A DNA stretch of 64,000 nucleotides from Fragilariopsis cylindrus CCMP1102 (taxonomy: Eukaryota > Bacillariophyta > Bacillariophyceae > Bacillariales > Bacillariaceae), in the NCBI GenBank assembly GCA_900095095.1, contig FMBT01000402.1, positions 1 through 64,000 of the forward strand, given 5' to 3'. Below, one piece after another: positions 1-64,000 of the stretch. Position 1 is the stretch's first letter; the number at the start of each line of letters is the position of its first letter. The translations under genes were made by a program, and so were the position numbers. Below the pieces are notes generated by a model. That model did no database searches and was not told the DNA's origin. It worked only from the letters and a program-made list of their open reading frames with translations.

Positions 1-249
1 TACAATATGGGGCAAATTTCTACAGAGAGAAGTACCAGTCTTGACGACACACCTACACCTGGGAATAGGCCTTGATTCGAAGCATGCCCAACGATTGGTC
101 AGTTGTAGGAAAGAAGAGCTTCTGTAGAAGCTAAAAATGCCCCAATAGAGAGTACTTTACTGCATAGCGCGTGTTGTAGTAGAAGCGTCTGTCCGCAGAT
201 TGTCCTTTATTCCACAAAACAGCGCAGCGTTGAGCCGGAACGCGCCGGG
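1..249. other. Left flank of repeat copy 1, no gene seen
   Basis: No coding sequence is recognised. Positions about 130-205 resemble 60800-60880, sharing the core TGCATAGCGCGTGTTGTAG followed by a CGTCTGT/CGGTCTGT and CGCAGA stretch. Both lie just outside a copy of the modular repeat, so this may be an outer part of that element or a favoured flank. Confidence 0.5.
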
Positions 250-1879
250 GCTTTAGGTGGGTTTTTTTTTTATAAGTATTTGTGTGGATGTTCCTGTCAC
301 AATTGAAGTTGGATCATTTTCCCAATCAACAGTGACTATTTTAAGTACGGTCCTTTGATTGCAATTACATCCAAGGTAATGGTGGGTTGGGATGATGATG
401 CTTCCCATTCACAAAGTAATATGTCCTAGTGAGAAAGTGAATTAATTCTGTGTTATAATTACCTGGTGGTATGTTTATATAATGAAATGTATGTATTTTG
501 GACCATACAAATTTGATCAGAAATAAACCACAAAATATCTCAAGTAGAAAGGTTGCACAGGACAACACCAGATGGGTTGGGTGCACAAACATCCACATAG
601 TGTACTAGAACATTATGTCTGCCTTCTACAATTTTTCTGTTCCTGTGGTTGCGGAATGAAACTCATTTTGCTAGTGTGGAAGGCACACCACCAACAACAT
701 GATTTTCTATCAGAAATGAGCAACAAAGTATCTCAAGTAAAAAGGTTGCACAGGACAACACCTGACCATGGGTCAAGTGCACTAGCATCCACATAGACAT
801 TGTGTTTGCCTCCCACAAGTTTTTTGTTCCTTTGGTTGCAGAATGATATTCATTTCACTGTTGTGGAAGGCACACCACCAACAACAACATGATTTTTGAT
901 CAAAATGAACAACAAAATATCTCATTTGAAAGGGTTGCAGAGGACAACACCAGACCATGGGACAGGTGCACTAGCATCCACATAGAGTAATATAATATTG
1001 TGTTTGTCTCCCACACACTCCCACACGTTTTCTATTTCTTTGGTTGCAGAATGATATTCATTTCACTGTTGTGGAAGGCACACCACCACCAACATGATTT
1101 TTGATCAGAAATGAATACAAAATATCTCATTTAAAAGGGTTGCAGAGGACAACACCTGACCATGGATGGGTCAGGTGCACTAGCATCTACATAGTATAAT
1201 ATAACATTGTGTTTGCCTCCCACAAGTTTTCTATTCCTTTGGTTGCAGAATGATATTCATTTCACTGTTGTCGAAGGCACACCACCAACAATATGATTTT
1301 TGATCAGAAATGAATACAAAATATCTCATTTGAAAGGGTTGCAGAGGACAACACCAGATGGGTCAGGTGCACTAGCATCCATCATACCTATACCTACAAG
1401 ATCCCCATAATGCTTAGGTTTCTATGGAGGTTATGAAGGTACAGGGTTGCATTAACCACAAAATAGGCCATTTAGGCCCCAAAACAGGTTTTTCAACTTT
1501 TGTGCGTACCTAAGCTGGATCATCATCACAAAGCACCAAGAGTTAGTTCCCTTTAGTATATATGGTGCACCCCATCCATATATTTTGGGATGATTCACTT
1601 ATTTGAGTGTACTGTATGTCCACAAAACACTGCAAATGGGCCATTTTGGGGGGTTATTTGATGTGTGCTGTGTGTGAGCCTACATTGTGAGATACCAGTA
1701 GGCTTACAAGACTAACGGATATCACAATTATCCATCCAATAGATCAATTTTAATTTTAATTGTTTAAATTTCCAAAAAAATGACTTTTTAGATGTATATA
1801 CTTGATGCTAAAGTTGTTATTATATACTACACTAACAAATACTAGTAAAATTCGGGCATGATTTAGTTTTTACGCGGAG
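250..1879 (+). repeat. Modular dispersed repeat, copy 1 (L block, tandem units, R block)
   Basis: Three modules are visible. An L block (about 250-530) begins at GGGCTTTAGG. It is followed by four to five tandem units of roughly 190-200 bp (about 531-1385), each carrying GGTTGCAGAGGACAACACC, then GTGCACTAGCATCCACATAG, then GGTTGCAGAATGATATTCAT. An R block (about 1386-1879) contains GGCCATTTAGGCCCCAAAAC and ends GGGCATGATTTAGTTTTT. The same modules recur near 31 kb and 61 kb in other orders and orientations. No transposase or reverse transcriptase is visible. Short open frames here are by-products of the repeat. It is probably a non-autonomous mobile element or satellite-derived repeat; the class is unknown. 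Confidence 0.8.
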
Positions 1880-2335
1880 ATGTATTCAATCATGCTTTCG
1901 ACAGATCCAATATTTGGGGGCCCAAAAATATCATATTTTCATTTACATCTCCCTGAACGTATTTTCCCCCAAAGGTCCATATAAAACATATAAATAAGCA
2001 GTGGTATGATCATACGGTATGATTATATATTATCAGAACTACAAAAAAAATAAGAACAACAACAAACGAACAACGAACACAACATACTGGAGAATTGGTT
2101 CTACTACTGCTAGCGGTTCTATACTATTACTATCATCCTTTTGCATCACATCATTCGTTCTCATTACATTGTAGCTAGCTATGAAATAATAGCACGTTCG
2201 ACTGGTCAAAGTAGTTACATTTTCAAATTATAAATTATGACTATACATTACTCGTTGCTTCTACTGTCGTTGTCTGTGTTTGTTTGTGTTGTTGATAGAG
2301 ATCTTTATTAAAGCAGATATTTGATGTTGTTAATG
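1880..2335. other. Spacer between repeat copy 1 and the C2HC gene
   Basis: AT-rich unique sequence with A/T runs. It presumably holds the 3' untranslated region of the minus-strand gene that ends at 2336. No further gene or structured RNA is recognised. Confidence 0.5.
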
Positions 2336-4485
2336 TTAATGTTGTTGTTGCTGCTGCTGCTGTTGTTGCTGCTGTTGTTGTAACAAAACTAATATTCGAT
2401 GACGATCAATTCTTCGTTGTTCCATTTGGTGTTGTATTTGTATTTGTATTTGATGTAGACTGTATTTACAACGAATATTATGATGCAGTTGCTGTTCCGA
2501 TAACGATGACAAGACACCACCACCACCATCACCATCCCCCAGTATACCACCACCACCTGCTGCGGCGGCGGCTCGTCGTCCAGCAATACCATGAAAAGAT
2601 ATGGCGGTATCATCACGGATACTACCACCGCCAACAATCCTTTGGTTTTGGTTGTGATTGTGATGATTCGTCCCTAAATAACCATCACTGCCTTCTCCTG
2701 CCATCATTAGTGTTGTTAGTGGGAACGATGATGATGATAATGTATTATTATAATTATTTTTAATACGATTGAAAGAATGATGATTGAGTAAATGATTATT
2801 GTTGTTCATGATACTATTGTTGTTGTTCATAGTATTGTTGGCTACTGTTGCTGCAGCACCTCTACATCCTGATTCGGGAGTGGTACTAGTAGCAGTAGTA
2901 GTAGTATCTATAGTCGATAAACCACCACAATCATTAAATGGTCGTGGTTCTAATGGAAGACTTCTTGATGATAACACTACTGATGGCAGTAGTGTAGTAC
3001 GCAAACTTGGCATACCGGATACTCTATTCGGTGATGATGGTGTTGTCATCGTAATCTCATCCTCAACACCATCGTCATAAAAACCTTGACGATTACTATT
3101 CAGATTTTTCGATTGTTGTTGTTGCTGCTGTTGTTGTAATATTTGTTCAGATTGTTGCCGATTATACATCATATACTTATCGTCATCGTTTAGAATAGCT
3201 GTGGTAGCTGTGGTAGCTGTACTATACAAAGAGGATCGGTTAGTATTACTACGTACCGACTGTTGTTGCTGCTGTGGCTGTGGCTGTTGCGTTTGTTGAA
3301 CTGCTGTTGTCATTGTTGTTGAAGCAGCAACATTTGCCGTTGCCGTATTATTATTTTCAATAATTGATTTCCATTTCTTATAAACGATACAATTTCTTTT
3401 AATGTGTCCAATCAGTTCTAATTCTGATTGTATTTCTTACAACAACCACGACATTCCCATGGCATAGTTCCGTCCATTGATTTTTGTTTTAAGAAATCAA
3501 TTTCTAATTCTCTTTTTTGTTGAGCTTTTGGTTTCCATTGTTTATAGACATCACATGTACGTTTTATATGTCCAATTAAACCTAATTCCGACCTGTACGT
3601 CTTGGAACAACCACGGCATATCCATGTTGATTTATCATCTGATTGTGATATGAATAGACCAATTTCAAAATCTCTTTTTTCTTCCGCTTTTGTTTTCCTA
3701 CCAGCATTATATTCTAATCGTTTCTGATCTTGTATCTCAATTGGTAATTCTTTTAGTCTTATGATTTTCCTTTGATATGATTTCTTTGCACGCAATCGTG
3801 CCTTCATTGCAAAAGATAATGCTTTGCTATCGTTCGATAATGCTACTGTTGCGACGCTGACACTTCTTGCCCTTACTGGGGTACTATTAGTATCAACATC
3901 AACTACTGCCATCACCGCCGCAATACTAGCAGCAGCAGGAACAATAATACCATCGTTCGTATTCGAATTTGCGTTCGATGATAAGATAGTTAATGGAACA
4001 ACAATCAATGATTTACTGTTACTATTGAACTGCTGCTTGAGAGGTTGCTGCTTGATAGGCTGCTGCTTCCGCCGCAGTTGTGATGGTGGCTCATTCTTTT
4101 CCTTTAACACCATTGTTTCTCCATACAGTGACATGTAGTCATGTGAAACATTCACATTCACGTGATGAACATTAACGTCTTCTTCTTCTTCGATATCAAC
4201 ATTGATTTCTTGAGACAAGAATCCAGTAGCTTTAGCAGTAGCAGTAGCAGTAGCAGTAGCAGTAGTAGCGGATGAGAAATTATTTGGATCGTGGATTCTT
4301 CCACTTCTGGCACGATCAGGCAAAACTGCTCCGGTAGTTGCAGTGTCAGTGTTAGTTTTAGTGGCAGATGTTGAGACGATGCATTCTACTACAATGGCAT
4401 TACTATCGTTTTTCCTATTATTAAATTTTCTTTTGTACATTGGATGAGTTTTTGATAATGATGATGATAATGATAATGATTGCAT
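2336..4485 (-). CDS. C2HC zinc-finger protein with 1-nt frameshift (Gln-rich; possible pseudogene)
   Basis: Two minus-strand reading frames (4485 to about 3418, then down to 2336) form one gene. The first encodes about 355 residues: HDYMSLY at 115-121, a basic segment containing ARLRAKKSYQRKIIRLKELP, one complete C2HC finger (CX2CX12HX4C, CRGC...H...C) and the start of a second. The second finger is interrupted by a stop at 3418-3420. Reading on in the shifted frame gives SELELIGHIKRNC and then a Gln/Asn/Ser-rich tail of about 325 residues. One extra base near 3425-3435 restores exact CX2CX12HX4C spacing, so this is a recent indel or an assembly error, not an intron. The gene at 5937-7763 is a tandem paralogue, with shared basic segment, finger and a DRHRxLVLLQQQ tail motif. 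Probably a nuclear nucleic-acid-binding protein; family not named. Confidence 0.7.
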
Positions 4486-5936
4486 AATAATAGTAATTAT
4501 GAGAAAAAGTCACACTTTATTAGAACTCTATACTTTGTTTCTTATTCCAGTTACGGTAGACTTGTGAGTTCTCGTGCGTATTAGTTTCCGTCCCTTCTTT
4601 CTCCTTCTTTTTCCTTATTCTTTGTTCTTTCTGATTCGATTTGTCTGATTTGTATGGTTATCTGGTACTTTTAATGAATACACAGTCGTATCGGCGAAGA
4701 ATAGTATCAATTGTTCGAGAAGAACGCTCATATTTTGTGAGGGTTATCTACGTAATAGGACCATCGCTTGTCGAATTAATATATGTTGCATGAAATATTA
4801 CTATTATTATTTAATCAATCCTTGCATTTCGATTGTTCTATAAGAAAGTTAATTATGGGATTAACTTTATCAAAGAGAGAATCATATAGCGCGCGATAGT
4901 TAAAATTCAACTATTCAATCATCCATCTTTCGATTGTGTTCTACTGTAATAGAAAAATAGTTAGGGTATATATTTATTGTGATGAGGATGTAAGGATGAA
5001 GTTCAATATAATATTATTTATGGGAATATAATAATATTTAAGGGGCTACATTAATTCGCGTGTAGGGTATTCATCACCTTTACGTCACGTATTGCTATTT
5101 TAATTTTCGAACCGCGGTACGGGTTGTAGTTGTATAATTAAAATAATATTCGACACGAGGAAATATCCCGTTGTATCACATTCTGACCTATGTGTGTTTT
5201 CTAATTAATCGCTATTTGAAGTGCTAGAGTGAAGAAATGAGATCAGGAGAACACACAATAACAGGCCATTGTGCTTAAAGGCCTATTATTAACAGGCTTC
5301 AATGTATTATTCGCTTATCTCCCTTCTCATTTACGATTGATTTAACGCAACTGGCGCGACTGAAAAATCACGCGCACCATAATCATTATCGATTAAAACT
5401 TGTCGCACTTGTTGGCTTGCTTAATTAATAAATACAACTGCCACTATAAGCTACTGTAAGTAGTACCAACAAAGCTAAGAAGACGACCAAGTTTGTAGTC
5501 CTAATATTTATTTGAGAGGAAAGCAGATAATATAAATTCAACAGAAAAAAAATCATAATAAATATATGTATAGCCTATTTGAATATAAGTCCTATTATTA
5601 TAATATATTAGAATTACGATAATCCCCTCATCGTCATTTGATTCCTCCTACTGTGTGCTGGCATTGTTAGTAGTTCCTTTTCCGTTTGTGTTTCTTAACT
5701 TATACGAAGTTATCTTTTTCTTCATCATCAACCTAGATCGGCGTCCGTGTCCGAGTCAGTCATCATTCGAAAGAATGGGTGCCATCGCATCGCATCCTTC
5801 TAACGCAACGCATCCGAGAAACCTTATCCTCTTCTGCGTCATTGTCATATGTTCGAGAGGAAATAATGATCGATGTGTTCTACTACTACTACTACTACTA
5901 TTATATACTCGCTTCTTGAGTACTAGTGATATTATT
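4486..5936. other. Intergenic spacer between the two C2HC paralogues
   Basis: AT-rich spacer holding the upstream region of the first paralogue and the 3' region of the second. Short inverted and AT-rich stretches are present. Open frames on the plus strand near 5655-6059 lie partly antisense to the Gln-rich coding region and are not supported as genes. Confidence 0.5.
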
Positions 5937-7763
5937 TCAACTATTATTTGTTGTAACGTTTCTTCTTCTTTCCCCAAAACGAAGTTGTTGCTGTTGCTGT
6001 TGCTGATGCTGTTGCTGATTCAGATTCTGTTCCCGATGATTATCGTATTGCAGTTGTAACATCGATGATGATCCTCCTAATGATGGTGTTGCTAGTAAAA
6101 TCGAACTCATTGAATCTAAACTGTACCTAGATGAAGCTGATGATGCTGCTGCCCGCGCCATCGACGGCATTTTGGGAGATGCCATTGATGATCTTGTTGT
6201 TGTATTACCAGCAGCTGATAATGACTTTGTTGATAATGGTGGAGGTGGTAGTGGCATTGTCGTCACCCCCATCGACATATAATCCTTCTCCTGCTGCTGC
6301 TGCTGCTGCTGCTGTAACAATACTAATCTTCGATGACGATCCACAACTTGTTGTTGTAATTGATGCTGATGTTGATGGTATTGATGGTGTTGAATTTCTC
6401 GCTGTTGCTGCTGCTGCTGCTGCTGATGTAGATATAGAGCAGCGGCAGCAGTGTTGTAATTATTATAATTATCATTATGATGATTCATATAATGATGATG
6501 ATTCAAATTGTTGTTCATATTATTGTTACCATTACTGATTCCTCTGTCCTCGAGAGCTGCTGCTATCGTTCCTGCCAACCCTCCACTGCATACTGATGCG
6601 AATCCGGTATTGTTAGTGTTAGTGTTCATGTTGGCGATACTACTATCGTAGTTGTGGTTTCGGTTGGATGCTTCTGCTACTGCTTCTGCTACTGCTGCTT
6701 GTAACATTTGTTGTCTACTACCATTATTTACTATATCAGTAGTATTATTAGTAGCAGCCGTTCTAAAAGCAGAAGCAACATAAGTGTTAGAAGCGTTATT
6801 ATTACCATTATAAGCAGTAGCAGAAGCAGCAGATGCAGCAGCATAGTTTGGAGCACTAGCAGTAGTAGTTTCCAATATAACACGTTTCGTTTCTTTCCAT
6901 TTCTTATAAACTTTACATGTTCTCTTAATATGTTGAATAAGTCCTAATTCAGATTTGCATGTTTGATTACAACCACGACATTTCCATGATTTGCATAATG
7001 ATTCATCATCGACGCCATTGTCAGCGCCACTATTGTTATTACTATTACCATTGCCATCATTATCACCATCACCATTATCGCGATGACAAGGACGCATTCC
7101 CTTTAAGAAACCAATCTGTAATTCACGTTTCTTTTCTGCTTTTGCTTTTCTACCAGCATTATATTTGATACGTTTTTGTTCCTGTACAGCAATTGGTAAT
7201 TCTTTCAATCTTATTATCTTTCTTTGATAAGATTTCTTGGCACGTAATCTTGCTTTTTCGGCATGACTTATACCTGGTGGATACTTATGTATATTAATAC
7301 TACTACTATTATTCGAATTCGAGCTCGAGTTCGAACCAATTGATGTAGCAGATACTGATCGTTGTACCGCAATACTAGGAAGTGTATTATTACCTTGTGG
7401 TTCAGCTTTAGTTTCACCTTCAGAAGACGACGAGGGTAGTGTCGTCTTCATCATCATAAGTCTAGCACGTTTATTAGTAGGTGAGGTATCACTCCTATTA
7501 TCAACACGTTCTTCTTTCGCATTATTATTATTCGGCAGCGGCCGTTTGCCAATACCGCTACTCGTGTAGTCGTTCGTCGATGATGATGATGATCGAATGC
7601 TCTCTGGAACAGTTCTTTCTTCTTTCTTCTCCTTTATTACGGACAGTGATTCATCGCGTTCTGATGGTTGGTTTTGTTGATGAGAAACTGTTTCAGTTTG
7701 TCCACCATAATAAAGCGACATATAATCATGACAATACTCATTAGAAAAAGCACTGTTATTCAT
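5937..7763 (-). CDS. C2HC zinc-finger protein, Gln/Asn-rich, intact paralogue
   Basis: An intact 608-residue frame starting at ATG 7763. HDYMSLY lies at residues 12-18. A basic segment follows (ARLRAKKSYQRKIIRLKELP, then an AGRKAKAEKKRELQIGFLK-type stretch) and then one C2HC finger, CRGC-X12-HIKRTC, i.e. CX2CX12HX4C. The rest is low complexity: Asn/Ser/Ala runs, His/Asn-rich stretches and several Gln runs, including the DRHRRLVLLQQQ motif shared with its neighbour at 2336-4485. The basic segment plus finger suggests nucleic-acid binding in the nucleus. The last Cys replacing His makes it atypical against classical C2H2 fingers. It lies about 1.45 kb upstream of its paralogue on the same strand, consistent with tandem duplication. 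I do not recognise a named family. Confidence 0.8.
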   Translation of the reverse strand: MNNSAFSNEYCHDYMSLYYGGQTETVSHQQNQPSERDESLSVIKEKKEERTVPESIRSSSSSTNDYTSSGIGKRPLPNNNNAKEERVDNRSDTSPTNKRARLMMMKTTLPSSSSEGETKAEPQGNNTLPSIAVQRSVSATSIGSNSSSNSNNSSSINIHKYPPGISHAEKARLRAKKSYQRKIIRLKELPIAVQEQKRIKYNAGRKAKAEKKRELQIGFLKGMRPCHRDNGDGDNDGNGNSNNNSGADNGVDDESLCKSWKCRGCNQTCKSELGLIQHIKRTCKVYKKWKETKRVILETTTASAPNYAAASAASATAYNGNNNASNTYVASAFRTAATNNTTDIVNNGSRQQMLQAAVAEAVAEASNRNHNYDSSIANMNTNTNNTGFASVCSGGLAGTIAAALEDRGISNGNNNMNNNLNHHHYMNHHNDNYNNYNTAAAALYLHQQQQQQQQREIQHHQYHQHQHQLQQQVVDRHRRLVLLQQQQQQQQEKDYMSMGVTTMPLPPPPLSTKSLSAAGNTTTRSSMASPKMPSMARAAASSASSRYSLDSMSSILLATPSLGGSSSMLQLQYDNHREQNLNQQQHQQQQQQQLRFGERRRNVTTNNS

Positions 7764-7876
7764 CCTGTATTCTTATTTTCTTCTTCTTCCTTCAGAAATG
7801 AAAAAATCGACTTGATTTGACTTGAAGAATCGAGTGAGTGAGTGAGTGGGTCACTCGTTGTTGGTTCTTTTACTGA

Positions 7877-7879
<3 letters not shown>

Positions 7880-7914
<35 letters not shown>

Positions 7915-8245
7915 CGCTCGCTCTCGCTCTGTGTGTGTGTTACGATTCCTGCTTCCTTCTCTTCGTTTAATTGTCAATCTCTAGTAGCGGAGCAGCGAAA
8001 ATAGTGGGGGGGGGGGGGGGGGGGATGTTGTTGTGAATGAATGACTCAATCAATCATAAATGAATACAATAGAAAAAGTCAACTTCCTTACAGGAGAATA
8101 AGTACAGTACTAGAAGAACGCGATTAGATTCGATTGCTTCGATCTCGCTGTACTAGTATTTACTACTAGCGTGCGACTTGACTTGTTGTTTGGTGGGATA
8201 AATAGATAGATCGTAGAGTTACTCTCTCTCTGTCGCTCGCTCCCG

Positions 8246-8280
<35 letters not shown>

Positions 8281-8495
8281 GATTCCTGCTTCCTTCTCTA
8301 GTATCGGAATGAGCGAAATTATGAAGTAGCAGGGGGGATGTTGGTTGTTGTGAACGAATGACTCGATCAATCGTAAATGAATACAATACAAAAAGTCAGC
8401 AAAGACGCGATTAGTTTCGATCTCGCTGTACGTAGTACTTTCTAATAGCGTGCGACTTGACTTGTTTTTGTTAGGTGGGATATATAGATCGTTCT
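7880..8495. repeat. Local tandem duplication of about 300 bp with CT, GT and G19 tracts
   Basis: About 7880-8215 and 8218-8495 share the same order of segments: a CT run, GTCGCTCGCTC, a GT run, TTACGATTCCTGCTTCCTTC, a G-rich run (G19 at 8006-8024 in the first copy), a GAATGACTC/GAACGACTC-like stretch with AATCAATC, AAAAAGTCA, and GCGTGCGACTTGACTTG. They differ by substitutions and microsatellite length. It lies upstream of the C2HC gene starting at 7763, so it may sit in its promoter region. Confidence 0.75.
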
Positions 8496-10902
8496 GTTAC
8501 GGTTACAGTAGTGCCGTATTGTGCGTTTAGTAGTGGAAATAAACTGATATTGTGATAAAGTGTCGCCTTATAACTTCCTATTAAATTACTAGTCCTCACA
8601 AATTTCTTATTAACTTACTAGTCCTCACAAATCAATCAATTGAATAAAAAAGGTAGCTTCAAAAAAGAAGAATTGAGTGACGTGCCAAAATCAATCAATC
8701 TGTGGTTTGATCGCGATCTCATTCTTCCTCCAAAGTTCCTTCTATTTTATGTTCAGTTCTCTTCTTCTATGTAAGATATATTTTTATTTAATACTCTACA
8801 TCTTTAATTTGATTGAGTACAGTATCTGATTCTTATGTAGGACTACATTACATACGACGCGTGACATCTATTCTTTCACAGGGATTCTGTTGACACAATA
8901 GCCATCTTTATACTCTACATCCTTGAATTGATTGAGCGACACGTATTTTCAATACTCTCATAGAAGATGTATATATAATAATATAATACTGTCACGTGAA
9001 CCTTCATAGGACCTATATCAATTCTTGTAGTTCCTACGTCGACATCTTCTTCTACTGTATAATTGATAATGAATGTTATTTAATAATATCAATTGAAAGT
9101 AATTGTTGTCGCCGCATTTTTACAATATTGGGAATGGGAGGTGCATAATTACAATATTGTGTATGGGACATGCATTGGTACGTGCGCGCCGTTATGTTTT
9201 TTCTTGTACGCGACGCCTTCGCTCGCTCAAGCACAATTCTCCTCGCATACCTTACTACGGCCGTCACGCCTTCACGCATTCACTCACGACTAAATCGAGC
9301 GAAGAGTGTGAATTTTATTTAACGCTCGCATACTTGACGCTTCTCTTCCATCACGGACTACTGTAGTTGCGACGACACACGAGTTTTGCGCGTTAAAACA
9401 AGTAACAGAAGGCCCTGGGTCTTCACACACACTTTAATTTGGTGCCTTCTATTTTCTTCGCCTCTACAGTACTAGTATTTATGCTTTGCTATTTCAAGTC
9501 ACTACTTGAATATCTTTGCCAATCGCTCATATGTACTATACAGAGTACTCATAGGACCACATATAGGTAACATAGCTAGACATAGTGCCTCCAGCACATA
9601 CCATGCATACTGTAGGTGCAGATTATCCAGTGCAACAATCCAGGTGACAGGCAACGGAAGGACAATCACAGTCCATCCGTCTACCCAAACCATGCTTGAA
9701 GATCACGTCAAACTGTACCAATGAAGCATGCTATAAGGATACGCAGATAGCACCCTTAAAAGGTACACGACGATCGGGCAAAGCAGATCAAGAGGAAGGA
9801 TTGGGAAGTCAGACAATCAGAACACTCGTTCCATTGTTTCTACTGATGTCTGTTTCCATGGACTGCGGAACCTATCAGCTAGTCTAGCTAATAGGATCCT
9901 AACTTCGGATTTTTCTTTTTGGTTAGTCTTCAAGAGAGCGACAATGTTAATTGCTTTATTTATATCTAGTTGATTGCTTCCATTATTTGAAACTAGGTGT
10001 ATAGATAAGTATGAGCAACAGTGCATGTAATTGATGTGTAGTAGTAGAGCAGAGGTATGCTGAACATTTTCAACTTCAAGCTTTGCATCGCTAACAGGTA
10101 TCACAGTTATGAATAACATATAACGTATGTCCAGCATCACATGACATTGACAAAATAGAAGTTATCATGGCCCCATTATTTACAGATAACGACAGTGTTC
10201 AAAGGAGGCAGGTCACACAAGAAAAACCAACCTGTGGTTTGCACACTTAAAAGTGCTTGGTGAACTAACGATGGTATATTAGAGAGAAAATACAGTGGTG
10301 TCCCTCCCAATGCATTTGACTGCTTTGGTTCCTGATAACCAAAATGAAGAGGATTGTTGGCAATGTCACTACATACTTACCTACAACACACTACACATTG
10401 TTGTTTGTAATACAATATAAGAACTAACATGTATATATCGACCCTCTAACAGGATTCCGGTTATATAAGGTATTTGGGTGTATCGATGTAATTCTGAATT
10501 TCCGTTATGTATGTACATATATGTATGTACGTATGTATATACTTGTATGTCTGCGGGGAGGGTTGCGTTGATTGGGGGACACTTTGAGGGTACTGTATAT
10601 TTAAAAAATTCCACAATATAAATTTTACTTGACATTTTTACGCTTTGACGCCTTGACGCACAGTATATATTTTATATTGACAGAACAAGATCCTCCATTC
10701 AGTTTATAACAAACAAACACAGGCAACACAACGACAAAACAGAAACAAATATTGTACCAAAGCGGCTATCGATCTATCCACAAGCAACCGTTGTAGTGAA
10801 CTTGTGCTGCATTATCCAGTACATCTGTATTGTCTTCTTTTCTTGTCTATCATCATCCCCTTTGATTTTAGAGAGAGAAAGAGAGAGATTGAAATTGAAA
10901 TA
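8496..10902. other. Gene-free region, about 2.4 kb
   Basis: No convincing gene. Several open frames of 60-107 codons on both strands (about 9076-10140) overlap one another, often lack a good ATG, and match nothing I recognise. Sequence just before 10903 contains GA repeats and probably includes the promoter and 5' leader of the RING gene. TACTGTA/TACAGTA heptamers recur (for example near 8811, 9051, 9358, 9470, 9610 and 10594). Confidence 0.45.
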
Positions 10903-11805
10903 ATGAATTTGAACGGAAGCAACATCAACAACGGGACTGATTATTTTGTTACGTCGTCGTCGGCTTCGTCGTCGTCGTTGTCATCATCAACGACGACAGC
11001 AGCAGAGGTAGATACATCAATCTTTGCAGCTACTACAGCGGATAATAATAATAACCACCCACTGTTAAACAATTCAAATTCAAATTCAAATTCTAATAAT
11101 AACTCAAATAATAACTCACATAATTTTAGAATAATACCAGAAATTTTGATACCTGGTCTATTTGTTGTATTACAAGGTAATATTGGTGATGGTATATCCA
11201 ATACTATTGATGGTGTACCATATCCTATATTGACGACGAGGTCACAGTTATCCTCTAGTACCAGTAGATCATCCTCTAGTAGATCAGCGACAGGAAGAGG
11301 AAGACGACTGAACCAACAACGATCATCACCACAAAGAGAAGAAGAGAGACGACGACGAGATAATGACAGTACTAGTTATCATCATGTACCACGTACAACA
11401 GCTGCAACTGTTGCTGCTGGTTCATTATTTGCTACTGTAGCCACAACACCTACAACTTCAGAGTATGTTGTTGCTGTTGTTGTGAACGAGGATGGTGACA
11501 ACCACTACCACGATCGACGACGACGACAACAACAAGAGCATGATGTTGACATTACAACACATAGTAGTAGTGACAATGCTACCGCGACGACGACGACGAG
11601 GCAACAAGAGGAACTACAGCAGCAAACAGAAGATGAGCAGCAGCAGCAGCAGCAGCAAGATCGCATATCAATCGAAATATGGAACAATACAAGACGACGT
11701 ATAGAATTACAACAGCGTAGAGATTGGATAGAGTCATTACAACAAAATGTTCCGAACTATCTTTTAGAGAATCATATCATGATGAAAAATACTAATTCAA
11801 ATTCA

Positions 11806-11836
<31 letters not shown>

Positions 11837-13952
11837 GGTGGGAAAAGAATGGTAAAATTGTAGTGTTGAGAGAATTACCAACGAAATTAAGAGGTGGTGG
11901 TCGTCGTAGTGATGACGACAACAATTGGAATGAATCTGTATTTGGCAGATCGGCAGGCACAGTCCATATACCAAGTATTATCGGACTGTTATGTCCAGGA
12001 TCCACAATATATGCATTAGATTTAATTGAATTAAATTCAAATACATTATTGCCTATTACTGATATTGATATTGATATTGATATTGAACAACAACAACAAA
12101 CGAGACAACAGCATGGTCGAATTGGTATAATACAAATGATAAAATTGGAAACGAAAGAAGGTCGTATTGGTTATAGTCCAATAAATTTAGATGGTTATCC
12201 ATTATTGTCACCAGGTCAACCAAATCAATATAATATGCAACTATTGTCAGATAATTGGATATGGAGAGTTACCTGTCCTAGTGGTGCCTATTTACGTGAT
12301 GGATTAGATTTAAATACCAATCATATATATACGTTACCATATGGATCGTTAATATCGGTATCGAAACGTTGTATTAATAATCAAGGTTTATCTAGAATAA
12401 AAACAACCGCTATAATACCAGGCGATGGCGATGATAAAAATGAAGTAATTCATGGATGGTGCTCTGAATTATTAAATCCATTAAGTGGACAACGAGGTAT
12501 TATTGCACAACCATTACCATATTGTATACCAGCTATATATAGAGTCACGTTACCTATTGGGTAAGTTCTTATTTCTATTTTATTCTTTTCATGTTAGTGT
12601 TATTCTATGTTATGCGTTGTACACTATTTTCTATTTTCTATTGAATTGCATTGAATTGAATTGAATTGAATTGCAATGAATGCGACTCTCTCTCTACCAG
12701 TAATGCAATTTTGGACGACGACAAACAGAAAGAAAAAAAATCCATCGCTTTTCTCGAGCCCGTATTAACAGTGGCAGGCACAAGTCTCCTGCGCTCCGCT
12801 CACGACTACAGTACTTGGCCAAAGAGACTACCCACCCACCCATCATCTTTTATTACCGCTACAGTAAATAAATCAATCAGGCTACTGTTTGTATGGAAAT
12901 GAACGAAACCCCACACTTTACGTTACGTTACGTTACGTCAGCCTCTTCATTCACCCCACATCGCATTCACATTGGAATAAATAACCCACTCACGTCACCC
13001 CAACCTTTGTCATCACTGATCCTTTTGTTTCCCTTCCTTCCTTCGTCCCTCCTCCTCCCATCTTTTTTTTCAATTGATTCGATTCGTATTATAGGGCTGT
13101 TATACGTAAGGATATTGAATTATCAAGTCCAAAAATTGGTATTGCTGAATATGGTACATTAATTAAAGTATGTAAAAGAGCTTTTAGTGAACATCCTATA
13201 CAAAATTGTATTGAACGATTACAACTTGTTGGTAACGGTGGTTGGATATCTATAAGATTAAATAGATTACCACCAGATGATGATTTAATTGTTGAATATG
13301 TTAATACTGATACTACTTTCGATCCTGATTCACCTGGTATATATCATTTAAATGAACAAAGACGTCAACGTCAAGTAGTAGAATCTGAATCTGATATACA
13401 ACGACGACAACAACAACAACGCCGTGAACTCGTCGGAAGAGGAAGAGAAACAACGAATAATACAGATGATTTATCATCGGTAGATGAAAATCACGAAAAT
13501 TATAATGATAATGGTAGTAATGATGAATTTTCATCTACTGAACTTGATGATGATTATGATCTTGACAATAGCAACAACCATGATAACAACAATCATGACA
13601 ATAATAATAACCATAATAGGATATCATATTGTGTTGTTTGTTTAACATCAGAATGTAATGCAACAATTGTGCACGGTGAAACTGGTCATGTTGTTTGTTG
13701 TTTAATTTGTGCACGTATATTAAAAGCAAGAGGTGACAATTGTCCAGGTACGTGTAGTGCTTTTGGCGCATTTCGCACAGTTCGTGTGTTCTATATAGAT
13801 ACAATTCATTTTATCTACCTTACAACTCTCTTTCCTATCTTTTTTTTATTTCTATTTTTATTCTTATATTCTTTCTCTGCTACTTCTTTCTATCTTTTTT
13901 TATAGTTTGTAGATTAAATATTGATTTGGTTATACAGCACTTTTATGCGTAG
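10903..13952 (+). CDS. MDM2-type RING finger protein with two SH3-like repeats, three exons
   Basis: Exons 10903-12560, 13095-13747 and 13906-13952 join in frame to 785 residues. Introns are 534 bp (gtaagt...tatag) and 158 bp (gtacgt...tatag). The N-terminal third is Ser/Asn/Gln/Arg-rich. Two related segments follow: one with WRVTCPSGAYLRDGLDL, GSLISVSKR and HGWCSELLN; one with YRVTLPIGAVIRKDIEL, GTLIKVCKR and GGWISIRLN. The C-terminus is a RING of the MDM2 type: CVVC, ATIVHGETGHVVCCLIC, ARILKARGDNCP, then VCRLNIDLVIQHF from exon 3. Without the 47-bp last exon the RING lacks its final Cys, which supports the splice. It is probably an E3 ubiquitin ligase; substrate unknown. An upstream in-frame GTG at 10804 is less likely as start than the ATG at 10903. 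Confidence 0.85.
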
Positions 13953-14839
13953 AAAAACAAATGCAAAAGATCCGTACAACAATATCAAAGTTGTACGAGA
14001 AGAGTGAGAAACAAATTATCGCGCGCGATAAAATATAATAGTTTTTACAGTGAAAATTACCGGATGCTCCAGATTTTTGTGTACAATTTTGTAGATTTCT
14101 TGCATCCATTAAAATAAAAGAGCAAACAGAGATAAACATAGGACGAAAAAAGGCCCTCCCAGGAACGATGCTGTATGCCGGTAGTGATTAGGAAGAGTTT
14201 AAGAAGATTAAAATGTTTGGCAAATAGTAATGGCAACAGCGACGACAAAAAGAAGAAGATCATGAAGGCACGTCGTGCAACTCTAATTAAAACTGGAAGG
14301 ATTGAAGTATCAGTATATCATATAATGATAAGTCCATGGACGGGTTAACAAAATGTGATGTTCATCATTCTTGATAACGTCAATGCTCATATTAGAACTA
14401 ATAGTGGAATGATTATCATAGTACACAGTTATATATGAGAAGCAATTCTGAAGAAAAAATGTGAAATCTTCATTTCGGACATTTTGTATAAAGAAGTTCA
14501 AACTATCTTCAAATAATACTGCTTCGACGGTGTAGAGTCCTTCTTTGCCATACGCTTTGGGGCTTAGCTAGTTTTTAAAAAAATAACTCCTGCTACTGAA
14601 CTCCGACTGGAGGGGAGAAAAGTAGACGAAATAAAAGGAGGTATCGTCTTTCGCTTCCGTATTCGATTGTCAACAAAAGGATAGAAGACTGAACACGAAT
14701 CGACATGACACGGCACGGCCGTTAGGACAATTTTGACCGTACGGTAACCTACACGTTACTTTCGTCATAATCAATCACTTTACCGTATTGTATTGTATTG
14801 AATTGAATTGGAATCATTTTCTATATTTCTATTATTTAT
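13953..14839. other. Spacer between convergent genes
   Basis: About 890 bp between the 3' end of the plus-strand RING gene and the 3' end of the minus-strand fusion gene. Frames of up to 69 codons are present on the minus strand but show no recognisable motif. No RNA gene seen. Confidence 0.5.
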
Positions 14840-17800
14840 TTATTTCTTCTTTTTTAGTGGAATAATAATATTCCCATTTGTATATCGTCGAATAACTGGT
14901 TCACGTGGTTCAATCCAACCAAGTCGACGAGATACATACATACCTAAACAAACAGATTCGGCAACATCTGTTTTGAATTTACCAATATGTTCCTCCAGTG
15001 AATCACGACAACCATAATCATTCACAATTTGACGTGCAATTAATCGTGATGCTTCTTTGGCACTCTTTCCATTGGAACATTCTTTAGTTGTTAATAATTC
15101 CGAACGCCATTCTTCTGGTGATACTCTTAATATAGAATAATTATTCGGTGATAGTGCTGCAGCATTGGACCATATATCTAATAATTCGACATCACCACCT
15201 TCAATAGCAATATGAGTAATTTTCCATTTGGTGGTGGAGGATGACTCGTCGTCGTCGTCCTTCTTCTGCTCCTCCTTATCATCAACATCAACATCCCCAA
15301 CAACTATACTACTACTACTTTGTACTTCTTGTACTACTACCTCATTTTCCCATTTATACAGTATATCAATAATATCATTTTGTAATTTTTTACGATTTAA
15401 AAAATCAAATTGTTCATATCGTAATAGTAAACCAGTATTTGAAAATAAACTGATACCAGATTTTAATCCAAGATCCACTGACATTAATAATTTATTTTTA
15501 TTGATGATGCTACTAGCATTATCATCATCATTACTCTCATCATCATAGTAATCATTACCACCTCCGGCAACTGGTTGTTGATGTTGTTGTCCATTATTAT
15601 TATTTATACGACCAAAGAATGAACCTTCATTATTCCTATTGTTAGAAAATAATCTTTGATTAATAGTTCTATCATCCATTTTTAATATTTCAATATTAGG
15701 ACTAACATTATCAGCATCATTCCTGTCATCATTATTATTATTCTTATTATTATGAAAGACTCGTACCACCACTGGACCATTTTCTAAATGGGTTGCCATA
15801 CCTAAGTTAGCATTTGCTGCATTAATAATGATTGTTTCGTCATATTTATTTTTAGCGGAAGAACCAAATTTACGTTTAGTGATACCCCGTCCTTCATGGA
15901 TATGTCCGACGAACCATACTTTGGGTGGTATCGATAAACGACGTATAGAATTATTTAAAAATGACGATCCCACATGTTTCCCGGTATATGTTTTATCTAA
16001 TATCTTATAGGGTGGTATATGGGATGCAACAATTAAACTTGATGAATCACTGCCACCATCAGCAGATGGTAATCTTGATTTTTGTTGGTGTTGTTGTTGA
16101 CCTTTCAATACACCCGATTCGGATAATTTACGTGCATTCCCATATGGAATGAATGTAAAATCAAATTTTTCATATATAGTTAATGTTTTCGGGGATGTGA
16201 TATACATTGCTTTTGAGGTGGTAAAATCATACCGTATTGGATCATGATTGCCTCGAATTACAATTTTATAGGGTATATGAGTTTGTTTTGCTAACCAAGT
16301 ATCAAATTTTAGTAAGGAATGATATTCTTTTTGTTTCGAACTATTATCTAAGGCAAAGTCACCAAGATGCAAAAGAACATCACCATCGGGTAACGTCTCA
16401 CCCAGCTGGTCTTCAAATCCATGTGTATCACTAATAACAACAATATCAATATATTCCGGCGGATGTATTATTACTTCATCTTCTTCTTCCAATCCTTCCG
16501 TTCGTTCATCATTCCGTAATTTCAATAGTTCTTCTGTTGATAGTTTGGGAGTAATAACAGTAGTATCATCGATATCGATATCAACATCGATATCGATATC
16601 GACATCGACATCAACATCAACATCGGTTACGGCAGTAGTAGTAGTAGTAGCAGCAGCAGAAGTAGTGTCATAGAATGATTTGGTTGTTGTCGACAAAGCA
16701 TTGCTACTGCTACCAGATGGATTTGGATTTGGATAACCATTAATATGATTGACAAATGCTTTGGAGGATGGTAACATCATCATACCAGTATTTTCATTTT
16801 CGTCATGTTCTATTTGTGTAGAGATGGCATATATATTCTCTTCTAATTCTCGACGTAATCGTTCGGCATAGATGATACGATCACCTGTTTGTTCTTTACG
16901 ATTCCGTTTGGACGAGGGATTATTTTGTACTTCTTTCCATTTTGCCAGTAATATATCTTGTTGATGACGTGGTATACCCTCGACATAACTATTACTCTCA
17001 TCTCCATCATTATTATCTGAATTATTTGGTGTTGTTGTGGTCAATTGATCTAACATGGAGGGTCCACGTAATGCTAATTTTCTACGTAAGGATTGGACTC
17101 GAGAATCTAATTTTTTACGTTTATTATTAGTTTTACGTTTTCGTCGATCACCTAATTGAATTTCAGCATCTAATAATTGTCCACGTAATTTAATTTCTAT
17201 ATCTAATTGATCTAATTTTAATTTTTCCTCTATTGTCAATCCAACCGATGATGAGACTATTGAGCTTGATTCTTCCTTCATCTCTTCCTCTTCATTTTCA
17301 TTTTTTACAACTATAACTGGTGGTTTTTGGTATTCTTGTTGTGCAACGAATTCTAAATCATCTAAAAATGTTTGTGGATTAATAAAATGATATTCATTCT
17401 TCACCGCACGTCGACAACGTGATATTAATTCCACATCCGCGGTCACTACAATCGTTTTTCCTCTACCGATACCATTATTACTATTACTGTTGTTGTTGTT
17501 GTTGTTGTTGTCAGAATTGTTATTGTTATTGAAGAAGGTAAAACAGGTGTCATCACCAACACCTTTCGCTATGATATCATCAGCCTTACAAGCATTTCCA
17601 CTAAAGACAATAGCAAATTGTTTCTCTTCTAGGTAGTAGGCAGACGGTGGTGATCCACGATCACCACCATGATCAATGACGACAATTACTTTATTTTGTA
17701 AATGAAAATGATTCAACCATAATTCTGTTTTATCTAACATATCTTGATGACTAAATAAAAAACCAGCTTTGCCACGAACATTTTCCAGATCAATCCAAAT

Positions 17801-18022
17801 GGCAGAGGATAAATCTGATGCATTTGATGATTCATTACTTGATTCACTACCACTACTTCCAATTTGTCGATAGAGATCCAGATGATGTGTACCCGATTTC
17901 AAGCAGTGTGCTTTCTGTTGTTGCTGCTGATTCTTATTGGGATTTCTATTCCGTTTTCCACCCATTGACAACAATGCTGATAGTAAAGGAAGTATAAGAC
18001 ACGATGAAGAAAAGAAGATCAT
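14840..18022 (-). CDS. NYN/PIN-like, calcineurin-type phosphoesterase, RuvC-like fusion protein
   Basis: A single uninterrupted 1060-residue frame from ATG 18022. Residues 1-20 are hydrophobic, which could be a signal or organelle-targeting sequence. Residues 74-225 look like a NYN/PIN (YacP-like) nuclease: IDLEN with D78, VIDHGGDRG with D117, CKADDIIAKGV, and IVVTADVEL with D196, interrupted by an Asn run. A charged helical linker follows. Residues 525-755 are a calcineurin-type metallophosphoesterase with all main metal motifs: SDTHG, LGDF, GNHD, ASHIPP and GHIHEG. Residues 845-1035 resemble a RuvC/RNase H fold: MSVDLGLKSGISLF (D850), IAIEGGD (E941) and KTDVAESVCLG (D1019, E1022). The three folds each normally form separate nucleic-acid or phosphoester enzymes; their union implies an RNA/DNA-processing enzyme, which is inference. 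The low-complexity linkers (Asn runs, a VDVDIDID tract) are diatom-like. Confidence 0.8.
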   Translation of the reverse strand: MIFFSSSCLILPLLSALLSMGGKRNRNPNKNQQQQQKAHCLKSGTHHLDLYRQIGSSGSESSNESSNASDLSSAIWIDLENVRGKAGFLFSHQDMLDKTELWLNHFHLQNKVIVVIDHGGDRGSPPSAYYLEEKQFAIVFSGNACKADDIIAKGVGDDTCFTFFNNNNNSDNNNNNNNSNSNNGIGRGKTIVVTADVELISRCRRAVKNEYHFINPQTFLDDLEFVAQQEYQKPPVIVVKNENEEEEMKEESSSIVSSSVGLTIEEKLKLDQLDIEIKLRGQLLDAEIQLGDRRKRKTNNKRKKLDSRVQSLRRKLALRGPSMLDQLTTTTPNNSDNNDGDESNSYVEGIPRHQQDILLAKWKEVQNNPSSKRNRKEQTGDRIIYAERLRRELEENIYAISTQIEHDENENTGMMMLPSSKAFVNHINGYPNPNPSGSSSNALSTTTKSFYDTTSAAATTTTTAVTDVDVDVDVDIDIDVDIDIDDTTVITPKLSTEELLKLRNDERTEGLEEEDEVIIHPPEYIDIVVISDTHGFEDQLGETLPDGDVLLHLGDFALDNSSKQKEYHSLLKFDTWLAKQTHIPYKIVIRGNHDPIRYDFTTSKAMYITSPKTLTIYEKFDFTFIPYGNARKLSESGVLKGQQQHQQKSRLPSADGGSDSSSLIVASHIPPYKILDKTYTGKHVGSSFLNNSIRRLSIPPKVWFVGHIHEGRGITKRKFGSSAKNKYDETIIINAANANLGMATHLENGPVVVRVFHNNKNNNNDDRNDADNVSPNIEILKMDDRTINQRLFSNNRNNEGSFFGRINNNNGQQHQQPVAGGGNDYYDDESNDDDNASSIINKNKLLMSVDLGLKSGISLFSNTGLLLRYEQFDFLNRKKLQNDIIDILYKWENEVVVQEVQSSSSIVVGDVDVDDKEEQKKDDDDESSSTTKWKITHIAIEGGDVELLDIWSNAAALSPNNYSILRVSPEEWRSELLTTKECSNGKSAKEASRLIARQIVNDYGCRDSLEEHIGKFKTDVAESVCLGMYVSRRLGWIEPREPVIRRYTNGNIIIPLKKKK

Positions 18023-19180
18023 CTTACTTTACTGACGTACAGTAGTGAGAATCTTGATCTTGTTTGTGTCTTTGTTCCGTTTAGATTTCTGTTTCTCCGT
18101 AGACAGTGTCAGCCCCCCAAATCTATCTGTCTATCTATCTACTGAGAATGACTATAACTGCTTGTTCTGATAGACAGCTGTGTCGTTCAACTTGTTTGAG
18201 GAGTGAAAGTGGGTCTATTTTCGAATGTCGAAAGAATCAATCAATCGATCCTTCCATGATGATGTGAAATATTTTCGATGTCTTTTGAATAATCATGCCT
18301 GCCGATGATAAAAGCAACAAGAACTGATGGCCATCGTGTGTTTGGAAGGCAAGTCAATGTGATGTTTCTATTCCAGACGTGGATGAAGATGAAAAATTCA
18401 AAATCAATCGAGTTAATCAAATTAAATCAAATCACGAATACTGACTACAGTAATCCGAGGATGTAACTTGAAACTCGACTCCCTCGACTGACTCATTCGG
18501 GAATCATTCGATTCATTCACATACAGGCAAAACATTCGTTCATTTATTTCACGAGAAATTTCGCGAAGAACAAAAAAGGAAAAACAAAACCAAAATCTTT
18601 AAATGCATACCTCTCCAACCAGGAACATATCCACGATGGAAAATAAAGCGCTCCTATCCTGTCTGTATTGTCTGTTGCGTTGCTGCCTTGTTTTTTTCTG
18701 TTCCCGTTTCTCTTCTTCATTTAGAAATATGCATCGTTGACAGGCCAACAGTAGCATTTATAGTAGGATAATCGGAGCTGTCCACGATTAATCACCCTTT
18801 AGCTAGCTAGCTAGCTACGCAGCAGAAGCGAGCGAGCGTGTGTGAGAGAGAGAAAGAGAGAGAGAGAAATGCAAAAAACACGGGTATTCCAGACTAGAAA
18901 AAAAATAGTTTTCTTAATTTCATTCTCCCACAATATAATTATATTATATTATATTATTTTCTATCTTGTTCATCTTGTCGCAACGAGGATCAAATCAACA
19001 AACACAAGACTATAGGTATGTTTCGGAAATGAATGTGTTGTTGTTGTTGTTGTTGTTGTGATAAATGAATCTAAATCGAAATGAATGAATGAATCAAATT
19101 GTTGTTTACAGTACACGATGATAAACTTATCTCTAATATGTATTTTTCGTAATCTCATCTTCTTGTCGATAACAGCCACG
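18023..19180. other. Divergent intergenic region
   Basis: About 1.16 kb between the divergently transcribed fusion gene (starting 18022) and the LRR-like gene (starting 19181), so it should hold both promoters. It contains CTATCTATCTAT-type and AGCTAGCTAGCTAG repeats, a GA tract near 18845-18870, TACAGTA at about 18030, 18440 and 19107, and TGACTCA near 18493. A CAA/TTG run lies near 19040. Confidence 0.5.
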
Positions 19181-21196
19181 ATGAATACTCGTAGTCAAGA
19201 CAACGAAGACCGAACTGTCACATTAACAACGTATGGAGACGTCGGTGCACCTGGTCGTGGCCCATATGGTCAGACTGATAAAAGATATAACATTGATGAA
19301 ACTTTTGTGCTAAGACTTGGTGGAAGTTGTTTCTCCTTATTATCGGGCCTTTCTAGTCTTACAAATTTGATGAAGATCGAATTCAAAGGTCTTGTATCAT
19401 TTCCTGTAGAAGAATTAAGCCGACTACCGAACTTAACTGATCTACACTGTGAAGGTTGTAAAAATTTTGCAGCACCAGACTCCAATTATCAGTTAACGTC
19501 CCTTAAATGTTTTACGATGCTAGGTAATGGTCCTCACGATTCTAATTTCAATGATTGGATAGTCCGTTCTTTACCAGTATTGGAGGAGTTGCACTTCGGC
19601 GATTCTGTACGACCCGATGGACCTAATCCTTATCCTGACGAGGATCGCCCAGGTATTTGCACTACTCTTCAGTCTAATGACTGTGTATTCAACCAGAGTC
19701 TTCAGATCTTAAAGGTCAGTGATTGGCGAATGTTTCAGAATCACAACGTTGCCGAGATTATTGAAGGGGATATTTTACCTATATTTCCGAATCTGAGACA
19801 CATCGATACGCGTCATTGTTTCTGTCGTTTTGAATTCGGAAGCGACGGTGAGCCCAGTTCTCTTGGAACCGTCGTTGCGTCATCATCTGATCATGAAGCT
19901 ACTGTGAATGATAATCAACATATAATCGTCACCTTGTTAACTTTCAAGGAAGCGGATGAAGAAGTAGATGGTTGCGGTAGATATAATAAGATTGATAGGG
20001 AATACAACATTAACGAAACTACCGTTCTTGACATTTGTATGGAAAGAGATCGTGTATGGGTGTTATCTGATAATATTCAGAATCTTATAAACTTGACGAA
20101 AATCAACTTACATAATATCGTGTCATTTCCGCTCGAGCAACTTGCTATATTGCCGAACCTAACGGATTTAGACCTGTCAAATTGTGAGCACTTTGATATT
20201 CCCGACTCAATTCAGTTTAAGTCCCTAAAAAGGTTTGCGGTGATGGAAACGCTATTCAGGAACGACCCGGATCGTTCTAATTTTAATAAGTGGATAGTCC
20301 GTTCGTTGCCAGTATTGGAGGAGTTATACTACAGCGATAGCCCATTTCGGGGAGACAATCAAAACTGCATTTACACTGCTCTTCAGCGTGACGATTGTGT
20401 ATTCAACCAGAGTCTTCGGATCTTAGAAATCAGCATAAATGTTGATAACCTCATCGAAACTATTCTAGTCGATATTATACCCAAATTTCCGAATGTTCGA
20501 CACCTCGACACCCGAGCTGGCTATGCCGAAGAATTGAATAACAATATTATTTTTATGGATGACGGGTTCATGGGTGCCAATAGTTTAAAGAGTTTAAAGA
20601 ACATCGCACAACGACTCAAACACATCAATACGTCAAATATCAAGCTGCGTACGATTCAAGGATTGTTGGATGGTTTTTTAAGATTAAAAATGACAACCTA
20701 TCCCAAAGAAAAACAAATTCTTTTACATGACATGAGTGAAATGAGAGGAGATTTGACAGTAGAGCAGCTACTAGAAGATCCCGAAGAAACGCAAGCGATG
20801 TTGTCAATTCTAAGTTCCTTTAGATACCTTTACAACATAGGTAACTATCGTCTCAATCAAGAGGTGGAATCAAGACTGAGAATCAATCATGGTGGGGGAG
20901 CCCTTGTGGACGGTCATTCTCATCGCGATAAACCGATCCCATTAAATAATTGGCCAATGATATTAGAACGTGTATATGATCAGTCGAAATGTACCTTTGC
21001 AAAGAATATATCGTATAAGTGTAGTGAGCAGATGCACGAAGATTCTAAATTTATTATGGGCGAAAGAAATGCTACAGGCATCCACAATTTGGTTCGGGAT
21101 GGTCCTATTTTTCAACATATACTTCAACTAGGGAAGATGAAGGTACCAACGCCACCACATCAGATTATCTCCAGAAAACGCAAGGATCCGAACTGA
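19181..21196 (+). CDS. Leucine-rich-repeat-like protein with internal duplication
   Basis: The frame is open from ATG 19085 (703 residues). I prefer ATG 19181 (671 residues, starting MNTRSQDNED) because homology between the two internal halves begins just after it. The upstream 32 residues contain a hydrophobic stretch, so the longer form could carry a signal peptide. Two halves of about 220-230 residues align: each has a VTL..Y opening, irregular LRR-type strands (LTNLMKIEF/LINLTKINL, LPNLTDLHCEGC/LPNLTDLDLSNC), FN.WIVRSLPVLEEL, DDCVFNQSL.IL, and FPN.RH.DTR. The C-terminal 200 residues are helical and charged and not recognised. The role is probably protein-protein interaction; no catalytic motif is seen. 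No intron is needed. The codon usage looks less repetitive than neighbouring genes. Confidence 0.75.
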   Translation: MNTRSQDNEDRTVTLTTYGDVGAPGRGPYGQTDKRYNIDETFVLRLGGSCFSLLSGLSSLTNLMKIEFKGLVSFPVEELSRLPNLTDLHCEGCKNFAAPDSNYQLTSLKCFTMLGNGPHDSNFNDWIVRSLPVLEELHFGDSVRPDGPNPYPDEDRPGICTTLQSNDCVFNQSLQILKVSDWRMFQNHNVAEIIEGDILPIFPNLRHIDTRHCFCRFEFGSDGEPSSLGTVVASSSDHEATVNDNQHIIVTLLTFKEADEEVDGCGRYNKIDREYNINETTVLDICMERDRVWVLSDNIQNLINLTKINLHNIVSFPLEQLAILPNLTDLDLSNCEHFDIPDSIQFKSLKRFAVMETLFRNDPDRSNFNKWIVRSLPVLEELYYSDSPFRGDNQNCIYTALQRDDCVFNQSLRILEISINVDNLIETILVDIIPKFPNVRHLDTRAGYAEELNNNIIFMDDGFMGANSLKSLKNIAQRLKHINTSNIKLRTIQGLLDGFLRLKMTTYPKEKQILLHDMSEMRGDLTVEQLLEDPEETQAMLSILSSFRYLYNIGNYRLNQEVESRLRINHGGGALVDGHSHRDKPIPLNNWPMILERVYDQSKCTFAKNISYKCSEQMHEDSKFIMGERNATGIHNLVRDGPIFQHILQLGKMKVPTPPHQIISRKRKDPN

Positions 21197-22288
21197 CTAT
21201 CAAATGATTATTTCTATAAATCTCCTGTCGGAAAATCTGTAGGACCTATAGTTCCCGCCGCTCCATGAACTATAATATGATCCCTTTCTACATAAATAAG
21301 TGGATGTTATTCTACTTTGAAAAAGAACAACCAAAAGTTTATCCACAATAATTCTCTATAACAACTTCGAGGAAATCCAAGTACTCTAACTCACAATATT
21401 AACTCCTATTACTAATAGTACGTAAGAAAATAATTGTAACCTAACTAGTACAGTAGGCATAGTAGGTAGTTATGGTTGACCATTTGCTGGCAGTAGCAGT
21501 AGTAGCAGTAGTAGTTACAGTCTTATGTAAATTTGTAGTTGTTTATAGTTAAATTGTTAATAGCTTACTACAATATTGCTATCGTGTGTGTCACTACATA
21601 CTAATCACCACTTGTCCTCAGTGTAGTAATTTTCAACCAATGATGAAAGAAGGACTGTTTAAGGCCCGTTATGTTCACAGCTGTTATAAATGCCGTGCCA
21701 TTATTATTTTGAAGACTATCTTAGACCTTTCATTTTCCTCTGACGTGTGAGGAGTGCTGTTTGTGGTTAGAAAGATCTCATCGTGCGTTGATGTGCGTGC
21801 TGAGACGATTTATTTTATTTTTAATGATGGTGTGATGATTGATTGATGTGAAGGTTCTTCATTCACGTTCTGCCTCTCTGGGCGCGGTTTCACGACATGA
21901 ACATACCGTCAGGGGTAATAAATTTCCCCATACCGTATCGTCCCAAACACCTTGACAAAGAAAGGCAGATCAAATAGTCAAATAAAGAGGAGCAAGTCAG
22001 ACATTACGCTACCGTAGTCATCAATAGAAATAGATCTCAAATTACTGTATAAACTTGATAAAGAAGGCGGAGCGAATAACTAAGTAGAGAGGAATAAGTT
22101 AGACGCCACTGCTCTACTACAGACACCAGCAGACGAACGAGAGAAATAGAGTGATAGAGTGATAGAGGAGAGGATATAGATGCGACGAGAGGAGAGGAGG
22201 AACAAAAACACCCACGACCCTACATAAACTACCGTGTGCAACAATAGCAGAGAGAGAGGAGAGGAAATATATAACCGACGGCATAAAT
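21197..22288. other. Intergenic region between two plus-strand genes
   Basis: About 1.1 kb with no gene. Contains a GTAGCAGTAGTAGCAGTAG-type repeat near 21495-21520. Two partly similar segments occur: around 21950-21990 and 22045-22085 both carry CTTGA(C/T)AAAGAA followed by a GCAGATC/GCGGAGC stretch, AAATA and AGTAGAGAGGA-like sequence. This probably includes the promoter of the gene at 22289. Confidence 0.45.
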
Positions 22289-24733
22289 ATGTTTGATTCG
22301 AGAAGAGGAAGAAGAAGAGGAACGGTGGGAGCAGCAGCAGCTTCTTCCGTTCGAATAGTCACGAAAAAACTCATCATCGGTTTCATTTTCATGTTCATGC
22401 TTACTATCTTCGACTACAACAAAAACATCAACACGTTTACTGTCGATGCTTGGGCAACGTCATCATCATCGTCGTCATCGTCGGCATCATCATCTTCCAG
22501 TTCTTCTTCGTCATCTACTGGCGGTGGAGGTTGTACTACTTCTGCGTCGTCCTTAACAACGATGTTATCAAGTCTAATTAATAAAGCGGCTCCTCATTCC
22601 CCGAATAATATCCGTCGTGACAATCGTAATCGGAATCGTAATATTAGAAAATATCGAACACAATTGAATTCTGTTGCTGATAGTAGTAGACGTGGTGGTG
22701 GTGGTGGTGGTGGTGGTATCGGCGTCGGTAGAAAAGGAAGAAGAGTCAGGAAAGGGAGAGCTATGGACCGTACAACATTTAGTTTTGAACAACAACAGAC
22801 GATGAATAACAATGATGCAACAAAGATGGCAACGACGACAAGCAGTACAGCGTTATTGTATTCCTCATCGCAACAGGAGCAACAAGAACAATTACCAGAA
22901 GGTGCTATTACAGAAAAAACAATCCGGAAAACAAGAAAGCATAAGATTTATATTGTTGATCGTTGGAATGCAATGTTTGATAGACTTATTGACTATAAAA
23001 AGGAATACGGTAATACAAATGTACCTAAAATTTATAACGATAACAATAACAAAGACAAAGGAGAGCAGCCTAATTTACCACATTTAGGTAATTGGGTAAG
23101 TAAACAACGATACGAGTATTCACAAGTATACCAAAATACAAATGGTCGTGAGGGACAAACTACACCAGAACGGATTAAAAAATTAGAATCCATTGGTTTT
23201 ATCTGGGAGCTAGGGCGTAATGATGAATGGGAAACAATATGGAATACAAATTTTCAAGAATTAAAATCATTTCAACTAAAATACAATTCAACAAAAGTTC
23301 CAATATTAGATGTGAATAAGAATATGGATTCTGAACATGGATACCATCCAATGTCAACATTAGGACGATGGGTTAAGACACAACGAAGACAAAGAAATGA
23401 ATATATGAGAAATGAATATGTGGATGACATATCATTTACAGATAAAATAAAAGATCGTATCTTATTACTAAATTCAATCAATTTTGAATGGTTGGGTAAA
23501 AATAATAATGACTATGATAAATGGTTAGGTATGTACTTTAAAGTATTATTTGCTCATACTCAAAATGAAACAACTGAACAGACACAACATGCTTCTTCTG
23601 ATGCAAGTAGTGGTGTATTCAGTACACGATTAATGAAATGGTCTGAACAACAAAGACAGAGTAGTAAAGATCTTACACAGCATCAAATTAGTTTACTGAA
23701 TGAGATACCAAACTTCGATTTGGTAGGAAGTAATAATGAGATTATAAAAACATGGAATGACAACTACAATGAATTAGTTGAGTATCATACAACATACAAC
23801 TCATCTTTAATTTCTACAACTGTGAACGAGAATTTAGGTATGTGGACACAAAAACAACGTATTGACTATAAATCTAATATATTATCAAAAACAAAGATAA
23901 CAAAATTAAATCTACTTTCTTTTGATTTTGAACCAAATGAATATGATATTGATACTATTAATAATCAACATGATATTTGTTGGTCTTCAATGTATGAACG
24001 TCTTTTGAGTTATAAAAGTAAATACAATACAACTATTGTACCAAATCATGATGGATATGATCGCCCATTAGCAAATTGGGTTGGCAATCAAAGAGTTAAA
24101 TTAGGTAAATATGTCACTATTGACGATGATGCTGATGCTGATGCTGATGATTATGAATTATTAGTACAACGTATAGCAAATGATATTGGTTGTAATCCAA
24201 CAGATGAATTCCCACCGAAAGGATTCATACAAAAACTATCACCATGTAAGATCGCAAAAAGAATTAACTCATTAGATAAAATTAATTTTGTTTGGGACGT
24301 GCCAGATGCACAATGGTATGATATGTATCAAAGATATGTTACTGATAACAATGATGAAGACGATGTTGATTTACCAATATCGACATCATCAAATAACAAT
24401 ACCAGTAGCAATAACAACAATGAACTGAACCTATGGAGACGAGTACAAAGAAAACAATATCAAAATAATGAATTGTCGTTAAAGCGTATAGAATTATTAA
24501 ATAAAATTAAGTTTGTATGGGATCCACAATCTCAGCATTGGTTGGATATGTATAATAGATTATTAGATTATAAAGAACAAAATAATAATTCAACATTAGT
24601 ATCACGATCCTATACAAAAGATCCTGAATTAGGATTATGGTTACACAGTCAAAGACGGGCCTATAAAAGAAAAACTTTATCAGATGAAAGAATACAATAT
24701 TTGAATTCGATTCAATTTATATGGGAAGTATAA
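22289..24733 (+). CDS. Membrane-anchored or secreted HA-repeat protein (helicase-associated domain type)
   Basis: 814 residues, single exon, ATG 22289. A basic N-terminus (MFDSRRGRRR) and a hydrophobic stretch at about residues 29-41 suggest a signal peptide, signal anchor or organelle-targeting leader. A long Ser/Gly/Arg-rich segment follows to about residue 210. The rest consists of about seven repeats of the helicase-associated (HA) type. Each has W-x2-M-(Y/F), a Y-K-x-Y-x-(N/S)-T-x-V-P strand, LG.WV..QR..Y and LS..RI..LNSI.FVW; the last is the best preserved. The domain is named from bacterial helicase-like proteins and is frequent in diatoms, where function is mostly unknown; nucleic-acid binding is often assumed. 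No helicase motor is present. The leader sets it apart from the acidic HA protein at 32591-34591. Confidence 0.8.
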   Translation: MFDSRRGRRRGTVGAAAASSVRIVTKKLIIGFIFMFMLTIFDYNKNINTFTVDAWATSSSSSSSSASSSSSSSSSSTGGGGCTTSASSLTTMLSSLINKAAPHSPNNIRRDNRNRNRNIRKYRTQLNSVADSSRRGGGGGGGGIGVGRKGRRVRKGRAMDRTTFSFEQQQTMNNNDATKMATTTSSTALLYSSSQQEQQEQLPEGAITEKTIRKTRKHKIYIVDRWNAMFDRLIDYKKEYGNTNVPKIYNDNNNKDKGEQPNLPHLGNWVSKQRYEYSQVYQNTNGREGQTTPERIKKLESIGFIWELGRNDEWETIWNTNFQELKSFQLKYNSTKVPILDVNKNMDSEHGYHPMSTLGRWVKTQRRQRNEYMRNEYVDDISFTDKIKDRILLLNSINFEWLGKNNNDYDKWLGMYFKVLFAHTQNETTEQTQHASSDASSGVFSTRLMKWSEQQRQSSKDLTQHQISLLNEIPNFDLVGSNNEIIKTWNDNYNELVEYHTTYNSSLISTTVNENLGMWTQKQRIDYKSNILSKTKITKLNLLSFDFEPNEYDIDTINNQHDICWSSMYERLLSYKSKYNTTIVPNHDGYDRPLANWVGNQRVKLGKYVTIDDDADADADDYELLVQRIANDIGCNPTDEFPPKGFIQKLSPCKIAKRINSLDKINFVWDVPDAQWYDMYQRYVTDNNDEDDVDLPISTSSNNNTSSNNNNELNLWRRVQRKQYQNNELSLKRIELLNKIKFVWDPQSQHWLDMYNRLLDYKEQNNNSTLVSRSYTKDPELGLWLHSQRRAYKRKTLSDERIQYLNSIQFIWEV

Positions 24734-25223
24734 ATAAATAAATAAAGCGCTGCATAAAACGCTTCCTTGCCCTTAAAATAGAACAAGAGGAACGGCGGGG
24801 TGTATAACGAAGAATTCATTGGACACGGACGGTTTTTCGTATCCATCTTCCATAAGCTACGATCCAAATGGAATACAGACACGCCAAGACAAACAGACAA
24901 TCAGCACTATGCATACACATACGGATATGACCATAGTTGTGATTCATTCGATACACTCATTCGATTGAATAAAGGGAGCTACGCGTATAGAGCAGTATGG
25001 TGCAGTGCAGTCATTCACTATGAAATAATTCGGAATAATTTGATATTATATTTTCATTAGAATTATAAACGTGTACTGCATAGACATATTATATACTCAG
25101 TTTTATAGCTTCGTAGTTCCATAGTCCATTATATAGAGTTCTCCTTTCCAATTGATTTCCTGTACATTATGTGATACCCAAAGGACATATAAAAACATGA
25201 ACCACGGCAGTTCAAATGCTTCT
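24734..25223. other. Spacer between convergent genes
   Basis: About 490 bp separating the 3' ends of the plus-strand HA-repeat gene and the minus-strand winged-helix-like gene. An open frame at 24800-25060 lacks an ATG start and any recognisable motif. Nothing else seen. Confidence 0.5.
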
Positions 25224-25718
25224 TCAATTGTCACGACCGAATGGAAAGCACAGATCTGTCAATTGTACCATCCCCTTCTCAGGATATTCAATATAACCAT
25301 GCTTCTTCAACTCACGGGACATCATTGGAGCAAACGTAGATGGATTGGTACAATCCACTGCCACCATAATATCAACCTTCCTATGAGGTTTACCATCTGA
25401 CAAATAGTCAAAAATACGGCGTGGTTTGGTACCTTTCAACTTTTCTATAATTTTCTGTTGAGCTTCTTCATTACTAGTAGGGATATCAATAGGATCAACT
25501 TGTTCCATACCAAGTTCAGTAATTTTGATTGAAGAAGTGGTGGCACCACCATCATCACCACCGCCGCCACTACTAGTACGTTCAATTAATCCCTTCTTAA
25601 TCATTCGACAGATTAAACTAGGGAATGTTGTACTTGGAATATTAGCCATGGCAGCAACACGTTTGTTCGGAGCACCATCATTGAATCCGTGTGTTACCTT
25701 CAATTCATAAATTGCCAT
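25224..25718 (-). CDS. Small winged-helix-like protein
   Basis: 164 residues from ATG 25718. Two segments look like helix-turn-helix/winged-helix units: NKRVAAMANIPSTTFPSLICR with MIKKGLIER, and KPRRIFDYLSDGKPHRK...FAPMMSRELKKHGYIEYPEK. The two halves are separated by a Gly/Asp/Ser spacer and an Ile-Thr-Glu-Leu strand. This layout suggests a small DNA-binding or complex-assembly protein; the family is not identified. The frame is open upstream of the ATG for 16 codons to a stop, and a possible splice acceptor (AATAATTAG) sits there, so a short upstream exon cannot be excluded. It ends convergently with the HA-repeat gene. Confidence 0.65.
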   Translation of the reverse strand: MAIYELKVTHGFNDGAPNKRVAAMANIPSTTFPSLICRMIKKGLIERTSSGGGGDDGGATTSSIKITELGMEQVDPIDIPTSNEEAQQKIIEKLKGTKPRRIFDYLSDGKPHRKVDIMVAVDCTNPSTFAPMMSRELKKHGYIEYPEKGMVQLTDLCFPFGRDN

Positions 25719-27118
25719 AAGGACTTTGTGTACGCCCGAATTCTTTTTGGATGACTTAACTAATTATTACAAAACTAATCCTAACTGTATTCCTGTTCTT
25801 TCAATATAGAGATAATGAATGAAGAAAATTTACACGAATTTTTGGTAATAAAGGAAAAAAAGTCTTGGCCTATATTTCGACTACCAACCTTCATAAACGT
25901 CTCACATCCTCCCACGTTTTCCCATTTTACTGTATGTTGTGATTGGGATCGCTGTTCATGTTGTTATTAGTGTTTAGATAGAAACTTCTCCGCGGTCCGT
26001 TCTATTGTTCGTTGATGTTTACGGTAGGTGGGGGACGAGTGGATAAGCGTGGAAAAATACTTTAGTATGGTTCCGAAGAAATTCTGAAAATTGCACACAC
26101 AATTTTCAAACGCGATATTTTTTAATACATTCTTCTAGTTTTATTACGCAACATGCTGATACATACCGTAAATCATATCTGGTCTGGTTCCTAAAGGGTT
26201 AGGGATATGGTTAGCGCGAACATAAGCTATTTTTTACTCGGGATTCATTCATTCACGCTACGATGGATTCGAGTGAGTCATCGTCCTCGCGGTATTTGCT
26301 TCTATGCATGCCGATACAAAAAGTAGTGTGGGCTACTTAACAATTATTCTCGTCCTCATTGGTAAAAGTAAGAAGTAAGTATTAGCGTTTGCGTCCGCGT
26401 ATCATAATCAATCTGAAACGAACTGTTCTTCAACAGAGCGATTCCGGAAGGACCATGGAGATCTCGTGTGGTGTTACGTACTTCCTGAAGTACAAAACTT
26501 CTAAAAAGCTCTCAGGCTACGTCGCATTTAGTCGCGTCGTTGTATCAACGAAGTTATTTAACAAATGCATTTGACTGTCTGTGTGCATTCTTTTCATGAA
26601 AGAAGCTGTTCCCTTAACAACATACGACCAGTCAAGACAGTTTTTGCTTATTGAAATCACACCACATCACAATATCTACTTAAAAACGTTTCACTTTTTT
26701 CTGTCAGTATCAATTTACATTTGAAAAGAAGATGAAAGAATCCCCACTCAGAGAATTGTTGATTGTACGATACTAAAAGAAAGACACTTTTGTAGCTAAG
26801 CTTAGTGGACAAAAACTAAGACATCAAACAGGTTTAGTACTACGGTAAAGGAAGCAACATCGCATACGTAAATTATCATCACGTATGTGCTTCTTCTTTT
26901 CAATCTGTGCCTTGCAGACGTCAACGCAATCATCAGCAAAATGATGTTGTTAATCAGTATAGACTACGTAATTAACAATGAGATTCAATGGCTTAGTTTA
27001 GGTATAATACTACTAGTTTACAAATCGACATGATAGTTAGTGTCTCTTAAAATGTTGCATAAATGCTGTTTTTGTACGTATTGATGTTCAAAATTGGATT
27101 GTATAATATTTACAAAAT
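25719..27118. other. Gene-free region, about 1.4 kb
   Basis: Unique AT-rich DNA between two minus-strand genes. It should include the promoter of the winged-helix-like gene and the 3' region of the Ser-rich gene. A GAGTGAGTCAT site (TGAGTCA) lies near 26273. The only open frame above 60 codons (26389-26574) starts with TTG and has no motif. Confidence 0.45.
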
Positions 27119-28072
27119 TTATTTATGTATTATAGCAAGAATCTGTTTTTCTAAGTGCACTACGCGACGATAATCACAATCATCTGTAGCTTCTTCAGTA
27201 GTAGTGTCATCATACTCTAAGTCTGTTGTCGATAACGAGGATGTTGATGTCGTATTTGAGTCTTCTCCTTTTTTCAATCCACTCCTTTGTGCTACCAATA
27301 GTTTTTGTAGATCAGAAAAAGAATCACGATGGCTTCTTGATAAAGAAGTTGATGTTTTATCAATACAAATGCTACTACTACTGCTGATGCTACTGCTATC
27401 AGTATGTTCACTACTACTGATATCACTCACTCTTCTTGGTATTGGTACGACGTTTTTCTTGTTCTTATTCTTGTTCTTATTCTTCTTGAATAATGATTTT
27501 GATTTCGATTTCGATGTTTGTAGTTGTTGCGGTGTTCCTGATAATATAGCCTGATGAGATTGGTGGATGTCACATTGACTTTTCTTTAGTATCGAATTGA
27601 GTGTGGGAGCATTATTAGCACTATTAGCACTATTACGTATTCTTTCCATCCTCGTCATCTTCGTCGTCTTCGTCGTCTTCACTGTCGCTTTATCTTCGTC
27701 GTTACTCATATCAAATTCCTCGGAACGTTCTGATATCTTTTCTTCATTGTGAATGAATAAACATTCTGGTAACTCATAAACAAAAAGTTCTTGACGTTTT
27801 GGTGGAAACAATATCCTTTGATAGAAAGAATGGGATCGTCGTGATGATGATAATGATGATGATGACATTTTTGCGTTCATTGATGACGAATGTGGTGTTG
27901 ATGATGGTGCTTCTTCATCCGAAGTCCATGCACTTCGTTTTGTACCCCAACAAGGTTGCTTTTCAGGATAGTTCGATGAAACAAAACGAACATTTTTTTT
28001 ATTAGGAGATGTCATACTATTAGAATTGGTTCTGATTGTACTATTATTGTGTGTGAGTCTTCTATTATACAT
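27119..28072 (-). CDS. Ser/Lys-rich protein of unknown function
   Basis: 317 residues from ATG 28072, single exon. Mostly low complexity: Ser runs, a KNKNKNKNKK tract, a Thr/Lys tract and acidic patches. Possible functional islands are KKNVRFVSSNYPEKQPCWG near residues 25-43; SHSFYQRILFPPKRQELFVYELPECLF, the longest non-repetitive stretch and probably the only ordered core; and a C-terminal DCDYRRVVHLEKQILAIIHK-like helix. KNVRF fits the RVxF docking motif for protein phosphatase 1, but such short motifs occur by chance. No enzyme motif is seen. Likely an intrinsically disordered regulatory protein. Confidence 0.6.
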   Translation of the reverse strand: MYNRRLTHNNSTIRTNSNSMTSPNKKNVRFVSSNYPEKQPCWGTKRSAWTSDEEAPSSTPHSSSMNAKMSSSSLSSSRRSHSFYQRILFPPKRQELFVYELPECLFIHNEEKISERSEEFDMSNDEDKATVKTTKTTKMTRMERIRNSANSANNAPTLNSILKKSQCDIHQSHQAILSGTPQQLQTSKSKSKSLFKKNKNKNKNKKNVVPIPRRVSDISSSEHTDSSSISSSSSICIDKTSTSLSRSHRDSFSDLQKLLVAQRSGLKKGEDSNTTSTSSLSTTDLEYDDTTTEEATDDCDYRRVVHLEKQILAIIHK

Positions 28073-29214
28073 CGTAGTGAGATTGATTTTGTATCTTAGT
28101 TTATGAAATTGGACTGGACTTCTTGCTTTCTCCTTCTATTTTTTTTTGCTTTTAATTTATGACCTCTCAAGCGATGGGTTTTTCGCAAAGTACGTTAACG
28201 TCACACTTTATTGACACTACTAGCTAGATTGCTTGTACAGTATTCGTGTTTTTACTCGTTTTACCACAACAATCAAGACCGGTATTGTAATTAAAGAATC
28301 ATACAAAATTACGTAGTATTATTTGTATCTTAAGTAAGAACTGTGTGGGCCTAGTATTAATTTTACCATAAATAAGAATTGAGTAGAGATGTATATCATA
28401 ATTAATTTTGTCGATCATCAGATACAGTACAGCTCACAGTACTAGTACAATAATTTTACACGAACAGTTCTACTATCAGTTGAATACTGTATCGTTGTAT
28501 ATAGTAGTGTTGCGAAGGAAAATAGTAGGTCATAAATATAAGTTCACAGTGTTCGCAAGCGCAGTCATTTATATTTATATACCGGTATAATATATTATTA
28601 TTGGTTTAGTATCATGATGATGTCGCATGGCGCATATATGGAATTGAAGAGAAGAGTAGAGAGAAGGTCTGGGTTGAAGAACAAGCCATCGCTTAATATA
28701 TATAAAAAAAACTAAAAGAATAATGATAAAAGGATTGATATTTTTTCTGCATCACACAATTAGTATTACGACGACTACAATTTGTACTAGCTAGAGTTCA
28801 ACAAAGTGCGAAGAACAATTAATTTTACGACTAACTAGTCTTGTTAAGATAAATCATGGGAGCATACCCTAGAATGAAATTGAAGAAAATAGAGAAGGTC
28901 GGATTGAAGCACAAGAGAAGAACGTGATGTGTAATAAATAAAAGACAGGAAGATTTAAAAAATAATGCACATGCTACTGTAGAGAGGTCTACAACACAAC
29001 TACGGCAAGCTAGTAGTGTCAAATTTTTGGGGTAAAATCACATTTTGTAGGGTGGGAAGGGGTGTATGAGTCTGGGGAATCTTGTTTGTAACCTATTCTT
29101 TTCTGAAAGCCAGGCATCATTTATTACAATGTTATTGTACCACCTTTGCATAAATGCAAAACACATCAGTTAGTCCTTGTGCTGTTATTTTCTATTATAT
29201 CTTTTGGTCGGCAG
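28073..29214. other. Gene-free, AT-rich region with dispersed short repeats
   Basis: Upstream region of the Ser-rich gene merging into the repeat island. Two stretches (about 28635-28700 and 28868-28945) are partial copies of each other: GAATTGAAGA/AAATTGAAGAAAATAGAG, GAGAAGGTC(T/G)G, TTGAAGAACAAG/TTGAAGCACAAG. TACAGTA/TACTGTA occurs near 28236, 28428, 28482 and 28975. No gene seen. Confidence 0.45.
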
Positions 29215-30420
29215 GATGAATAGATAAAGCCAGCATGCAACAGAAGTGGATCCACCAGTGTGATACTACAACAATATTATTGTTCTTTAACTCAATACAA
29301 CCTTAAAGCAGTGCTCTGTTAAAATGCTGCAGAAGTTTACAATGAGTGCTCAGTAAATTATTACACCGCAGGAGTTCTTTTTGTTTCATACTGTTTGGTA
29401 TGTGCATACAATATGAAATGTACACAGCCAATTCTCACACAGCTGTGGTAGTTGTTGTTTTATATTGTTGATAGGTGAAATAAACTGTATGGGAACGCAT
29501 ACCAGGAGTTAATCCACCGGTGATACACCAATTTTTTTGTCTCACAAAGTTCACAACATTTGTTGCTGTTGTTGTTGTTTCATTTTTTGTGTTGTGTGAC
29601 AGGGATAGAGATAAATCCATCATGTGGCAGAAGCAGATCCCAACATATACCACCTAGTAGCATTGTCTTTAATCTTTGCCCACTTCTCAATACAACGTCT
29701 TTACATGGAAAGTTCACATACATTATGAAATGCACAAAACATTCCCAGACAGTTAAAGCAGTTGTGTCCTTTTTTCATTTATTTATTTGTTTGGCAGGAA
29801 TAGGTAACACTCATGCACCAGGATGACTGGATCAGCCAGTTATACACCAGTGCAGTGTTGACATTGTCCTATTTTACCTTGATGCAATCTTTCATGGAAA
29901 GTTTATCACACTAAAAAATGCTATACAAATATTAATCACACACAGCAGCAGCAGTTTTTGTTGCTGCTTGTTATTTTTGTTTGTTTAACAGTTATATGTA
30001 AAAGAATCATACAGGATTAGATGGGTACAAGTGGGTATACCAATGCTGCTGTCCTCTCCTCTTTTACCTCTCAATACAATCTTTACATGCTGAGCAGCTG
30101 TTCTTTTTAACATATTGTTGTTTTTTGGTCAGTAGGAATAGATAAACCAGCATGTGTCACAACATGCCAATTTTATTGAACTACCTGTATATGACATGAT
30201 ATGCAGAAGTTTTTTTCAGGAAGATCAAATAAAATTCACACCCAGTATTAGAAGCAGTCCTTGTGTTGGTGGTTGTGTTGTTTCATAATATTTGTTTGTT
30301 TGTAGTAGTATTATTAGAACTAGAACCTACATGCACATGACATGATCAAGAAGTACACAGCATATTTGTGCACAGCAATCTTATTGGTTTTTCATATTGT
30401 TGTTTGGTTTAAAGGCTAGT
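29215..30420. repeat. Degenerate tandem repeat array, units of about 150-230 bp
   Basis: A loose consensus recurs five to six times: a T-rich run, then (G)GNAGGAATAGATAAACCAGCATG, a stretch ending in a CAATACAATCTTTACATGGAAAG core, then CACACAGCAG and TTGTTGTTTT. Clear starts lie near 29215, 29601, 29797, 29990 and 30131, with weaker ones between and after. Units have diverged strongly by indels. No coding potential is seen. It directly precedes modular repeat copy 2. Confidence 0.65.
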
Positions 30421-30574
30421 CCATGTACATGAATGTGTGCATGAACTGAAGGAGCACCTACAACATATTTTTGAACCATTATTGATTACATACATGGTAA
30501 GGTAGAGGAACTCTCCATGACCAAAAAGAAGCATTTTCCCAGAAGTTCTACCCTGCTTTGTGTCCTGAACAAGA

Positions 30575-30640
30575 TATCTCATAAAAAGATGATGTGTGCT
30601 GTGTATGAGCCTACATTATGATTTACCAGCAGGCTTAGAT
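30575..30640 (+). repeat. Fragment of modular repeat R block
   Basis: GATGTGTGCTGTGTATGAGC followed by CTACATTATGATTTACCAGC and AGGCTTA matches the inner R-block sequence at about 1660-1710 and 32050-32100. It is an isolated, diverged fragment in direct orientation, about 230 bp before the main body of copy 2. Confidence 0.7.
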
Positions 30641-30869
30641 TAGAAGCAGCATCATCATTATCTTACGCATGCCCACAATAATTGCCTGAAATTAACCCAA
30701 TCAACTCAACTGCAATTGAAAACGGCTTATCAGAAGGGAAAGGACTGTGTTCTCCTTTCTTTTCAATTATCTTTTTGATCCCAACCTTTTGATGTAATAT
30801 TATTATTTTACTATGATGTGCACTAAATGTTGTTCATCAAATCAGTTGTGATGTGCATTTTTTACCTTT

Positions 30870-32262
30870 CGCACCTGACCCATCTGGTGTTGTCCTCTGC
30901 AACTCTTTTATATGAGATATTTTGTGGTTCATTTTGATTGAAAATCTTGTTATTGTTTCTGTGCCTTCCAAACCAGCAAAGTGAATTCCATTCCGCAACC
31001 ACATGAACAGAAAAGTTGTAGGAGGCAAACACAATGTTCTAGTACACTATGTGGATGTTTTTGCACCTGACCCATCTAGTGTTGTCCTTTGCGTTATCAA
31101 AAATTGTATAGTCCAAAATACACATACATTTCAATATTTAAACATACAACCAGGTAAATTAGAACACAGAATTGATTCACTGTCCTCACTATAGAACATG
31201 TTACTTGTGAATGGGAAGCATCATCATTCCAACCCACCATTATTTTGGATGTAATTGTAGTTTACCCCTGTTTTCAAAAATATCTCATATAAAACCAACC
31301 AAGGACCATGATGCTTAAAATAGTCACTGTTGGTTGGAAAATGCTCCCACACCAATTTTGACAGGAACATCCACACAAATACTCAATCCTAAAGCCCTCA
31401 ATAATAAGGCCTCTAGTTGACATGGTTTTCTGTTCTTGTGGTTGCAGAATGGAATTCATTTTGCTGGTGTGGAAGGCACAGAAACAACAACATGATTTTT
31501 GATCAGAAATGAATACAAAATATCTCATATAAAAGGGTTGCGCAGGACAACACCAGATGGGTCAGGTGCACTAGCATCCACATAAAGTACTTTAACATTG
31601 TGTTTGTCTCCCACAGCTTTTCTGTTCTTGTGGTTGCGGAATGATAGATATTTCGCTGTTGTGGAAGGCACACCAACAACATGATTTTTGATCAAAATGA
31701 ACAACAAAAAATCTCATTTGAAAGGGTTGCAGAGGACAACACCAGATGGGTTGGGTGCACTAGCATCTTTCATACCCATACCAACAAGGTAATCATAATA
31801 ATTAGGTCTCTATGGAGGTAATGAAGGTATAGGTTTGCATAAACCAAAAAATGGGCCATTTAGGCCCCAAAACAGGGTTTTCAACTTTTGTGCGCACCTA
31901 AGCTGAATCATCAACACAAAGCACCAAGAGTTAGTTCCCTTTGGTATATATGGTGCACCCTATCCACATATTTTGGGATGATTCACTTTTTTGAGTGTAC
32001 TGTATGTCCACAAAACACTGCAAATGGGCCATTTTTGGGGGTTATTTGATGTGTGCTGTGTGTGAGCCTACATTGTGTGAGATACCAGTAGGCTTACAAG
32101 ACTAAGGAATATAACAATTCTCCATCCAATAGGTCAATTTTAACCTTCATAGTTTATTTTTCCAAAAAAAAAGACTTTTCAGGTGTGTATTTGATGCTAA
32201 AGTTGTTATTATATAGTAGACTAACAATTACTAGTAAGATTTGGGCATGATTTAGTTTTTTA
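30870..32262 (+). repeat. Modular dispersed repeat, copy 2 (rearranged, foldback arrangement)
   Basis: Order of modules: tandem unit inverted (about 30870-31095), L block inverted (about 31095-31405), tandem units direct (about 31410-31770), R block direct (about 31771-32262). The inverted and direct units face each other across the L block and could form a stem of about 200 bp. L-block identity is shown by CATCATCATTCCAACCCACC and GACAGGAACATCCACACAAA, the reverse complement of sequence near 390 and 290. The R block ends GGGCATGATTTAGTTTTT as in copy 1. Short frames here are by-products of the repeat. Confidence 0.8.
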
Positions 32263-32590
32263 TATTCGTACGTTGAATCATAACAAATACGATGTGCACT
32301 ACCTGTATTTTGTTAACGCGAGTAGACTGTACGGTACTATTACTAGGGCGCGCAAAATTATGCGATAAAACAAACAAACAACGGTATGTGGCAATTTTTT
32401 TTTTAAAATAATCGAGACACAACAATTCAACACAACAACATGCAACAAGCATAATCTGTCGAGAAGGATTTTCTGTTATCATATCATCACTGGTAAAGGG
32501 TTTATATCATCGTAATTAATTGCCAGTCGTCAACTTCAACTCGATTCGATTCGATTCATCGAACAATAATATTGTTTATAAGTTACTGTA

Positions 32591-34591
32591 ATGGGTGATT
32601 CTTCTAATGCCGCCAGCAGTGCTGATGCAACTGCAATGGGTGCTAGTTATAATGATGCCACTGTCATTCACCGCCGCGTTAAAAAAGAAGACGAAGACGA
32701 AACAGAAGCAGAAGGTCATAACATGTATCACAATGGCAACTACAATAATAATAAGAATGGTGCTGCTGATAATTGTGATATAAATCACGAACGACTATTA
32801 CAAGCAAAAGTCAAAAAGGAGGAAGCAGAAGGCAACAATAATAAAAAGGACGATCACGATCAAGAAAACAATGAAGAAGCATCAACAACCCCAAAAAGTA
32901 TTGACGACAATTATGATGACGATAACGAAAACGAAAACAATCAACAAGATGAAGGCGAAGATGAAGATGATGATTGCCAACATGATTATTTGTCTCTTTA
33001 TCCTATGGCAGCAGCAGTAGGCGACGATGATGGTGATGGTGATGGTGATGGTGATGGTGATGATGATGAAGATGATATACCGATTGTAGCAAACCGAGTA
33101 ACGTCTTCATCGTCATCATCATCGCAAATCAAACAAGAGTTTGTCAAATATGAAAATAATGATAGTAGTATCACCAATAATAGCAGCAACAATAGCAGCA
33201 ACAACAACAACAACAACAGCATCGAGGAGGAGGAGGAGGAGGAGGAGGAGGAGGAGGAGGAGAAGGAGGAAAGCTACGATTCTAGTGATGACGAGGCAGT
33301 CGAACGAAGGATGCATAATAATAACCGCGCTAATATTGCTGCAGGAATGGATAGAAAAGAAAAAGAAAAGGGAAAGAACAACACGAAGAAAAAGAAGAGA
33401 ATAATTACGGGCCCAAATAATGATAATGGTAACGACGATGATGATACCTGTCGCGAAATACTACACAGAATTACAACAATTCGTTTGAGGAAGAAAACAC
33501 GACAGAATGAAAGAAACTATGATGAGTCTAGCAGTAGAAAACGAAAACATTGTCGTGATGATGATGACAATAATGATGACAATGATGATGACAATGATGA
33601 TGACAATGATGATGACAATGATGATGACAATGATGATGACAATGATGATGACAATGGCAATGGCAATGGCAATGGCAATATGAATGACGATGACGATGAC
33701 AATGAAAGTAAACCACCGGCTAAAAAGAAGGTGAGACGCCATCTATCAACCGATCCCTTCACGAATCCTGTGGGAGGTATTGATGATAATGATAATGATG
33801 ATGATAATGATGATGATGATGATGATGATGATGATGCGTATGAGGATGTTGGTGACAATGAGTACAATACAGATTCTGATCATGATGACAACGATGCTGT
33901 ATCGTCCACAAAATCAAAAAAAGGAAAAGATACATTGGGAAGATGCACATCGTCCAATGCTAGAAGATGGGACAAATATTTCCAACGTCTTGTTGCCTAT
34001 AAAAAGGAATACAATTCTACTACTGTACCTTTCGCGTATAAAGTAAATGGTCTAAATCTTGGAATTTGGTTTAATAATCAAAGGCAGTCCTACAACAAGA
34101 ATGAACTTTCCGTAGAACGGACAAAACGATTGAAATCCATCAGAGTTGTTTGGAACATAACTGATTGTGATCCATGGGTGGAAATGTATCAGTTACTCGT
34201 TGCATACAAAAAACAGCACAAGTCTACCAATGTGCCTGTCAAGTACAAAAAAGATCCAAAACTTGGATCATGGGTTCACTCTCAACGGTGTTATTACTGG
34301 AACGAAGAACTTTCCGAAGAGCGGATCAATCATCTTGAATTAGTTGGTTTTATGTGGAATCCACAGGATGTGAAATGGACGGCGATGTATCATAAACTGG
34401 TGGAGTACAAGAAGCACCATCACGGATTAACGACAGTACCACAACGATACACGGAAGACCTTTCTCTTGGGAAATGGGTCCATTATCAAAAATACGCCTA
34501 CAGCAAAGGTAGTTTGTCGGAAAAGCGCTTGAAACTTCTGAATGCAATCAATTTTGTTTGGTCAGCGAAGAAGAATGCTTCTTCCTCATAA
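32591..34591 (+). CDS. Acidic nuclear-type protein with three HA (helicase-associated type) repeats
   Basis: 666 residues, single exon, ATG 32591. The first 450 residues are disordered: Asp, Glu, Asn and Ser runs (EEEEEE block, NDDD minisatellite block), several basic clusters of nuclear-localisation type (KKKKR, RKRK, KKKVRR), and HDYLSLY at 131-137. Three sites fit the psi-K-x-E sumoylation pattern: VKKE at 30-33, VKKE at 74-77 and IKQE at 180-183. The C-terminus has three HA repeats (about 457-522, 525-590, 590-660), each with W..M/Y, YK..(Y/H)..(T)TVP, LG.WV..QR..Y, LS.ER...L..I.F.W. No helicase motor is present. It is probably a nuclear regulatory or nucleic-acid-binding protein. The shared HDY motif links it to the C2HC paralogues at 2336-7763; meaning unknown. 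Confidence 0.8.
   Translation: MGDSSNAASSADATAMGASYNDATVIHRRVKKEDEDETEAEGHNMYHNGNYNNNKNGAADNCDINHERLLQAKVKKEEAEGNNNKKDDHDQENNEEASTTPKSIDDNYDDDNENENNQQDEGEDEDDDCQHDYLSLYPMAAAVGDDDGDGDGDGDGDDDEDDIPIVANRVTSSSSSSSQIKQEFVKYENNDSSITNNSSNNSSNNNNNNSIEEEEEEEEEEEEEKEESYDSSDDEAVERRMHNNNRANIAAGMDRKEKEKGKNNTKKKKRIITGPNNDNGNDDDDTCREILHRITTIRLRKKTRQNERNYDESSSRKRKHCRDDDDNNDDNDDDNDDDNDDDNDDDNDDDNDDDNGNGNGNGNMNDDDDDNESKPPAKKKVRRHLSTDPFTNPVGGIDDNDNDDDNDDDDDDDDDAYEDVGDNEYNTDSDHDDNDAVSSTKSKKGKDTLGRCTSSNARRWDKYFQRLVAYKKEYNSTTVPFAYKVNGLNLGIWFNNQRQSYNKNELSVERTKRLKSIRVVWNITDCDPWVEMYQLLVAYKKQHKSTNVPVKYKKDPKLGSWVHSQRCYYWNEELSEERINHLELVGFMWNPQDVKWTAMYHKLVEYKKHHHGLTTVPQRYTEDLSLGKWVHYQKYAYSKGSLSEKRLKLLNAINFVWSAKKNASSS
33569..33652 (+). 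repeat. 12-bp coding minisatellite, seven units
   Basis: Seven exact AATGATGATGAC units inside the acidic HA-repeat gene, encoding an Asn-Asp-Asp-Asp repeat. A following AATGGC run encodes Asn-Gly. The length is a multiple of three, so copy-number change keeps the frame. Confidence 0.9.
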
Positions 34592-35083
34592 TAATGGTTT
34601 AGTCTTGTGGTCTACTTCGGATCTTAATACTCGGAGGAAATAGGTCCCGATATGATATGAAGATCGTAGGATAGCACTGGTGCTTTGCTGATCTCGATGG
34701 AGATTTAGGTGCTCGTCATGCATGGCGACGGTGGAAAATCTCCAACTGGTGGAGATTGTCTTGTTACCTTAGCGTTAACGACAATGATTACTTGTGTCGT
34801 AGAGAAAGAAAGGAATAGGAAGGAAGAGAACGGTACTAAAGAAAGAAATAGTACTCTACTAGCAGCATCATTCTTAATGATTCGATTCGATTCAGTACGT
34901 AAACTAGCTGAACCAGAAGGCCTAATTTAAAATTTTGTACGTTACAATTTGTAAATTTTATTCTTGTGCTTTTTCTTTTCTTTTCTTTTTCGTGATTTTT
35001 CCCAATCGTTAAAATATACGGGATAACCTGTTCTTCTTTTTTTCATTCACTTTTACTGTTTTTTGCTCAAAATTTTTATTTAT
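34592..35083. other. Spacer between convergent genes
   Basis: About 490 bp between the 3' ends of the HA-repeat gene and the NAD+ synthetase gene. T-rich and TTTTC-rich near 34960-35080. The open frame at 34709-34930 starts with GTG and is not supported. Confidence 0.5.
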
Positions 35084-37501
35084 TTATCGTTCTAAAAATT
35101 GATTTTGTTTAATAACTTTTTCTTCTTGTTCATTCTCATTTTCATATTGTTTTACCATTAAATCAATAGTATAAAATTGTCTTGTCCATTTAGTATTATA
35201 TAGAAATGGACGTAAATCATATCGATTATCATCTGGTGAATATCCTTCTGCATGATACGATGGTGTGATGGTACACATTTTATGTCTATTAATAGAATAA
35301 TAATAGAAAAATCGTTTCACTTTCACTGCTACTTCATTTGGACTATGTAGATGACTCCATTCATCTACCAATCGTTTATACATTGATACTGGCCCACATC
35401 TATTTAATTTACGTAATTTACCAAACCAACCAAGTTCTTCATAGGACATACCCATTTCTTCTTCATCTAATTGTGAATGTTCGGCTGCTTGTGCTGCTTC
35501 GGGAGTAGTGTCGTCTCCATCATCGTCAGTAGATGTAGATGCTGTATAATTTGGACGTAATTCTGCTGTGGGTGGTGCATTAGCAATTTCAGCTAATACA
35601 TTCGATGCTAATTCATATTTCGAATTGGACGAGGCCCATACTAACATTGCTTTTAAATCTTGTTTGGATATCGAACCAATTGGATTTAAATCAGCAGAAG
35701 AACAATCATATTTGGTCATATAACCACGTAGTCCTTCATCCACATTCGCTGATCCTAATACTAGTAAAAAACTGGTACCACATTTACCAGTACTAATACC
35801 AGCAGTACTTGAATTACTTGAATGATTACGTACCCATGGTAATAATTGTGCAAATAAATAGGCTGTGACCATACGTAATCTTGCTTGTATATTTTGTAAT
35901 GCTAAATCTTCTGATAATGTACCACCATTCACAAGGAATTGAGGTATCAATCCGCCATTACCAAAAGAAGAAGTTGCTAATGTAAATACTTTGATGACAG
36001 CATTCACCATTAAATCAATTGGTACAGTTAAATGATAACTACCAATTGCATTCCCTAATCGTTTAGCACGTGATGCTGTTATATCTGATGAATTTACTGT
36101 ACCCATAAACACTGTATGTAAGATATGATTGGCAATATCTTGGGATGATTCTGGTACCCACAACAATTTACTTTCTTTAGTAGCAACGTCATATCCACAA
36201 ATACGACGTAAATCATTCAATACCTGTTGATCTGGATCATCTGAATCTGTATCTACTGTCAACCCATTCACATTAGCACTAATTTCATCATATAACAATG
36301 TACACATTGCCATCACAATTGTTGCCACAGCAGAAGAATCAGCACCACCACTTAATGGAAGGAGGTATCCAGAGGCACCACTCCGTCTAAGATAATCCCA
36401 TAACCAACATGCTGGTCCGAAACAACATTCTTCTTCAGGTAGATGATAGTGAACATCAATTGATTTATTTAATTTTTTGTTCCTAGTAGATGATAAAAGT
36501 CGTACATGATCTGGTACGTCAACAATATTACTATTATCTGAACCAGACAATTTTTGTTGCTGGACTTGTATACCAAAGGATGGTATTGAGGATCGAAAAG
36601 ATCGGATCTCATCTAAATCAACTGTAGCAGAAATCACTTCTACATCACATAATGAAAATTGTTTGGATTGTTTTAATATTTGTCCATTTAATACTATCAG
36701 AGATGAACCATCATAATAGAGTCGTCCACCATCACATCCACATTGATTACTATACAAGTATAATCCACCTGATTTACTAGTAGCTGATTGAATTAATTCA
36801 ATTCTTTTATTAAGTTTTCGTAATTCATGATGACTACCAGAACCATTCCCAATGATATCACATCCTTTTAAACTTAATGCAATGTGTGAAGATTGTGGTG
36901 TCCATAATTCTTCACAGGATTCACAACCAATTAAAATGTCATCAGAGGTTCGTATACAAGAACTGGATATACCAAATGGTACGGTATGAGGATGATTTTT
37001 GGTCAAATCATTTTTTGATAATATATCACGAACCCATATTGGGATAGTAAATAAACTATTTTCTGTACCGGTATAGGCAGTAAAGTATCGTGATTCACGA
37101 TAATTACCATTATCTGCCATAGATGTTTTGGGTCGTATTAATAAGATACAATGATTCATGGCCAGTATACGACAATTATAGAAACATCCATCATTGCCCA
37201 TGAGTGGCATACCAAAATCACATAATAAATTTCTAGTCGTTTGTGAATCAATTAATAATTCTATCAGACTTTGCCAAGAATGATTCATGGTATCAATTTC
37301 TAAAAAATGATCTTCACAACCATACCCACAAATTTCTAATTCTGGTCCTAATCGATAGGTTGCCTGATCACGATCTTTTGCAAGACGACAGGATTCTTTA
37401 ATTCTCTCAAGATTACCATCAAAATCTAATGCCCATTGATTTAAAGAACAGGTCGAGACGGTGATAATATTATTCCCTGGTATACTCATACTTGCACTCA
37501 T
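35084..37501 (-). CDS. NADSYN1: Glutamine-dependent NAD+ synthetase
   Basis: 805 residues, single exon, ATG 37501. The N-terminal half is a nitrilase-type glutaminase domain (ELEICGYGCEDHF with the expected Glu, IRPKTSMADNGNYRE with Lys, GCESCEELW with the nucleophilic Cys) that would release ammonia from glutamine. The C-terminal half is the ATP-dependent synthetase: LPLSGGADSSAVAT is the PP-loop, followed by QNIQARLRMVTAY, LVLGSANVDEGLRGYMTKYD, CSSADLNPIGSISK and KRFFYYYSINRHKM. It converts deamido-NAD+ (nicotinic acid adenine dinucleotide) plus ATP and glutamine to NAD+, normally in the cytosol. The two-domain order and length (others are about 650-730 residues) match the eukaryotic enzyme, with some extra low-complexity loops. 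Confidence 0.95.
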   Translation of the reverse strand: MSASMSIPGNNIITVSTCSLNQWALDFDGNLERIKESCRLAKDRDQATYRLGPELEICGYGCEDHFLEIDTMNHSWQSLIELLIDSQTTRNLLCDFGMPLMGNDGCFYNCRILAMNHCILLIRPKTSMADNGNYRESRYFTAYTGTENSLFTIPIWVRDILSKNDLTKNHPHTVPFGISSSCIRTSDDILIGCESCEELWTPQSSHIALSLKGCDIIGNGSGSHHELRKLNKRIELIQSATSKSGGLYLYSNQCGCDGGRLYYDGSSLIVLNGQILKQSKQFSLCDVEVISATVDLDEIRSFRSSIPSFGIQVQQQKLSGSDNSNIVDVPDHVRLLSSTRNKKLNKSIDVHYHLPEEECCFGPACWLWDYLRRSGASGYLLPLSGGADSSAVATIVMAMCTLLYDEISANVNGLTVDTDSDDPDQQVLNDLRRICGYDVATKESKLLWVPESSQDIANHILHTVFMGTVNSSDITASRAKRLGNAIGSYHLTVPIDLMVNAVIKVFTLATSSFGNGGLIPQFLVNGGTLSEDLALQNIQARLRMVTAYLFAQLLPWVRNHSSNSSTAGISTGKCGTSFLLVLGSANVDEGLRGYMTKYDCSSADLNPIGSISKQDLKAMLVWASSNSKYELASNVLAEIANAPPTAELRPNYTASTSTDDDGDDTTPEAAQAAEHSQLDEEEMGMSYEELGWFGKLRKLNRCGPVSMYKRLVDEWSHLHSPNEVAVKVKRFFYYYSINRHKMCTITPSYHAEGYSPDDNRYDLRPFLYNTKWTRQFYTIDLMVKQYENENEQEEKVIKQNQFLER

Positions 37502-37800
37502 TATTGAATTTGTACTTTGTAATTTTGTATGTGTTTCACCTGCTGGGCTGAAATCTGAATCAAAAATCTAATTCTGAGCTGCTATTTATTAATGTACTTT
37601 GATAAACTAAAGTAAATACAATGGATTCGATTTGAGTTCGATTCAATTCAACACATTGGATTTGACAGTCAAAAATCAAATCGCTTGTTCCGATCAAATT
37701 CCTGTTGTCAATTTTTTTTTGCTTTTATATTGCGTTTGCTGCTTACGTAAAGAAGGGGGGGGGGGGGGGGGTTCGATTTTTTGATTTCGATTGATTTGAT

Positions 37801-37831
<31 letters not shown>

Positions 37832-38272
37832 CTTGTACAGTATTCAGTATTTCTTTCATCGGAACAAGATCTTGCTTGCTGTTGACTTTTTTGTTATTTG
37901 CGCTGCCTGTTTGTCGTAGTACTAGTAGTGCGTACGATCGACTTGTTCCTACGTCGGGCAGACGCACCAGACGATTAAAAAGGGGAGATCGAAGTATAGA
38001 ATGAATGAAACTAAATCAAATCAGATCTCAGCACAACTCCCCCTTAACAGTTGTCGTAGAATTTCATACACAACAAAAGCGTAGAAGAACCCTTAAAGTC
38101 TATCCAAACTTGTTTCTTATTAAAATACTAATCAAATGGACTATTATACAGGGAAAATTACTATCAATATTTATAATCTACATATGTGGTGGTACAAAAA
38201 AATTTAAGTTGCTATTGCTAATTTGATTCAGGGTCTGTGACTTTCTCTAGCTAGTACGTACATTACGTGTCG
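37502..38272. other. Upstream region of NAD+ synthetase gene, with G17 and CTTT repeats
   Basis: Contains a G17 tract at 37755-37771, a TTTC/CTTT microsatellite at about 37800-37830 and GATTCGATT-like repeats near 37625-37645. The frame at 38005-38226 has no recognisable motif. It probably holds the promoter of the NAD+ synthetase gene and the 3' untranslated region of the gene ending at 38273. Confidence 0.5.
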
Positions 38273-41200
38273 CTATGTGTTGTGCAAAAAATGCACTCCT
38301 TGAACATCTTTCTGAGAGGACCCGCGCAGTAGTGTTGTAATGGAAACATTCGAACGAGTTCTCCTTGTTCTTCTTTGTGAGGTAGTAGCTAGAGACAAGT
38401 CTTGGTCAGTGTCATAATCAATAAAAGAAATTGCAAGCCTTTGTCGTGCACGCTCAGGAGCTTTTCGTTTGTTCCTAATCTTGCGACGTTGCAGTCGCCA
38501 CTTGATATCACTATCTGCTTTACAATGACAATCCTTCCATTCAGCACATTCGGATGCTTTTATATCACAAACAAAGCAATAGCAATTCGGACAAAATTGC
38601 TCTGGATTCTTCGTAAATGACTTTACAACACATTCGTGCCTTGGATGAGGATAATCCGACAGGGCATTCTTTCCAGTTGATCCAGTGATTGAATATCACC
38701 ATTGTCCTTCAGTGGGTCAAATCTTTCTTCGTTTCGCTCTTCTTCCTCTAGGAGGTCATCAATATCAATAGGTGCTGATGATGATCCAATAACAATAATG
38801 TCATCGTTGTCCTCAATAGTTTCTTCTTCTTCTTCTCCAACTTGTTGGTGGTCTGAAGCTCGTGGCTTTAGTGTATCTTCGCTTTCTTTTTCGTGTTCTT
38901 CTCCCTTTTCCTCGTTAAGAAGATCAATAATAGAAGGTGACGGATCATCATCATGTCGATTCTTGCTTTTATCGGTTATACTACCATTTGGGAAATTACA
39001 TCGTTCAACATCATCGTCGTTCATTGCTGTTTTACTTCTAATTTCAGTTACAGGATGGGAAATCACAATACCCTTTTGAGCAGTTTCATCTGCCTTCGAT
39101 TGAAGTGAGATTTGAAGCTTAGTGAGCTCTACTTGATCTTCGTCCTTGTCGTCATCAAGGAGATCAATAACATCATGACCTGCTGATGTAGCTTCACCTC
39201 GTTTGTCACTATTATCTTCGCCATTACGTTGTGGGTTAACAATTGGATGTGGAACATCATTATCATTTTGAGACAATCCATCTGCCATTGATTGAGGAGA
39301 GATTTGTAGTTTCGTGAGCTCTGCTCGATCTTCGTCATTGTCGTCATCAATTACTTCACGACATGCTGATTTTCGCTTAGGTCTTTTGTTATCTTGCTCA
39401 ACAATCGACTGCCCAACCGACTCCAACATGGTAATAGTAGAAATAGAGTTTGGGAGGGCGGGACCACCAATAGATGGAGTTCTCAATCCAACTAATGCTT
39501 TTTTAATCTTGGTTATGACATCCAATCGCGGAACAACATGCCATTGATTTGTACTATCGGCTTTTAAGAATCGACCACCAATTTGATAATGAATATGATC
39601 AATAACCATATTAGCAACTAAAGCTCTATCACCTATAGCCTCCAATTGAGGTCTATATTTTTTTACAATATCCCTATAAACTTTATTCCCAGGATGTTTC
39701 TTACATTTCCGTGGTCCCATTAGAACATCATGATCATTCACATCATCAATCACAATGCTTTGAGGCAGAAGATAAAGAGAGAAATCATCAGTAGCAATAG
39801 ACATATGATTTTTGTCTCCGTCATCTTTATTGGTAGTAGCAGCGAGATTGGTCGCAGCAGAAGACGTAGCATTAATCCGTGTTTGAGGTACATCCAAGTC
39901 TTCTCTTTCTAATGATTGGATGATTGCTTCGGATGGTAAACTGATTCTGACCATTCTACTAGTAGATGATGTGTCATTCACAGCGGTGATTGTGTTAGCA
40001 CTATTGAACTTTTTGCGTGCCGCTTTCGTCACATACTGATTTTTCTGAACTGGATTAACAAAATCTAATCTCTTAACTTGGCCACGAACAAAGTGCGGGT
40101 GACGGTATCGGTAACTTCCTTCAGTATCATTACCAACAATTTTTTCGAATCCAAAATAAATCAAGGAATCTTCAAACGAAGAAAATATCATACACCATCT
40201 CTTACGAATACACCGCCGCCTTAAGATCCTATTCGCAGATAAATGTACCTTGGGGATTACAAATGAATCCCCTGAAGGGAGCCAATGAATAAAATCTGCG
40301 TAGCCTTTTTGTTCCGAGTCTTCCAACATATTATAAAGCTCCCTTGGAAAATGCCGTGATCGCGAGACATTGAGCTGTCGTCGGAATTTTTGGAAATATC
40401 TAGCTTGTTTAGATTCGGATATAACTCGTTCAGATTCTGATCTTCTTTCCTTTTTTTTCGGTTTTGTCAAGATGCCATTGGATTCGTCAGTCATAATGTC
40501 TTCGTTGGTTTCTTCAGTTCTGAAGTCGTCAATAATTTTCCTTTTGTCTGAATGCTTTGTCAATGTGTGTTTTCGGTGTACTAGATTGAATGGTAACACA
40601 TAATCGATGACACCATCCACTACGACTCGTATTCGTTTTATGTCCATTAGATTAACTCCAGCGGCAACATCTCTAGTCCTTGCCTTTTTTTGGCTGCGAC
40701 GTGAAGCAGAATGCCTAGGGCTATTTTCCCTCTTACATTTCGAAAGCCTAGAACTTGGAGTGTTTTTCTGAGGTGATACATCACTGCTTTTAATTGTCTC
40801 ATAGTGAGAAAGTAGATGATCTATTCCTTCTCTTAAAAACTCTTCAGAATCTCCATCATCATATAGCACATGGTAAAACTTATTCTTTGGGCAGAACTTA
40901 TCCAAAGTACCAAAATAGATTTCGCCATTGAAGTCCTTCCCAATACGCCTACCAATCAAATCTTTTCCAGCATCTATATCCAACTGTTTTGGAATAAGGA
41001 TTGACTTTTTTTGACTTTGCTGCTTCGTTTTGTTTAAATTTTTACTAACACTCGAGCAAACATCTAAGTCTGTTGTTTTGAGACCGGCATTTGTTACAAC
41101 TACGTTCGACTTGTCCATCACACTTCTCTGTTCTTGTTGAAGCCTATCAAGTTCGATTTGATATACCACTCCCACTCGAACATTCTTGTCCATGAAGTCA

Positions 41201-42090
41201 AGATACATCTTGATTTTTGATTCAAAAGAAGGACCAAAAGATTTCGTCCTGTTGAATACCTGGTACGCTGCGAAAGCTCTAGCAACAAAGATTTGACATT
41301 TGAAACAATTTCGCTTTTCGGTATCAAAAATAAATGCCTTTTCTTTGTTATTTTTGTTTGAAGCTAGGCTAAGATAATTTTCTTCGAAACCCCAAGTCTC
41401 TAATGCCTATGAAAAAGGAAACGGGTGAGTGGATTTATTACTGTATGGAAATTATTTCCTCCTGAGTAGCAGAAACAATATCCGTATTGATCACGTTCGA
41501 ATTCACATTCACAATAACATACGTACCTCTATCACAAGTTCAAAACAATTTAAACTTGAAACAACAGATCCTAATACATTGGTATCACCTCTTGAAAATC
41601 GTTCTCCGTATAAACATAGAAGCAGATCTCTTTTCGGGATTGAACCAAAGTCTCGACCTCTAATTCTTCCTCCCAACCAGTTTACACTAAATATAATTCC
41701 AGATTCTAGAATTTCTAAACGTGCATTCAGTAGGTGACGAGCATTCTCCCCATGATAGAATACGTCATATAATTCTTCGAAACAAGCTTCGTCCGACTCG
41801 GCACATAGTTGACCATCGTAAGGGGATTGTGTGATGTTTGGCATTTTATCTCGAGTATTTTTCGTAGTAGTAGTTGTAGCAGTAGCAGCAGTAGCAGTAG
41901 TAGGACGAGGAGAAACAATTATAGCATCCGATGCAGCTAAATCGACTGCTGATTTGTTGTTGATGTAAAAAGAAGAAAAATCTATCTTCAAGTGTTGCTG
42001 TGGTTTACTTCCAACGCCACTGCTCCTGGAGGTATCATGTGAAGATATCATCGTCGTTGTCGACGTCGCAATTGTCGCCATTGTCGCCAT
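38273..42090 (-). CDS. Tudor-like, HSF-like, DUF6824 fusion protein with SIM-like motifs; frameshift near C-terminus
   Basis: Exon 1 is 42090-41527; a 120-bp intron (gtacgt...catag, 41526-41407) precedes exon 2. Joined, the frame runs 1115 residues to a stop at 38623. Domains: an unrecognised N-terminus; a Tudor-like segment at about 336-392 (GRRIGKDFNGEIYFGTLDKF, YHVLYDDGDSEEF); an HSF-type DNA-binding segment at about 538-637 (FPRELYNMLEDSE, FIHWLPSGDSFVI, YFGFEKI, HPHFVRGQ), degenerate in its recognition helix; and a DUF6824-type domain at about 746-830 (DVLMGPRKCKKHPGN...GGRFLKAD). An acidic tail has VIDLLDDD, IIDLLNEE and DIIVIGSSS, typical of SUMO-interacting motifs. A frameshift at about 38650-38660 ends the frame early. 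One more C in the CCC run restores SDYPHPRHECVVKSFTKN and a Cys-rich module (CPNCYCFVCD...C...CHC) to a stop at 38273. Likely a chromatin-associated regulator. Confidence 0.75.
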
Positions 42091-42754
42091 CGTTTGCCTC
42101 TCCGAACACTTCGATATGAATTAGTAGTAAGGAAATAAATGAAAAAAATTAAAACACATAAAAGTCTCGGTGTTCTCGTTTCAGCATGTGAAGATTTTGG
42201 TTCGTTTTATGCGCGCCTGTTGCGATCTTTGACTCACTCGACTCACTTGACTAAGGAAAGTTCTCTTCCGCCGAACTTTTCTTGTCAAGAAGTTTTGGAA
42301 TAATGTCATCGATTTGTTTGTCACAGCAAACGTGTTGGTTGCTTTCTTGTCGTCACGTTCGGTCCGTTAAAACGTCTGCATTGTGGTACAGTATGTTATC
42401 ACTATTACAAAGCATACGATTGGCGTCGATACCGACGCCGAGCGAAGTGGAGTTGTAATGAAAGTTGTGTTTCACTTTTTCAAGCAATGACACGTAGTGG
42501 TGCTTGCCTATATTAAGTGAATAATTGAGTCACCACGTTCGATCAGTTAAGTCTGTACAGCGATATATTACTTTTGCAGCAGAGACGGCAAAGCTTTTTT
42601 TAAAGCTTAGCGGTAGCAAAAAGATAAAGTTACGGATCGTGAATATTAGAAAAGTACATCGTAGTATACTCGTTTCATTTTGTGCTCACTCAAAACCTGT
42701 CATTTTCGATCGATGGATATAATTTTGATAAAATATTCATTCAACCACAGCAGC
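42091..42754. promoter_or_regulatory. Divergent promoter region with TGACTCA-type element
   Basis: Lies between the divergent fusion gene (minus) and the small unknown gene (plus). Positions 42209-42284 are strongly similar to 50394-50462 upstream of the HECT gene, with TGACTCACTCGACTCACTTG at 42230-42249 identical in both, flanked in both by a TTGCGATCTT-like stretch and an AAGTTC...CTTCCG(CC)GAACTTT stretch. TGACTCA is the classical bZIP (AP-1/GCN4-type) site. A regulatory role is inferred, not shown. Confidence 0.5.
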
Positions 42755-43348
42755 ATGGACAACAACAACAACAACAACGAGAAAGATGAAAACATCTGGC
42801 GTTTTGGTCGAGTGAGTGAAACAAACTTTGGCTCTACAGCATTATTATATGATAGTTGTTATTGCATGTTATGTAGTCGTTTGGCAACAATGAAGATGAC
42901 CACAAAAGAAGTACTGGCACATCGACAGGATAAGTTTCACAACGAGATTGTGCGTGGGATTACAATCTTTCAAGAAGCGAAACGTATCGATGATCTTACT
43001 GTGATGGACGGAGTAGTAAAGTGTGATCTACAACGGCTTGGATATGTACCGGAGTTAATCAAAGAGCTCTTTGTGAAATATTACATGGATGAAAAGACCA
43101 AACAAAGTATCTATATTGAAGCGAGACGACTATGTGAGTCGTATATGAAAAACGAGCCATTAGTTTTACTTGAGTTAGCTCTATGGAAGAATGCATGTCT
43201 TATTCGTAATCCAACTCAAGAAGATATTACTGCGAGTGGTATGGTTCATTATCTTCTTTGTGGTGGCTGGAAGGAAAATAAACTCGCATCACGTCATGAT
43301 CAGTTGATTGAAATTGCTATCACTAATGTTCTTCCATTTCTTGGATAA
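42755..43348 (+). CDS. Small protein of unknown function
   Basis: ATG 42755 gives 197 residues starting MDNNNNNNEKDENIW. The frame is open from an ATG at 42680, but those extra 25 residues look like leader sequence. After the Asn run the protein is compact and well ordered: YDSCYCMLCSRLATMKMTTK contains a CxMxC pair, followed by mostly helical segments (IDDLTVMDGVVKCDLQRLGY, YIEARRLCESYMKNEPLVLL, ELALWKNACLIRN) and a hydrophobic end. No family recognised. It lacks a signal peptide, so probably cytosolic or nuclear. Codon usage and absence of long repeats suggest a genuine conserved gene. Confidence 0.6.
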   Translation: MDNNNNNNEKDENIWRFGRVSETNFGSTALLYDSCYCMLCSRLATMKMTTKEVLAHRQDKFHNEIVRGITIFQEAKRIDDLTVMDGVVKCDLQRLGYVPELIKELFVKYYMDEKTKQSIYIEARRLCESYMKNEPLVLLELALWKNACLIRNPTQEDITASGMVHYLLCGGWKENKLASRHDQLIEIAITNVLPFLG

Positions 43349-44343
43349 ATAATACAATGGTACATCAATCGCGCTTGACCTCTTGCAATGACATCTATTT
43401 ATTCCAAAACCTTTCACTCGGTGTTATATTGAAATCAAATATTCGGGCCATAATGATTCATACATCAATATAACTGAAAAAAATGATGCACGATCATAGT
43501 ATAAATCAAAAAATTAAATTTATTTTTTCAATTTGTGTTGCTAGTAAAATGAAATAAAGATTGTGTAGGCTATAATAGAATAGATAGAAGGGAATAATTG
43601 TGTATATACTGTACTCATTTGATAAGCTAGCTACTAACCCCTCAATCGATACATACCCAATGATGATTGACGCTGTCCAACGTTATAAAACAAGCAGTTG
43701 GGTGTTTGTTGGAAGGGAAGCACCACATACAGTACTACATATATTGTGGTAAATGTAGTTTTTCCTTTACAAACAATCTTTAACTTCGTTCCTTCCGTAA
43801 CCCAACCGTACAGGAGGTCGGACACTTATAGTATTTCGATTTTTGGGAATTGTTATTATTTCTCAGTTCTTATCATCCTCTCACCCATGTATTTTTTGGA
43901 GGTTGGCACGATTGATTGATTGATCACGTTACTAGTCGTAGATGAATTTCAAGTCGCGGCGCGGCGCCCGCCACACACGACAAAATGGTAGCTTACAAAA
44001 GATCTAAAACAAAACAAAAATCCTTTGTCCTAAAATCCTTTTTGGTTTTGTTCGGAATCGTCCAATTATTTTTGTTACAGACAGTACATGCAGTAGCCGA
44101 ATTAAGAACTTCCATCTCAATAAGAGCACACAGACGACGATTGCTGTGTTGCGAATAGTAGTAGCATCAACAAGATAACATACAGTACCTGTTCATTATA
44201 ACAACATAACTCCTCAGGCTAGTAATCGTCGCTTTATATATCACTTGTTTTATTAGGTGCTACGTACACAAGCGAAATAAACGAGTGAGTGAGTGAGTGA
44301 GTGAATCCTGATCGAATTGAAAACACACGATCGATTATTTTTT
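43349..44343. other. Intergenic region upstream of the CadD-like gene
   Basis: About 1 kb with no gene. Contains TACAGTA/TACTGTA near 43608, 43728 and 44184, a GC-rich patch at about 43955-43975 (GCGGCGCGGCGCCCG), and a GTGAGTGAGTGA run just before the gene at 44284-44305. Confidence 0.45.
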
Positions 44344-45474
44344 ATGATGGTAGACGACGACGCTATTATATCATCATTCGTATTAAAAATAACAACATCC
44401 ATTGATGATTTATTATGGTTATCACCATTCCTTTCATTATCAACGGCAGTTATTTCGGCATCATCAAATAATAGTAGTAGGTCGTCGTCGGGCGGATTAT
44501 CAAGATCAAGGTCAAGGTCAAAAATAAAATATTCAGCAGTATATTTTTGTATATGTATTTGTGTTACGATGATATCATATGTATTTGGTACAAGTTTATT
44601 ATCACTAGCGAATAAACTTACATCTGGTGAAGATAATGACAATAATGATGGTTATCATTATTGGAATGTAGAACGGATACTATCAATATTTTCTTTCTTA
44701 GTACTGTTAATCTTTGCTCGTAAAGATTACATTGAATGGAAAGGAGGTGAAGAAGAAAACAACAATAACGGAAATGGCACTACAGCAACATCAGCATCAG
44801 CATCATTCAGAATAGTAGAGGAAGGGGTAGAAGAGATTGAAATGAAGAATTTAATAATATCGTCGTCGTCGTCATCATCGTCATCATCACAACATCATCA
44901 ACATCAACAACAAATTAGATCAAGATCAATAAGATCGTCTTGGCAATCAACCACATCATCAAATCAGTCTACTAATAGTTTTGATGACTATAATAACGAC
45001 AGGAACGATGGTCGTACTACTTATGATATCGAAGACAGTAATAATCACGAAAATGATAATAACGATAACGAAGATATTAATAATAACGCAGAAAATAATG
45101 CTACTAATGTGAATGAAATACGTAATGAAATTGATGATGATGATGCAAGTAAATCAGAAATACGTCGTTTTATTATTGTTTGTATTATGGGTACATTCGA
45201 TGATATGATTGTTTTTTCGGCATTTGTAGCTGGTTCTAGTTCTAGTTCTTCAAGTAGTTCAAATTCTACTAGTACTGTTGATACTAAAAAAACTACAAAT
45301 ATTAATAATTTTATAGAATTATTTTTGGGTACAACGTTTGCAGCATTAATTATAATACTATTAGCATGGGGATGTAGTGAAATTTATTGTTTTCAACAAT
45401 TCATTACAAAAATACCAATGTGGTTATTGATGACAGGTATTGCATTCTATATACTTATTATGGGATTATTATAA
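44344..45474 (+). CDS. Multi-pass membrane protein, CadD/LysE-like transporter (tentative)
   Basis: About 376 residues from ATG 44344; the frame is open from a TTG at 44317. Six or so hydrophobic segments: around SFVLKITTSIDDLLWLSPFLSL, YSAVYFCICICVTMISYVFG, ILSIFSFLVLLIFA, FIIVCIMGTFDDMIVFSAFV, LFLGTTFAALIIILLAWG and MWLLMTGIAFYILIMGLL. The first and fourth each carry an acidic pair at the membrane start (TSIDD and GTFDD), a two-fold pattern seen in the CadD cadmium-resistance branch of the LysE-type exporters (ATNIDD). The central loop of about 140 residues is Ser/Asn/Gln-rich and presumably cytosolic or lumenal. A metal or small-ion transporter is a reasonable guess, not a firm assignment. 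Single exon. Confidence 0.6.
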   Translation: MMVDDDAIISSFVLKITTSIDDLLWLSPFLSLSTAVISASSNNSSRSSSGGLSRSRSRSKIKYSAVYFCICICVTMISYVFGTSLLSLANKLTSGEDNDNNDGYHYWNVERILSIFSFLVLLIFARKDYIEWKGGEEENNNNGNGTTATSASASFRIVEEGVEEIEMKNLIISSSSSSSSSSQHHQHQQQIRSRSIRSSWQSTTSSNQSTNSFDDYNNDRNDGRTTYDIEDSNNHENDNNDNEDINNNAENNATNVNEIRNEIDDDDASKSEIRRFIIVCIMGTFDDMIVFSAFVAGSSSSSSSSSNSTSTVDTKKTTNINNFIELFLGTTFAALIIILLAWGCSEIYCFQQFITKIPMWLLMTGIAFYILIMGLL

Positions 45475-45833
45475 GAAGAAGATATAAATACAATATCTAA
45501 TATACATATCTCCGAGTACTATGGATACAGTCATGTCATACCATGATGTACACAACCAACCAACCAACCAACCAACCAACAGTTTTGAACATCTAATATG
45601 ATAACAGTACTTAGATTTAAAGCAAGCAAATGAATGGATCTAAAGGAAGCAAATGAATCGAATCGAACCAAATCGAACCAAATCGTCACCATCAACACTT
45701 TACTACTGTACACCTTTTGATTAGCTCTTGTTAATTTAATTCAGTGCAATTCAATATTTCTTATTATGTTCCTTCCAGCATGCAGCAGGGATATGATGAT
45801 CTTTTATTAGAATCTACTATATATCATATTCTA
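45475..45833. other. 3' flank of the CadD-like gene
   Basis: Contains a CCAA microsatellite at about 45556-45580 and GAATCGAACC repeats near 45655-45685. No gene seen. Confidence 0.45.
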
Positions 45834-46042
45834 CTATTTTTTGAGATTGATTGTGTAGTACTGTACCCAAATCGTCGCCCTCCTAAAATTTAAAAGGAAA
45901 CCTTCTATTTTTTGAGATTGATTGTGTAGTACTGTACCCAAATCGTCGCCCTCCTAAAATTTAAAAGGAAACCTTCTATTTTTTGAGATTGATTGTGTAG
46001 TACTGTACCCAAATCGTCGCCCTCCTAAAATTTAAAAGGAAA
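45834..46042 (+). repeat. 71-bp tandem repeat, three near-identical copies
   Basis: Units start at 45834, 45905 and 45976, each opening CTATTTTTTGAGATTGATTG and containing GTAGTACTGTACCCAAATCG and CCCTCCTAAAATTTAAAAGG. The first two are complete and the third is about 67 bp. By eye no mismatch is visible between units, so the expansion is recent or homogenised. It carries TACTGTA three times. It lies about 550 bp upstream of the RBR-like helicase gene. Confidence 0.95.
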
Positions 46043-46590
46043 TCATCGTCTCTTTCTTAAATAAAGTTATCTAGCCAGTAATTTTGTATTTATCTTTTCC
46101 ATGCATCATTTACATCGTGTCGAATGAAATCAGTCAAACTCTAGGCAGATTCTCTATTTTTCGATCGGAAATTAAAAATAAATGAAAATTTACTGTCTCC
46201 GCGTTTTATTTTGTGAAAATTCCTGAGATAGCGCGTGTGATACTTTGCGCTCGATGGAGGAAGTACGAACTACAGTCCTAATACTGAGTGGAGTGTATGT
46301 CATTGATTCGAACCCGGATTAACCTATTTCGGACTACAATTCTAATTCTGATTGGTTTAGAAGAAATTTTGTTTCAGAATTTTTCAATAGTCGTTGAAAA
46401 TTGTACGGTGAATTTTAGTGTGAAGAATGAATGAATGAATCTAGAATCACTTCGTTGTGTTTTCTCTACCTGCAAGAGATGGAAGTAAGAAAATAATGAC
46501 AAACTCGTTCGCACGCACAAAACGTATATTAAGTTTCCACAATACTGCATTTCATTTTCCACAAACCATTCCAACCGATCTAAGACGTCT
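46043..46590. promoter_or_regulatory. Upstream region of the RBR-like helicase gene
   Basis: About 550 bp of AT-rich sequence with presumed promoter. Two related stretches, ACGAACTACAGTCCTAATAC at about 46265 and CGGACTACAATTCTAATTCT at about 46330, resemble ACGAACTACAGTCGTAATCG at about 50567, 100 bp upstream of the HECT gene. A TGAATGAATGAAT run lies near 46428. The regulatory reading is inference. Confidence 0.4.
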
Positions 46591-49500
46591 ATGATGTTGA
46601 CATGCACCGTATGCTACGATGAGTTGGAGGTAGACCTTGTATACCGTTGCCAAACCAATGATTGTGAATACCAAATGTGTACGCCGTGTATCAAGCGTGC
46701 ATTTGAAGACTCGTCCGGTCAAAGTACCAAGAAATGCCCAGTGTGTAATATCGCTATGGCACGAGATATCTTACAGAATATACTTGGGAAGGGAGCTGTT
46801 AAAGCTGTTGAAAACGAATTACGTACAAAAGTAGAATTCGATTTGAAAGGAGAGGCCGAGCAACGAGAAGGAGCAAAGAAAGATATGGGCAAGTACAAAG
46901 TCAAAGCTTCTGCTCTATTCAACCAATTGTCAGAATGTTTGAATATGAAATGTCCTCGCTGTCGTCAAGTTTTCGATGATTACGATGGCTGCAACGCACT
47001 CACATGTGGAAATGTGGATTGTGGAGCTGCTATTTGCGCAATCTGCTTGAAAGATTGCGGATCCGATGCGCATGGTCACGTACAAGCAAACCACGGTGGT
47101 AATTTGTTCGACAAAAAGGCCTTCGAAGACGCCAAGAAGGAGAGAGAGAATACTACAGTCGAGTCATTCATGTCTAAACTCAACGATGAAACATTTGAGG
47201 TAAGACAGATGGTCAGGAACATTTACAGTGGTGCTCACTGCTCATCGTCTTCGGGAGGAGCTGTCGGTCGAAATGCAGCAGCAAATTTCTTGGGAAGCGC
47301 AAAACAAGAGCTTCGCGATGCTTTAAGAAGCGATCGTTTGGGAGTATTGAAAGATCAAGAGGATAGATATTTCCAGCGCCATGGATTAAATTTCGATAAC
47401 GTTTCACCAAGATGCTCTATTCCCGAGGATTACAAGCTTGAGTTGGTCCCATCTGGCGAAGTGTGTACGGTAAAGCTCTCTCGTAGAAACGGATACGATA
47501 TTCGAGGTATCGAAAAATGGGAACATGTAGATCTCGAGCAGTTAGATAAAGCAATGCAAGATGGGAAAGACCTACGTCGAGTGGATGCTCTCTTTAACAT
47601 TCTCGGGTCACTACGATGTGCCGTGGTTGCATTTTATGGAGAAAATCGTTTGTATCAAACGAGATCTAAACGGATTCCTGATGGTGTTGTTCTGGCGACT
47701 AACAAGATATCGATAGGTCTCTATCCTATCACCGATCAAGGAGATGCCGACGAAGATAATACCCCGTTTGGTTTTAATATAAGAAGGATTGTTGGTATGA
47801 ACCAAAATTCACGCCTTATTATCCTCCAGAAGCATATTGACTCATCTGAACCTGACTCACTCATGTTTGGTGCACTTCGTCAGTATATAGGTGCTCAAGA
47901 GCCGAGGAGAGTTTTTGATGAAATTCCAGTACCAGCCCCTAAAACATTCGAGGATTTGAATGACCAGCAAAAGCAAGTAGCGCATCCGTTAGCGCTAATG
48001 ACTGCAATGGAAGTCGCTGGACCCCCTGGCACGGGCAAAACTAAAACGATTACAGAATTGATACGTTGCATTTTAGAATGCACGGATTCTGATACTCTAA
48101 TTCTATCTGAACGAAATGGGGCAATTGATGCTATTGCCGAAAAGTTTATTGATAGATGCGTTAGAAAAAGATGTAACGGGTTGCATGACATCAAAGACCC
48201 GGTGATGTGGACTAACATACTCGTAGTAGGATCAAGTGGAAGCATGGGCAAATCAGCAAAGTTTTTCACTGTGGAAAAAAAGCTCACGTAAGTTCCAAGC
48301 AAATATTTATGCACCAACATGTATCGTATGCATTATAGATATTGCTAACTTGTTTCTTTCAATACAATTTCAGCTACCACCCAGATCTTGTTGAGCAACG
48401 ACGCAATCTGGAAGAAAAATATAACGAGTCGCGGCTTCTTGCAAAAGCTATGTTGGATATGATTATAAAGCGTATGTGGACCCTAGAAGGTCGCTTCAAG
48501 CGTGAAGCGCTCCATAGTCGAGTGCGACTCTTAGAAAGTGGTCAAGAAGCTGGTTTTCAGAACTCTATAGAGATCATAAACACCTTGAGGTATTTTTCCG
48601 ATGATACAGGCAAGCTTCTTAAGTTAGGAAGCCGCCATGCAGAGGCAGTATATCGTTTAGTAGAAGTAGTCGCCACTCATAATGTGTTTCTTGGAAAGTT
48701 GATTCCATTGGACGAAGTAGAAGGAACTACAAAATGTCGCATAACGAACTTGGCTAGTAAATTTGATGATGTTTGTGCAATCTTTGATTGTCTTGCAAAA
48801 ATCCTCAATTTGAAGGAGTTTTCTATTTCGGAAGCGGAGACAATACAGGCTTCCATTCGTGAATGCCAGCACGACCTCAAGAAGAGCGAAGAAAGAGTAC
48901 ATGATAATATGATCTCGAAGGCTCGTGTTCTAATGTCCACGATTGGTTCATCTCACAAATTACCTGTCAGGGTTGTCGAAGTTGATGGGAATGATAATGA
49001 TAGTGACTTGAATAGTATCGATGTAGATAGCTTGACGGGAAAACTCGACCGAGTTACATTGTCAGAGCACAAAACGATTGTAATTTTCGATGAAGCTGGC
49101 TGTATCCCGTCGTACGAATTATTTGGTTTGTCCAGAGTGAATGGAAACATTGAAGCACTCGTTGCCGTTGGGGACAAGCACCAGCTTCCGCCTTACAATC
49201 CGAATCAGAATCATACTGGAAAGAAAAATGGATCGTATCACCGCCGACATAGGCAAGCAGCGCCCAAGAAGATTAAAAGCATTCTCGATGTGAGTAAGTT
49301 GAAGATTGATGATGGTACCAACATAAAACTCACCATTCAATATCGAGTACCCAGAGATATTGCAGCAGTCCTCAATGACCGCATTTACAAAGGTGACTAT
49401 ACCACTCCAGCGGTTAGCAACGTACCGGCTGAAGGCTTTTGTTTGTTGGACGTTGTTCCGTCGGAGAGGAACGAAAAGTATGTCAATAAAGATGAGGTTC

Positions 49501-49977
49501 AGATGTGTATTCAGATGGTGACACAAATTTTGAATGAAGGTAACGGGACCATCATGCTCCTTACACCGGTAAGATAAAACATAATCTATATGCACGTCTA
49601 CCAGTGTTAGTCGTTTGTTATGATGCATAATTCTAATTCTATTCCACCTATCATATCTTTTTTTGCATTCGCAGTACAAGAAACAACAACGAGAGCTTCA
49701 GTACCAGATGAAGAGGCAGGGCCTCAACGACGAAGACAACATCGTCGTTCTTACCATAGATCAATGTCAAGGACAAGAGGCAGACTATGTACTATTGAGT
49801 CTCGTACAAAAACCAACCAGATTTTTGGACAAACATCGATTTAATGTTGCCCTATCACGAGTTAGGAAAAGATTATTTATGATAACAAGTCGCACGGAAT
49901 TTCAGCGTGCCAGCAACGATTCTGGATGGGAATGCAATCTTATCGCGAAGGATCTATTGGAGCTCCAAACAATGTAG
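46591..49977 (+). CDS. RING/IBR-like plus UPF1-like SF1 helicase, three exons
   Basis: Exons 46591-48287, 48374-49568 and 49675-49977 give 1064 residues in frame; the introns are 86 and 106 bp (gtaagt...cag, gtaaga...cag). The N-terminus has an eight-Cys RING-like module (C4, C7, C19, C24, C29, C32, C48, C51). At about residues 118-165 an IBR/Rcat-like module follows: MKCPRCRQVF, YDGCNALTC, CGAAICAICLKDCG, HGHV. A middle region of unknown type precedes the helicase: Walker A GPPGTGKTKT at about 477, DEAG (Walker B) at about 805, VGDKHQLPP, QYR, LTPYKKQ across the last splice, TIDQCQGQEADY and FNVALSRVRKRLF. These are SF1B/UPF1-like motifs. It would be an ATP-driven RNA/DNA helicase joined to a probable ubiquitin-ligase or zinc-binding head. 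In-frame joining and motif continuity support the introns. Confidence 0.85.
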
Positions 49978-50670
49978 TGGATGCGCATAACTACAATAAA
50001 TATTAAGATCACATCATGTCACCAAATATTCTCCAGTGCTGGTTGTGACAACATAAACGTAGTAACATTATAAAAGATCGTATAGTGATCATTAGACACT
50101 TTTCACCAGTACAGTATTTTTGTTATTATATCTAAAAGTGTAGCTACAATTTAATAGAAGTAATTGTAATGGGATGAGGATCCTTAGAGTTGTGATAAGA
50201 TCTCTTATTCGATAAAATAGATACTATGTACCGTAGAGAGAACTTCATATTGCGCGTAGAATGGTACAAAAGGGAAATATATGGGGGCATACTTTATAGG
50301 TATCATATGTATCATAGGTAGGACCTATGTATTCATTGTATGAGACTGATATCCAAATACACAGTAACAACAAATGTCAAGATTTTCGTTTTTCGCCTGC
50401 TTTGCGATCTTGCTTTGACTCACTCGACTCACTTGAAAGTTCACTTCTTCCGAACTTTCCCTGTGGGTTCTTTATTAGCTAGATCTTCGATTTACTGTAG
50501 TGAGGGTACTGTTCGGTACGCACAGCGTTGTTTAAACGTATCTTATGTACACCTGCACATAATTTACGAACTACAGTCGTAATCGGAAGTCATAATCACA
50601 GCTTCAAGTCCCATTGGAAAAATAATACGGACTCCTGGAGCTGGATAGATAGATAGATATCTATATATAG
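49978..50670. promoter_or_regulatory. Upstream region of the HECT gene with shared TGACTCA-type element
   Basis: Positions 50394-50462 share about 70 bp with 42209-42284, including TGACTCACTCGACTCACTTG at 50416-50435. ACGAACTACAGTCGTAATCG near 50567 is repeated upstream of the neighbouring helicase gene. A GATA run sits at about 50648-50660, immediately before the start codon. No gene seen in the rest. Confidence 0.45.
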
Positions 50671-53600
50671 ATGGGTTCTAGTTTTAGTCGATATTCATCA
50701 TCTTCATCTAATAATAATAATAATAATAATACCGACGAAAATAACAATAATCGTCCAACTAAAAGAAAACGTGTTAGTAATAGTAGTAACAACGACGACG
50801 TGCGTGAGGAGGTGAAAGAAGAAGTGGACGACGACAACATCATCGCAATAACGACCATCAGTATGTCGACTCGCAACAGTAACAGCAACAGTATTGAATC
50901 AACAACAACAACCGTTTTGGAAGTAGAAGCACTTCAACATGATTTAGGACAAATTGAAAATGGTTTAAGAGAACGACGTGGGATATTATTTTCAACAACA
51001 TCCGATAATGGTGATAATACTGATGATATCAATCGTAGTGGTAGTGGTAATATTAATAGTGGCAATCATCACGGAGGAGGACGTGCATTATTTGAATCAA
51101 TGGGTAGTGCATTGGATAATATTCGTAATCGGCTTCATTTATTAACAACTACAGCCACAACCACAACGGCGGCAAGTCCTGCAGCAACAGCAGGAACATC
51201 AGCAATAGAGGAACCATTGTCGCAGTCGCAGTCACAGTCACAGTCGGAGGAGGAGGAGGAGGAGGAGGAGGAGGACGATAATGTTAGTATTATTAATACA
51301 TCCATAAGAAATATTTCTCAACGGTTAAGTATTGCAGAACAATCTCATTCCACACGTATACCATTGAATATATTACAATTACAACAATCACAATCAGAAT
51401 CAGAATTGGTATCATCTGATGAGGTAGTAGTTGATTTAGATGCACCGCCACTACCACCTCCACCTCCACCTCCACTGCCACCACAACGTCGACGTTCATC
51501 ACAACAAATGCAACGTCGATCATCTGTTTTATCAGCAAGTCGAACAACAGGAGAACAACAACATGATGATGTTACAGTCTTTGCGACAGGTTTAACTATT
51601 GAAGTAACACCAACAACAGCAGCAGCAGCAACATCAGATAGACGAAGGAATTTATTAAATCTATCATCATCCTCACTTCGATCAATAACAGGAACTGGAG
51701 GAACAGGAACAGGACTAGGAGGATCCTTATTATTACCGACATTAGAAGAGCGGCAATCACTTCTTGAACGTGAACGTGAATCATTCGTTACTACAACAAC
51801 AACAGAAGAAGCAGATAATGATGATTATAACTCCGATGATGACGATGATGGCGATAATTATACAGCATTACCATCGATGACACGACCAGCAGAAGTAGTT
51901 AAAGTGTTGTTGGTACCGGAATCTATCAGGAAACAATTAGTAGAAGATACTACTGATAGTAGAGGTAGTTTGAAATTATTTTCGGAAGATGCAGTAAATG
52001 CAAATGCAAATGCAAACACAAATCTCGTCGTTGCCAAAGATAAGGTGGAGGAGAATAATGAAGTAATTGACGACGACATTGTCAACAATGTTGAGGAAGA
52101 AACCACCGCAATCGCTACTACTAGTAGTACTACTAGTACCATGGAAATTTATACATGGGGTTCATTACAATTTAAATCGTCCTCATCCAATAGTAGTAGT
52201 AGTAGTAGTGCTGTTAGCAGTGTTGATGAGGATTGTGGTACTGGTGCTGGTGCTGGTGCTGGTGCTGGTGCTGGTGGAAATAATGATGAGTCGACGATGA
52301 CGACGATGGCAACCACGACGACGTATCAATTTTTTGGAACAAAAACAGAAGATCAAAAGAAGATGATGAATAATAATAGTAATAATAGTACTGTTCCTCA
52401 ACGTATTCCATCTGATACACGATTAGGACGATCTAATGACATAGTTTCAATGAGTACTTCTCAATCACATTGTGGATTTGTTACATCCTCATCTGGTAGA
52501 CTGTTAATTTGTGGTAGTAATTCTTGTGGTCAAGTTGATCCATCTCAACGCAATGTCACTACCATACCCCGACCAATACATTTAGAGGTACTTGCAATGA
52601 ATCGTATCAAACAAGTATCATGTGGAATAGATCATACGGCTGCCATAACGGAAACGAAATCTGTTCTGACATGGGGATCGAATACATATGGACAACTCGG
52701 TCATCGGCGAGCAAAACGTGGTACCAATAAGTCTTTAGATCGTTTCATATTAGAGACTGGCAGTGTTTGTAGTAGTAGTAGACGAGAAGGGCAGGCATCT
52801 GAAGTTGCATGTGGTGATGGATATACACTTGTATTAACAACTCGTATGGAAGTTTTTATGGCAGGTCGTGAGGAGATTGTTACTGGATCATATAACGATC
52901 ATTCTACTTGTACCGATGACAATATGTACAGTCAAAATCAAGAAACAGGTGATTTGTTATTCTTTCCGTTACCACAACAAAATTCCGTCCTGAAGGGCGT
53001 GCCGTTAGTAGGAATTTCAGCTGGATTGCAACATGCCGTTGTTTGGACAGCATTTGGTGCAGCATACGCCTGGGGGAATAATGCTTTTGGACAATGTGGA
53101 CGCGAATTTCCACGACAACTTACTGTTCCTGTACCTATTGCAGTACCAAAATCATCTTACAAGAAACCCTCGTCGTCGTCGGTCCCAAATACAAACACTC
53201 TTGGAACTAATTGGAATGTATGGTCGGAATCAGGAGAATCTATTTCTCTTGCTAAAGATGTGAATATTGTTGATGCGGCATGTGGTAAAAATCATACAAT
53301 ACTTGTAACAGAATCGGGACGACTTTTAGTATGCGGATCGAATGCAGATGGACAATTCCCATCGTCGGCATCGCAATCGACTAGTAATAACTCGAAGTTG
53401 CAAGTGATTGCCCATCCAGAACAACCAGAGCGGCGTTTTGAATGTGTTAAAGCTGGAACGAATCATGCATTGATTCTAGATGATATGGGACATTTATATG
53501 AAATGGGGCATGGGGAATTGTTAATGAAACAATTCGCTTCGTCATCATCATCGTCCTCGTCAACTTTAGATTCGCCACCACCGATCATTTCTTCCATTGC

Positions 53601-55963
53601 GGTTGGAGGTATGCTCAATTTTGTTATTTCCAAACCAAAATATGATGATATTAATAGCCATTCATGTAGCATGGTACCTCCTAATATGGTAGGGGTAGAT
53701 GACCTCATGAGTATCGTTCGATTAGAAAACGATAAGACGATGGATACGAGTAACAATAATGGTGACAGCGGCCTTGGTGCAACTGATTCTAGTTGTACCG
53801 GTCTACTACGCTCCGTAGAAGATCTTGCTGGACGAACAGAAGAACTTTTTCGGTCACCTGCGGTAATGAATACCTTGTTTATGAATCCAAAAGAAATAGA
53901 TGACATGTATCAAACACTCATCTATAAATGTCCCAATATATATGTGAAACAACGTATCGTAGCAGCAATTGAAAAGGGGATGTTACTGGGGTTGGGATCC
54001 ATGGTTGAAGCACGTTTAATGCACTTTGAATCCGTCCGATTCTTACTACTATATCTGCAATGTCCGTTGTGGCGAGATCAAGAGAAGGAGGAAGGAAACG
54101 AGAAAGAAGTTGCCGACGGTGGTAATGATAATAAACCAAATGATTCGAATTCTGCAGTTCCATTTGATGTTCGGGGTAATTTGCTTTTTCTGCTTTGTGA
54201 AACGATTATTGGTCTACCCTTTGAAGGGTATAAGGCGTTTTTATCATGGAGTGTTACATTGTATGGCGAGGAATTATTCGTTCCGTTCTTAGTTAAGCCA
54301 TTGGTGTACCAACTCAACTATCGCTTCATAAATCAAATCACGCATGGCGTCCCAATGCTATGTGGGGTATTACTTTGGTTTCATACTCTCAACGAGCAAC
54401 GATCCGATCAAAATCTTGCACATTGTGAAGATTTTTACTGTTCGGGTATTGAAGCGATGCCTATGGAAGCGCTGTACGAAGATCTTTCTACGTATGAAAT
54501 GGCAACTGATGGGCAAAGATCAAGTAATTTTTTCCTCGTTGCACACCCATTTTTGATTTCTCCCACGGTGAAGCAAGATCTATTGCAAGTAGAAAGTCAA
54601 ATGTCCATGGTCGAGGCCGCTCAAGCCGGAGGTGTTACTTTCGATCCTGACACACGTGAATTCAAGTTCAAGCCGTACTTCGTTTTGGCCATTGACAGAA
54701 AATATCTGCTACCACAAACGTTACAGGCCGTAGCAAAAGCCTCAACAACAGAACTACGGAAAAGCTTGAAGATTGTATTCAAGGGCGAAGATGGTGTCGA
54801 TGCAGGCGGAGTAACTAAGGAATTTTTCCAACTTCTTTGTGAGAAACTCTTCGATGTGAACACAGGAATGTGGACAACTAGTTCTACTAATGATACTTGG
54901 TTCAATTCAGTATGTACCTGGAACGGTGAAGGTTATTATTTGGTCGGAGTCCTTTGTGGATTAGCTGTATACAACACTGTCATTCTGGACGTTCATTTCC
55001 CTCACGCGATTTATCGCAAGCTTCTTCGCCTTCCTCTTGGTCTGGAAGACTTGATCGACGAGGACGTACGTAAAGGCCTCAAGACCCTTTTGGATTATGA
55101 CGGTGACGACGCGGAGGATATTTTCTGTCTAAATTTTGAAATCACATGGATGGTTCTCGGACAACAACAAAAGAAAGAGCTGAAACCAGGAGGATCCGAT
55201 ATCGCTGTAACGTCCGAAAACAAGGAGGAGTATGTTATGCTTTATGTAAAATGGCTTCTTGTGGATAGTATAGGGCCACAATACGACGAATTCGAAAGAG
55301 GATTCATGACAGTTATGGAGGACTCTAGTCTTGAGATTCTACTCGCGGAAGAATTGGAGTTGCTCGTGACCGGAACGCCCGAACTCGACTTCTACGCGCT
55401 TGAAAAATCTTCAACTTACGAAGGTGGGTATGATACAGATTCTACGGTTGTTAAGAATATTTGGAAATGGACTCAATCAGCATCACTTACCACACAGGAG
55501 AGCTTCCTAAAATTTTGCACCGGATCCAGCAAGGGTAAGTAAAGGAAAGAATGTATTCATGGCATCTACTTTGTCTCTATTTCTGTCTCTCTCGGCATTA
55601 CCTAACTTATTTGTAATTTGATCCCTACATAATTTAATCTTTTGGTGTATAGCGCCGATCGGAGGACTAGGTGAAATGCCTTTTAAAATTCAGAGGTACG
55701 CACGATTGTTGTTTACGTACTATTCGAGTCACAAAATATGAAATATTCTTTTTGACGATTATCCCCCTATTTTTGCTTGTTTGTCATTATTCTATAATTG
55801 TTGAACTACGCAATACAGAGCGGGTCCCGATTCTATACAATTACCTACTGCACATACCTGTTTCAATACTTTAATCGTACCAGATTATGGAGACGACTAT
55901 AAAAAGCTATCCGAAAGGTTAAGTCGAGCTGTTATTGAATGTGAAGGTTTCGGTCTACAGTAG
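50671..55963 (+). CDS. RCC1-repeat HECT-type E3 ubiquitin ligase (HERC-like), three exons
   Basis: Exons 50671-55534, 55653-55695 (43 bp) and 55819-55963 give 1683 residues; introns of 118 and 123 bp. Residues 1-480 are low complexity (Ser, Asn, Thr, Gln, a Pro run). About 490-950 holds RCC1-type blades: EIYTWG, CGFVTSSSGRLLICGSNSCG, CGIDHTAAITETKSVLTWGS, YAWGNNAFGQCG, CGKNHTILVTESGRLLVCGS, AGTNHALILDDMGHLYEMG. The HECT domain begins near 1350 (LRKSLKIVFKGEDGVDAGGV, TKEFFQLL) and ends in APIGGLGEMPFKIQR, AGPDSIQLPTAHTCFNTL and CEGFGLQ. Cys1650 is the expected catalytic Cys; it is encoded only by exon 3. It would transfer ubiquitin from an E2 to substrates; the RCC1 propeller presumably binds substrate or a GTPase. 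The start is ATG 50671. Confidence 0.93.
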
Positions 55964-56221
55964 ATAAATAAAATAGCGATCGCATTTATACATCGACAGC
56001 TTCTGCACTGTACTGGATGAATCTTCAACCTTTACGGTCCACGATTGTAAATCAACATAGCTGTACTGATGTTAAACTGGACGAAGATTTCATAGTATGT
56101 AAGCTATTTATTTTATCTATCATACTATACTATTATTTGAGATGGAATGTGATTTGTTCCCTCCCGTTTCTTTTCGTCCCGCTTAAACAGTAATATTGTA
56201 CCTGCCGTTGTTGACGACGAG
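55964..56221. other. Short spacer between convergent genes
   Basis: About 260 bp between the 3' end of the HECT gene and the 3' end of the minus-strand DUF6824 gene. No feature recognised. Confidence 0.5.
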
Positions 56222-57647
56222 TCAGTCGTCCGTATCCAATATCGTCGTATTGTTGTTGTTGCTATTGTTACTATCAGTATAATTTCTTAATTGCTGCCGT
56301 CTTCGTACCTTACTTGTTGAACTTGACCTATATTGATTATGAAGAGAATCACGGAATAATGCTGTAACTTTGACTCTTGCATCCCGTTCTGTCATCTCCC
56401 ACCAGCAAGCGTCTTCATACTTAACAAATCCTGTTGTAGGTGTAGAGGTAGTGCTATTGTTAGTAGCATTTTTATCTCGTACATGACAAATAATTTTAGT
56501 TGTAGCATTAATCTTTTCACGTCGTTCACCATTTGAATATTCTATTAGACTATCCATGATTAATCCTTTTAATTTTAAATTCCCTTCATTTGTTTTTGGG
56601 ACATTTCCCTTCCCTAATACAACAGTATTCGTCCCCGGAATAAAATTCTTGGATAACTTTCTTTTCTCTTCAGGAAATCTCCTACTACTCCTACTCGTAT
56701 AGTAAGCGCCGTCATCATTGCCATGGAAGTTTTGGTGGTGATGGTTACCATTGTTACCGGTGGTATCTGTACTCTGTGTCCCAGTATATCTATTCATCAG
56801 TTGTTGCTGCTCTTGTTGCTGGTGAATTTGTTGGACCGTTTGATGTTTTGTAGATGATAATTTTGAATCATATTGCTGTACACGTATCTGCTGATTGTCC
56901 AGAGACTGGAGATCTGCATAAAGTGATCGGAACAACGATGAAGCCAATTTGCTTCTAGTGTTGGCTGTATCCGTCTTTTTTGCAGTCTTATTATCACGGG
57001 AAGGAATATCACTAGGTGCACGTTTCCTGTTTCTTCTATTATCGATAGTGCTGTTGTCGTTTCCCCTTTCTGTTGCTTTCCTCCTCCTCCCCGCCGCCGA
57101 TCGTTTCCTATTGATATTCTCGCTTATATTTCTCGTTGGATTACTATTTAGTTCAGCAGAATCGCACATAGTCTTGCTGATATCATTATTACCAACTGTA
57201 CTGTTCTTCAAGTTCAAAGAAAATGTTGATTGACGTCCACCACCGTGTGTTGTTGCTGATGATGGCTCTACAGTTCCGCCGATATTAATCAAGGTGGGGA
57301 ATTTACCTGGAAAATTGCGCAATAGAGAAGGTGATGACAGGTGTGGCAATAGTGGCAAGGACGATGTCGATTGTTGCATCGTTAAAAGGGATGGTGGAAT
57401 AAGATGCAATTGATGTGTATGCTGCTGCCCTTGGTATTGTTGATGGTGTTGTTGCTGCTGATGTTGTTGCAGCAAATAATATGGTATCTCATTAGGCTTG
57501 TGCGCCGCCGCTCTTCTTATTGTCATCATCTGATGGTTTTGAAGGGCCATACCTAATTCATATTGTTCCTGTAACTTTCTTCTTTCTTCTAAAAATGAAG
57601 TATTTAATATGTGTTGACGATACTGATGATGTTGCTGATACTGATAT

Positions 57648-57687
<40 letters not shown>

Positions 57688-58171
57688 CTTTCTGCTGTTG
57701 TTGCTGCTGCTGTTGTCGATGCTGTTGCTGTTGTTGTTGTTGCTGCTGCTGCTGCTGTGACGTCGTCCCCTTCGTACCCCTCGACGCCGTAACTGAAGAA
57801 GAAGAAGTTGCAGATTTTCTGTTACAGAGAGGAGACCATCGGAAATTGTTATGCATGCTTATGTTCTGAGCAGGCGGTAGTGAGTCTTCCACTGTCGGCA
57901 TAGAAACAAATCGAGAATGTATAGCATCGTTGTAACTATCATTTTCCGCAGGATTTTGTTGCTGTTGTTGTAGCTCATTCTTCCTGTTATTTTTGCCGTC
58001 ATCATCGTCGTACCGTTGCTGATGCAGCTGATGCAGCAGCTGCTGCTGCTGCTGCTGCTTTCCTCGATTTTGATCAATTCGTTGTCGTAATTTATCTATA
58101 TCGGCAGAAAGTCGATCACGGTATGATGCAACCGCTGTTGTTACCGATGATACAGATGGTAGGTCACTCAT
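56222..58171 (-). CDS. Gln-rich protein with DUF6824-type domain
   Basis: 649 residues from ATG 58171 (a GTG three codons upstream keeps the frame open). Residues 1-40 look helical (SYRDRLSADIDKLRQRIDQN), followed by extensive Gln runs to about residue 280, basic clusters (RKRSAAGRRRKATER, RRNRKRAPS) and a second Gln stretch. The only clear domain is C-terminal, about 505-615: NTVVLGKGNVPKTNEGN, LKLKGLIMDSLIEYSNG, KINATTKIICHVRDKN, then CWWEMTERDARVKVTALFRD. This follows the DUF6824 pattern: a diagnostic opening normally written DVLxGRG..NxHPGN, a (I/V)xxRGGRF-like strand and W.....A..K. The opening is divergent here (VVLGKGN). The family is expanded in diatoms; function unknown, DNA or chromatin binding often supposed. 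Nuclear location is likely from the basic clusters. Confidence 0.75.
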
Positions 58172-58570
58172 CGCACGCACAATACTAGCATCAATCTCTC
58201 TTTCTCTCTCTTACTCTCTCTCTCTCAACAAATATTGTTCTCGTGGTGCATCCTCTATGTTATGATATAATGGTTCTAATAGATAGCGATTTGTTGTAAA
58301 ACGGTATGTAAAAAATAAAAATAAAATGAGGCCGTTGAGGAATATTCTTTTAGACAGGTTGGGCTTAACGGTTTTGTCGATATTTTTTTTTACTATGAAT
58401 TTATTAGTGCGTTGGAGACAAAAGCCCATCTTCGAACAAATCGTTGTTCACGTTCAAAACACCAGTCTTCCACGTGTAAGTTTGTTTCTTTTTTGAAAAA
58501 ATATACATCAAAGGGAGGCATGAAAAGCATCAAAACTATCAAAATCACATAAATAACACATAACTCGACA
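58172..58570. other. Divergent intergenic region
   Basis: About 400 bp between the divergent starts of the DUF6824 gene and the SH3-like/C2H2 gene, so it should contain both promoters. A CT run lies at 58197-58226. No other feature seen. Confidence 0.5.
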
Positions 58571-58910
58571 ATGGAGAATATCCCCGGTGACAGATCCGAC
58601 GAGTATGGGTGCTTCGTTTATCATGTATTAAAAACTGTTAATGTTCAGACCTGCAAGTCAGTGGATGATAAATCTGGAAGCGGACAATCTTTTAACGAAG
58701 GAGATCTCGTTTCGATTGACCTTATCCGTCCTTCTCGTTTTTCGAAAAGTAAGAATGGACCGTTTCTTCGACTTACTGATGATTCTGGTTGGCTTTTTGA
58801 GAAATAGTCTGGTGTATTTTTCCTTCAGAGACTGCCCGTGACGAGTGGCTTGTGGTGTTTTTATATTGACAATCGTATGTCTGGTATCGACCTGCGTCGG
58901 CATCCCTTCG
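58571..58910 (+). pseudogene. Disrupted 5' part of the SH3-like/C2H2 gene
   Basis: An ATG at 58571 opens 78 codons to a TAG at 58805, yet conserved coding continues beyond it in shifting frames. The NGPFLRLTDDSGWLFEK end matches NGPYLRLTDGTVWIFKK in the downstream repeat, and GIDLRRHPFDG matches GIELRRQPID. To line this part up with the downstream repeat, about three single-base changes are needed between 58800 and 58925, at or near homopolymers (AAA, TTTTT and close to 58915). This is either a recently decayed 5' end or assembly error. A GT-AG intron (58749-58825) can be drawn but would delete the conserved NGPFLRLTD segment. Confidence 0.5.
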
Positions 58911-60413
58911 ATGGCAGTCCACATGTACTATCCACCAATGCAAATGATATATTGCGACAGAAAGGTGGTTAATCCCTCCAATAATGGTGTGGCATCCTAC
59001 CGTGTGCAGGGAACTAATAATGGTTGGCTGTTCGATATGAGATTAAAACAGAAGGTGTCACCTACCATATTATTAACGGATTCGTCCGTCCAAACTGGTC
59101 TATTTGCATACGAATTGTTAGAAAACATTGCTGTACGATTGAAACCAACCGTTTCTCGCTCCGACTCGGTTAGCTCTCAGATTATAATTCGTAAGACCGA
59201 AATTGTTTGCTGCGATGCAATAATCCGTGGCACCTATCCAAAATTTGACGATTATGGCAATGGACCATACCTCCGCTTAACAGATGGTACTGTTTGGATT
59301 TTTAAGAAACGTGCGGATAATGATTCTAAAATTACAAAATCACTCACAATCGAAAATGGAAATTGGTCCTTTCAAGTCGTGAATGGAGGTGGTATCGAAC
59401 TACGCAGGCAGCCAATAGATAGAAAAGATATGACAACCAATATATTATACAGTCCTGGGAATCGTGTTGATTGCGATAAGAAAATTACATCATCATCTTC
59501 TGGTGTTTCATTCTATAGAGTGATTGGGACGGAGGGATGGGTGTTCGATCGCCGCCGAAATGGAGAACCAATGATGAAAATATTGAAGAGTACTGGTCTG
59601 ACGAATCCTGAACCTTTTGTTTTGGGTGATGATCAAAGTCCATGGGATGTAGCTTTTCTTCGTGGAATGGCAGAAGCATACGATCTAAACGAGATATCAC
59701 ATAATATTACAAGCCGGTGCATTTCTTTCCGTAATGATAATGACAGGATTAACATATATTATTCAACAAGGAGAATCGGTACAGCTCTTGACCATCCCTC
59801 ACAGGGGAAAACGCAACTCTTTCGTAGAAAATGTACGGTCGAAGATCTCAAAAGAATATTTCAGAATCCACGATCGCACTCGGGGAAGGGTTATAAGAGA
59901 CGACCCAGTGATAATGGAATAGCAAAGAAAGAAGTAGCACATTCAACACCGCATGGACGAGGAATTTATCTCGATGAGGAAGAATATATTCGAAACTTAC
60001 TCACAGAGTGTGATACAAATATATCAACGTTATATAAGGAACGCGATTCTATTCTGAAATTTATTAGACGGCACGATGATCGACACGCGTTGGTGGCTAC
60101 CAAAATGAAGATAAAAACAGATAATCATGAAAAGCAGCTGGCTGACACTGCTGCCGATAAAGTACGCCAGGAAGCAGCGGCCGAAGCTGCTGCTTGGAAA
60201 GAACGTATAAGATTTGCGGCTGCTGCTGAGGAAGAACGTATAAGATTAGCTAAGTTTCTGACCTGTGGTGAATGTTACCGTGAATTTTCGAGTGAGCACG
60301 CTAGAGATCAGCATTGTCGAGATGCGCATGATCTGCAATGTAATTATTGTGGGAGAACATTTAAATCACAAAACGGTCTAAATAGTCATCGTAATGCAGT
60401 TGATCATTGGTGA
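58911..60413 (+). CDS. SH3-like repeat and two-finger C2H2 protein (3' part of a disrupted gene)
   Basis: Open from a GTG at 58845; the first ATG is 58911 (500 residues). Internal repeat segments are recognisable: YCDRKV...GVASYRVQGTNNGWLFD and DCDKKI...GVSFYRVIGTEGWVFD, with NGPYLRLTDGTVWIFKK between. These resemble the GWxx(D/F) SH3-like units of the RING gene at 10903-13952 in general style. A Lys/Glu/Ala-rich helix (VRQEAAAEAAAWKERIRF) precedes two C2H2 fingers at the C-terminus: CGEC-X12-H-X4-H and CNYC-X12-H-X5-H. It is likely a nucleic-acid- or protein-binding factor. The real product is probably longer and begins at 58571 if the indels upstream are assembly errors. Confidence 0.65.
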   Translation: MAVHMYYPPMQMIYCDRKVVNPSNNGVASYRVQGTNNGWLFDMRLKQKVSPTILLTDSSVQTGLFAYELLENIAVRLKPTVSRSDSVSSQIIIRKTEIVCCDAIIRGTYPKFDDYGNGPYLRLTDGTVWIFKKRADNDSKITKSLTIENGNWSFQVVNGGGIELRRQPIDRKDMTTNILYSPGNRVDCDKKITSSSSGVSFYRVIGTEGWVFDRRRNGEPMMKILKSTGLTNPEPFVLGDDQSPWDVAFLRGMAEAYDLNEISHNITSRCISFRNDNDRINIYYSTRRIGTALDHPSQGKTQLFRRKCTVEDLKRIFQNPRSHSGKGYKRRPSDNGIAKKEVAHSTPHGRGIYLDEEEYIRNLLTECDTNISTLYKERDSILKFIRRHDDRHALVATKMKIKTDNHEKQLADTAADKVRQEAAAEAAAWKERIRFAAAAEEERIRLAKFLTCGECYREFSSEHARDQHCRDAHDLQCNYCGRTFKSQNGLNSHRNAVDHW

Positions 60414-60916
60414 AGAACAAACATAACAAGGAATAGAGACAACAATATCTATTCGATCACAGCAATAAGTAGTTGTCTATTGAGAAATGTTATCAGTAAC
60501 GACTTGACGGTGACGGTGACGGTGACGATAGCTACCATCGGGGTAATTATTATCGTGGAAACTTGACGTTTGTTCGATTAAATTTGCGTTGTATGAGTGT
60601 AACTACCAGGTATTTTACAATATTGGGAAACTTCTAATAGTAATAATGTATAATTTGAAGATTAAGATACATAAACTGCACCTAGACATGTTGGCATTAA
60701 ATGCAATTCTTATCTATCAGTCTTCTACTAGTATCTTCCATCCTGAGGATAGTTCATATTTCATTTGATCCATTCAAATTTGCTAGCTACCATACAGTTA
60801 AAAATTCCCCCAATTGATGGTACTTCAATGCATAGCGCGTGTTGTAGGAATAAAACGGTCTGTGCGCAGACGGGATTTTGTAACACAGCTGGCTGTCCCC
60901 CAAATGAATTCTAAAT
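60414..60916. other. 3' flank of the C2H2 gene and left flank of repeat copy 3
   Basis: A GACGGT microsatellite lies at about 60505-60528. Positions about 60800-60880 resemble 130-205, sharing TGCATAGCGCGTGTTGTAG and nearby sequence. No gene seen. Confidence 0.5.
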
Positions 60917-61710
60917 ATAGAAACTAAATCATGCCCAAAATTTTACTGGTAGTTGTTAGTGCAGTATATATAATAACAACTTTAGCATAAAGTATATACA
61001 CCTAAAAAGTCATTGTTTTGGAAAATTAAACTATGAAGTTTACAATTGACCTATTGGATGGAGAACTGTTGCATTCCTTAGTCTTACAAGCCTACTGGTA
61101 TCTCACAATGTAGGCTCACACACAGCACACATCTTAGAGATTTAAAATATATGTGTACACACAACAAAATATCTCATTTGAAAGGGTTGCAGAGGACAAC
61201 ACTAGATGAGTCGGGGGCACTAGCATCTGCATAGTGTACTAGAACATTGTGTTTGCCTCCTACAACTTTTCTGATTCTGTGGTTGCGGAAATAAATTTCT
61301 TTTGCTAATGTGGTAGGCACAAAAATAAAAAGATTTTCAATCAAAATGAACCACAAAATATCTCATTTGAAAGGGTTGCAGAGGACAACACTAGATGAGT
61401 CGGGGGCACTAGCATCTGCATAGTGTACTAGAACATTGTGTTTGCCTCCTACAACTTTTCTGATTCTGTGGTTGCGGAAATAAATTTCTTTTGCTAATGT
61501 GGTAGGCACACAAATAACAGGTTTTTTAATCAAAATGAACCACAAAATATCTCATTTGAAAGGGTTGCAGATCACAACACCAGATGAGTCAGGTGCACAA
61601 ACATTCACATAGTGTACTAGAACATTGTGGTTGTCTCCTACAACTTTTCTGTTCATGTGGTTGAGGAATAAAATTTGTTTTGTTAATGTGGTAGGCACAC
61701 AAATGACTAG
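60917..61710 (+). repeat. Modular dispersed repeat, copy 3 (inverted R block followed by direct units)
   Basis: An inverted R block (about 60917-61135) begins AAACTAAATCATGCCC, the reverse complement of the R terminus of copies 1 and 2, and includes TACAAGCCTACTGGTATCTC. Tandem units in direct orientation follow (about 61155-61350, 61351-61540, 61541-61710). The first two units are 189 bp apart and nearly identical, with only a few differences close to their ends, so this is the youngest part of the family in the window. Confidence 0.8.
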
Positions 61711-62574
61711 GTGCACAAGAGATCCAGGTGTAGGTTGGTATGAAACACAATGGTTTCACAGTACTAGACAGATTGAATGTGTTTCCCTCCTACCATCCCT
61801 GGTGGCTCATCATCACTTGACTAAAGTAGTTTCTATTGGTATCATTTTTATCTCACAAATTCTCCAGTGGAAATTTGTTATTGGAATACATCATTGAATA
61901 CAGTAATAAGATGAATAACTTCCCCTTGGGTGAATAATAAGATGAATAACAACCAGCATGGTGCACCAAAATACCAGCCAGTCATCCATCTCATAACTAT
62001 AGGGGATGAACCAAGGGTCATAATCCCTCATATTTACCGTATTCTTGTCTCCAGAACACAAACATTGCATTTTGGCCAACATGTCATATTTCCAAGCACA
62101 AAAGTACCATTCAGAAATAGGCTGCCATAGCATCAAAGAAAGGAATTGGACCATGGTTTGAACACCCAGATACCTTTCATATATGCATATGGTCAAAATA
62201 CACCAACAATGCCTGGAACATTTGCCATACTGGCGAGTATGGTGGGGCTGGGAACAATAGAATAGACATAAAATAGCCCAAAATGCACACGTTGCAAAGA
62301 TGTTTGAAATGCTACCACTCCCATACCAGGTATGCTGAGTCCCAAGTAAAATAGCTAGGCATCAACCTAATTCATAAAGGTTTTGGAATCTTCGGGGAAA
62401 ACACACAGTTTCTCTAATTGCCAAACTTGTGCGCGTGTAATCTTATCAAGGTCGTGATGCACCATCAATATAGACCTAATAACCTTGAAAAATTATATGG
62501 AGCTCAACATTATACCTATGGGTACAAGGTCCAACTATTGCCTAGGGCTCTAGAGAGGTTAGCAAGGTGTCAGG

Positions 62575-62800
62575 GTGTACTAAGCCCCAGAAAAGGTCAT
62601 TTAGGCCCCAAAACAGGTTTTACCCCATTAGCACCCACATCAGCATGGTCCTACCAATAGCTTGCCAAGTGTGTATTCCCTTTGGTGTATATGGTCAACC
62701 CCATGTGCTTACTTTGGGACAATTCATCTTTTTGAGTGTGTACTAGGTCACATACCCTACCCCCCCCCCCCCCCAAATGGGCCATTTTCCCATGTCCTAG
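62575..62800 (+). repeat. Divergent relative of the R block
   Basis: AAGGTCATTTAGGCCCCAAA, then CCCTTTGGTGTATATGGTCA, TTTGGGACAATTCATCTTTT, GAGTGTGTACT and, after the C15 tract, AAATGGGCCATTTT follow the same order as in the R block at about 1465-1660 and 31850-32040, with substitutions and indels. It marks an older insertion of the same family or of a related subfamily. Confidence 0.7.
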
Positions 62801-63069
62801 GCTGCATCAACCCTTTACCACCTTCCAGTGTGAAGAACACATGTCTAGCACCCCAAAGTCTGGTCCAGGTATCCACCCTATGCATATTTAAGCTCAGATT
62901 ATACCATCTGATTGGGACTTTATACATGCTGGGATTGGTTAGAATGCCAGAAAGTGGAGTGGTACTGGTAGCAAGTACCACACTAAATAAGTATAGGTCT
63001 GTCCTTTGACTAGAAGTTAAAGTGTTATCAGAGTTTGTGTTGGGAGTTGAAATATTAGTCCTGTTCTGC

Positions 63070-63245
63070 AAGGCACACACACAATATGGTGTATTCAAAT
63101 CATACATAGCATATCCGGCACATAATGGTGTATAACCATACACAGCATAACCCCCCCCCCCCCCCCCACACACACACACCATATTCACACAATATGGTGT
63201 ATGCATATCATACACAGCGCACACACACATACACCATATTCACAT
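63070..63245. repeat. Short tandem or palindromic repeats around ATGGTGTAT
   Basis: CACACAATATGGTGTATTCA, CACATAATGGTGTATAACCA and CACACAATATGGTGTATGCA recur at intervals of about 45-70 bp, each followed by a CATACATAGCA/CATACACAGCA stretch, with ACACCATATTCACA facing them in reverse and a C17 tract between. Probably a small satellite with hairpin potential. Confidence 0.7.
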
Positions 63246-64000
63246 GACAAATAATTTGCTCTGTGATAATGTACAGAGGTAAATATGCCACACTAAGTCC
63301 ATACACTAAGAAATATCACCCCACTAGCAAAGTTATAGAGCAGATGCTATGGGTCACCAAGTGTGGTGTATATATAGTATCTACCAGCTGAAGGCAACCA
63401 CATAAAATCTTTGCACATATTATGGTATTGCCAGACTTAGCTACTACACCATTAAATGTTCTTGTTTTTGATGCTGTAGCTGTTGATGATGAGGTGACCA
63501 CTTGATATAGTATCACCTAATATCGTTGTTGGAGAATGTGCAAAACTGAACTGATACACATTCATGTTCTTATCATGTTATTGCATGCATGTCTAGCTAT
63601 CCAGGACTTCAATGACAGAGAGGTGGTATAGTAGCACAAAGAAGAAGCATATGATTTACTGCATATATACCTTTTTGTACTAAAAAGTAGATATAAGCAT
63701 GATGTTGCTGCTGCTGTGAAATCTATGGCTGCATTTAAATTTGTTAAGACTATTAAGCTACGATAGGTTGTGCTTTGATATTAAACTAATGTCTAAAGTT
63801 ATTATGAGCCATCTGATTCTATTCAACTATCTGCTCAACTGGGGTGATCCCATTACAACAACAGGTTATTGATTTGTATACAAAATAATATTTCTTACCA
63901 AGTGAATGAGTTGTGGATTAGTGTGGCTTGCCTTTTTGCAACTGCCATAATAGGCTGTAGTATTTATGTACTGGCTAGTAATGTGTCTTTGTTGATAGTC

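What the first reader, a model, noticed from the sequence alone, without database searches (positions are those of the whole stretch)
14840..18022. Single protein joins NYN/PIN-like nuclease, calcineurin phosphoesterase and RuvC-like domains
All three domains keep their key acidic or metal-binding residues in one open frame: IDLEN...VIDHGGDRG...CKADD...VTADVEL, then SDTHG/GDF/GNHD/ASH/GHIHEG, then SVDLGLKSG/IEGGD/DVAES. Each fold normally works alone on nucleic acids or phosphoesters. I know of no named system with this order; a multi-step RNA/DNA processing or repair enzyme is inferred. The hydrophobic start raises the possibility of an organelle or secretory location.
Basis: partly seen in the sequence, partly recalled or inferred. 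Interest (0 to 1): 0.75.

Follow-up and report, generated by a model that had tools for sequence, protein, structure and literature searches.

The report
Three-enzyme fusion with RuvC-like resolvase domain
A single gene, probably from a diatom, joins an RNA-cutter-like domain, a phosphodiesterase domain and a domain shaped like the enzymes that cut crossed DNA strands; the parts are known, this combination was not met in the papers searched, and its job in the cell is not known.

Summary
The gene lies on the MINUS strand (window 18022 to 14840, 1060 codons, one open frame). A second haplotype (89% identical protein) keeps the frame; 16 of 18 indels inside it are multiples of three, against 3 of 23 in the flanks. 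One protein is by far the likeliest reading.

Middle domain: calcineurin-like phosphoesterase (segment E 2e-13), nearest solved relative MPPED2, metal ligands present.

N-terminal domain: distant YacP-type NYN/PIN relative by profile comparison (P 3.7e-6; 9.3e-8 with a poly-Asn insert removed). Its structure prediction failed.

Function is inferred: processing of branched DNA and/or RNA. No eukaryotic genome other than this one could be searched, so conservation of the fusion is untested. New variant of known parts; moderate interest.

The parts
14840..18022 (-). whole ORF, 1060 aa plus stop
   Evidence: second haplotype
17966..18022 (-). hydrophobic N-terminal stretch, residues 1-19; role unknown
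   Evidence: 93% identical between haplotypes against 72% upstream
17330..17806 (-). YacP-like NYN domain, residues 73-231; D78, D117, D148, D149, D196
   Evidence: hhalign to YacP prob 87% / 94%; no Pfam match; single-sequence AF2 failed, pLDDT 34
17462..17530 (-). poly-Asn insert within the NYN domain, residues 165-187, shorter in the other haplotype
16463..17329 (-). linker, residues 232-520: acidic, then Lys/Arg-rich probably helical, then low-complexity Asp-Val/Asp-Ile
   Evidence: sequence; no Pfam match for residues 235-500
15713..16450 (-). MPPED-like calcineurin phosphoesterase domain, residues 525-770; D532, H534, D555, N592, H593, H668, H707, H709
   Evidence: PF00149 E 2e-13; MPPED2 3rl4 E 8e-10; residues listed
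15491..15712 (-). linker, residues 771-844, Asn/Asp-rich
   Evidence: sequence
14888..15490 (-). RuvC-like domain, residues 845-1045; D850, E941, K989, D1019, E1022
   Evidence: bacterial relatives, HMM, model and fold match, invariant columns
15221..15340 (-). acidic insert in the RuvC-like domain, residues 895-934, low pLDDT, absent from the bacterial rows aligned

Best explanation
One large enzyme with three metal-dependent hydrolase domains joined by disordered and basic linkers. Shown by sequence or model: a C-terminal RuvC-type resolvase fold with D850, E941, K989, D1019 and E1022; an MPPED-like phosphoesterase domain with a complete set of metal ligands; an N-terminal domain resembling YacP-type NYN nucleases. 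Inferred: the RuvC-like domain dimerises and nicks branched (four-way or similar) DNA by two-metal catalysis as RuvC and MOC1 do; the NYN domain cuts RNA; the phosphoesterase domain hydrolyses phosphodiesters, perhaps 2',3'-cyclic ends. The most likely overall role is processing of branched DNA or RNA-containing intermediates in recombination, repair or organelle DNA upkeep, with the RuvC-like domain as the structure-specific cutter.
Confidence: 0.45

Rival explanations
1. RNA-centred enzyme: the NYN domain cleaves RNA, the MPPED-like domain trims or opens 2',3'-cyclic phosphates, and the RuvC-like domain acts on structured RNA or RNA:DNA hybrids rather than on Holliday junctions.
For: YacP-like NYN; 2',3'-cAMP hydrolysis by a fly MPPED (passage); NYN dN/dS is the lowest of the three domains, 0.08.
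Against: The RuvC-like model ranks DNA junction resolvases first, and no RNA substrate is known for the bacterial family. From general knowledge, PIN/NYN nucleases leave 3'-OH ends, which would not need a cyclic phosphodiesterase.
Confidence: 0.25
2. Partly or wholly inactive scaffold: one or more domains keep the fold for binding nucleic acid without catalysis, as the RNase H folds of TEFM and Spt6 do.
For: Thr1018 in place of the family's His; TEFM, Spt6 and Tex among structural matches; phosphoesterase dN/dS of 0.41 is the least constrained of the three domains.
Against: All listed metal-ligand positions are kept in both haplotypes and the five RuvC-like residues are the family's invariant columns.
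Confidence: 0.2
3. Two or more genes, or a gene model artefact, read as one frame.
For: Long low-complexity linkers between the domains; no transcript data.
Against: Two contigs carry the same uninterrupted fusion; indels across the ORF are in frame (16 of 18); linker dN/dS 0.31-0.47.
Confidence: 0.05

Closest known systems
RuvC-type Holliday-junction resolvases (RuvC, MOC1, poxvirus resolvase, Ydc2)
   Different: No PF02075 match; profile match to RuvC not significant; Thr in place of the His of the bacterial family; acidic insert; fused to two other domains; junction cleavage untested
Unnamed bacterial RuvC-like family (L004-L083)
   Same: Relatives over the whole domain, 26-36% identity in A4; HMM E 1.1e-25
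   Different: Bacterial members look stand-alone, about 145-170 aa, though upstream ends of frames were not settled in high-GC loci; the window domain is fused
MPPED1/MPPED2 class III metallophosphodiesterases
   Same: Best solved relatives by sequence, E 8e-10; DxH, GDF, GNH, GHIHEG
   Different: Stand-alone enzymes there; an internal low-complexity insert here; substrate untested
YacP-type NYN nucleases (PF05991)
   Same: Profile match over the second half of the domain: IDHGG, KADD and VVTAD stretches
   Different: Not detected by the Pfam model; the match leaves out the first motif, IDLEN; poly-Asn insert; fused; the genome has a separate PF05991 gene on C524

Membership tests
RuvC-type resolvase fold (RNase H-like) | RuvC-type RNase H fold | tested here: met
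RuvC-type resolvase fold (RNase H-like) | Catalytic acids and lysine | tested here: met
   D850, E941, K989, D1019, E1022 at invariant columns; equivalence to RuvC/MOC1 residues from spacing and passages of two papers, partly recalled
RuvC-type resolvase fold (RNase H-like) | Third-metal residue (His in MOC1, Asp in E. coli RuvC) | tested here: inconclusive
   Thr1018 at the family's His (57 of 59 rows His), but Asp next to it, D1019
RuvC-type resolvase fold (RNase H-like) | Dimer that cleaves Holliday junctions | not testable with these tools
   needs biochemistry
Pfam RuvC PF02075 | Match to the Pfam model | tested here: not met
   no match on the segment or in the genome; hhalign 0.5%
Unnamed bacterial RuvC-like family | Family profile match and invariant columns | tested here: met
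   86 bits, 998 shuffles at most 5.1 (loci were chosen by similarity to the window, so partly circular); columns
MPPED / calcineurin-like phosphoesterase | PF00149 match over its cut-off | tested here: met
   51.7 bits, cut-off 21.5, segment scanned alone; not listed in the whole-protein scan
MPPED / calcineurin-like phosphoesterase | Metal and phosphate ligands | tested here: met
   D532, H534, D555, N592, H593, H668, H707, H709
MPPED / calcineurin-like phosphoesterase | Phosphodiesterase activity | not testable with these tools
   needs biochemistry
YacP-type NYN PF05991 | Match to the Pfam model | tested here: not met
   no match; the genome search with PF05991 found C524, not this gene
NYN/PIN superfamily, YacP-like | Profile-profile similarity to YacP | tested here: met
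   prob 87%, P 3.7e-6; prob 94%, P 9.3e-8 with insert replaced; 60 shuffles at most 19.1 against 47.1
NYN/PIN superfamily, YacP-like | PIN-like fold | tested here: inconclusive
   single-sequence prediction pLDDT 34

The most novel reading that the evidence does not exclude
A new kind of eukaryotic enzyme for branched nucleic acids: an unrecognised branch of RuvC-like resolvases, of bacterial origin, works in cis with an RNA nuclease and an end-processing phosphodiesterase to clear RNA-containing junctions or R-loops, possibly in an organelle, in a genome where no Pfam RuvC and no Ydc2 over its cut-off was found.
Probability: 0.15. Interest if true: 0.75.

Novelty: new variant of a known kind. 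Interest (0 to 1): 0.5.

Why it matters
It brings out a RuvC-like family, spread over many bacterial phyla and without a significant Pfam or NCBIfam match in the six members scanned, and shows it recruited into a eukaryotic protein with two other hydrolase domains. If the activities are real, RNA cleavage, phosphodiester hydrolysis and junction cutting sit in one polypeptide, and each can be tested domain by domain. How algal organelles with plastids of secondary origin resolve recombination junctions is, to my knowledge (recalled), little studied; plants use MOC1. This is a candidate, no more: MOC1 itself could not be looked for by family here.

Tried and rejected
5' intron: the hydrophobic start looked like a polypyrimidine tract after a GTAAG donor. 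The other haplotype lacks that donor and keeps the 57 nt; not supported.

Generic NYN (PF01936): hhalign 1.5-2.4%, so YacP-type rather than this branch; YacP against PF01936 itself gives only 7%.

Linkage in bacteria: no window-type NYN (E <= 1) and one MPP hit at E 0.35 among 2657 ORFs within 4 kb of the 80 RuvC-like loci, many of them on short contigs; 2 of 20 such genomes have YacP; recurring neighbours were mainly among Rhodothermales/Bacteroidetes loci.

Searches that found no relative: RuvC-like domain of the window in viral contigs, plasmids and phages, of L030 in plasmids and phages, A4 in viral contigs; NYN in plasmids (one hit, E 3), in viral contigs and in 146 Myxococcota genomes (6 hits at E <= 1, best 0.042); whole protein in viral contigs; A4 against PDB sequences (3 unrelated hits, E 0.76 or worse). 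RuvX: hhalign 46% with the bacterial family, 0.5% with the window.

Literature: searches listed no paper on this fusion. I saw listings and starts of abstracts (some lists were cut: 20 of 40, 12 of 31) and passages of PMC3985635, PMC10547211, PMC7078210 and PMC11183143. The library is open-access PMC only. [quoted passage not shown]

Full report
What is there. The gene runs on the minus strand, window 18022 to 14840, 1060 codons without a stop. The longest open run in 200 shuffles of the same bases was 122 codons. The genome, G000, has 67.9 Mb in 818 contigs and no relatives in the held set. Of 10 other window ORFs scanned (of 17 others of at least 200 aa), four have Pfam matches, among them HA, HSF and DUF6824 domains, which I take from recall as common in diatoms. 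The organism was not identified.

One gene. A second copy lies on contig C648 (L002, 1034 aa, 89% identical). About 30 kb around it aligns with window 2750-34112 at 85-89% identity, except that a block of 7.4 kb holding this gene (window 14111-21509) is inverted; I read the two contigs as divergent haplotypes. In the ORF 18 indels separate them, 16 of them multiples of three (the others 1 and 5 bases); in the flanks 3 of 23 are. dN/dS is 0.29 overall: 0.08 NYN, 0.41 phosphoesterase, 0.21 RuvC-like, 0.31-0.47 in the linkers. A single translated frame is by far the best reading. The phosphoesterase segment finds only these two places in the genome at E <= 1.

The C-terminal domain. The segment has no Pfam or NCBIfam match and a marginal PHROG match, 'Holliday junction resolvase' (E 0.009). 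A probe alignment, the window domain plus three synthetic rows typed from recall, was used to scan bacterial and archaeal genomes: 218 stretches matched a pattern, 113 encode a relative by tblastn with the window sequence (best E 4e-17), 80 were kept, from Myxococcota, Lentisphaeria, Rhodothermales, Desulfuromonadales, Planctomycetes, Chloroflexi, Nitrospirota, Gemmatimonadetes and others by their titles. An HMM of those 80 scores the window at 86 bits (E 1.1e-25) and 998 shuffles at no more than 5.1; this is partly circular, since the loci were chosen by similarity to the window. Six members scanned have no NCBIfam match and no Pfam match better than E 0.1. Of the 60 rows of A4 (59 loci and the window), at E <= 1, 43 match PHROG 1770 (best 3.6e-7) and 19 PHROG 159 (best 1.7e-4), both called Holliday junction resolvases. 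In Myxococcota 27 of 97 genomes carry the family; in 39 genomes of that phylum 36 have ordinary RuvC and 33 RuvX, so it is an additional family.

The middle domain. Scanned alone, PF00149 matches residues 527-710 at E 2e-13; in the whole protein only PF12850 appears, below its cut-off. The nearest solved sequences are MPPED2 (E 8e-10). D532, H534, D555, N592, H593, H668, H707 and H709 are present in both haplotypes. A fly MPPED relative is a metal-dependent phosphodiesterase that also hydrolyses 2',3'-cAMP (PMC10547211, start of abstract and passages).

The N-terminal domain. No library model recognises it, and PF05991 finds a different gene in this genome (C524). Against 30 bacterial YacP sequences hhalign gives prob 87%, P 3.7e-6, score 39.2 (30 shuffles at most 15.2), and prob 94%, P 9.3e-8, score 47.1 once the poly-Asn insert is replaced (60 shuffles at most 19.1); RuvC, RuvX and the RuvC-like family give 0.3% or less. 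The match covers the DHGG, KADD and TAD stretches, not the first motif IDLEN. The single-sequence structure prediction failed (pLDDT 34). YacP-like NYN is likely, not proven.

The start. The first 57 nt are 93% identical between haplotypes against 72% upstream, and both have A at -3 of the first ATG, so translation probably begins there. Whether the hydrophobic stretch is a signal, an anchor or part of a presequence is open.

How it may work. Most likely the RuvC-like domain is a structure-specific DNA cutter, with NYN cleaving RNA and the MPPED-like domain acting on phosphodiesters; together they would suit branched or RNA-containing intermediates. Shown: a single frame, the RuvC-type fold by model, the phosphoesterase family, the active-site residues. 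Inferred: substrates, dimerisation, cooperation, location. The genome has no PF02075 match and only a Ydc2 match below the cut-off with five stops; introns can hide genes in such searches, and MOC1 could not be tested by family. This leaves room for an organelle-resolvase role without showing it.

Novelty. Eight literature searches in an open-access library listed no paper on this fusion. No eukaryotic genome beyond this one could be searched, so the fusion may well exist in other diatoms as an unnamed predicted protein. The parts are of known kinds; the combination and the unnamed RuvC-like family are the new elements.

Noticed in passing
window 14111-21509 against G000:C648 about 275274-282681: The two haplotypes, 85-89% identical over about 30 kb, differ by an inversion of about 7.4 kb that contains this gene and the LRR-like ORF at 19085-21196.
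   Followed up: partly
window 14840-18022: Synonymous divergence between haplotypes falls along the gene: dS 0.45-0.70 over residues 73-345, 0.09-0.15 over residues 346-1045; looks like past conversion or recombination.
   Followed up: no
L004-L083: A RuvC-like bacterial family of about 145 aa, single match per genome in 27 of 97 Myxococcota genomes, beside ordinary RuvC and RuvX in that phylum; no significant Pfam or NCBIfam match in six members.
   Followed up: partly
G000:C524:37456-37956 (L084, L085): A separate gene with a clear Pfam YacP match in two pieces.
   Followed up: no
G000:C121:20178-20501: Weak Ydc2-type resolvase match (E 0.003, below cut-off) with five stops in the stretch; could be a split gene or chance.
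   Followed up: no
window 19085-21196: 703-aa ORF, leucine-rich-repeat-like by eye, with an internal duplication suggested by 67-68% matches within the block; no Pfam match at 0.001.
   Followed up: no
window 22289-24733 and 32591-34591: Two ORFs with several helicase-associated (HA) domains, six and three stretches.
   Followed up: no
window 35084-37501: ORF with carbon-nitrogen hydrolase and NAD synthase domains, as in glutamine-dependent NAD synthetase.
   Followed up: no
window 38623-41208: 861-aa ORF joining a PTM/DIR17-like Tudor, an HSF DNA-binding and a DUF6824 domain.
   Followed up: no
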